A stretch of 36,036 nt of DNA from Campylobacterales bacterium (GTDB taxonomy: Bacteria; Campylobacterota; Campylobacteria; Campylobacterales; Nitratiruptoraceae), in assembly GCA_027082175.1 (NCBI GenBank), contig JALWIX010000098.1, forward strand, positions 1-36,036. Reading direction: 5' to 3'. The notes under the pieces were generated by a model that was not told the origin of the DNA, did no database searches, and saw only the letters and a list, made by a program, of their open reading frames with translations. Made by a program: the position numbers and the translations under genes. Below are positions 1 through 36,036 of this stretch, piece after piece; the stretch's first letter is position 1, and each line of letters starts with the position of its first letter.

Positions 1-2
1 AA

Positions 3-503
3 AGAACTATAGAGCTTCTAGAAAAGATGAGGAGCGTAGAAGAGTCATTTTTAAGAACTAGCATAATAGTGGGTCACCCTCAAGAATCGGAAAAAGATTT
101 TAAAGAGCTTTGCGATTTTTTAGAAAAATTTGATTTTGATAGGGTGAATCTTTTTGCGTACTCTGACGAGGAAGGCACCTTTGCGTACCAGATGAAAAAC
201 AAAGTGCCTCAAGAAATAATAGATGTGAGACTAAAAATTTTGGATGAGATAGTAAAAGAAAAAACTTTAAAAAGTTTAAAAAAGGATTTAGGTAAAGTCA
301 TTGAAGCGGTACTAGAGGGAGAAAGCGAAGAGAGCGAACTTCTTTTAAGTGCTAGAAAAATTATGTGGGCTCCTGAAGTTGACGGAGAGATTTTAGTTAA
401 TGAAAGCGAAACGCAAAATCTAGAAATCGGAAAAATTTATAAGATCGAGATAACCGAGCTGGTAGGCGACAAACTGCTTGGAAAAGTAATAGAGGAAGCA
501 TAA
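3..503 (+). CDS. rimO: Ribosomal protein S12 methylthiotransferase RimO, C-terminal part
   Basis: Reading frame open from the left edge of the window, so the N-terminal part with the radical-SAM cluster is missing. What remains is the end of the radical-SAM barrel (the segment LRTSIIVGHPQESEKDF is typical of methylthiotransferases: substrate-domain glycine, then a PGE/PQE turn) and a C-terminal TRAM domain of about 65 residues ending in ITELVGDKLLGKVIEEA. RimO-family enzymes attach a methylthio group to an aspartate of ribosomal protein S12. MiaB is the main alternative. The sequence VNLFAYSDEEGT is closer to RimO (F-YS-EEGT) than to MiaB. The stop lies 9 bases before tilS, so the two are probably one transcript. 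Confidence 0.88.
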   Translation, partial: RTIELLEKMRSVEESFLRTSIIVGHPQESEKDFKELCDFLEKFDFDRVNLFAYSDEEGTFAYQMKNKVPQEIIDVRLKILDEIVKEKTLKSLKKDLGKVIEAVLEGESEESELLLSARKIMWAPEVDGEILVNESETQNLEIGKIYKIEITELVGDKLLGKVIEEA

Positions 504-512
504 GGCATCCGT

Positions 513-1517
513 TTGGAAGCAACTTTAAATCCAAAAGCAGCCCAGTATTTAAAAGATAAGAAAAATCTTTTGGCTTTTTCGGCAGGGACCGATTCTAGCG
601 CGCTGTTTTTTATGCTTCTTGAAAAAAACATCTCTTTTGATATAGCTATCGTAAACTATAAACTAAGAAGCCAAAGCCACCTAGAAGTAGAATATGCGAA
701 AGAACTAGCAAAAACATATGATAAAAAAATATTTATAAAAGAGGCTCCATTGTCCCCTCCTTCAATAGAGCTTAAAGCGAGAAAAATCAGATACGATTTT
801 TTTGAACAAGTTATAAAGCAGTACAACTATCAAAATCTCATAACGGCTCATCATCTAAACGATCAACTTGAGTGGTTTTTGATGCAGTTTACAAAAGGCG
901 CCGGACTTGTAGAGCTTTTAGGAATGGGGCTAATAGACGAAAAAAAAGATTATTGTATTGTAAGACCTCTGCTTTTTACGGCAAAAAAAGATATTAAAAA
1001 GTATTTAAAACAGAAAAAAATAAAATATTTTGAAGATATTACAAACAAAGATATTAAGTTTAAAAGAAACTTTTTTAGAAAAGAGTTCAGTGATAAATTG
1101 ATGGAACTTTTTGATGAAGGTATAAAAAGAAGTTTTGAGTATCTTCACTTAGATAAGCAACTCTTTCTTGAAGAGTTCAAAGTTTGCAATTTAAAAGAGC
1201 TATTTATCATCAAAAATCAAAAAAACGATCTAAAAAACATAAGAGCTATAGACAAAGCGGTAAAGTCTTTAGGATATCTTTTAAGCTCAAAGCAGAAAAG
1301 AGAGATTTTGAAGCAAAAAAAGTGCGTTATAGGCAAAAATATAGCAATCGATATCGATGACGACTATATATTCGTATCTCCATATATAAAAATCGTTATG
1401 GATAAAAAATTTAAGGAGTCTTGCAGGATTTTAAAAATCCCTGAACACGTAAGAGGCTATATTTTTAAAAGCGGCATTGAGCCAAAAAAGATTAAAAACT
1501 GTATAGAGATGCTATAA
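513..1517 (+). CDS. tilS: tRNA(Ile)-lysidine synthase TilS
   Basis: Attaches lysine to C34 of tRNA-Ile(CAU), changing AUG to AUA decoding; essential in most bacteria and heavily used here, since ATA codons are common in this window. The ATP-pyrophosphatase PP-loop is visible as FSAGTDSSALFF at about residues 22-33 (SAG instead of the usual SGG). The following HHLNDQLEWFLMQFTKGAGL segment (about 112-131) is the family's HHxxDQxEtfL-type motif. The protein has 334 residues, shorter than the E. coli enzyme, as in other Campylobacterota. The start is a TTG at 513. No strong Shine-Dalgarno is visible, but it lies just after the rimO stop, which suggests coupling. The gene ends convergently with uvrB, 32 bases away. 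Confidence 0.93.
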   Translation: MEATLNPKAAQYLKDKKNLLAFSAGTDSSALFFMLLEKNISFDIAIVNYKLRSQSHLEVEYAKELAKTYDKKIFIKEAPLSPPSIELKARKIRYDFFEQVIKQYNYQNLITAHHLNDQLEWFLMQFTKGAGLVELLGMGLIDEKKDYCIVRPLLFTAKKDIKKYLKQKKIKYFEDITNKDIKFKRNFFRKEFSDKLMELFDEGIKRSFEYLHLDKQLFLEEFKVCNLKELFIIKNQKNDLKNIRAIDKAVKSLGYLLSSKQKREILKQKKCVIGKNIAIDIDDDYIFVSPYIKIVMDKKFKESCRILKIPEHVRGYIFKSGIEPKKIKNCIEML

Positions 1518-1549
1518 TCCGGAACAAATAGATATTAAATTGCTTTTTT

Positions 1550-3580
1550 TTATAAATTTTTTATCTTCTCTATCTCGTCTCTAAGTCTTGCGGCCTCTTC
1601 AAATTCTAGTTTTTTTGCCGCTTCATGCATAAGGCGTCTTAGCTCTTTTACGATTTTCTCCTTCTCTTTTGGCTGGAGTTTTTCTATTTTCTTTTTCTTT
1701 TCATAAAGTATGTCGATATCCTCCATCTTTAGATTTTCATCCAGTTTTCTTTTGACAGTTTTAGGTATTATGCCATTTCTTTCGTTGTAAATTTTTTGTT
1801 TATAGCGTCTTTCTACGGTTGTTTTTATAGCGTTATACATAGATTTGGTGATTTTGTCTTTTATATTCTCAAGAGTTGCTATATCGTCTATAATGACTCT
1901 TTTTTCGATATTTTCCGCAAACATCAAGACTCTTCCCTTTTCATTTCTAGCGGCTCTTCCCATAGTCTGAATCAAAGATGTTTCGCTTCTTAAAAAACCC
2001 TCTTTATCCGCGTCTAAAACCGCCACCATACTCACTTCCGGAAGATCTAAACCTTCTCTTAAAAGGTTTATCCCTATCAAAACGTCAAAATCGCCAAGTC
2101 GAAGTCCCCTAATAAGTTGATTTCTCTCTATGGCGTCGATCTCTGAGTGCATATATCTTACTTTAAGTCCTAAATCCGCGTAATACTTCGTAAGCTCTTC
2201 CGCCATCTTCTTAGTAAGAGTGGTTATCAAGACTCTGTTTTGTTTTGCAATCTCTTTTTTTATCTCGTCATATAGAGTCTCTACTTGATAATGTGATGGC
2301 AACACCTCTACGATAGGATCTAAAAGTCCTGTAGGCCTTATGATTTGTTCCGCAACAACGCTGCTTAGCTCAAGTTCCGTCTCTCCTGGGGTTGCTGAAA
2401 CGAAAAGATAGTGAGGGGCTTTGTTTATAAACTCCTCAAATTTCAATGGACGGTTATCCAGCGCGCTAGGCAGTCTAAAACCGTACTCTACCAATACCTC
2501 TTTTCTGCTTCTATCTCCCGCGTACATTCCTCTAAATTGGGGAAGGCTAACGTGAGACTCGTCAACGATGATTAAGTAATCTCTCCCCATCGCTTCAAAG
2601 TAGTCGATCAAAGAGTAGGGAGTCTCTCCCGGTTTTTTACCGGTGAGGTGTCTTGAGTAGTTTTCGATCCCTTTGCATGTTCCCGTAGTTTCAAGCATTT
2701 CTAGATCAAACTCCGTTCTTTGTTTGAGTCTTTGGTACTCTAAAAGCTTGTTCTCTTTCTTGAAGTACTCCAATCTCTCTTCCAACTCTTTTTCTATAGA
2801 TTTTATGGCTTGGACTAATCGGTTTTGCCCAACGATAAACTGGTTTGCGGCGTAGATCGTGATAGATTTTATATCTTTTATCTTTTTATTTGTTAATGTG
2901 TCAAAATAGTAAATCGATTCTATCTCATCGCCGAAAAACTCTATTCTTATTGCTTCATCTTCACTATAAGCCGGATATATATCTATAACGTCTCCGCTAA
3001 CTCTAAAATCACCTCTATCAAAAAAGTTGTCATTTCTTTTATAACCCATCTCTACAAGTCTATATAAAAGCTCTTTTTGGTTAATTTCTTGGCCAATTTC
3101 TAGTTTTTGAACCATTTTTCTATATTCATTTGGGTTTCCTAGTCCGTAGTTTGCGCTTACGCTAGCGACTACTATAACGTCGTCAAACTCTAAAAGCGAG
3201 GCGGTTGCCGAGAGTCTTAATCGTTCTAGCTCATCATTGATAGAGCTATCTTTTTCTATAAAAAGGTCTTGTCTAGGCAAGTACGCTTCCGGTTGATAAT
3301 AGTCGTAATAACTTATAAAATACTCTACGTGATTTTTTGGGAAAAAACCTTTAAATTCGCTATAGAGTTGGGCGGCTAAAGTTTTATTGTGAGTCATAAT
3401 AAGGGTTGGCATCTGGAGATTTTCAATGATTTTAGCCATAGTATATGTCTTTCCGCTGCCAGTCACCCCTAAAAGAGTTTGATACCTGTTGCCAGATTTC
3501 ACGGAAAGAGTCAGTTTCTCTATGGCTTTTGGCTGATCACCTGAGGGTTTAAAGCTACTTATTAGTTCAAATTTTGCCAA
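1550..3580 (-). CDS. uvrB: UvrABC excinuclease subunit UvrB
   Basis: Damage-verifying helicase-like subunit of nucleotide excision repair; it loads with UvrA and recruits UvrC. Visible features: Walker A GVTGSGKT at residues 38-45, the beta-hairpin region [12 protein letters not shown] at about 91-102, the DESH box ([12 protein letters not shown]), helicase motif [11 protein letters not shown], and a C-terminal UVR domain ([14 protein letters not shown]) for UvrC contact. At 676 residues it is full length. The start is TTG at 3580 with AGGAGA 8-13 bases upstream on the minus strand. It is divergent from the small gene pair at 3702. No damage or promoter loss is seen. Confidence 0.98.
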
Positions 3581-3623
3581 TTTTTCTCCTACTTTAAAAT
3601 ATTATTAGATAAAAGTTGATAAA

Positions 3624-3629
3624 ATTATA
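3624..3629 (-). promoter_or_regulatory. -10 box for uvrB
   Basis: Read on the minus strand, this is a perfect TATAAT in a T-rich stretch, about 45 bases upstream of the uvrB start. No clear -35 box is seen, which is normal for sigma-70 promoters in this phylum. Confidence 0.5.
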
Positions 3630-3701
3630 GCAAATAGCCAAATTGAAACGGTTCTAAACAGACAACAATATATTTTAGCAGATTATTTGAAAGGATGGGA
3701 G

Positions 3702-3932
3702 TTGAGCGATATAAACGTACTAGAAAAACTTAATCAGAAGATTGAGGAGCTTTTAAAAAAGTTTGAGATGTTAAAAGAGGAAAATGAAAACTTGAGACGA
3801 GAGCTAGTTACTTGCAAAGCGAGCAATGAAGTTAAGGACGCGGAGATACAAAAGCTTCAAGAAGAGATAAGTTTAAAAGATATGGAGCTTGAAGAGATTG
3901 TTGACAGAGTTGAAAAGATTCTTGGACAATGA
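3702..3932 (+). CDS. Small coiled-coil protein, possibly ZapB-like
   Basis: A 76-residue, highly charged protein that is almost entirely heptad-like coiled coil (LEKLNQKIEELLKKFEMLKEE, then EIQKLQEEISLKDMELEEIVDRV). An in-frame TTG exists at 3687, but AAGGA (3691-3695) lies 6 bases before the TTG at 3702, so 3702 is the better start. It overlaps the next gene by 4 bases (ATGA), so the two are translated together. Size and composition recall ZapB or the coiled-coil partners of ZapA in cell division, but no diagnostic motif proves it. Function is unassigned. It is divergent from uvrB. Confidence 0.8.
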   Translation: MSDINVLEKLNQKIEELLKKFEMLKEENENLRRELVTCKASNEVKDAEIQKLQEEISLKDMELEEIVDRVEKILGQ

Positions 3933-4150
3933 AAAAGATATCGTTAACGGTAGCTGGCAAAACTTACGATATAAACATTGAAGATATGCTGGCGGATGAG
4001 CTTAAAGAGGCTATGAGTAGAGATCTCAATATGGATGGAAACAACTCCGTCAAGGCTTTGCTTGAAGCCTATCTTAAAAAAAACTACGAATATTTTTTGA
4101 TGGAAAAAAAACTACTTGAGCTTTTAAAAAAGCTAGATTCTCAAAAATAA
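3929..4150 (+). CDS. Small conserved protein with a ZapA-like N-terminus
   Basis: A 73-residue protein beginning KKISLTVAGKTYDINIED, a beta-hairpin resembling the start of ZapA (K-V-x-V-x-I-x-G-x-x-Y-x-I). This is followed by helices rich in Leu, Lys and Glu (LLEAYLKKNYEYFLMEKKLLELLKKL). It overlaps the coiled-coil gene at 3702 by 4 bases. The ZapA resemblance is short and could be chance; the rest does not follow the ZapA pattern closely. I treat it as a conserved protein of unknown function, probably working with its upstream partner. Confidence 0.78.
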   Translation: MKKISLTVAGKTYDINIEDMLADELKEAMSRDLNMDGNNSVKALLEAYLKKNYEYFLMEKKLLELLKKLDSQK

Positions 4151-4192
4151 TCTTTTCTTATATCTTTTCCTTATAAAAACCATAATATTCGG

Positions 4193-4207
4193 CTTAAAGA
4201 CTTTAAG
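4193..4207. promoter_or_regulatory. 15-bp palindrome upstream of pilin genes
   Basis: CTTAAAG-A-CTTTAAG is a perfect palindrome with one central base, too tight for an RNA hairpin. It lies about 75 bases before the first pilin gene, between it and the end of the small gene at 3929. It could be an operator for a dimeric regulator, or chance in AT-rich DNA. Confidence 0.2.
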
Positions 4208-4281
4208 TAAATATTTATAAAAAATATACGATAATCTACTTACTGGGAAGACCCAGAAAAATTTCATCAAAAGGAGATGCG

Positions 4282-4863
4282 ATGCGTAAGGCGTTTACAA
4301 TGATCGAGTTGATCTTCGTGATCGTGATCATCGGGATTTTAGCGGCAGTTGCTTTGCCAAGATTGGCTGGCGTGCAAGACGATGCGTTGATTTCAAGTGA
4401 AAAAAGCGGTATAGCCGCGGCAAGAAGTGCGGTTATAGCTTTAAGAGGTAAAGCTCTGGCTAGAGGAGCTGATTTTAATATCACCGTCGTTGACAAGGAT
4501 GGAGATCAAGGTTATGTTACGGTAAACTATGATTTTAACGGTACTACTCCAGGTACAACCGATGTTGAACTATCAAAAACCAAATATCCGTTTCAGTTAA
4601 GTACTACTACCGCCGATTATACAAATAACACTAAAGTTAACGCCACTCAAACTGCTGAGAAACTTGACGGCGCAGCTTTAGCTATCGTGCTTGAGCCGGA
4701 CGGTAGAGAGAGATATAAAACAAAAGCTGACAATAATAATACTAAAATTGTAGGTCCAGCTTCTAGTACCATTGCCGATACCGCCGCGGAGATTAATACC
4801 AATAAGTACTGGTTATATAACGCTTCTAACGGTACCTTTTCTCTTAAAGACGGTACTTATTAA
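4282..4863 (+). CDS. Type IV pilin-like / pseudopilin protein
   Basis: The N-terminus MRKAFTMIELIFVIVIIGIL is a class III prepilin signal: a short basic leader (cleavage after Ala4, before Phe5), Glu at +5 of the mature chain, then a hydrophobic helix of about 20 residues. The remaining 160 residues are a globular domain rich in Thr, Asn and Ala. AAGGAG (4271-4276) sits 5 bases before the ATG. It is probably exported and assembled into a competence or type II-secretion pseudopilus; which one cannot be told from this gene alone. The second pilin gene follows after a strong hairpin. No prepilin peptidase or assembly ATPase gene is in the window. Confidence 0.9.
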   Translation: MRKAFTMIELIFVIVIIGILAAVALPRLAGVQDDALISSEKSGIAAARSAVIALRGKALARGADFNITVVDKDGDQGYVTVNYDFNGTTPGTTDVELSKTKYPFQLSTTTADYTNNTKVNATQTAEKLDGAALAIVLEPDGRERYKTKADNNNTKIVGPASSTIADTAAEINTNKYWLYNASNGTFSLKDGTY

Positions 4864-4866
4864 CAC

Positions 4867-4899
4867 TTAAAGAAGGAGACAAGAACTCTCCTTCTTTAA
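4867..4899 (+). terminator. 13-bp hairpin between the two pilin genes
   Basis: Perfect inverted repeat, arms 4867-4879 and 4887-4899, with a 7-base loop (CAAGAAC). It begins 3 bases after the first pilin stop. No long U-run follows (TTTAACCC), so it may be a weak terminator, an attenuator or an mRNA 3'-end stabiliser. The only AAGGAG upstream of the second pilin is inside the left arm. Confidence 0.6.
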
Positions 4900-4908
4900 C
4901 CCTTGTCT

Positions 4909-5454
4909 ATGAAAAGAAGAGCTTTTACTATCATCGAACTTATCTTCGCAATCGTTATAGTAGGCGTTCTTGCCGCTATTGCTATAAGTAGATTTGAATC
5001 CATAGAAGATGACGCGTTAAGCGCCGTTGAAAAATCGACTATAGGCGAAGCTAGACAAGCTATTTTATCTTTTTACGGATGGGCCTTGTTGCATCCAGGT
5101 GAACAAAACAAAACTGTCTCCATCATAGGAAAAGATGGAAATAGATACGATTGTGCGATAATTTTTTCCTCAAAAAGATATCCCGTAACCGTTACCGCTA
5201 AAGAGACAGGCATTTCTACCGATAACAATCTTAGCATAGGTAGCAGTACGAATATAGGAGATTATAAAACGTTGGCTCCTTTGATGCTCGATCCTCCGAC
5301 CATAAAAGATTGGAACTCTACTAGAGTTGATGAGAGATACGAATATCTAACAGGCCCGGCTACCAACTTTGTAGTGTACGAAAATGCCGAACTTAAAAAA
5401 GGTATGTATTGGCGTTATGATAACCATCAAGGGATTTTAGGTCTAAAAAAATAA
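4909..5454 (+). CDS. Type IV pilin-like / pseudopilin protein, second copy
   Basis: The N-terminus MKRRAFTIIELIFAIVIVGV again has the class III prepilin signal (cleavage before Phe6, Glu10 as the +5 glutamate, hydrophobic helix). The start is taken as ATG 4909; an in-frame TTG at 4903 would add two residues. It shares with the first pilin the post-helix segment R-ESIEDDALSAVEKS (DDAL..-EKS in both), so the two are probably paralogues, but the C-terminal domains differ. No normal Shine-Dalgarno precedes it: the AAGGAG upstream is locked in the hairpin at 4867-4899. Its expression may therefore be lower than that of the first pilin, or regulated. Confidence 0.88.
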   Translation: MKRRAFTIIELIFAIVIVGVLAAIAISRFESIEDDALSAVEKSTIGEARQAILSFYGWALLHPGEQNKTVSIIGKDGNRYDCAIIFSSKRYPVTVTAKETGISTDNNLSIGSSTNIGDYKTLAPLMLDPPTIKDWNSTRVDERYEYLTGPATNFVVYENAELKKGMYWRYDNHQGILGLKK

Positions 5455-5461
5455 CTTCTGC

Positions 5462-5467
5462 TATAAT
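5462..5467 (+). promoter_or_regulatory. -10 box for the ABC transporter / priA operon
   Basis: Perfect TATAAT 7 bases after the pilin stop and 25 bases before the ATG of the ABC ATPase. No good -35 box is seen. It would start the four-gene coupled block ending with priA. Confidence 0.45.
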
Positions 5468-5492
5468 TTCTTAAAAAAATCTAGAGGGCTTT

Positions 5493-6095
5493 ATGATACT
5501 TCTTGGTCACAACGGGGCGGGGAAAAGCACTTTTATCAACTATCTGCTCGGTTTTTACTCAAAACTCTCGGATCACCCTTTTTTGCCGCATTTCAAAGAT
5601 CATTTGCCAAATATAGATAAAAAAGATATAGGTTACGCTCCCGAAGCTGCGCTTTTGGATCTAAATATGAGCGCTATGGACTATTTTAAGATGATGGCCG
5701 TTTTAAGGGACGTAAAAGATTTTGACCCTTATGTACTCTTAAAAAGCGTAGCTTTGGAAGTTGAACTAAACACTCCTATAAAAAAGTATTCAAAGGGAAT
5801 GAAACAGAGACTTCTTTTAGCTATAGCGCTTCTAGGAAAACCAAAAACGTTGATATTGGACGAACCCACAAGCGGCCTAGACCCTTTTGGAAGAGCGGAG
5901 ATAGAAAAACTTTTAATAACTCTAAAAAAAGAACATTCGTTCATAATATCTACGCACTCTTTAGAACTAGCTTTGGCGCTAGAGGATGAGATTTGGATAC
6001 TAAAAGAGGGAAAGATAGAGTTTAAAGGGTATCCAAAAGATATAAATGAGTTAGAGGCTCTGCTTTTTAGATATCGTCCGGAGAAGATTAGATGA
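5493..6095 (+). CDS. ABC transporter ATP-binding protein with a short N-terminus
   Basis: ABC ATPase with Walker A GHNGAGKST at residues 5-13, signature YSKGMKQRL (about 105), Walker B LILDEPTSGLDP (about 127-138) and the switch His in ISTHSLE. The family is that of two-component exporters (NosF/CcmA/YbhF-like). It is odd in having only 4 residues before Walker A. The usual first two strands, with the aromatic A-loop that stacks on adenine, are absent. An in-frame TAA at 5472 and the preceding gene leave no room for them. AGAGGG precedes the ATG. The stop overlaps the permease start (ATGA), so the two form one transporter; the substrate is unknown. Confidence 0.88.
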   Translation: MILLGHNGAGKSTFINYLLGFYSKLSDHPFLPHFKDHLPNIDKKDIGYAPEAALLDLNMSAMDYFKMMAVLRDVKDFDPYVLLKSVALEVELNTPIKKYSKGMKQRLLLAIALLGKPKTLILDEPTSGLDPFGRAEIEKLLITLKKEHSFIISTHSLELALALEDEIWILKEGKIEFKGYPKDINELEALLFRYRPEKIR

Positions 6096-6874
6096 AAAAA
6101 GTTTTTAGTTTGGTTAAATTTTTTTCTAAGTCACTATTTAAAGAGAAAGCGACTACTCTTTTTATCCTTTTGGCGGTGATAATGATAATTATAGCGTTGG
6201 GGCTTAGCGATATAGATATCGCTAGAAAATATAAACTCTTAGAGGATGTTCTTTTAACTTCTCAGATGTTTTTGTTGCATGTAGCGGCTCTTTTTTACGC
6301 ATTTGATTTTTTGCAAAAAGAGAGGACACTCGGACTTTTTGTGCTTCCTTTATCAACCGGACTTAGCAGAAGAGGCTATCTTTTAGGACAATTTTTAACG
6401 ATTATGTTTATGGTTTTTACTATTTTTGTCTCATTTTTTATGATCGACTCCCTCTTACTCTATCTTTTAGAGAAAGAGTTTGTTTATCAGGTTTTATGGC
6501 AGCTCTTTTTATATACTCTATCGGCTATTTTGCTTAGTTTTTTTATCATTCTTTTTTCAAACTTTGTTTCGCTAATGAACTCCGTTATTTACAGCGTTGC
6601 TCTTTTTTTTATAGGAAACGGCTTGGATGAGTTTTACGTTTATGCGCACTATATAAAAAAAGAGCAGTTTTTAGAAAAACTCTCGACTCTATTTTACTAT
6701 TTGATACCCAATTTTTCATATTTTGACAAACAGGCTCAGGTAGTAAATAGAGCATTAATAGCAAAAGATGAGTTTTTTTTGTATCCTGTTATATATTTTT
6801 TTATATTGGCGGTTTTGATCTTTTTAGTTTCATATATGAAATATCGAATAAGGGTGCTTCGTTTTGGCGAATAG
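6092..6874 (+). CDS. ABC transporter permease (ABC-2-like membrane protein)
   Basis: A 260-residue protein with about six hydrophobic segments (near residues 22-40, 65-85, 105-130, 145-170, 172-190 and 230-250). No periplasmic binding domain. It fits an ABC-2 type permease. It overlaps the ATPase at 5493 by 4 bases and the next gene by 11 bases, so its partner is that ATPase. The substrate cannot be read from the sequence. Confidence 0.8.
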   Translation: MKKVFSLVKFFSKSLFKEKATTLFILLAVIMIIIALGLSDIDIARKYKLLEDVLLTSQMFLLHVAALFYAFDFLQKERTLGLFVLPLSTGLSRRGYLLGQFLTIMFMVFTIFVSFFMIDSLLLYLLEKEFVYQVLWQLFLYTLSAILLSFFIILFSNFVSLMNSVIYSVALFFIGNGLDEFYVYAHYIKKEQFLEKLSTLFYYLIPNFSYFDKQAQVVNRALIAKDEFFLYPVIYFFILAVLIFLVSYMKYRIRVLRFGE

Positions 6875-7547
6875 AGTCTCTATTTTTATAGTTGTTTCGC
6901 TACTTGTAGGGTTTGTATATATAACTCCAAAGCCGACTAAAAAGAGTTTGGTCGTAAATGAGATATTATTTGCCAAACCTCTTTTTTTCAGGGCTTTAAC
7001 AAACTATACTCATACATTGAGCGCAGATAGGCTATGGCTTCTTTCAAATACGGTAGGCGAGGTTGCCGCAGGAGATAGTTTCAAAGTTGACGAGATGGAA
7101 GTTTATAGGGCCTTTAAAACTATCATAATAATGGATCCATTTTTTTATCCCGCCGTAAATTATGCGGCAACCTATCTTGCTTCTATCAAAAAAAGAGTAG
7201 ATTTGGCAACAAATCTTATAAAAACGGCTAGGATATTTAACAAAAATGATTTTAAACTCTACTTTTTAGAGATTATTTTATTGCTGACTTACGAAGACGA
7301 GAAGAAGTTAGATGACGAGTATATAGCCTCTTTGGCTAAAAAAGCCGCGCTATTGCCTGATAGCCAAAAGATACTAGGACGCATAGTTATTAAAGATTGG
7401 ATAGAGGATATGCTAATCTACGCAAGAGACAAAAAAGGCAAACGCGCTCAAGCTATCGAAGATCTAAAGTGGCTTTTAAAAAATACGAAAGACCCGGTTA
7501 AGAAAAAAGAGATAGAAAAAAGATTAAAAGAGCTTATTAACAGATGA
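6864..7547 (+). CDS. Membrane-anchored or exported helical-repeat protein
   Basis: A 227-residue protein with an N-terminal hydrophobic segment (about residues 5-21, VSIFIVVSLLVGFVYI) acting as signal peptide or anchor. A helical, TPR-like domain follows (FKTIIIMDPFFYPAVNYAATYLA, then ATNLIKTARIFNKNDFKLYF). The C-terminus is a charged coiled coil ([15 protein letters not shown]). The start is TTG 6864, inside the end of the permease gene, with AAGGG about 10 bases upstream. The stop overlaps the priA start by 4 bases. It may be a periplasmic partner of the ABC transporter; I know no function for the family. A protein of this kind next to priA seems to be a Campylobacterota arrangement. Confidence 0.75.
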   Translation: MANRVSIFIVVSLLVGFVYITPKPTKKSLVVNEILFAKPLFFRALTNYTHTLSADRLWLLSNTVGEVAAGDSFKVDEMEVYRAFKTIIIMDPFFYPAVNYAATYLASIKKRVDLATNLIKTARIFNKNDFKLYFLEIILLLTYEDEKKLDDEYIASLAKKAALLPDSQKILGRIVIKDWIEDMLIYARDKKGKRAQAIEDLKWLLKNTKDPVKKKEIEKRLKELINR

Positions 7548-9394
7548 GATACTATATTGTAGCTATAAACCAAAAACCTCTGTTGCTTACATATTCGCAT
7601 CAAAACTATTTAGAAGAGGGAACTTTAGTCGAGGTGGAGATAAAAAAGAGACTATATAAAGGGTATATTATAAAAGAGACCCAAAAGCCCTCTTTTGAGT
7701 GCAAAGAGATAGCGAATGTAACCGATTTGTATCTGTCTAAAAATTATATGGAGATTGCAAAGTTTATATCGACTTACTATTTTTGTTCTATTGGCGAAGC
7801 GTTTGGACTTTTTGCTCCTTTTAAAAAAAATGGATTTGAAAAAGATAAAACAACCTATTCTCAGCTACCGATCGCAAACTCCGCAATTGAATTATCCGCG
7901 GAGCAAAAAGAGGCCTTAGAGTTTATAAAATCTCATCAGATATCTTTGCTTTTTGGAGATACGGGAAGCGGGAAGACGCAAATTTATATGAGATATTTTC
8001 AAGAGATATTGGCTAAAGGTAAAAGCGCGATATTTTTGATGCCGGAAATATCTTTGACTCCTCAAATGGAGGAGAGGCTAAGGGAGTATTTTGGATCAAG
8101 TGTGGCTATATGGCACAGTAAAATATCCAAAAAGAAAAAAGAGGCTATTTTAGAAGATATCCATAGCGGCAGGGTGAAGATAGTTGCGGGACCTAGAAGC
8201 GCTCTTTTTTTACCGATGGAAAATCTGGGTTTGATTGTGGTGGATGAAGAGCACGACGATAGCTATAAAGCGAATAATCGTCCTAGATACAACGCGAAAG
8301 ATTTGGCTATCTATTTTGGAAAAAAATTGGGAATAAGCGTTATTTTAGGAAGCGCTACGCCCTCTTTGAACTCATACTTGAAATTTCCTCGCTTTAGACT
8401 CAAAGGTAGTTTTTATAAAGGAAAAAAAGAGTTTGTTTGGGAAAACGAGTTAACATCTTTGACGCCTTTGGTGATAGAGCACATAAAAGAGACGTTAAAA
8501 AACAAAAAGCAATCTATTATATTTTTACCGACAAGAGCAAACTTTAAATATCTGATTTGCTCTGATTGCGGCGAAGCGGTTAAATGTCCCTATTGCGATG
8601 TGGGTATGAGTTTGCATTTTGACAAAAGAGCGCTTGTTTGCCACTACTGTAACTTTACCGAACCGATACCAAAACATTGTCCATCTTGCTCTTCTCGAAA
8701 TCTCAAAGCCAATAGAATCGGCACTAGCGAGATTGTAAAAGAGCTTAGAGAGATTTTCAAAGACGCAAAAATCGAAAAATTTGACAAAGATGAGATAACC
8801 ACCCATAAAAAACTTCAAAATACTCTAAAAAGTTTTGCAAAAAAAGAGATAGATATTTTAGTAGGCACTCAAATGCTCTCAAAAGGGCATGATTATCCGG
8901 ATGTTGCGCTATCCGTTGTGTTGGGAATAGACTATATTTTAAATATGGCCGATTTTAGAGCAAGAGAAAAAGCGGTTTCTCTTTTTTTACAGATAGCCGG
9001 AAGAAGCGGAAGAAAAGAGAAGGGAAAAGTATTGGTGCAGACTCTAAATCGGGAGTTTTTTGAAAGTTATCTAGATTTTGAGAAGTTTTTAGAGGATGAG
9101 ATGGAGTTTAGAAAAGGGTTGTATCCTCCCTTTAAGAGACTAGCTGTCGCACTCTTTTCTCATAAAGATAGAAAAAAGGCGCAAGAGAGCATGCAAGAGA
9201 TGCTAAAAAAACTAAAAAGATTTGAAGATATAGAGATAATAGGTTTTGGAGAGGCTCCTATAGAGAAGATAGCGGGGAGATACAGATATAACATTATTTT
9301 AAGAAGTGATTTTGCAAAAGCGATTATAAAAGCTATAAATGTTTCAAAAACCCAATTTTGTGAAATAGACATAGACCCCGTTGCTGTGATTTGA
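7544..9394 (+). CDS. priA: Primosomal helicase PriA
   Basis: Restarts collapsed replication forks by loading DnaB, through a 3'-to-5' superfamily 2 helicase. Walker A GDTGSGKT is at residues 138-145 and the DEEH box at [11 protein letters not shown]. The zinc-binding module is visible as [13 protein letters not shown] followed by CHYC and CPSC (eight cysteines). Motif VI is the QIAGRSGR segment. At 616 residues it is a compact PriA, as in relatives, with a short N-terminal DNA-binding domain. It is translated by ATGA overlap with the gene before it. dnaB, its functional partner, lies one gene further on. Confidence 0.96.
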
Positions 9395-9417
9395 CAAACT
9401 GCAAAAATAGATATAAT
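9391..9417 (+). promoter_or_regulatory. Sigma-70 promoter for ispG
   Basis: TTGACA at 9391-9396 (overlapping the priA stop) and TATAAT at 9412-9417, spacer 15 bases, about 33 bases before the ispG ATG. Both boxes are perfect; the spacer is 2 bases short of ideal. Confidence 0.6.
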
Positions 9418-9450
9418 ATAGTTTCAAACTCCGGGAGGAATTTTTCAAAA

Positions 9451-10509
9451 ATGAATAAAAGATATCCGACAAAAAAGATATATGTAGGGAGTGTCGCGGT
9501 TGGCGGTGACGCTCCCATATCCGTTCAATCTATGACATACTCTAAAACTAGAGACGTAAAAGCCACCGTAGAGCAGATAAAGAGGCTCCATTTTGCCGGA
9601 TGCGATATAGTAAGAGTAGCTGTTCCGGAAGAAGAAGACGCAATAGCTCTAAAAGAGATAAAAAAAGAGATCTCTTTGCCTTTGGTTGCCGATATACACT
9701 TTAATTACAAATTAGCTCTCATTGCGGCCGAGGTTGTTGACTGTATAAGGATAAATCCGGGCAATATAGGGAGTAAAGAGCGTATAAAAGAGGTGGTAAA
9801 AGCTTGTAAAGAAAGAAAAATACCTATAAGAATAGGCGTTAATGCCGGGAGTTTGGAAAAAGAGATAGAGCAAAAGTACGGGGTAGGCGCAAAAGCAATG
9901 GTGGAATCTGCGCTTTATCACATAAAACTTTTAGAAGATTTAGATTTCACCGATATTAAAGTAAGTCTAAAAGCGAGCGACGTTCCAAGAACCGTAGAGG
10001 CTTATAGAACTTTAAGACCTTTGGTACCCTATCCGTTTCATTTAGGAGTAACGGAAGCTGGGACAATATTTCATGCTACTATAAAATCGGCTATAGGCAT
10101 AGGCTCTTTGCTTTTGGACGGTATTGGCGATACCATAAGAGTTTCTATTACAGGTGAGCTTGAAAAAGAGGTGGAAGTTGGACGTGCTATCATTAAAGAT
10201 AGCGGCGTAGCAAATGAGGGAGTAAATATCATCTCTTGTCCAACTTGCGGTAGGATTGAGGCAGATTTGGTAAAAGCTGTTGCGGAAGTGGAAGAGAAGA
10301 CAAAACATATAAAAAAACCTCTTAACATCTCCGTTATGGGTTGCGTGGTAAACGCTATCGGAGAGGCTAAGCACGCCGACGTAGCCATAGCGTACGGCAA
10401 AGGAAGCGGTCTTGTCATGGTGAAAGGCGAAGTAGTTGCAAAGCTTCCTGAAAATAAATTAGTAGATAAATTTTTGCAAGAAGTAGAGAAATTGGCAAAA
10501 GAGAACTAA
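9451..10509 (+). CDS. ispG: 4-hydroxy-3-methylbut-2-enyl diphosphate synthase IspG
   Basis: Reduces MEcPP to HMBPP in the MEP isoprenoid pathway, using a [4Fe-4S] cluster. Landmarks: the N-terminal TIM-barrel start ([20 protein letters not shown]), then the cluster ligands ISCPTCGR and the [17 protein letters not shown] loop near the C-terminus, giving the usual three Cys. The frame is open back to 9391, but the ATG at 9451 with GGAGG about 11 bases upstream gives the normal family N-terminus ([13 protein letters not shown]) and 352 residues. It has its own promoter just before. Confidence 0.96.
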
Positions 10510-10560
10510 TTTTTAATGACTCTTATATTTCCTTTGACGAACTATACTTTTTAAAAATGA

Positions 10561-10566
10561 TATAAT
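10561..10566 (+). promoter_or_regulatory. -10 box for dnaB
   Basis: Perfect TATAAT 34 bases before the dnaB start. A TTGACG at 10534-10539 is 21 bases upstream, too far for a standard -35. Confidence 0.5.
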
Positions 10567-10600
10567 AAATCAAAAACTCAAAAGAACTAAAGAGGGTATT

Positions 10601-12019
10601 TTGGAAGCGCATTTATACAATCTAAATATAGAGCGAGCAGTTTTAAGTTCTATTATTTTTGATCCGGAACTTTATGAAGATATAGCCGCTGTTTTAAATC
10701 CGGAAGATTTTTATCATCCGTTTCATAGAAATCTATTTAGGGCTATGGAGGAGCTTTTTAAAGAAGATCAACCCATAGATGAAGAGTTTTTGAAAGAAAA
10801 ACTCTCTCTTAAAAATCAGTTTGACGAAAACGAATTTTTAGAAGTTTTAGCCGCAAACCCCCTATCAAACACCGCTGCTTACGTTAAAGAGATAAAAGAG
10901 AAAGCTATAAAAAGAGAGCTTATTCATCTAACAACTGAGATAAAAAAGATAACAATCGAGCAGGATTTACCAGTAACGGATGTTATAGATACCGTACAAT
11001 CCAAACTATACAAGATAACCCAAGAGACTAGCGCTAAAGATTTCAAAGATTCTGCCGAAGTCGTTAAAGATACTCTTACTCACATTTTGAGGATGAAAGA
11101 GAGGGGCAACTCCATTTTGGTAGGTCTTGATACAGGTTTTCACGAGCTAAATCTTAAAACCGCCGGATTTAGCCCGGGAGATTTGATCATTATCGCAGCT
11201 AGGCCATCTATGGGAAAAACGGCTTTTAGCTTAAACATAGCTCAAAACGTTTTGGATCACAACAAAGGCGTGGCAATTTTCTCTTTGGAGATGCCAGCAG
11301 AGCAGCTTCTTCTTAGAATGCTTAGCGCAAAAGCCGCTATTCCTTTACAACGCTTAAGAGTAGGAAATCTTACCGATCAGGAGTGGAGTGAGATAAGTAG
11401 GGTAAGTGACTATATGGCAAGCAGAAAACTTTTTATAGACGATGAAGGTCTAATAAACATACATCAGTTAAGAGCCAAACTAAGAAAGCTTAAATCGACT
11501 CATCCAGAAATCGGACTGGCTATTATAGATTATCTGCAGTTAATGAGCGGCGGCGCCAATAAAGAGAGACATTTAGAGATTAGTGAAATCTCAAGAAGTC
11601 TTAAACTACTAGCGAGAGAACTAGAACTTCCAATAATCGCTCTTTCTCAGCTAAACAGATCGCTAGAGAGCAGAGTTGATAAAAGACCAATGCTTAGTGA
11701 TCTTAGAGAATCTGGCGCTATTGAGCAGGATGCGGATGTGATACTTTTTATTTATAGGGATGATGTTTATAAGATAAAAGAGATGAAAGAAAAAGCGAAA
11801 GAAGCTGCCAAAAAGGGTGAAAAAATGGATATTCAGATACCTGAAAAGAAGGTTGAAGAGGCTGAAATCATCATCGGAAAACAGAGAAACGGACCAACAG
11901 GCGTAGTTAAACTATTTTTCCATAAAGATTATGTTAAGTTTGCGGAAGAAGCCACCGAGACAATTAGAGAGTATGAGATGAGAGAGTCTAATATAGAGAT
12001 ACCATATATAGGTGAGTAA
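10601..12019 (+). CDS. dnaB: Replicative DNA helicase DnaB
   Basis: Hexameric 5'-to-3' fork helicase. The N-terminal DnaB domain (LNIERAVLSSIIFDPELYED) is followed by the RecA-like domain with Walker A ARPSMGKTA at residues 200-208, Walker B AIIDYLQLM, the SQLNRSLE segment and the DLRESGAIEQDAD motif typical of DnaB. It has 472 residues and no intein. The start is TTG at 10601 with AGAGGG just upstream. The gene stands alone between ispG and a long repeat-rich spacer. Confidence 0.97.
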   Translation: MEAHLYNLNIERAVLSSIIFDPELYEDIAAVLNPEDFYHPFHRNLFRAMEELFKEDQPIDEEFLKEKLSLKNQFDENEFLEVLAANPLSNTAAYVKEIKEKAIKRELIHLTTEIKKITIEQDLPVTDVIDTVQSKLYKITQETSAKDFKDSAEVVKDTLTHILRMKERGNSILVGLDTGFHELNLKTAGFSPGDLIIIAARPSMGKTAFSLNIAQNVLDHNKGVAIFSLEMPAEQLLLRMLSAKAAIPLQRLRVGNLTDQEWSEISRVSDYMASRKLFIDDEGLINIHQLRAKLRKLKSTHPEIGLAIIDYLQLMSGGANKERHLEISEISRSLKLLARELELPIIALSQLNRSLESRVDKRPMLSDLRESGAIEQDADVILFIYRDDVYKIKEMKEKAKEAAKKGEKMDIQIPEKKVEEAEIIIGKQRNGPTGVVKLFFHKDYVKFAEEATETIREYEMRESNIEIPYIGE

Positions 12020-12020
12020 C

Positions 12021-12140
12021 ATCGGTTATTGGTTATTGGTTATTGGTGTATTGGTATATTAGTGTATTTTTAATTGAAATCACTGAAAAATTACAAATAA
12101 ACCAATACACCAATATACTAATATACCAATAACTAATTTT
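12021..12140. repeat. Low-complexity spacer with a 30-bp inverted repeat
   Basis: Between dnaB and comEC. It starts with three tandem GGTTATT units, then varied ATTGGTRTA words. The arms 12039-12068 and 12104-12133 are reverse complements over 30 bases with 3 differences, two of which would be G-U pairs in RNA; the loop is 35 bases. It could fold as a long stem downstream of dnaB, but no U-run follows. It does not code. Confidence 0.75.
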
Positions 12141-12165
12141 CAATATCCAAAAATAGAGGCAAGAT

Positions 12166-13431
12166 TTGAATGATTTTAAAGTTCCTCTCTTTAAAAGTAA
12201 TAAGGAGAGGTTATACGTCTTTATCGCTCTTTTTTTGATCTTTTTGCTAAATCTATCTTTTGAGTACTATAAATATAAAAAAATTGACTCATCAAAATAT
12301 TTCACTACAGTTGCGGAAGTTTTAAACCAGTATAGAAAAAAAAACTACTATGTATTAAAGTTAAAAAGCGAAGATAGTTTTGCTTTTTATACCACTTCAA
12401 AAGAGGATTTGAAAGATTTAAGAGGTAGAAAAGTCGAAGTGATGCTCATAAAAACAAGATTTAAGATAAATTTTTTCGATTTTTTAAAAGGTTTTTATAC
12501 GGTAAGTTATATAAAAGGCGTACTTCCTGATACTTCGATAAAAAATAGAGTTTTAAAAGTTATCTCTTTACAGCACGAAAACTCTTTATTAAAAGAGCTC
12601 TATAATGCCCTTTTTTTAGCAGAGCCTATCTCAAAAGATTTAAGAGAGAAGCTCTCATTTTTGGGTTTAAGTCATCTAGTGGCAATTAGCGGATTTCATT
12701 TAGGTTTGATTGCTACGATTATATTTTTTATCTTTTATCTTTTTTATAAACCTTTACACCAAAGATTTTTTCCGTATAGAAATAGAGTTTTTGACGCTAT
12801 GGTAGTAGTTTCGTTGGTCACTTTGAGCTATCTTGTTTTTTTGGGAGAGGTTCCGTCTCTTATAAGAGCCTATGTGATGATGGTATTTGGTTTTTTTCTT
12901 TTTTTTAGAAATATCGAGATTTTATCTTTTGAGACTCTTTTGTGGGCAGTTTTAGTGATTTTGGCGCTTTTTCCAAATCTGTTTTTTTCCGTAGGCTTTT
13001 GGCTCTCCGTTTCGGGCGTTTTTTACATATATCTTTTTTTGAACTATTTTAAAGAGTTAAATAAATGGCTAATGTTTATTTTAATGAACTTTTGGGTATT
13101 TTTTGCGATGATTCCGGTAGTTCACTATTTTTTTTCAAATTTTTCCTATATGCAGTTTTTTTCGCCGCTCATAAGTATGATCTTTACCGCTCTTTATCCG
13201 ATCTTTATTGTTTTGCATATTTTAGATTTCGGAGGCGTTTTGGATCAGTATCTGTTAAAATTTTTTACAATGGATTTTGCAAAATTTCACTTTGAAACGC
13301 CCTTTTGGTTTTTGCTTTTTTATATCTTAATATCTATTTTATCAATCTATAAAAAGCGGGTCTTCTACCTCTTTATCTTCGTCAATATCTCTTTTTTTAT
13401 TTATCAGATAACAAAGCTTCAAACCGTATAA
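12166..13431 (+). CDS. comEC: ComEC/Rec2-family DNA uptake channel
   Basis: Inner-membrane channel that carries single-stranded DNA into the cytoplasm during natural transformation. The Competence domain core is visible at SHLVAISGFHLGLI (about residues 169-182), followed by many hydrophobic helices including the LGEVPSLIRAYVMM segment. An N-terminal hydrophobic segment and a small soluble domain precede it. At 421 residues it lacks the C-terminal metallo-beta-lactamase domain of Bacillus ComEC, as usual in Campylobacterota. The start is TTG 12166. Its last 90 bases overlap the end of the convergent yihY gene. The two pilin-like genes at 4.3-5.5 kb could belong to the same uptake machinery. 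Confidence 0.88.
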   Translation: MNDFKVPLFKSNKERLYVFIALFLIFLLNLSFEYYKYKKIDSSKYFTTVAEVLNQYRKKNYYVLKLKSEDSFAFYTTSKEDLKDLRGRKVEVMLIKTRFKINFFDFLKGFYTVSYIKGVLPDTSIKNRVLKVISLQHENSLLKELYNALFLAEPISKDLREKLSFLGLSHLVAISGFHLGLIATIIFFIFYLFYKPLHQRFFPYRNRVFDAMVVVSLVTLSYLVFLGEVPSLIRAYVMMVFGFFLFFRNIEILSFETLLWAVLVILALFPNLFFSVGFWLSVSGVFYIYLFLNYFKELNKWLMFILMNFWVFFAMIPVVHYFFSNFSYMQFFSPLISMIFTALYPIFIVLHILDFGGVLDQYLLKFFTMDFAKFHFETPFWFLLFYILISILSIYKKRVFYLFIFVNISFFIYQITKLQTV

Positions 13432-14166
13432 AAATATTACCCATGAGATATAAATCCATAAAAAGAAGAACAAAATAACGCTTGAAGAGCCGTAGATAGT
13501 TAGATAGGTTTTGCTGTAAATTACATAATAAACAAACAAAGATTTACTAATATACCAAGTAAGAGAAGCCGCAAATGAGGAAATTAGCGCGGCTTTTGGC
13601 GAAATTTTTATATTGGCGGAGATAATATAGGTTATAAAAAAAAGTCCCCAGATGATTAGATATGGAAAAATGGATAAAAAGTTAATCCAGCTTGTATATT
13701 CGAATCTGTTTAAAATATCTTGGATCTGCTTTGAGAGAAAAAAAGAGAGCGCCAAAGCTATAGGGCCTAAAGTGACTAATGTCCAGTATGTAGTGATAGA
13801 TTGCCATATGCCTCTTTGCTTTGTTTTAAATATCTTGTTTACTATATATTCAAAATTTTGAAAAAACATTAACGATGCGAAAATAACAAATACAAAACCT
13901 ATAATCCCTAGCTTTTCGCTGTTTTGTAAAAAACTTTCAAGATATTTTGATACGGTCTCTTGGTGTGTCGGCATAAGATTTGAAAATATAAACTCTTTGA
14001 TTTTGTCGTAATATTTTTCAAAACTAGGCATCTTTGTAAAGAGAGAAAATGAGATTAAAAGAAGAGGAATTATGGAAAAAATCGTATGGAAACTTAAGGA
14101 AGAGGCGTAAAGAGTAATATTTTCATCATAGATATTTTTATATAAATCAATAATTTTTTTTCGCAA
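13342..14166 (-). CDS. YihY/BrkB family inner-membrane protein
   Basis: A 274-residue membrane protein with six predicted helices. It shows the YihY signature: the SLSFHTIFSIIPLLL start, the GIIGFVFVIFASLMFFQNFE middle, and the LIIWGLFFITYI and FFLWIYISWVIFLYG helices. The family was once called ribonuclease BN, which is wrong for most members; its function is unknown. The C-terminal tail is acidic (DIDEDKEVEDPLF) and is encoded by the part overlapping comEC in antisense. It is followed upstream by a repeat-like spacer and glcD on the same strand. Confidence 0.85.
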   Translation of the reverse strand: MRKKIIDLYKNIYDENITLYASSLSFHTIFSIIPLLLISFSLFTKMPSFEKYYDKIKEFIFSNLMPTHQETVSKYLESFLQNSEKLGIIGFVFVIFASLMFFQNFEYIVNKIFKTKQRGIWQSITTYWTLVTLGPIALALSFFLSKQIQDILNRFEYTSWINFLSIFPYLIIWGLFFITYIISANIKISPKAALISSFAASLTWYISKSLFVYYVIYSKTYLTIYGSSSVILFFFLWIYISWVIFLYGLKLCYLINKKRDIDEDKEVEDPLFID

Positions 14167-14245
14167 AATTATACCTTTTGTAATTGGAGATTGGAAATAG
14201 GCCGTTTACCCATATCTCTTCACCCTTTACCCTTCTACCTTCACC
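14167..14245. repeat. Low-complexity spacer, second tract
   Basis: Between yihY and glcD. On the plus strand it reads as repeated TTGGAGATTGGAAATAGG words and then CACCCTTTACCCTTC / CTTCACCCTAC words. It resembles the short tandem repetitive spacers of some other bacteria. It does not code. Similar tracts are at 12021-12140 and 34907-34985. Confidence 0.5.
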
Positions 14246-15628
14246 CTACAACCCCATTTTGCCCGGATTTAGTATGTTGTTTGGATCGAAAGCTTTTTTG
14301 ATGGCGCGAAATAGATTGAGCTCTTCTTCGCTAAAAGCCATTTTCATAAAAGGTGCTTTGCTAAGTCCTATGCCATGTTCGCCGCTTAGGGTTCCGCCTA
14401 TCTCTATAGTCATCTTAAAAATCTCTTCGATAGCCTTGTATCCTATCTCAATCTGTTTTGGATCATCTTTATCTACCATAACGTTTGTATGAACGTTTCC
14501 ATCTCCGGTATGTCCAAAACATGGGATTTTGACTCCATATTTTTTAGATATTTTTTCAACCTCTTCAAGGTATTTTGGCAGCATACTTCTTGGAACCGTA
14601 ACGTCTTCGTTTATCTTTTTGCTTCCGTATATGGTGATGCTTTGGCTAGCGTTTCTTCTAGCAAACCATATATCGGCTGCTTCTTTTTCATCTTTGGCGA
14701 CTCTAAATTCGCTGCAGCCGTTTTCTTTGAAAAATTTCTCCAAAAGAGATATTTGATAATCTATCTCCTCTTCAACGTTGCCGTCTATATCGCTTATTAG
14801 TATCGCTCCTGCGTTGATTGGTAGGCCTTTGTGAAACTTCTCCTCCACCGCTCTGATGGTAAGGTTGTCTAAAAACTCCATAGCTACGGGATTGGCTCCA
14901 CCGGCTAAAGATTTATAAACGGCGTTCATAGCATCGTTGACCGTAGGAAAAACTCCCATAACGGTTTTTGTAAGTTTAGGTTTTGATAGAAGTTTTAGGG
15001 TTATTTCCGTTATAACCGCTAAAGTTCCTTCGCTTCCCACTAAAATTCCGGCAAGGTTGTATCCCGCTACGTCTTTTATGGTCTTTTTACCGGCTCTAAT
15101 GATATCTCCGTTTGGCAAAACGGCTCTCAAGGCCATAACGTAATCTTTTGTAATCCCATATTTGGCGGCTCTCATACCTCCCGCGTTTTCTGCGACGTTG
15201 CCGCCGATAGTAGAGTACTCTTGACTTGCGGGATCAGGCGGATAGAAGAGTCCAACTTTTTCAACTTCTCTTTGAAGCTCTTTGTTTATGACTCCAGGTT
15301 GGACTCGCGCAACCATATTTTCCATATCTATCTCTAATATTTTATTCATATGCTTTTCTACCGCTAGAACAATTCCCCCTTTTGCGGGAAGAGCTCCGCC
15401 GGTAAAACCGCTGCCTGCACCTCTGGGAACGATAGGAATTAGGTTTTCGTTGCAATATCTTAAAATTTTGCTAACATCCTCTTCGTCTCTTGGAAAAACT
15501 ACTAATTCGGGTTTGAAATGTTCCCTGGTAGCGTCGTAAGAGTAAGCTAGCAAATGAGCCTTATCGCTTTTTACGTTCTCTTCGCCTATAAGTTTTTTCA
15601 AATCTTCTATATGCTTCTTCTCTATCAT
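14246..15628 (-). CDS. glcD: FAD-linked oxidase, GlcD / D-lactate dehydrogenase family
   Basis: Oxidises glycolate or D-lactate with FAD. The PCMH FAD-binding domain shows RGAGSGFTGGAL (about residues 64-75) and the ASQEYSTIGGNVAENAGGMRA motif. The C-terminal FAD-oxidase domain has GHTGDGNVHTN and the closing ISGEHGIG-like segment (GGTLSGEHGIGLSKAPFM). Its 460 residues are normal for GlcD. No GlcE or iron-sulphur GlcF subunit is adjacent, so it may work alone or with a partner elsewhere. The substrate is not decided by sequence. It overlaps the PgbA-like gene by 4 bases. Confidence 0.9.
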   Translation of the reverse strand: MIEKKHIEDLKKLIGEENVKSDKAHLLAYSYDATREHFKPELVVFPRDEEDVSKILRYCNENLIPIVPRGAGSGFTGGALPAKGGIVLAVEKHMNKILEIDMENMVARVQPGVINKELQREVEKVGLFYPPDPASQEYSTIGGNVAENAGGMRAAKYGITKDYVMALRAVLPNGDIIRAGKKTIKDVAGYNLAGILVGSEGTLAVITEITLKLLSKPKLTKTVMGVFPTVNDAMNAVYKSLAGGANPVAMEFLDNLTIRAVEEKFHKGLPINAGAILISDIDGNVEEEIDYQISLLEKFFKENGCSEFRVAKDEKEAADIWFARRNASQSITIYGSKKINEDVTVPRSMLPKYLEEVEKISKKYGVKIPCFGHTGDGNVHTNVMVDKDDPKQIEIGYKAIEEIFKMTIEIGGTLSGEHGIGLSKAPFMKMAFSEEELNLFRAIKKAFDPNNILNPGKMGL

Positions 15629-16326
15629 CTTGACTCCATAAGATTGTTATAGTAGTTGTCGTAGTTGGTTATCTCTCCGCTTCCGTAGAAATTAAGCCAA
15701 CTTGTCTCAATCTCTTTTATCCTAGAGTAGAACGGAAGTTGTATCTCAACCCCTTTTTTTGTTATTGTCTCCCTAGCTACTTTTTTAAAACTTTGACAAT
15801 CTACGAAAAAACCGTTATTTTCTATTGCGAAATAGACTATTCCTAGCGCATATTTGTTGCAGAAATTTTGAAAATCTTTTTTTGTCGGCGCGGGATTTTG
15901 ATATTGGGATAGTTGAGCCGCAAAAAGGTCGGGATGTACCCACTCTATTTCGGGATGTTTTTTCACAATCTCTTCGTAGGTTTTAAAATTCGGCGCTATA
16001 ACTACGCCTCTATCGTAAAGATAGTTTAAAATAACTTCGTCGTTTATTTTCGGTAAAATATTGGGTGTTGGAAGCGACTCTTGTTTAAGGGCGTTAAACA
16101 TAGTAAATCTTACTCTATTTGGCTCTATAAGCTCAACACCGGCTACTATGGTGGCGTGTTCTTTATCAAAGTGGTGTATAACGACTCCGGAACTTCCAAT
16201 AGGCGCGTTTACTTTTTCTATAGTTGCTTCTTTTTTGTCAATACTAAGGATTTTGCTTTTTTTATTGGATTCAATCGAGGCAAAAAGCGAAACCGTTGCC
16301 ACTAGCAAAATAAAAAATCTTTTCAC
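15625..16326 (-). CDS. PgbA-like (plasminogen-binding N-terminal domain) exported protein
   Basis: A 233-residue protein with a signal peptide (MKRFFILLVATVSLFA, about 16 residues). The domain is that of the N-terminus of Helicobacter PgbA/PgbB: the segments IDKKEATIEKVNAPIGSSG, VVIHHFDKEHATIVAGVELI and INDEVILNYLYDRGVVIAPN. Plasminogen binding in Helicobacter depends on a C-terminal lysine-rich region that is absent here. The domain is conserved in free-living relatives, so its basic role is probably in the envelope. It is translated together with glcD (4-base overlap), a pairing also known in other Campylobacterota. Confidence 0.82.
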   Translation of the reverse strand: MKRFFILLVATVSLFASIESNKKSKILSIDKKEATIEKVNAPIGSSGVVIHHFDKEHATIVAGVELIEPNRVRFTMFNALKQESLPTPNILPKINDEVILNYLYDRGVVIAPNFKTYEEIVKKHPEIEWVHPDLFAAQLSQYQNPAPTKKDFQNFCNKYALGIVYFAIENNGFFVDCQSFKKVARETITKKGVEIQLPFYSRIKEIETSWLNFYGSGEITNYDNYYNNLMESR

Positions 16327-16388
16327 GCTCTCTCCTAAAGTAAATTTATTGATGATTATATCAAAAAAGATGGAGCGTTATGATTAAA

Positions 16389-16555
16389 CCCGGATTTTGC
16401 AATAGACTTTATCACATTAGCACTTTACATTAAGTTTATAGACAATTAAAAATTTTTTGACTTATCACTTTGTAGATAAGCCTTCAAAATTTTTAAAAAG
16501 CCTCTAAATCTTAAGCAAAAGCACTACTGAAACAAATTCTATTGCAAAATCCGGG
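16389..16555. mobile_element. 167-bp MITE-like palindromic element
   Basis: Perfect 18-bp terminal inverted repeats: CCCGGATTTTGCAATAGA at 16389-16406 and its reverse complement at 16538-16555. TTAAA stands directly on both sides (16384-16388 and 16556-16560), as a 5-bp target duplication would. The interior is also self-complementary: AAAAATTTT..GACTTATC pairs with GATAAG..TTCAAAATTTTT around 16448-16498, and TAGxxCTTTxxxTTAAG has a matching arm. The whole unit could fold into one long hairpin. It has no reading frame. It sits between the divergent PgbA-like and M23 peptidase genes. The parent transposon is unknown. Confidence 0.7.
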
Positions 16556-16609
16556 TTAAAATAGCTTTTATTTGCGACTTAAGTAGTACTTTCTTAAGAG
16601 CAATTTTGG

Positions 16610-16615
16610 TAAAAT
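16610..16615 (+). promoter_or_regulatory. -10 box for the M23 peptidase gene
   Basis: TAAAAT about 33 bases before the ATG, just downstream of the MITE-like element. No convincing -35 box. Confidence 0.35.
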
Positions 16616-16647
16616 TGGCAGCTTAATATATTTCGGAGAATTTATAG

Positions 16648-17844
16648 ATGAGATTTATCTTTTTGACAATTTTAATACTAATTTCTACCTTTGGTGCCGT
16701 TTTGGAAGAGAGTAGATGGAAAAGCGGTGAGACGCTTTTAACTTTTTTTGAAAAAAACTCTATTCCTCAAAAACTATATTACGACCTTGATAGAGAGACG
16801 AAGGAGTTGGCCGATGAGATTATCGCCGGAGTGAGATATTATACTCTAAAAGAGAATGGTCAAATCAAACAGGTGCTTATTCCGATAAACGAAGAGCTTC
16901 AAATACATATATTAAAAAAAGGAGACAAATATACGTTGGAGTTGACGCCTGTCGTTTATCAGACGGTAAGAGACTCTTTCGTATTGGAGATAGAGCACTC
17001 TCCTTATCAAGACATAGTCAAAAAGACGGGCAATAAAAAGCTAGCCAACGAGTTTGTTTCGGCTTTTAAAAATAGTATAGACTTTAGAAGGTCTCTTAGA
17101 AAAGGGGATAAAATCGCCATAGTTTATAACGAAAAAATAAGGATGGGAAAGATTTTCGGCTCTCCGGTGATAGAGGCGGCTATGGTGGAGACAAACGGCA
17201 AAAAACATTATATATATCTTTTTGAAGGAAGATACTACGACGATAAAGGTAGGGAAGTTGAGGGCTTTTTGCTAAAACGACCCGTCAGAAACGCAAGAAT
17301 TAGTTCAAAATTTACTCTAAGACGTTATCATCCCGTGCTTAAGAAGTATAGAGCCCACTTGGGCGTGGATTTTGCGGCTAGAAAAGGAACGCCTGTAATG
17401 GCAGCTGGCAGCGGAAGAGTGATTTTTGCCGGAAGAAAAGGAGGTTACGGAAACGTAGTTATCATAAGGCATAGCGACGGATACAAAACTCTTTATGCGC
17501 ATCTTTCCAAATTTAGAAGAGGTATAAGAAGAGGAAAATACGTAAAACAGGGACAAATTATTGGTTATGTGGGAAATACGGGACTTAGCACGGGACCGCA
17601 TCTGCATTTTGGTCTTTATAAATACAACCGCCCCATAAATCCGCTAAGAATTGTAAAGATAACAAAAAGTAAGCTATCATCCAAAAAGAGAAAGAAGTTT
17701 ATGGAACTTGCGTCCAAATATAAAAGTGAGATCGAAAATGTTATAGCTACGGGTGTTAAACCTAAAAAATATGAAGAGTTTGATTTTATGGTCTCTTTAA
17801 TGGAGAAGAAAAGTTCCATCAAAAAGGAGGGTGGCGATGGATAA
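16648..17844 (+). CDS. M23 peptidoglycan endopeptidase, Csd3/HdpA-like
   Basis: Cuts peptide cross-links of peptidoglycan. The LytM/M23 zinc site is complete: HLGVD (His237, Asp241), YAHLS (His285) and GPHLHFG (His318, His320). A signal peptide covers about residues 1-17. The long N-terminal part (about 20-215) and the linker RNARISSKFTLRRYHPVLKK match the three-domain plan of Helicobacter Csd3/HdpA (about 400 residues), which helps set helical cell shape. AGRKGGYGNVVIIRH is the usual M23 core. The 3' end overlaps mgtE by 8 bases. Confidence 0.9.
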   Translation: MRFIFLTILILISTFGAVLEESRWKSGETLLTFFEKNSIPQKLYYDLDRETKELADEIIAGVRYYTLKENGQIKQVLIPINEELQIHILKKGDKYTLELTPVVYQTVRDSFVLEIEHSPYQDIVKKTGNKKLANEFVSAFKNSIDFRRSLRKGDKIAIVYNEKIRMGKIFGSPVIEAAMVETNGKKHYIYLFEGRYYDDKGREVEGFLLKRPVRNARISSKFTLRRYHPVLKKYRAHLGVDFAARKGTPVMAAGSGRVIFAGRKGGYGNVVIIRHSDGYKTLYAHLSKFRRGIRRGKYVKQGQIIGYVGNTGLSTGPHLHFGLYKYNRPINPLRIVKITKSKLSSKKRKKFMELASKYKSEIENVIATGVKPKKYEEFDFMVSLMEKKSSIKKEGGDG

Positions 17845-19201
17845 GTTTAAATTTTCGCAAATAGGACAAAACATAAAAAATATAATCAAAAACGAAAAAA
17901 AGGTTAAAACTGTTCCACCCTCTGAAATAGCCTCATATCTTAAAAAGATTAAAAAAGAGGATGAGGAGGCTTTCTACAACTATCTAAAAAAACTTCCGCC
18001 TGAAATTTTGGGCGAAGTTTTACTTGAACTTCCGGAGTCTTTGAAAGAGAGCGCCATAAAACATCTATCGGCCGAAAAATTAACTGTGGCAATCAAGGAG
18101 TTAGAGTCGGATGACGCCACCGACCTTATAAAATATATCGAAGAGGTAGATGAGAATTTAGAGAGAAAAGTTTACGAAAACCTTAGTGAAGAAGATAAAA
18201 AAGATATAGAAAAACTAAGCATCTATGATGAGACTCAAGCCGGCGCCTATATGCAGCTAGAGGTTTTTGAGGCTAAAGTTGACGAAACGATAGAAGAGGC
18301 TATAAAGAGGCTTAGAAAACTTAAAGAAGAGGGGGAACTTGAAAATATTCAGCAGGTTTACGTAGTTGATGATGATAGGCATTTAAAAGCTATTATACCT
18401 CTTGGGGACCTTATAACATTTGATTTTAAAAAGAGATTTAAAGATATTATGAAAGAGGGAAAGTATGAACCTATAACGGTTAGAGCGACTGAGCCTATAA
18501 AAGATGTGATTAAAAAGTTTGAAGATTATAATTTGCCTGTTTTAGCTGTTGTAAACGATAACGGAAAACTGTTAGGAAGAATAACTTCAGATGATATCAT
18601 AGACCTTATCGAAGAGCAAGCTACAGAACAGATCTACAACCTAGCGGGTGTTGAAGAGGAAGCGGAAGAGGAAGATGATATCAAGATAGTCACAAAAAAA
18701 AGGGCTTGGTGGCTATTTATCAATCTATGGACGGCTATCTTGGCTTCAGTAGTGATCGGGCTTTTTGATGAGACTATTCAAAAATATGTCGCCTTAGCCG
18801 TTTTGATGCCTATAGTGGCTTCTATGGGAGGAAACGCCGGAACACAGACGCTAACTGTTGTAGTTAGAAAGTTGGCTTTAGGAGAGATAGACTGGGACAA
18901 CGCGAAAGAAGCGCTTATAAAAGAGACCCTTATAGCGCTTTTTAACGGTCTAATTTTTGCGGTGGTGATGGGGGCTATCGCCTGGATTTGGTTTAACGAT
19001 CATCTCCTAGGCGTCGTAATAGCTCTTGCTATGGTTATAAATCTTTTGGCGGCGGGTTTTTTCGGAGCGGTTATACCTTTGATTCTAAAAAAGATAGGAG
19101 CTGACCCAGCCGTTGGAAGCAGCGTGGTGTTGACGACCGTAACCGATGTCGTGGGTTTTTTCGCCTTTTTGGGGCTTGCTAAGATTATGCTGGTTGATTA
19201 A
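17837..19201 (+). CDS. mgtE: Magnesium transporter MgtE
   Basis: Mg2+ channel gated by cytoplasmic Mg2+ binding. In order: an acidic N-terminal superhelical MgtE_N domain (about residues 30-130, EEAFYNYLKKLPPEILGEVL), two CBS domains (about 135-255; QQVYVVDDDRHLKAIIPLGD and LPVLAVVNDNGKLLGRITSDD), then five membrane helices with the signature VLMPIVASMGGNAGTQTLTV in the pore. AAGGAGG at 17824-17830 directly abuts a GTG (17831), so the ATG at 17837, 6 bases further on, is the likely start (454 residues). It overlaps the end of the peptidase gene. Confidence 0.95.
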   Translation: MDKFKFSQIGQNIKNIIKNEKKVKTVPPSEIASYLKKIKKEDEEAFYNYLKKLPPEILGEVLLELPESLKESAIKHLSAEKLTVAIKELESDDATDLIKYIEEVDENLERKVYENLSEEDKKDIEKLSIYDETQAGAYMQLEVFEAKVDETIEEAIKRLRKLKEEGELENIQQVYVVDDDRHLKAIIPLGDLITFDFKKRFKDIMKEGKYEPITVRATEPIKDVIKKFEDYNLPVLAVVNDNGKLLGRITSDDIIDLIEEQATEQIYNLAGVEEEAEEEDDIKIVTKKRAWWLFINLWTAILASVVIGLFDETIQKYVALAVLMPIVASMGGNAGTQTLTVVVRKLALGEIDWDNAKEALIKETLIALFNGLIFAVVMGAIAWIWFNDHLLGVVIALAMVINLLAAGFFGAVIPLILKKIGADPAVGSSVVLTTVTDVVGFFAFLGLAKIMLVD

Positions 19202-19212
19202 CGGAACATAAA

Positions 19213-19779
19213 ATGAAAAATATTGAGATTTTAAAAACAAAACCGTTAAGGAATGGGCGATTTATAAAAGCTTTGGAGATAGAGTATATCCAAAACGGAA
19301 AAGTTAAAAGATGGGAAGCGGTCAAAGCAAACGACAGCGTAGCTATCCTAATCTATCATAAAGAGAAAGACTCTTTTGTGCTGGTGAAGCAGTTTAGACC
19401 GGCTCTTTATATTCAACATAAACACTTTTTTTCATATGAGCTTTGCGCCGGTATTGTTGATAAAGATAAGTCTTTAGCCCAAATCGCTAAAGAGGAGATT
19501 TTGGAAGAGACCGGCTATAACACGGGATTAGAAAATATAAAGAAGATAACCTCTTTTTATACGTCCGTCGGGTTTGCGGGAAGCAGGCAGACTCTTTTTT
19601 ATACCGAGGTTTTAGAGTCAGATAGAGTTGATAGCGGCGGAGGAGTAGATGATGAAGAGATAGAAGTTGTTTATCTAAAGGTTAGTGAAGCTAAAAAGTT
19701 TATGTATGATGAAGAGATACCTAAAACTCCTGGGCTTCTTTATGCTTTTTGCTGGTGGTTTGAAAATTTTGGTAAATAA
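19213..19779 (+). CDS. Nudix hydrolase, NUDT14-like (UDP-sugar / ADP-ribose pyrophosphatase)
   Basis: A 188-residue Nudix protein. The box reads GIVDKDKSLAQIAKEEILEE followed by TGY; the metal-binding EExxEE is kept (KEEILEETGY), but the usual Glu at box position 7 is Lys and the Arg of REUxEE is Glu. The same deviations and the surrounding ELCAGIVD, SRQTLFYTEV and IPKT segments occur in human NUDT14, a UDP-glucose diphosphatase. The best guess is therefore hydrolysis of a nucleotide sugar, with ADP-ribose as an alternative. It starts 11 bases after mgtE and is probably cotranscribed with it. Confidence 0.85.
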   Translation: MKNIEILKTKPLRNGRFIKALEIEYIQNGKVKRWEAVKANDSVAILIYHKEKDSFVLVKQFRPALYIQHKHFFSYELCAGIVDKDKSLAQIAKEEILEETGYNTGLENIKKITSFYTSVGFAGSRQTLFYTEVLESDRVDSGGGVDDEEIEVVYLKVSEAKKFMYDEEIPKTPGLLYAFCWWFENFGK

Positions 19780-19822
19780 TCAGTCAATGAAAATGTCATA
19801 CATTTTTTATCTCCGACTTAAT

Positions 19823-20704
19823 TTACCTCAATATCCAATAAATCATAGGTACCGTAACGAAAGATAAAACTACGCCAAGACCTACGCTAGCTACGGCTAA
19901 ATCGCTATCAAGCTTTGCTTTCATAACCATTATAGAAGCTAAGACCATAGGGGGCATCGCTATCTCTAAAAGGGCGGCTTTCGCTTTGATATCGATCTCA
20001 AAAAAGAGCTGCCAGACAAATATGGCTAAAAGCGGAACGAGTATCATTTTTATGAAGAGTGAAAAAAGGATAGGATATTTTATATACTTTAGCTTTGAAA
20101 AGTCGATTTTAACCCCCACCGCGAAGAGCGCTAAAGGTGTGATAGTTGAGCCTAGGGAGTCGCATATCGATAGTATCGTCTCGGAGACATTTACAGATTT
20201 GGCTAAAAGTGCGGCTATTAGCGCTAAAAAGGCTGGGGAAGCGAGGATTTTTTTTATATCAAATTTTGAAGTTTTGTTTTCAAAGGAGATTATAAACGTA
20301 CCTAACGTTACTACCGGTAAAAAAGAGGCAAGATTGTCAAAAATAACCGCATATCCAAGCCCTTCATCTCCTATAAGCGTCTGGATATAGGGATATCCTA
20401 AAAAAGCGGTATTTCCAAAACTAGAAACCATTATAAAAGTAAGCAGTGATTTTTTGGGAAGTTTCAAAAATTTTCCCACAGTAGCCGAAAGCATGATGGA
20501 AAATATAATCACCGCCCATCCAAAAAGGATAATCAAAACTATAGAGGAGTCGATACTCAATCTATAAATATGAGAAAATACAAGAGCCGGTAAAGATACG
20601 TAGACTATAAAGTCTATAAGGGCATCGATATTTTTTTCAAATCTTTTTTTTAGGATTATCCCAAGAGCAAAGATTGTAAAAAGATATAAAATATTTTCTA
20701 TCAT
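19823..20704 (-). CDS. AEC (auxin efflux carrier) family transporter
   Basis: A 293-residue membrane protein with about ten hydrophobic helices in two repeats of five. It has the family pattern LGIILKKRF near the start, a central SFGNTAFLGYPYIQTLIGDEG motif (N-x-x-F/L-G-YP) and a late PPMVLASIMVMKAKLDSDLA segment. AEC carriers move organic acids such as malate or small amphiphiles; the substrate is not readable here. It is the last gene of the minus-strand run and overlaps aguB by 4 bases. Confidence 0.88.
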   Translation of the reverse strand: MIENILYLFTIFALGIILKKRFEKNIDALIDFIVYVSLPALVFSHIYRLSIDSSIVLIILFGWAVIIFSIMLSATVGKFLKLPKKSLLTFIMVSSFGNTAFLGYPYIQTLIGDEGLGYAVIFDNLASFLPVVTLGTFIISFENKTSKFDIKKILASPAFLALIAALLAKSVNVSETILSICDSLGSTITPLALFAVGVKIDFSKLKYIKYPILFSLFIKMILVPLLAIFVWQLFFEIDIKAKAALLEIAMPPMVLASIMVMKAKLDSDLAVASVGLGVVLSFVTVPMIYWILR

Positions 20705-21573
20705 CTATCGCAATATCTTTTTAAAATGCACCCGTACTCGCTTACTCTTCTATCTCTTAAAAAAGGCCAGATACGCCTTACGTCTTCACTTCTTTTTTTA
20801 TCGATCTCAACTACTATAACCTCTTCTTGGTCACTTGAGGCTCTAGCTAAAAACTCTCCCTGAGCACCAACCGCAAAAGAGTTTCCCCAAAATCTTATAC
20901 CCTTTAAACATCCGCTCTCATCTTTTTCAAATCCCACTCTATTGACCGCTACTAGAGGCAAACCGTTTGCTATGGCGTGTCCTCTTTGAACGGTTATCCA
21001 GGCATCTAGCTGCCTTTGCTTTTCATCCTCTTCGTCTTCGTCAAACCATCCTATAGCGGTAGGGTATATCAAGATTTCGGCTCCTTTTAGAGCCATTATT
21101 CTAGCCGCTTCCGGGTACCACTGATCCCAACATACTAAAACTCCAAGCCGGCCTACGCTTGTATCTATCGGTTCAAATCCCATATCCCCCGGCGTAAAGT
21201 AGAATTTTTCATAAAAACCAGGATCGTCGGGGATATGCATCTTTCTATATTTTCCGGCAATCTCTCCTTTATCGAAAATTACGGCGGTGTTATGATAAAG
21301 TCCCGGAGCCCTTTTTTCAAACAAAGATGTAACCAAAACAACTTGATAATCTTTTGAGACTTTTTGCCAAAATCTTACGTCTTCTTCGAAATCGTTAGCT
21401 AAGTCGAAAGATTTTACGTTTTCACTTTGGCAAAAGTATGCTCCTTGATGAAGCTCTTGCAAGATTATAAGTTCGGCGTTTTCTCTTTTAGCCTCAGCAA
21501 TCATCTCTACGCTCTTTTTGATAGTATCTTTTTTGGTTAAATGAAATCTATGTTGAATAAGCGCCGTTTTCAT
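20701..21573 (-). CDS. aguB: N-carbamoylputrescine amidohydrolase AguB
   Basis: Nitrilase-superfamily enzyme that turns N-carbamoylputrescine into putrescine, CO2 and ammonia. The catalytic triad is visible: Glu40 in ILQELHQGAYF, Lys in KYRKMHIPDDP and Cys in VLVCWDQWYPEAAR. The segments FYEKFYFTPGD and WFDEDEEDEKQRQLDAW are typical of AguB rather than other nitrilases. Its 290 residues are normal. The preceding enzyme of the pathway, AguA, is encoded 3 kb upstream in the same run, with zinc-uptake and toxin-antitoxin genes in between. Confidence 0.95.
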   Translation of the reverse strand: MKTALIQHRFHLTKKDTIKKSVEMIAEAKRENAELIILQELHQGAYFCQSENVKSFDLANDFEEDVRFWQKVSKDYQVVLVTSLFEKRAPGLYHNTAVIFDKGEIAGKYRKMHIPDDPGFYEKFYFTPGDMGFEPIDTSVGRLGVLVCWDQWYPEAARIMALKGAEILIYPTAIGWFDEDEEDEKQRQLDAWITVQRGHAIANGLPLVAVNRVGFEKDESGCLKGIRFWGNSFAVGAQGEFLARASSDQEEVIVVEIDKKRSEDVRRIWPFLRDRRVSEYGCILKRYCDR

Positions 21574-22361
21574 CTTTTAGCCTTTATAAAGGAGATACTA
21601 AAAGCTACAGCGGAAACTAAAATGATAGCGGCCGTAGCGGAGATGTTTAAAATGTATGAAAGATAGAGTCCTGTGAAACAAAAGATAAGACAAAGGATTC
21701 CCGAAAGAAGTATCATACTTTTTAGCGAGTTTGTAAATCTCTCCGCTATAAAAGGAGGAATGCTAAATAGAGCTATGATAAGGATAAGTCCTACGCTTCT
21801 AATGCTCATAACTACCGTCAAAGCTATTAGAAAAAGTGTTAGAAAGTGGAAAAATTTTACGTTGATTCCTCTAAGATAGGCAAAATCTCTATCATAAGCA
21901 ATGGCTAGAAGCCTATTGTAAAAAAATACTACAAAAATTATAAGTAAAGTATCCACAACACCCATAAAAACAAGGTCCTCTTTTGGAACCATTAAAATAT
22001 CGCCAAAGAGAAAACTCATCAAATTTGCGTTATAGCCAGGGGTTAGGTCTACAAAAACGATTCCTATACTCATACCCACAGCCCAGATAACACCTATGAG
22101 CGTATCTTTCCTTTGAGGATTTTTGTAGGTTATAATGGCAAGTAAAAGAGCTAAAAAGATAGCGAAAAGAGTGGTGCCAAGAAGGATCGAAAAACCAAAA
22201 TATAAAGCCAAACCGATGCCACCGTAACTTCCGTGAGCAATACTTGCCGCTATATAGCCGTATCTGTTTATGAGCATCAATGAGCCGATTATGGATACCG
22301 CGACACACAATAAAAGCACGGCGACGATAGAGTTTTCAAAGAGCGTTAACGTCTCAAACAT
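21570..22361 (-). CDS. znuB: Zinc/manganese ABC transporter permease, ZnuB-like
   Basis: A 263-residue ABC-3 family permease with about eight membrane helices; the segments SIAHGSYGGIGLALYFG and the SVGLILIIALFSIPPFIAERF loop are family signatures. It overlaps the ATPase gene by 8 bases and aguB by 4. With the His-rich binding protein at 23063-23938 it forms a zinc importer; Mn2+ or Fe2+ transport cannot be fully excluded. Confidence 0.9.
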   Translation of the reverse strand: MFETLTLFENSIVAVLLLCVAVSIIGSLMLINRYGYIAASIAHGSYGGIGLALYFGFSILLGTTLFAIFLALLLAIITYKNPQRKDTLIGVIWAVGMSIGIVFVDLTPGYNANLMSFLFGDILMVPKEDLVFMGVVDTLLIIFVVFFYNRLLAIAYDRDFAYLRGINVKFFHFLTLFLIALTVVMSIRSVGLILIIALFSIPPFIAERFTNSLKSMILLSGILCLIFCFTGLYLSYILNISATAAIILVSAVAFSISFIKAKR

Positions 22362-23085
22362 CGCTGTTTTTCCTTAGATAATCGAAAAGTTCCATTTCGC
22401 AAAAATGTCCTTCTGCAGGTTTTAGACCAAAATTTGGATTTTCGTGCATAAATAGTTTTCTATTTATATAAGCCACCCTGTCTATTCCTTCAAAAAGTAT
22501 CTTAATATCGTGACTTACTACGATTTTTGTTAATTCTAGCTCCTTTAAAATCTTATATATCTCTTTTTGTCCTTTTATGTCGATAGATGCGGTAGGTTCG
22601 TCTAATATGAGAATTTTTGGTTCGCTAACAAGCGCTCTTGCGAGTAAAATCTTTTGTCTTTGGCCTCCGGAGAGTTGAGATATTTTCCTCTCTTTCAAAT
22701 CTTTTAAATCAAGTTTTTCAAGTATTTGGTCACACTTTTTATAATCTTCTTTTTCGTAAAAGAGCTTTTTGCTATTTAGTCTTCCTTGCAAAACAATATC
22801 TTTTACGGATATTGGCATATCTAGATTAAAGTTTACTCTTTGAGGGAGATAACCTATAGATGTTTTATATCTAGAAGGGGGTTTGTCATAAACCTTGATA
22901 CTCCCTTTTGTCGGTGTTAAAAGCCCAAGAAGAAGTTTTAAAAACGTAGTTTTTCCCCCGCCGTTTGGACCTATGATAGCAATATACTCGTTTTCGTAGA
23001 TTTTTAGATTTATATCTTCTAATATATACTCTTTGTCGTACTTAAAAAATAGATTTTTTACCTCAATAGCTATTTGCTTTTTCAA
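22354..23085 (-). CDS. znuC: Zinc ABC transporter ATP-binding protein, ZnuC-like
   Basis: ABC ATPase with Walker A GPNGGGKTTFLKLL, signature LSGGQRQKILLARAL, Walker B ILILDEPTASID and switch His VVSHD. The GGG in Walker A is typical of metal-ion (ZnuC/MntB) ATPases. The frame is open to an ATG at 23124, but the TTG at 23085 is preceded by GGAAG and gives the normal N-terminus (KKQIAIEVKNLFFKYD). With that start it overlaps the end of znuA by 23 bases. Confidence 0.9.
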   Translation of the reverse strand: MKKQIAIEVKNLFFKYDKEYILEDINLKIYENEYIAIIGPNGGGKTTFLKLLLGLLTPTKGSIKVYDKPPSRYKTSIGYLPQRVNFNLDMPISVKDIVLQGRLNSKKLFYEKEDYKKCDQILEKLDLKDLKERKISQLSGGQRQKILLARALVSEPKILILDEPTASIDIKGQKEIYKILKELELTKIVVSHDIKILFEGIDRVAYINRKLFMHENPNFGLKPAEGHFCEMELFDYLRKNSDV

Positions 23086-23938
23086 TTGCTTCCACCACTT
23101 TGAAAATGTTTTTATCCCACTCATAAGAGAGCGGATCTATAGTCTCAACCTTTGCTCCTATCTTTTTTGCTAAAAACATTGCGCTTTTTTTAGAAAATTG
23201 AGGCTCTACAAATATCACTTTAATCTTCTCTTTTTTAGCAAAATCTACAATCTTTTTTAGATATTTAGCCGTAGGCTCTTTGCCCTCTTTTTCTATAGCT
23301 ATCTGTTTAAGTCCGTAAATATAGGCAAAATATCCAAAAGATGGATGATAGACTATAAACTCTTTTTGTTTTATATTTTTTAATCTTTTTAATATTTGAG
23401 TATCTATTGCGGCAAGCTCTTTTATAAACTCTTTGTAATTTTTTATATAAAAATCTTCATTTTTTGGATCTATCTTTACTATCTCTTCAAGGATAACCCT
23501 TGCTTGAAGCATAACTAGAGGCGGAGCCATCCAGATATGGGGATCTAGGTTTTCGTGTTTATGCTCTTTTTCATCGTGCTCATCAAGCTCATTGTGGTGA
23601 TGATGGATCATCGGAATCTTTTTTACATATTTGCCGCTATCTATGATTTTTAGATGTTCGTTTACGCTTTTAAATCTTTTTAGCCAAGCTCTTTCAAAAG
23701 GAACGCCTATCGCAAAGTAGATTTTGGCTTTTTTGATACTTTTAAGCTGCATTGGTTTTACGCCGTATGTGGCGGGCGAACTTCCGGGAGGCACCATCAC
23801 TTCTATATCAAATCTATCTTTTGTTATCTTTTTAACGAAAAACTTTTGCGGCAGTATAGATACGCATATCGTCTCATTGGCAAATAGAGATAAACCAAAA
23901 ATTAATAAAAACAGAAGTTTACCCATAAATTTAATCAT
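23063..23938 (-). CDS. znuA: Zinc ABC transporter substrate-binding protein ZnuA
   Basis: Periplasmic A-1 cluster metal-binding protein of 291 residues with a signal peptide (about residues 1-20, MGKLLFLLIFGLSLFA). Metal ligands expected at the DPHIWMAPP motif (His134) and at YHPSFGYFAYIYG. The His/Asp/Glu-rich loop (about residues 112-128, HHHHNELDEHDEKEHKH) is characteristic of zinc rather than manganese systems. The ATG overlaps the vapC stop (ATATGA); AAGGG lies 8 bases upstream. The gene heads the znuACB order. Confidence 0.93.
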   Translation of the reverse strand: MIKFMGKLLFLLIFGLSLFANETICVSILPQKFFVKKITKDRFDIEVMVPPGSSPATYGVKPMQLKSIKKAKIYFAIGVPFERAWLKRFKSVNEHLKIIDSGKYVKKIPMIHHHHNELDEHDEKEHKHENLDPHIWMAPPLVMLQARVILEEIVKIDPKNEDFYIKNYKEFIKELAAIDTQILKRLKNIKQKEFIVYHPSFGYFAYIYGLKQIAIEKEGKEPTAKYLKKIVDFAKKEKIKVIFVEPQFSKKSAMFLAKKIGAKVETIDPLSYEWDKNIFKVVEAIEKANSY

Positions 23939-24357
23939 ATATTATTACCCTTGAATGGATTTATGATTTTTAATCTATTTTCAATTATTTGATTATGTTG
24001 AAAATCTTCGCTGAAGATTATATTGCATCTATTTTCTAAGGCAGTAGATAAAACTAATGAATCATAATATTGGAAATTGTATTTATTTTTTATATATAAA
24101 GCATATTTTTGCGTATTTATAGAAAAATTTACTATTTTGAAAATATCTTCCAATTCTTCTATAACTTTTATAATATTTTTAGTATCTATTTTGAACTTTT
24201 TATATAAAATATTAACTGTTTCATTAATGATTTGTGTAGAAATTAAAATCTCATTTTGAGAAAAAATTAATTTATTTGCAATTTCTCTTTTTTGAGGTTC
24301 ATCTACAGAATATGAGTATAAAATTATATTTGTATCAAAAAAAATATTATCTCTCAT
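23935..24357 (-). CDS. PIN-domain ribonuclease toxin, VapC-like
   Basis: A 140-residue PIN protein with the full acidic set expected for a VapC nuclease: Asp8 (FFDTN), Glu46 (INETVNI), Asp99 (YYDSLVLSTA) and Asp118 (FSEDFQ). VapC toxins cleave tRNA or rRNA until held by their antitoxin. It overlaps its likely antitoxin gene by 11 bases and the znuA start by 4. It is markedly more AT-rich than its neighbours, with Ile/Asn/Lys-rich protein, which suggests recent arrival. It lies inside an otherwise housekeeping minus-strand run. Confidence 0.88.
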   Translation of the reverse strand: MRDNIFFDTNIILYSYSVDEPQKREIANKLIFSQNEILISTQIINETVNILYKKFKIDTKNIIKVIEELEDIFKIVNFSINTQKYALYIKNKYNFQYYDSLVLSTALENRCNIIFSEDFQHNQIIENRLKIINPFKGNNI

Positions 24358-24544
24358 GTGCTTCTTGTCTATTAAATTGAAAATTTTTTGTTTTTATTGA
24401 AATAGCATTTAAACTTTTTTTTCTTTTTTCATTTTCTAAATAGATAACTATTTTTGCTTTTTTTGATTTGCATTTTTGCAAATATTTTTTAGGAATATAT
24501 ACTATGCCATCTTTTATATCGGTTTCAAATTCAATCGTTTTCAT
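24347..24544 (-). CDS. AbrB/MazE-fold antitoxin of the VapC-like toxin
   Basis: A 65-residue protein: MKTIEFETDIKDGIVYIPKK then YLQKCKSKKAKIVIYLE resembles the swapped-hairpin AbrB DNA-binding fold (the GxIxIPxxh pattern is present as DGIVYIPKKYL). The basic, unstructured tail would neutralise the PIN toxin downstream. AAGGA is 6 bases before the ATG. It starts 11 bases after aguA, so it probably depends on the aguA promoter or on one within that gene. Confidence 0.75.
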   Translation of the reverse strand: MKTIEFETDIKDGIVYIPKKYLQKCKSKKAKIVIYLENEKRKKSLNAISIKTKNFQFNRQEAHER

Positions 24545-24555
24545 AAATATCCTTA

Positions 24556-25488
24556 TTAAAAAATATTCATACAGCTACAATGGATCGAGCCGTGCTGTCT
24601 TATCAAAACTGAAGCGTCTAAGCTTATTACGTCTCTATCTGGAAAAAGCTTTTTAAAGATTTTTATAGCCTCTTCGTCGTTTGGATCGTTATATGACGGA
24701 ACGATAATCGCACCGTTAATTATAACAAAATTGGCATAGCTTGCGGGAACTCTTTGGTTGTTAAAATATTTTGCGCTTACCCAAGGAAGAGGAACTGTTT
24801 TTAAACCATATTTTTTTATCTCCTGTTCCATTTTTTTTAACTCATCATAATGGATATCATCTTTATCATCGCAGGTGATATAGGCTATTTTGTTTGGTGA
24901 AACAAATCTAGCTAGCATATCTATGTGGCTGTCTGTATCGTCTCCTTCGAGATATCCGCTCTCTAGCCAAAGAATCTTTTTTAGTCCAAAAGTATCTTGC
25001 AAAAAGTTTTCAATTTGCTTTTTGCTTATATGAGGATTGCGGTTTGCTTCTAAAAGGCATTTTGAAGTTGTTAGCAAAACCCTGTCCCCGTTAGAGTCTA
25101 TACTCCCACCCTCTAGGACAAAACCTATCTTTTTCGTACCAAAGAGTTTGCGGTTGACTTGATTGTCAAAATTTGCCGGATATTTTAACCCCCAGCCGTT
25201 GAATGTAAAGTCAAGAAGCTCTTTTTTGCCGTTTTTTTCTATAGTAATCGGTCCGTAGTCGCGTATCCAGGTGTCGTTTGTTTTTACAAAAAAGTATTTT
25301 ATATTTTTGAAGTTTTTTTTAGGCTTTTCTTCGCATAAAAGCCAAACTTCTTGGTAGTGTGAAACAATATCTATAAATTCGTCAAAAAAATCTTTGGCTT
25401 CCTCTAGATACTCGGCCCAATCACTCTCTTTGTGGGGGTAAGAGATCAAAAGGGCTTTTTGTTTTTCCCACTCAGCCGGAAGTCGCAT
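24556..25488 (-). CDS. aguA: Agmatine deiminase AguA
   Basis: Converts agmatine to N-carbamoylputrescine and ammonia, the step before AguB. A 310-residue member of the peptidyl-arginine-deiminase-like family. The start MRLPAEWEKQKALLISYPHK is characteristic. The segment WIRDYGPI, the EGGSIDSNGDRVLLTT motif, the EGDDTDSHIDMLARF motif (catalytic Asp/His) and the final HGSIHCSCMNIF with catalytic Cys304 are all intact. GAGGA precedes the ATG. It is the first gene of the minus-strand run down to the AEC transporter and borders the accessory region. Confidence 0.95.
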   Translation of the reverse strand: MRLPAEWEKQKALLISYPHKESDWAEYLEEAKDFFDEFIDIVSHYQEVWLLCEEKPKKNFKNIKYFFVKTNDTWIRDYGPITIEKNGKKELLDFTFNGWGLKYPANFDNQVNRKLFGTKKIGFVLEGGSIDSNGDRVLLTTSKCLLEANRNPHISKKQIENFLQDTFGLKKILWLESGYLEGDDTDSHIDMLARFVSPNKIAYITCDDKDDIHYDELKKMEQEIKKYGLKTVPLPWVSAKYFNNQRVPASYANFVIINGAIIVPSYNDPNDEEAIKIFKKLFPDRDVISLDASVLIRQHGSIHCSCMNIF

Positions 25489-25839
25489 TACAATTCCTCT
25501 TTTTTATATTGCAATGGTAGCTAAAGAATACTTTTTAATCTCTAAATCTTTATCTAAAACAGCAAATCTTTGCTTAGAAAAATAGTGTAACAATATCCCA
25601 ACTATAGATAAATGACGTACTCTATAACAAAAAGTTATGAAAATATGTGAAAAAGCTGTTTGGTACTAGATGAAATATAACTTATTGGTGATAAAAATTG
25701 CGAATTTCTCTTGATATTATCTATTTTTATTACTAAATTAATATAAAAATACATTAAATATAAAAAATTGACAATATATGGTTTTTTTAAGTATTATTGT
25801 ATTAATGAATAAATAGTTACAATGACGCAAGAGACCCTA
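25489..25839. other. AT-rich non-coding left edge of the accessory region
   Basis: About 350 bases without a credible gene between aguA and the first attC-like site. GC content is very low. It contains the aguA leader and, near its right end, the promoter described separately. A small inverted pair (ATAACAAAAAGTTAT near 25622-25636) is seen. No integrase fragment is recognisable. Confidence 0.6.
25768..25797 (+). promoter_or_regulatory. Candidate cassette promoter (Pc)
   Basis: TTGACA at 25768-25773 and TATTAT at 25792-25797, spacer 18. It reads towards the cassettes and ends about 43 bases before the first attC-like site. With no other gene in front of the array, it is the best candidate for driving cassette 1 and perhaps 2. 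Confidence 0.5.
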
Positions 25840-25991
25840 GTTTAACGGCTGAGCAGAACGAGTTAATGTTCCTCTTTTGATAAGGTGTAACAAGTTGTAG
25901 GAGCGAACATCTATAAACTTAATCTTTCATTAGCTAGGGTGCAAGCAACCTTGCTCACTCAAGTTAAATATTGCTCTGCTCGGTGTTATCA
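25840..25991 (+). repeat. attC-like site 0 (long, atypical)
   Basis: R'' GTTTAAC (25840-25846, fits RYYYAAC) and L'' GGCTGAGCAGA pair with L' TCTGCTCGGT and R' GTTATCA (25985-25991), leaving one extra unpaired G in L'', as in true attC. The middle (about 115 bases) folds into smaller hairpins, for example GCAAG-CAAC-CTTGC and AAGTTGTAG with CTATAAACTT, not one long stem. No cassette belonging to it (starting GTTAAAC) is seen upstream. An attI site is the alternative. Confidence 0.6.
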
Positions 25992-26010
25992 AAAAAAAAG
26001 GAATGTTTAA

Positions 26011-26487
26011 ATGTATGAAGCTATGAAAACTGAAGAACAACCACAAGAAAAACTCCTTGAGATTATTTTCCTAAATGAAAAAGAAGCCATAAAAGCTAAT
26101 GATTTGCAGGGATTTTTATTCTATTTTAATATGTATTATTTAAAACTTGTAGATGAATATAATATTACTGTTATTGATATTGATATAAACAGTTTAATAG
26201 ATAATAGCAATGATTATACAGATAGTTTTTATTTTTCAAAATCTGATTATATAAAATATTCACGAAAAATATATTCTGAAGAAAATGATTTAAAAATAAC
26301 AAAGCTTGAAAAACATTCACCACTTGAAATTGTATTTGCTGGTTCTATCACGGCATTAGTCATAGCTTTAATATTATCTGGTGGAAAAGTTGAAATTGAT
26401 GTATTTAAAGGAAAATTTAAGGCTACAATTAATCAAAGCCTAGGTAAGTCTCTTAAAGAATTAATTCAAATTTATAAAAATTACTAG
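26011..26487 (+). CDS. Cassette 1: membrane protein of unknown function
   Basis: A 158-residue protein I do not recognise. The first 105 residues are acidic and probably soluble, starting with a helical region (PQEKLLEIIFLNEKEAIK). One membrane segment follows a SPLEIVFAGSITALVIALIL motif (about residues 104-123). The C-terminal 35 residues are amphipathic (GGKVEIDVFKGKFKATINQS) and end in a basic helix (LGKSLKELIQIYKNY). AAGGA lies 8 bases before the ATG. The stop TAG overlaps the R'' box of attC1, as in tightly packed cassettes. Very AT-rich. The layout (soluble sensor-like part plus one TM) would fit a small effector, but there is no direct evidence. Confidence 0.8.
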   Translation: MYEAMKTEEQPQEKLLEIIFLNEKEAIKANDLQGFLFYFNMYYLKLVDEYNITVIDIDINSLIDNSNDYTDSFYFSKSDYIKYSRKIYSEENDLKITKLEKHSPLEIVFAGSITALVIALILSGGKVEIDVFKGKFKATINQSLGKSLKELIQIYKNY

Positions 26488-26554
26488 ATAACAAATCATT
26501 GGAGAGAAATATTTGACCCTGCGGCTCAAATATTTCTCAACTCAACCGTTATGT
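26486..26554 (+). repeat. attC site 1
   Basis: R'' AGATAAC (26486-26492), R' GTTATGT (26548-26554), 69 bases. A perfect 13-bp stem, GAGAAATATTTGA with TCAAATATTTCTC, closes a 9-base loop CCCTGCGGC. It differs from attC3 at only 3 positions inside the boxes. Confidence 0.9.
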
Positions 26555-26582
26555 GTATTTTAGGAGTGGGAAAAAACTGATA

Positions 26583-27779
26583 ATGACACAAGTAGAAAAT
26601 TATAAAGAAATTCTAGAAAGCATATTCAACCAAGAGGTTAATTTTAAAGATTATACACTTGAAAATAATTGTATTGGTGCATTAAATAATCATCGTAATT
26701 TTCATATCTTTAAGGAAAACTTTATAACCCGACTAAATAGAATTAATAAATATTTTTATAATTCTGCACATGTTTTATCTGAAATAATAAATACAGCAAA
26801 ACAAATTGGACAAGTAAGAGGATATAAGTGGGCAGGTCCCTACTCAGAACTTGTTGTATTAGATTACTGGATTCAATTCGAAAATCTTACGAATATAAAA
26901 TATCCAGATAGAGGGAATGTCAATGAGTTTGCTAATAGTATTGCAAAGCAAATTGGTCAACAGGAGATAGATTTAGATATAAGTCTTGATTTGGCCACAA
27001 AAAAGATTTTTACCGATGTGAAATCGTTAATACCAATACATATTGAACTTATAGATAATATCATAGATAAATTAAATGATAGAATAAAAGACAAAAACTA
27101 TTTAATAGCAATAGATAATTTATTTGATGTTGATTATCTTAGAACTAAGAAGGACTTTGTTTATGAATTGCAATCAGGAACCCTGATTGATAAGTTAGAA
27201 GACTGCATAAATAATAAAAAAGCGTTTTATCGACATACTCTCAAGAGTGGAGAAATGGCTGAATTTAGAATTGCTTATCCTCGGCCTGGTTTAAATACAG
27301 TTGTTTCTACTATCAGAACCTTGGAACCATATAAATTAGCGGCCGACTATAAGTATAAGATACTAGACTACTACAATAAACTACTAATTGACGCTCCAAG
27401 TCTGATAACTTTTGTTATAAATCCTTGGTTTAATCAAGAGTTAAACATTTCCTTTGATTTTAAAAATATTTTTTATAGAGCATTAAGTAGGCGGATATTT
27501 ATGGAGTTAACAAAAGACAGTACAGACATGGGAACTATCTATCCGAGCCTTGTTGGTAAAAATCTTAGAATATCTGATGTGGCAAAAAAAGTAACTGGTA
27601 TTATTTTTATCTATGACAATTCTGTAATCAAGACAGGAAAAGATATATATGATGTTTCGATTTTTCTTAACCCAAATTCAACAAATATAAGATTAACAAG
27701 GAGTGACTTTGATATACTTAGTTGGTCATATGGAGTAAAGGGACCTTTTATTGATGATTTTTATTATGATAATTACTAG
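26583..27779 (+). CDS. Cassette 2: unknown protein, possible PD-(D/E)XK nuclease
   Basis: A 398-residue soluble protein of no family I can name with certainty. The frame is open to a GTG at 26553 inside attC1; the ATG at 26583 is the better start. A possible PD-(D/E)XK nuclease core is visible: Glu89 in PYSELVVLDYW, an acidic strand LDISLDL (Asp132/136) and Asp145-Val-Lys147 in KKIFTDVKSLIP, spaced as in restriction-type nucleases. A second conserved-looking region (SLITFVINPWFNQEL, then VTGIIFIYDNS) has strands and aromatic residues. No helicase or methylase partner is adjacent. A defence nuclease is a reasonable guess from the cassette setting. A fold prediction would settle it. Confidence 0.8.
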   Translation: MTQVENYKEILESIFNQEVNFKDYTLENNCIGALNNHRNFHIFKENFITRLNRINKYFYNSAHVLSEIINTAKQIGQVRGYKWAGPYSELVVLDYWIQFENLTNIKYPDRGNVNEFANSIAKQIGQQEIDLDISLDLATKKIFTDVKSLIPIHIELIDNIIDKLNDRIKDKNYLIAIDNLFDVDYLRTKKDFVYELQSGTLIDKLEDCINNKKAFYRHTLKSGEMAEFRIAYPRPGLNTVVSTIRTLEPYKLAADYKYKILDYYNKLLIDAPSLITFVINPWFNQELNISFDFKNIFYRALSRRIFMELTKDSTDMGTIYPSLVGKNLRISDVAKKVTGIIFIYDNSVIKTGKDIYDVSIFLNPNSTNIRLTRSDFDILSWSYGVKGPFIDDFYYDNY

Positions 27780-27788
27780 AAATGAGGC

Positions 27789-27860
27789 ACATAACAAGGC
27801 GCTGCACTGGACCGCTATTCCGCTGCGCTCCATAGCGGCCAGTGAGCTTGGTCGTTATAT
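27789..27860 (+). repeat. attC site 2
   Basis: R'' ACATAAC (27789-27795), R' GTTATAT (27854-27860), 72 bases. The stem ACTGG-CCGCTAT with ATAGCGGCCAGT has one extra unpaired A on the left arm, the typical extrahelical base. It is GC-rich in an AT-rich setting and unrelated to attC1/attC3 in its middle, so this cassette came from a different source. Confidence 0.92.
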
Positions 27861-27882
27861 TAAGGAGAATCAGGAACAATAA

Positions 27883-28389
27883 ATGAAATTAATTGAATAT
27901 ATTAAAGCACATATTTTTGCTGTATCTATAAGTATTTTGGGATTTTTATCTGCAATTGTAACTTTATTTATTGATATAACACAGCTGGTTTCCATTAAAT
28001 GGTTGATTTTTTTGATTTTTATCGCATTGGTCATTATTACAGTATTAATAGGTTTTATTATTGAATTTCTAAAAAACAAAAATAATAGTTACAATATAAA
28101 TCAATTAAAACTAAAAAATTTAAATAAAAAGAGTCCCAAAGGAGAAGTTTTTTTAAATAAATCACAAATCAATTTTGAGTATGGTGATATAGTAAAAGTT
28201 TATTATTTAGATAAAGATAAAATTGAAAGATTTATTGGAATTGGAATTATAGAACATATACAAAAAGAGCAAAGTATATGTCATATAAATTTTCTATTAA
28301 AAGAGGAAACTAATAATAGTATCAGTGAAGTTTATTTTAGTCTTAAAATTAATAAAGATGAATTACAACAGCTAATACAGAAGGATTGA
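27883..28389 (+). CDS. Cassette 3, gene A: two-TM membrane protein with a small beta domain
   Basis: A 168-residue protein with two membrane helices near the start (about residues 10-32 and 37-63). An Asn/Lys-rich linker follows, then a C-terminal beta-rich domain (SQINFEYGDIVKVYYLDKDK, GIGIIEHIQKEQSICHINFLL). AGGA is 7 bases before the ATG. It ends 3 bases before gene B, so the two are translated together. The beta domain has the look of the FlgT_C-like strands of gene B (a generic 'GDIVKV-Y' plus 'G-I-H-I' pattern) but no firm assignment is possible. Function unknown; a membrane anchor for gene B is plausible. Confidence 0.78.
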   Translation: MKLIEYIKAHIFAVSISILGFLSAIVTLFIDITQLVSIKWLIFLIFIALVIITVLIGFIIEFLKNKNNSYNINQLKLKNLNKKSPKGEVFLNKSQINFEYGDIVKVYYLDKDKIERFIGIGIIEHIQKEQSICHINFLLKEETNNSISEVYFSLKINKDELQQLIQKD

Positions 28390-28392
28390 AAA

Positions 28393-28824
28393 ATGGAAGC
28401 AAAAGTAATAAAAATTGTAGATAAATATAAAGTAGCAATTAACAAAGGCTCTATTGATGGAGTATCAAAGGATGATATTTTTATGATTTTTGAAAAAGGA
28501 GAGGAGCTTTTTGACCCTGATACTAAAGAAAGTTTAGGGAATTTAGAAATTCCAAAATTAAGAATGAAAGTTTTTAATATTCAAGAAAAGATAACTTTAC
28601 TTGAAAGTGCGGAGACTGTTATTGAAACAGACAGAAAAATAAAAAGAACCATAAAAAAGTATAGAGATAAGCGCTCTGAATTACTTGGACTCGGTCTTGC
28701 AGCTTATGGTTTAGGAAAAAATAATGATGAAGAGCAAACAATTATTGAAGAAGAACCAAAGGAGAGAACTGTAACAGTTCAAGAAAAAAATATTTCTACT
28801 GGTGATATTGCAAGAAAAATATAA
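28393..28824 (+). CDS. Cassette 3, gene B: FlgT C-terminal-domain-like protein
   Basis: A 143-residue soluble protein. The first 80 residues (AKVIKIVDKYKVAINKGSID, GVSKDDIFMIFEKGEELFDP, ESLGNLEIPKLRMKVFNIQ) match the pattern of FlgT C-terminal domains: a small beta barrel with G-x-x-x-GV-x-x-GD-x-F and DP-x-T-x-x-x-LG. The C-terminal half is charged (RTIKKYRDKRSELL, then a run of acidic residues) with no known motif. No signal peptide. It is the second gene of a two-gene cassette. The TAA stop is inside the attC3 R'' box. Role unknown; flagellar function is unlikely because no flagellar gene is near. Confidence 0.78.
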   Translation: MEAKVIKIVDKYKVAINKGSIDGVSKDDIFMIFEKGEELFDPDTKESLGNLEIPKLRMKVFNIQEKITLLESAETVIETDRKIKRTIKKYRDKRSELLGLGLAAYGLGKNNDEEQTIIEEEPKERTVTVQEKNISTGDIARKI

Positions 28825-28887
28825 CAAATCATTGGAGAGGAATATTTGACCCTGCGGTTCAAATATTTCTCAACTCAATCGTTAGGC
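28819..28887 (+). repeat. attC site 3 (array end)
   Basis: R'' ATATAAC (28819-28825), R' GTTAGGC (28881-28887), 69 bases. The stem GAGGAATATTTGA with TCAAATATTTCTC includes one G-U pair. The R' fits GTTRRRY exactly. Nothing with the matching R'' GCCTAAC is found downstream, so this is the right end of the array. Confidence 0.92.
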
Positions 28888-28995
28888 TAGTGTGAAATAA
28901 AGAAAAAAATATTATGAAACAACCAAAACCGATAGGAAGACAAATTAAAAATAAAACTCTGACCCTGATTGTTTTTAAATAAACTAAAATAGCGA
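28888..28995. other. Spacer after the array
   Basis: About 110 bases with no supported gene. A 22-codon frame (ATG 28914, stop 28980-28982) exists but has no Shine-Dalgarno sequence and no recognisable product. This is probably what followed the original insertion point. Confidence 0.5.
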
Positions 28996-29024
28996 TTGAC
29001 AAACTACATTAAGAAATGTAAAAT
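28996..29024 (+). promoter_or_regulatory. Sigma-70 promoter for the AAA ATPase
   Basis: TTGACA at 28996-29001, TAAAAT at 29019-29024, spacer exactly 17. It lies 31 bases before the ATG. It makes the ATPase independent of cassette transcription. Confidence 0.65.
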
Positions 29025-29055
29025 GTAATTAACAAAATTTATAGGTAAAAATAAA

Positions 29056-30264
29056 ATGAATTTTACAAAATTTTATAATGAACAGTTTGAATTAATAAAA
29101 AAATTAGATTTAAATTTCAAAAGAAGTGTTTATGAATTGTTAGATATAAAAAATAATAAACTAATTGCATTATTGGGGCAAAGAGGTGTTGGAAAAAGCA
29201 CAATGTTGCTTCAAAAACTCAAAGAGTTAAACAATAACAATGCCTTATATATCTCAGTAGACAATCCATACTTTGCAAATGTAAATTTATATGAATTTGC
29301 TAAAAAATTTGAACAATATGGTGGAGAATTTTTATTTATCGATGAAATACATAAATACAGAGATATAGGCTCACATTTAAAAGCAATCTATGATATGACA
29401 AATCTAAAAGTTATAGTGTCTGGTTCTTCACTATTGCAAATTTACAAAGAAGCTGATTTAAGTAGAAGAATATATGAAATAAGAGTTCCTGTAATGTCTT
29501 TTAGGGAATTTTTAGAAGTAAAAGGATATATTTTCAATAAATACCCTCTTGAAGAAATAATTATAAATCATATAGATATAGCAAAAGAGATAGCTTCTAA
29601 AATAAAACCTCTAAAGTATTTCAAAGAATACCTTGAATATGGTTGTTATCCATTTTTTTTAGAAGGGTTAAACTCTTATAAACAGAAACTCTTGAATATA
29701 CTCAATTACATTCTTGAAGTGGATTTACCTTATACATCAAACATTTCATACTCAAATATAGATAAACTAAAAAGATTGCTTTATTTGATTTCCATTTCTG
29801 TTCCGTTTACTCCAAATATTAATGAATTATCTCAAAAAACACAAATTTCAAGGCCATCTTTATTGGAGTATCTCTATTTACTTGAAAAAAGTGAGATATT
29901 AATTAATCTACATTTCAAATCAAGAGGTATTTCAAAACTTCAAAAACCGGATAAAATTTATTTTAACAATACAAATTTAGTTAGAGCAATTGCAGAAAAT
30001 TCAAATATTGGAAATGAAAGAGAAACATTTTTTGTAAATCAAATAAAAAGTTATTTTCTAAATAAAAAAAGTTTTTTTGATGAAGATATTATTTTATCAA
30101 AACAAGGTGATTTTATAGTTAAAGATTTTGTTTTCGAAATAGGCGGTAAAAATAAAACAAAAAAACAGATTAAAGAGATTCAAAATGCTTTTATTGTAAA
30201 AGACGACATCGAAATAGGAGATAATGCTTCTATTCCTCTTTGGATTTTTGGTTTTTTGTATTAA
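29056..30264 (+). CDS. AAA ATPase with DUF4143-type C-terminal domain
   Basis: A 402-residue P-loop ATPase of the AAA_14 / DUF4143 group. Walker A GQRGVGKST is at residues 41-49 and Walker B FLFIDEIHKY at about 92-101. A sensor segment KVIVSGSSLLQI and the arginine pair LSRRIYE follow. Then come a winged-helix-like part (about 255-300, LSQKTQISRPSLLEYLYLLE) and a nuclease-like DUF4143 end (GDFIVKDFVFEIGGKNKTKK: D-x-x-x-E-x-G-x-K), similar to restriction-type folds. Such proteins are common on genomic islands; their role is largely unknown. No attC follows, so it is not a cassette of this array, but it shares the low GC. Confidence 0.88.
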   Translation: MNFTKFYNEQFELIKKLDLNFKRSVYELLDIKNNKLIALLGQRGVGKSTMLLQKLKELNNNNALYISVDNPYFANVNLYEFAKKFEQYGGEFLFIDEIHKYRDIGSHLKAIYDMTNLKVIVSGSSLLQIYKEADLSRRIYEIRVPVMSFREFLEVKGYIFNKYPLEEIIINHIDIAKEIASKIKPLKYFKEYLEYGCYPFFLEGLNSYKQKLLNILNYILEVDLPYTSNISYSNIDKLKRLLYLISISVPFTPNINELSQKTQISRPSLLEYLYLLEKSEILINLHFKSRGISKLQKPDKIYFNNTNLVRAIAENSNIGNERETFFVNQIKSYFLNKKSFFDEDIILSKQGDFIVKDFVFEIGGKNKTKKQIKEIQNAFIVKDDIEIGDNASIPLWIFGFLY

Positions 30265-30346
30265 ACTCGGATGATTAGTACTTACTTTTTTAGAATTTAG
30301 TCATTTAGGCTCCTTAGAAAAGTTAACGATATTGTAAAGAAAAGGT

Positions 30347-30422
30347 TTGACAAAAACTGTCAATTTAAAGATATATTTCGAAATTTTAGATATAGAGATT
30401 TATACTTATGATATAATACGTA
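30347..30422. promoter_or_regulatory. Promoter and possible operator of the RHH/PIN toxin-antitoxin genes
   Basis: A -10 box TATAAT at 30412-30417 overlaps the palindrome ATACGTAT (30415-30422), and a TATAC..GTATA pair frames it; TTGACA-N5-TGTCAA lies further upstream (30347-30363). Ribbon-helix-helix antitoxins usually bind such short palindromes over their own promoter, so this is a likely autoregulation site. Confidence 0.4.
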
Positions 30423-30448
30423 TAGCTTTGTATGTATGGAGGCGATGC

Positions 30449-30688
30449 GTGACGGTTAGGAAAAACTTTTTATTGGATGACGAGATTGCAAAACATTTAG
30501 AAGAAATAGCAAAGAAAGAAAAAACTACTCAGTCGGAGATAATACGTAGATTGATTGAAGAAAAATATCAAGAGTATTTAAAACTTGAAAGACTCAAAGC
30601 ATTTAAAACAATAATACCTGTAGAACCCGGAACTTTGGTTGGCAAAAGTATTCAATCTATAAAAGAGGAGATGGGTCAGGATATATGA
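30449..30688 (+). CDS. Ribbon-helix-helix antitoxin
   Basis: A 79-residue protein. The N-terminal strand VRKNFLLDDEIAKHLEEIAK followed by KEKTTQSEIIRRLIEEKYQE is a MetJ/Arc-type ribbon-helix-helix domain. The C-terminal tail (about residues 50-79) would wrap the toxin. The frame extends upstream, but GTG 30449 with GGAGG 6 bases before it (30438-30442) is the clear start. The stop overlaps the toxin ATG (ATGA). The likely role is DNA-binding antitoxin and repressor of its own operon. Confidence 0.82.
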   Translation: MTVRKNFLLDDEIAKHLEEIAKKEKTTQSEIIRRLIEEKYQEYLKLERLKAFKTIIPVEPGTLVGKSIQSIKEEMGQDI

Positions 30689-31110
30689 GAGTCTTTTTAG
30701 ATGCAAATATTATCTTAGATATATTGGACGTTAAGAGGCCTTTTCATAAATATAGTGTAAAAGTATATGAAGATTTAATTTTAAATCATCAAATATTTAT
30801 CTCTTGCGATTTGATTACTACTGTTTATTATATAAATTCAAAAGTAAACAAAGAGTTTGCTTTATCGAATATTCAAAAAATTATCAAAACATTAAAAATA
30901 GTAGAATTTTCAAATAAGGAAGTTGAAGAAGCTTGTGATTTGATGCTAAAGGATAGTGATTTTAAGGATTTAGAAGATACTCTTCAATATATTATGGCAA
31001 AAAAAATTGGTTGCGACGTAATCTTGTCAAATGATGAAAATTTTGTAAGCAAAGATATAGAAGTTTTAAATAGTAAAGAGTTTTATGATAAGTATGTAGA
31101 TAGAGAGTAA
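30685..31110 (+). CDS. PIN-domain ribonuclease toxin, VapC-like
   Basis: A 141-residue PIN protein with Asp6 (VFLDANIILDILD), Asp42 (SCDLITTVYYINSK), an acidic group DFKDLEDTLQ (Asp95-Asp98) and SNDENF (Asp117). The DFKDLEDTLQ segment recalls the DFEDALQ pattern of one PIN toxin subgroup. It overlaps the RHH antitoxin gene by 4 bases. It belongs to a different PIN subgroup from the toxin at 23935-24357, so the two are not recent duplicates. It ends 43 bases before alr and so closes the right side of the accessory region. Confidence 0.87.
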   Translation: MRVFLDANIILDILDVKRPFHKYSVKVYEDLILNHQIFISCDLITTVYYINSKVNKEFALSNIQKIIKTLKIVEFSNKEVEEACDLMLKDSDFKDLEDTLQYIMAKKIGCDVILSNDENFVSKDIEVLNSKEFYDKYVDRE

Positions 31111-31153
31111 GTTTATATATTTAGTAAAAAATTTATATTTGGAAAATAGATCT

Positions 31154-32173
31154 ATGGGATATATAAAAATCAACAAAAACGCCTTTTTTTATAATTTAGA
31201 GGTTATTATTAAAAAAGCGGGTGATAGAGACAAAGTTGCATTAGTTTTAAAAGATAACGCTTATGGACACGGACTTTTAGAGATAGCTTCGCTATCTAGC
31301 GAGTTCGGTATAAAAAGGGCGGTTGTAAGAAATCTTTTTGAGGCAAAAAGGGTAGAGAGCTTTTTTGATTATATATTGGTATTGGCCGATATGCCGCAAG
31401 AGATTACTCCTTTTCATTTTACGATAAACTCTTTGGAGGATATAAAAAAGTTTCCAAAAGGCTCCAAAGTAGAGTTAAAAGTAGATACGGGAATGCATAG
31501 AAGCGGAATTTTGCCTAAAGAGTTAAAAGAGGCCTTTTTGCTTATAAAAAAACAAAAGCTAGATTTAAAAGGGGTTTTTACTCACTATAGAAGCGCTGAT
31601 GAACTTAGCGGCGAACTTTTTTGGCAACAAAAAAATTTTGAAGATGTAAAAAATGAGTCTTTGAGACTCTGTAAAGAGTTTGGATTTGAAAAACCGCTTT
31701 TTCACTCTTGCAACTCCGCCGCTCTTTTTAGGTTAAACGAGTTTATCGATGATTTTGCGAGAGTGGGAATCGCCGCATACGGCTATCTTGAAATGGATGA
31801 GGTTTTTGATAAACCCGAATTAAAACCTGTTTTATCTTTATGGGCTAAAAGAATAAGCAAAAGAGAACTGAAAAAGGGTGAGAGAGTAGGTTACGGCGGG
31901 GTTTTTGAAGCTGAGAAAGATTTGGTTTTATCAACTTTCGATGTAGGTTATGCGGACGGTTTTTTCAGGCTTGATGGAACAAAAGAGTATATTTTGCCTC
32001 AAGGTTACAAAGTAGCGGGAAAAGTCTCTATGGACAGCATAAGCGTGCTTTGCGATGAAGAGGAGATATGTATCATAAATGATGCAAAAATACCGGCTAG
32101 ATTTTTTGGCACCATCACGTACGAGATACTAGTAAAACTATCCCCTTTTTTAAAAAGAGAGGTTCTCTCTTAG
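31154..32173 (+). CDS. alr: Alanine racemase
   Basis: Interconverts L- and D-alanine with PLP for peptidoglycan synthesis. The PLP lysine is Lys33 in ALVLKDNAYGHG, and the catalytic Tyr is in GERVGYGGVFEAE. Other family segments: KVDTGMHRSGI, HSCNSAA and VSMDSI. At 339 residues it is a compact form usual in Campylobacterota. A TTG at 31139 is in frame, but ATG 31154 gives the standard N-terminus (MGYIKINKNAFFYNLE). The end overlaps the convergent gene at 32150 by 24 bases. It marks the return to housekeeping DNA. Confidence 0.93.
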   Translation: MGYIKINKNAFFYNLEVIIKKAGDRDKVALVLKDNAYGHGLLEIASLSSEFGIKRAVVRNLFEAKRVESFFDYILVLADMPQEITPFHFTINSLEDIKKFPKGSKVELKVDTGMHRSGILPKELKEAFLLIKKQKLDLKGVFTHYRSADELSGELFWQQKNFEDVKNESLRLCKEFGFEKPLFHSCNSAALFRLNEFIDDFARVGIAAYGYLEMDEVFDKPELKPVLSLWAKRISKRELKKGERVGYGGVFEAEKDLVLSTFDVGYADGFFRLDGTKEYILPQGYKVAGKVSMDSISVLCDEEEICIINDAKIPARFFGTITYEILVKLSPFLKREVLS

Positions 32174-32509
32174 ATATACCCCGTCGATTCCCTTTTGTGC
32201 GAAAACCTCTATCTCCCATTCAAAAACGATTTTTACTAAAATTTTGGCATCAAAAAGATATTCGTTTGCTACATCTTGAATCTTTTTTGCCATATCTTTT
32301 TTGACTACAATATAAGCGGCTCCAAAATGGTTTGCAAAAATAGCCTCTTTTATACTATCGACGGCTACGGCAAACGATAGATCGTTGTCATAGCAGTATT
32401 TTATAAGTTCTAAATCGTATCTAAAAAAGAGAGTAGTGTTTGGAGGAGTATTTTTAATATCCTCGATAGTCTCTATTTTGTAAAAATCTTTTTTACTCTT
32501 TATTACCAT
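32150..32509 (-). CDS. Conserved protein of unknown function
   Basis: A 119-residue soluble protein with alternating strands and helices: TTLFFRYDLELIKYCYDNDL, SFAVAVDSIKEAIFANHFGA, AYIVVKKDMAKKIQDVANEY, and an end ending in KGIDGVYLRENLSF. The pattern suggests a small alpha/beta fold. No catalytic motif or membrane segment is seen. It is the last gene of the minus-strand group ribA-rsmG-32523-32150, and its 3' end overlaps alr. I cannot assign a function. Confidence 0.78.
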   Translation of the reverse strand: MVIKSKKDFYKIETIEDIKNTPPNTTLFFRYDLELIKYCYDNDLSFAVAVDSIKEAIFANHFGAAYIVVKKDMAKKIQDVANEYLFDAKILVKIVFEWEIEVFAQKGIDGVYLRENLSF

Positions 32510-32522
32510 TTTAACCTCTTTT

Positions 32523-32747
32523 TTAATTTAGCCCGGCGCACTCTTTGGAGCAGTAATATTTTCCGTTTTTTATAATAGCCTCTTTATTGCTTACGTATGT
32601 TTTGCATTTTGTGCATTCTACCATGATATCTTCATCTATATCTTTTTTTGGAGTCTCTTTTTTGATGTTTTTAATCGGTTTTTGCTTTATAAAAAAGTAG
32701 TAGATTCCAAAAATTACGACTGCTAGTAGCAAAATCTTCATCAACAT
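32523..32747 (-). CDS. Small membrane-anchored zinc-ribbon protein (PP0621-like)
   Basis: A 74-residue protein: an N-terminal membrane helix (about residues 3-19, MKILLLAVVIFGIYYFFI), a Lys-rich linker, then four cysteines in ECTKCKTYV and YYCSKECAG, a small zinc-binding, TRASH-like module. It starts on the base after the rsmG stop, with AAGGA inside the end of rsmG; an alternative ATG lies 6 bases on. Cotranscribed with ribA and rsmG. Function unknown. Confidence 0.82.
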   Translation of the reverse strand: MLMKILLLAVVIFGIYYFFIKQKPIKNIKKETPKKDIDEDIMVECTKCKTYVSNKEAIIKNGKYYCSKECAGLN

Positions 32748-33320
32748 TTAAATCCTTTTATTTTTAATGAAAAGATATCTTCTTTTTCCTCTTCTAATGA
32801 TATCAAAACTAAAATCTTTTAGCTCTTCTACCTCATTATCTACCTCTTCGCCTTTGTAAAAAAGCATAGTCGTATCTTCTTTGATAAAAGGCTGACAAAG
32901 TTTTATCAAAAAAGAGGTTTTGGCCACCGCTCTTGAGGTGATAAGATCAAAAGGCTCGGGGCGTAACTCTTCTACTCTCTTTTTTTCCACTTTTACGTTT
33001 TTAAGTTCAAGAGACGCAACTATATAGTTTAAAAAAGCGGCTCTTTTATTTCTTGGTTCTACTAGCAAAAACTCGGTATTTTTTAGCGCAAACGCAAGTA
33101 TGAGTCCTGGAAAACCGGCTCCTGTGCCTATATCCATCGCTTTTTTTACCGGTGATAAAAATTTAACGCAATAGACTGAATCTTCTATATTTTCCCATAC
33201 CTCTTTTTCTGATTTTGCGCCGGTTAGATTGTGTATTTTGTTCCACTCAAGAAGTTTTTTTGTAAAAAAAGAGCATTTTTCATAAAAATCCTCTTCAAGC
33301 TCAAGATTGTCAAATCTCAT
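32748..33320 (-). CDS. rsmG: 16S rRNA (guanine-527-N7)-methyltransferase RsmG
   Basis: Methylates G527 of 16S rRNA. A 190-residue class I methyltransferase: the start [18 protein letters not shown], the SAM motif [17 protein letters not shown], the [14 protein letters not shown] motif and [15 protein letters not shown] are all clear. Shorter at the N-terminus than E. coli RsmG, as usual in the phylum. The 4-base overlap with ribA indicates translational coupling. Confidence 0.95.
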
Positions 33321-33880
33321 AAAAGATGTCCCATCTTATCTTTTTTTATTTTTAGATACTCTTTATTATGAGGGTTTGGTTTTACTTTTATGGGAATTCT
33401 TTCAACAATCTCTATATCTTTTAGACTCTCTATCTTTTTTGGATTGTTAGTTAAAAGTTTTATCTTTTTTATATTAAAATAGTTTAAGATATACTCGACT
33501 ATCTCGTATGTTCTTTCGTCCGCGCTAAAGCCTAGTTGATGATTGGCTTCGATGGTATCGTATCCTTCATCTTGCAAAGCGTATGCGTTGACTTTGTTTA
33601 AAAGTCCTATGTTTCTTCCCTCTTGTCTAAGATATATTATCATTCCGCTGTTTTTTGCTATAAAGTTCAAAGCAAACTCTAACTGCTCTCCGCAATCACA
33701 CTTTTTACTTCCCAAAGTATCTCCCGTTAGACACTCTGAATGGACTCTAACTACGGGAATGTCGGGAAGATTTTCTGTGAATATGACTAGGTGCTCTTTA
33801 TGCCCCTCTTTGAAACACTGTATTTTAAAATCTCCGTATTTTGTAGGAAGATTTGCCTCTTTAGATATTTTTACCCTCAT
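33317..33880 (-). CDS. ribA: GTP cyclohydrolase II
   Basis: First step of riboflavin synthesis: opens GTP to the pyrimidine intermediate. A 187-residue RibA domain without a fused RibB. The zinc ligands in [20 protein letters not shown], the catalytic loop [10 protein letters not shown] and the [14 protein letters not shown] and LLTNNPKKI segments are intact. It is divergent from hemB with 51 bases between the start codons, so both promoters must lie there or overlap the genes. Confidence 0.95.
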
Positions 33881-33931
33881 TTTTCTCTTCTTTTGGTAAA
33901 ATAGTACGAAATTATATCAAAAAGGCTGAAA

Positions 33932-34906
33932 ATGAGTTTTAAAAGATTTAGAAGACTTAGAATAAACCCTATTTTGAGAGAACTTGTTCAAGAGACCGTT
34001 ATAACTTTAAACGATTTTATCTATCCGCTTTTTGTAAAAAGCGGCGAAGGGTATAAAAAAGAGATAGAGTCTATGCCCGGCGTATTTCAGATGAGCTGTG
34101 ATCATATACTAAAAGAGTGTGAAGAGCTTAAAAGTTTAGGATTAAAGGCTATTATACTTTTTGGAATACCTGAAGTTAAAGACTCTGTCGGAAGTGACGC
34201 TCTTTGTGAACATGGGGTAATAGCTACTACGGTAAGAGAGATAAAAAAAGCTCATCCTGATATGTTTGTAGTAACTGATCTATGTTTTTGCGAATATACA
34301 GACCATGGACACTGCGGTATTCTTGATCCGAAACTAAAAACCGTGGATAACGACGCTACATTGAAGATTTTAGCGGATCAAGCGGTGATTCACGCAAAAG
34401 CGGGTGCGGATATGATAGCGCCAAGCGGGATGATGGATGGGATGATAACCGCTATAAGAGAAGCTTTGGATAAAGAGGGTTTTATCAACACTCCTATAAT
34501 GAGCTACTCTACTAAATTTGCGAGTAGCTATTATGGACCTTTTAGAGACGTAGCCGAGTCGGCTCCAAGTTTTGGAGATAGAAGAAGTTATCAGATGAAT
34601 CCGGCAAATAGGCGAGAAGCGATTTTAGAGAGTATTGAAGATGAGAGGGAAGGTGCCGATATATTGATGGTTAAGCCCGGACTTGCCTATCTTGATATTA
34701 TAAGAGATATAAGAGAAAATACGAGATTGCCTTTAGCCGTATATAATGTTAGCGGTGAATACTCTATGCTTAAGATGGCTGGTAAAATGGGCGTTATAGA
34801 TTATGAAAAGGTAATGATGGAGACGATGATAAGTTTTAAAAGAGCCGGAGCTGATATCATCATAAGTTATCACGCAAAAGAGGTGGCTAAAATTTTAGGT
34901 GAGTAG
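33932..34906 (+). CDS. hemB: Delta-aminolevulinic acid dehydratase (porphobilinogen synthase)
   Basis: Joins two 5-aminolevulinate molecules to porphobilinogen in haem synthesis. A 324-residue enzyme. The zinc-type cysteine cluster [14 protein letters not shown] is present (three Cys), so it is the zinc-dependent form. The Schiff-base lysines lie in the [15 protein letters not shown] and [10 protein letters not shown] segments, and the [17 protein letters not shown] loop is standard. TAAAAT at 33897-33902 is a possible -10 box in the short space shared with ribA. It is followed by a repeat-like spacer and argF. Confidence 0.97.
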
Positions 34907-34985
34907 GGTGAGTGTGGGTGTGAGTTAATTTACCACTCAACCACTTAACCAAAAATTCCAATTCCCAATTCCTAATTACTAAATA
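34907..34985. repeat. Low-complexity spacer, third tract
   Basis: Between hemB and argF. First GTAGGGTGAGTGTGGGTGTG words, then ACCACTCAACCACTTAACC, then ATTCCAATTCCCAATTCC words. It does not code. It resembles the tracts at 12021-12140 and 14167-14245 in style, and the short tandem repetitive spacers known in filamentous cyanobacteria. Confidence 0.5.
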
Positions 34986-34995
34986 ACAAATATAG

Positions 34996-35001
34996 TATAA
35001 T
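34996..35001 (+). promoter_or_regulatory. -10 box for argF
   Basis: Perfect TATAAT 30 bases before the argF start, just after the low-complexity spacer. No clear -35 box. Confidence 0.45.
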
Positions 35002-35031
35002 TTCATTTTATTTATTGCAAAGGATAGAGAT

Positions 35032-35958
35032 TTGCGACACTTTTTAACGCTAAAAGACTATACTAAAGAAGAGATTTTAGAGATAATAAAACTAGCGCAA
35101 AATATAAAGGCCGAAACTAAAAGGGGGGAGTTTGTTCCCTATCTTGAAGGACAGACTCTTGCTATGATTTTTGAAAAAAGCTCAACTAGAACGAGAGTTA
35201 GTTTTGAAGTTGGGATATATCAATTGGGCGGGATAGGTCTTTTTTTAAGCAAAAACGATATACAGCTTGGACGCGGCGAGCCGATGCGCGACACGGCTAG
35301 AGTGATTTCTAGAATGTGTGATATGGTGATGATTAGAACTTATGCGCAATCAGATATCGAAGAGTTTGCGGCATATAGCAAAGTCCCCGTTATCAACGGT
35401 TTAACCGATGAATACCATCCTGTTCAGTTAATGGCCGATTATTTGACAATGGTTGAATACGGTAAAGAAAAAGACCCCGTCGTAGCTTATGTCGGCGATG
35501 GAAACAATATGGCTAACAGTTGGCTGATGCTAGCTAGCAAACTAGGTTTTGAACTAAGAATCGCTTCTCCTAAAGGGTATGAACCCAAAGAGGAGATTTT
35601 AGAAGATGCTTTTAAGTTTGCAAAACAGAGTGGAGCCAAAATAACGCTTTTAAACGATCCCAAAGAGGCTGTTAAAGATGCTGACGTAGTTACGACTGAT
35701 ACTTGGATATCTATGGGACAAGAGGATGAAAAAGAGAAAAGAGTTAAAGATTTTAAAGGTTTTATGGTAGATAATAATCTTATGAGTTTGGCAAAAGATG
35801 ACGCTTTGTTTCTTCACTGCCTCCCCGCATATAGAGGTTATGAGGTAAGCGAAGAGGTATTTGAAGCTCATGAAAAAGAGATATTTGACGAGGCTGAAAA
35901 CAGGCTACATGCCCAAAAGGGCGTAATGGTTTGGTTAGATAAAAATCGAAAATTATAA
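35032..35958 (+). CDS. argF: Ornithine carbamoyltransferase
   Basis: Makes citrulline from ornithine and carbamoyl phosphate in arginine synthesis. A 308-residue enzyme. The carbamoyl-phosphate motif [15 protein letters not shown], the [11 protein letters not shown] motif, the ornithine loop DTWISMGQE and the [10 protein letters not shown] motif with catalytic Cys are all present. The start is TTG 35032 with AAGGAT 7-12 bases upstream. The next gene begins 13 bases after its stop, so both are probably one transcript. Confidence 0.96.
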
Positions 35959-35971
35959 ACTTGGAGGAGTA

Positions 35972-36036
35972 GTGCAGTTAAAAAATATTGACGGAAAAAA
36001 TCTCTTACAAAATATAGACAGGCTGGCCGATGAGCT
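35972..36036 (+). CDS. N-terminal fragment of an unidentified gene downstream of argF
   Basis: Twenty-one codons before the window ends. GTG start at 35972 with GGAGG at 35963-35967. The peptide begins MQLKNIDGKNLLQNIDRLAD. Too short to assign. In relatives a small conserved protein (UPF0763/DUF2603 type) and hemN follow argF, which makes that small family a weak guess. Confidence 0.6.
   Translation, partial: MQLKNIDGKNLLQNIDRLADE

Follow-up and report, generated by a model that had tools for sequence, protein, structure and literature searches.

A single-gene integron cassette in a Campylobacterales bacterium encodes a predicted PD-(D/E)XK-type nuclease with a possible role in defense

The window, a 36,036-nt stretch of DNA analyzed here (contig JALWIX010000098.1 of a Campylobacterales bacterium, assembly GCA_027082175.1), contains a single-gene integron cassette whose product is probably a nuclease of the PD-(D/E)XK type, judging by four charged residues that are invariant throughout its small family. 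With even confidence, we read the gene as a horizontally moving single-gene cassette for a metal-dependent PD-(D/E)XK-type nuclease, most likely acting, with no partner, in defense against phage or other foreign DNA. The majority of integron cassette proteins lack an assigned function; here, a small family that shares four invariant charged residues, ordered as in a nuclease, converts what was a guess from a single sequence into a prediction that can be tested.

The gene is an open reading frame (ORF) of 398 amino acids on the forward strand (positions 26583 to 27779), starting with the ATG at 26583. The mechanical ORF list starts it upstream, at the GTG at 26553, but every intact relative opens with M-T at the position of the ATG; we therefore consider the ATG, and not the GTG, to be the true start. 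The first-pass annotation had proposed an ORF of this length and extent, and the frame is indeed real and lies within an integron cassette; the residues to which that annotation drew attention (Glu89, Asp132, Asp136, Asp145, and Lys147) are found at those positions in the translation. The protein had also been described as unknown and as having no known partner, and this agrees with our searches, in which the window protein had no relevant match at the sequence level in Pfam, NCBIfam, PADLOC, PHROGs, or the PDB sequences.

An integron gene cassette is an ORF between attC sites, with a start that is complementary to the R'' end of its own attC; complementarity between the start of the cassette and the start of the attC is expected when the circle opens at GTT. 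Here, GTTATGTG at 26548 and CACATAAC at 27788 are exact 8-nt complements (shuffle P = 0.0015), and they are accompanied by attC sites that can fold (Table 1); the designation of this unit as cassette 2 was thus right. Folds were scored on a single strand, the bottom strand, as z values against shuffled sequences, and the bottom strand of the cassette 2 attC forms an imperfect hairpin (z = -2.5). The attC sites of cassettes 1 and 3 are 95% identical over 64 nt. The cassette 1 ORF weakly matches phrog_30240 (E = 4.8e-6), and the 143-aa ORF of cassette 3 (28393 to 28824) matches phrog_27728 (E = 1.9e-5), both of them phage protein families of unassigned function. The array opens with a longer attC-like or attI-like stretch at 25836 to 25990 (TTTAACGGCTGAGCAGA ... 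TCTGCTCGGTGTTATC), which folds no better than its shuffles. In the promoter scan, sites were no commoner than in shuffled sequences, the candidate in Table 1 included, and no Rfam family was matched between 25400 and 31200. For an integron integrase (TIGR02249), the best score in the source genome was 47.8 bits against a cut-off of 265; since nothing exceeds the cut-off, the findings are consistent with an array of the CALIN type or with an incomplete assembly, and an integrase is not required for a cassette. Integrons have been described in Campylobacterota as well as in Bacteroidota, and CALINs are frequent (PMC8618304).

Table 1. Features of the cassette array and codons of the predicted site residues, in window coordinates.
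Feature	Position	Strand	Remarks
Possible promoter	25768..25797	+	TTGACA-18-TATTAT; 11/12 consensus; just upstream of the attC-like stretch from 25836
Cassette 1 ORF	26011..26487	+	158 aa; hydrophobic stretch near C-terminus
attC of cassette 1	26488..26551	+	Ends at the recombination point, which is the start of cassette 2; fold z = -5.3
Cassette 2 as excised	26548..27853	+	GTT|ATGTG to the GTT of its attC; 8-nt complement
E89	26847-26849	+	Codon; predicted site residue
D132	26976-26978	+	Codon; predicted site residue
D145	27015-27017	+	Codon; predicted site residue
K147	27021-27023	+	Codon; predicted site residue
attC of cassette 2	27788..27860	+	CACATAAC...GTTATAT; R'' complements the cassette start
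Cassette 3, two ORFs	27883..28824	+	168 aa (hydrophobic N-terminus) and 143 aa
attC of cassette 3	28821..28884	+	64-nt copy; fold z = -3.5

Four relatives of the protein were found, giving a family of five sequences, three of them close. A scan of the genome collection gave two full-length proteins from Bacteroidota, one in a Paludibacter MAG (locus L007) and one in Cytophaga sp. FL35 (L008), with 66% and 65% identity, respectively. The most distant intact relative, from a Bacteroidales genome (L032; 422 aa, 29% identity by BLASTP over 440 columns), was detected by a profile built before this sequence was known, its halves matching at E = 1e-34 and 1e-24. The remaining one, on plasmid pBB1 of Cupriavidus necator N-1 (L025; about 22% identity), was first seen as a weak tblastn match of the L008 protein against plasmids (E = 0.05). 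Its N-terminal, central, and C-terminal blocks run in order across three reading frames, from which we conclude that this copy is frameshifted; the order of these blocks, together with a match between the L032 and pBB1 sequences at E = 2e-28, indicates that the relationship is real. The family spans three phyla, Campylobacterota, Bacteroidota, and Pseudomonadota. Some 1,800 genome searches in Campylobacterota and Bacteroidota, with some genomes searched repeatedly, gave one new relative, and none was found in the viral contigs scanned (six scans with the protein and one with the attC) or in the phage records searched. Chance matches in Campylobacterota reached per-genome E values of 1e-4 to 1e-6; by eye, these were NeuB-type sialate synthase genes that recurred (L003 to L005), an ABC transporter matched weakly (L006), and an unrelated short ORF, also matched weakly (L002). 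Matches from Paraburkholderia, Sinorhizobium, and a Vibrio phage, which overlap an aldehyde dehydrogenase, a sugar-nucleotide epimerase-like ORF, and a phage DNA-binding protein, were set aside as well and are without the site.

The first-pass annotation had likened Glu89, the acidic strand around Asp132 and Asp136, and Asp145-x-Lys147 to a restriction-type active site and had proposed that the residues should be invariant in an alignment. Among the five sequences (relatives sharing about 21 to 66% identity with the window protein), 24 of the 213 fully aligned columns are invariant, and so are 5 of the 61 charged columns, namely E89, D132, D145, K147, and K266; four of these five are predicted site residues, with P about 1e-5 when charged columns are considered and about 1e-4 over all columns. 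The part of the claim that concerned E89, D132, D145, and K147 is accordingly upheld in every relative found, down to about 22% identity, whereas position 136 reads D, Q, D, L, and R across the five sequences, and since it varies, Asp136 falls outside the site. For L032, the site residues fall at the same positions in the BLASTP and MAFFT alignments. E89 is invariant within the motif WxGxY[SA]EL, and the segments that hold the site read YSELVVLDYW...EIDLDISLDLATKKIFTDVKSL in the window protein, YAELAAYDIL...SNLDGLIRDIGVYFDVKCF in L032, and YAELCALGYF...ANHDMRFPSLGVSMDTKLL in L025. The L032 protein has ...NLDGLIRDIGVYFDVKCF, a typical hairpin-like D...DxK, and that of L025 has ...NHDMRFPSLGVSMDTKLL; D132 and D145 are 13 residues apart in the window protein, and their counterparts in L032 are 11 apart.

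In the PD-(D/E)XK pattern, a helix glutamate is followed by an aspartate and then, 11 to 13 residues later, by D-x-K; the acidic residue of the preceding helix is present in many, but not all, members. The order and spacing of E89, D132, D145, and K147 match such a site, with the strands placed by prediction. The putative Asp ... (Asp/Glu)-x-Lys signature (D132, D145, and K147) is conserved in all five sequences, and the invariant E89 would sit on a helix spanning residues 86 to 99, according to a low-confidence model. Taken alone, the candidate motif is weak: shuffling the protein sequence still yields E-x30-60-D-x9-16-[DE]xK in 76% of cases and a version limited to a plausible helix/strand context in 3%. 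It is the conservation of E89, D132, D145, and K147 across the five sequences that lifts the site above chance.

The core of a PD-(D/E)XK enzyme has the fold alpha-beta-beta-beta-alpha-beta. AlphaFold models built from a three-sequence input were too poor to show the fold (pLDDT of 46 for the full length and 40 for a fragment), the two disagreed in secondary structure around residues 130 to 147, and a Foldseek search of the PDB with the first of them returned noise and no usable match. A five-sequence profile found nothing among the PDB sequences, and none of the five members matched a relevant model in Pfam, PADLOC, or PHROGs; none has a PADLOC model that would place it in a described anti-phage defense family. 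The PD-(D/E)XK superfamily is notoriously divergent, and profile matches between its families often fail; the absence of a family match therefore neither favors nor opposes a nuclease. A protein that is no nuclease at all, in which the invariant E, D, D, and K form some other metal-binding or structural site, would fit the frequency of the motif in shuffled copies, the missing profile match to known nucleases, the poor models, and the finding that W83, G85, Y87, P281, and W282 are conserved as strongly as the site residues. We nevertheless regard this as rather unlikely, as four of the five invariant charged columns appear in the order, spacing, and hydrophobic context of PD-(D/E)XK. A stand-alone nuclease is the probable reading, because the invariant charged residues are nearly all of nuclease type and the relatives reside on mobile elements.

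The PD-(D/E)XK (restriction endonuclease-like) superfamily includes Hjc, lambda exonuclease, and Mrr-type enzymes. The candidate resembles it in its predicted helix glutamate, strand aspartate, and D-x-K 11 to 13 residues on, all invariant in the five members, but has no detectable sequence similarity to the named families and carries large additional conserved regions at its N and C termini. In the mechanism that we envisage, a helix would carry Glu89, one strand Asp132, and the following strand Asp145-x-Lys147; the site would bind Mg2+ and cleave phosphodiester bonds, with DNA as the most likely substrate. Target choice, or holding the enzyme inactive until infection, would probably fall to the conserved N-terminal region (about residues 1 to 75) and C-terminal region (about 245 to 398, with PW and DNY motifs). 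The outcome would most likely be restriction or abortive defense against phage or other foreign DNA, with no partner protein needed.

All five copies are on or beside mobile elements. The window copy is a single-gene integron cassette. The Paludibacter copy occupies a unit whose ends, GTTAGGTGTA (5946) and TACACCTAAC (7206), are complementary over 10 nt (shuffle P = 0.0002). The 60-nt core of its attC-like end, at 7220, recurs at 9363 with 77% identity in a cassette-like array (7205 to 9440); no integron integrase scored above the cut-off in that genome. The unit is followed, ahead of the second core, by a two-gene unit that encodes a 330-aa protein and putAbiC. An RteC gene is upstream, AbiEi is about 4 kb downstream, and the putAbiC, RteC, DUF4238, and AbiEi genes all fall within 13 kb. 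The Cytophaga copy is separated by about 120 bp from an upstream tyrosine recombinase adjacent to tRNA-Pro and has no clear cassette ends, the best complement being 6 nt. Two other loci in the same genome (L033 and L036) encode tyrosine recombinases of 375 to 378 aa whose scores on part of the integron integrase model, 129 and 101 bits, well exceed the usual background but miss the cut-off. A recombinase fragment lies close to the L032 copy, which a 260-aa ORF precedes. That ORF (2462 to 3244) and another at 4869 to 5636 on the minus strand, both of about 255 to 260 aa, are weakly alike (E = 0.002) and by eye have the look of degenerate nucleotide cyclases; the first of them stops 12 bp before the nuclease-like gene. 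The pBB1 copy is carried by a conjugative megaplasmid; an IS3-like transposase ORF (by eye) is about 4 kb away, and no defense genes were recognized when its neighborhood was read by eye. Taken together, the neighborhoods favor cargo selected for defense or addiction, in what is a small sample of five loci.

A PD-(D/E)XK nuclease need not be a defense enzyme; it could instead serve its mobile element, in branch resolution, repair, or the processing of recombination intermediates, or act in a toxin or addiction module. Two copies (L008 and L032) are near a tyrosine recombinase or a fragment of one, and Holliday-junction resolvases such as Hjc have a D...ExK spacing of 11 to 13 with a helix glutamate, so the site would suit them too. 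The host elements differ in type and in recombination chemistry, however, which disfavors an element-specific job, and 398 aa is a large size for a resolvase or for a simple toxin. Integron cassettes often carry toxin-antitoxin functions (PMC8618304), which would suit a toxin, but the loci have no antitoxin-like partner in common, and we consider an element-serving or toxin role unlikely. Far less probable still is a type II-like system in which the protein would supply restriction and depend on a modification enzyme. PD-(D/E)XK is the commonest fold among type II restriction enzymes, but no DNA methyltransferase was recognized near the window gene, L007, L008, or L032, and in the neighborhood of the window gene, as distinct from unlinked genes, the sole methyltransferase match was the rRNA enzyme GidB.

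A role in defense against foreign DNA, which we rate as evenly balanced, is supported by the mobile setting of all five copies and by the abortive-infection-type genes near the Paludibacter copy. There, putAbiC, AbiEi, and DUF4238 share an apparently mobile stretch with the relative, all within 13 kb, putAbiC being in the next cassette-like unit; they are neighbors of the nuclease-like protein and have no sequence relation to it. At least 16 of 179 Vibrio cholerae integron cassettes tested, about 10%, are reported to be anti-phage, and integron-borne defense systems include compact type II and type IV restriction genes (PMC12409362). The window gene resembles the anti-phage cassettes carried by chromosomal and mobile integrons (Darracq et al. 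2025 and related studies, described in PMC12409362), whose reported types include restriction genes, in being a compact single-gene unit between attC sites; it differs from the Vibrio cassettes described there in its host, a member of the Campylobacterota, in having no PADLOC model match, and in being known from sequence alone. More tentatively, at a little short of even confidence, we suggest a new and rare family of single-protein anti-phage nucleases, with their own target-sensing N- and C-terminal domains, that crosses phyla by cassettes and other mobile elements. This is a new family rather than a new kind of system, both the kind of enzyme and the genetic setting being known already. If confirmed, it would add to cassette-borne defense a stand-alone nuclease family that is present in at least three phyla and absent from the PADLOC library searched.

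Just 3' of the cassettes, the segment from 29056 to 31110 holds three genes. An AAA_14/DUF4143 ATPase of 402 aa that matches the PADLOC candidate defense model PDC-S01 (E = 5e-32) is followed by an RHH antitoxin-like ORF and a PIN-domain ORF, which make up a VapBC-like pair.
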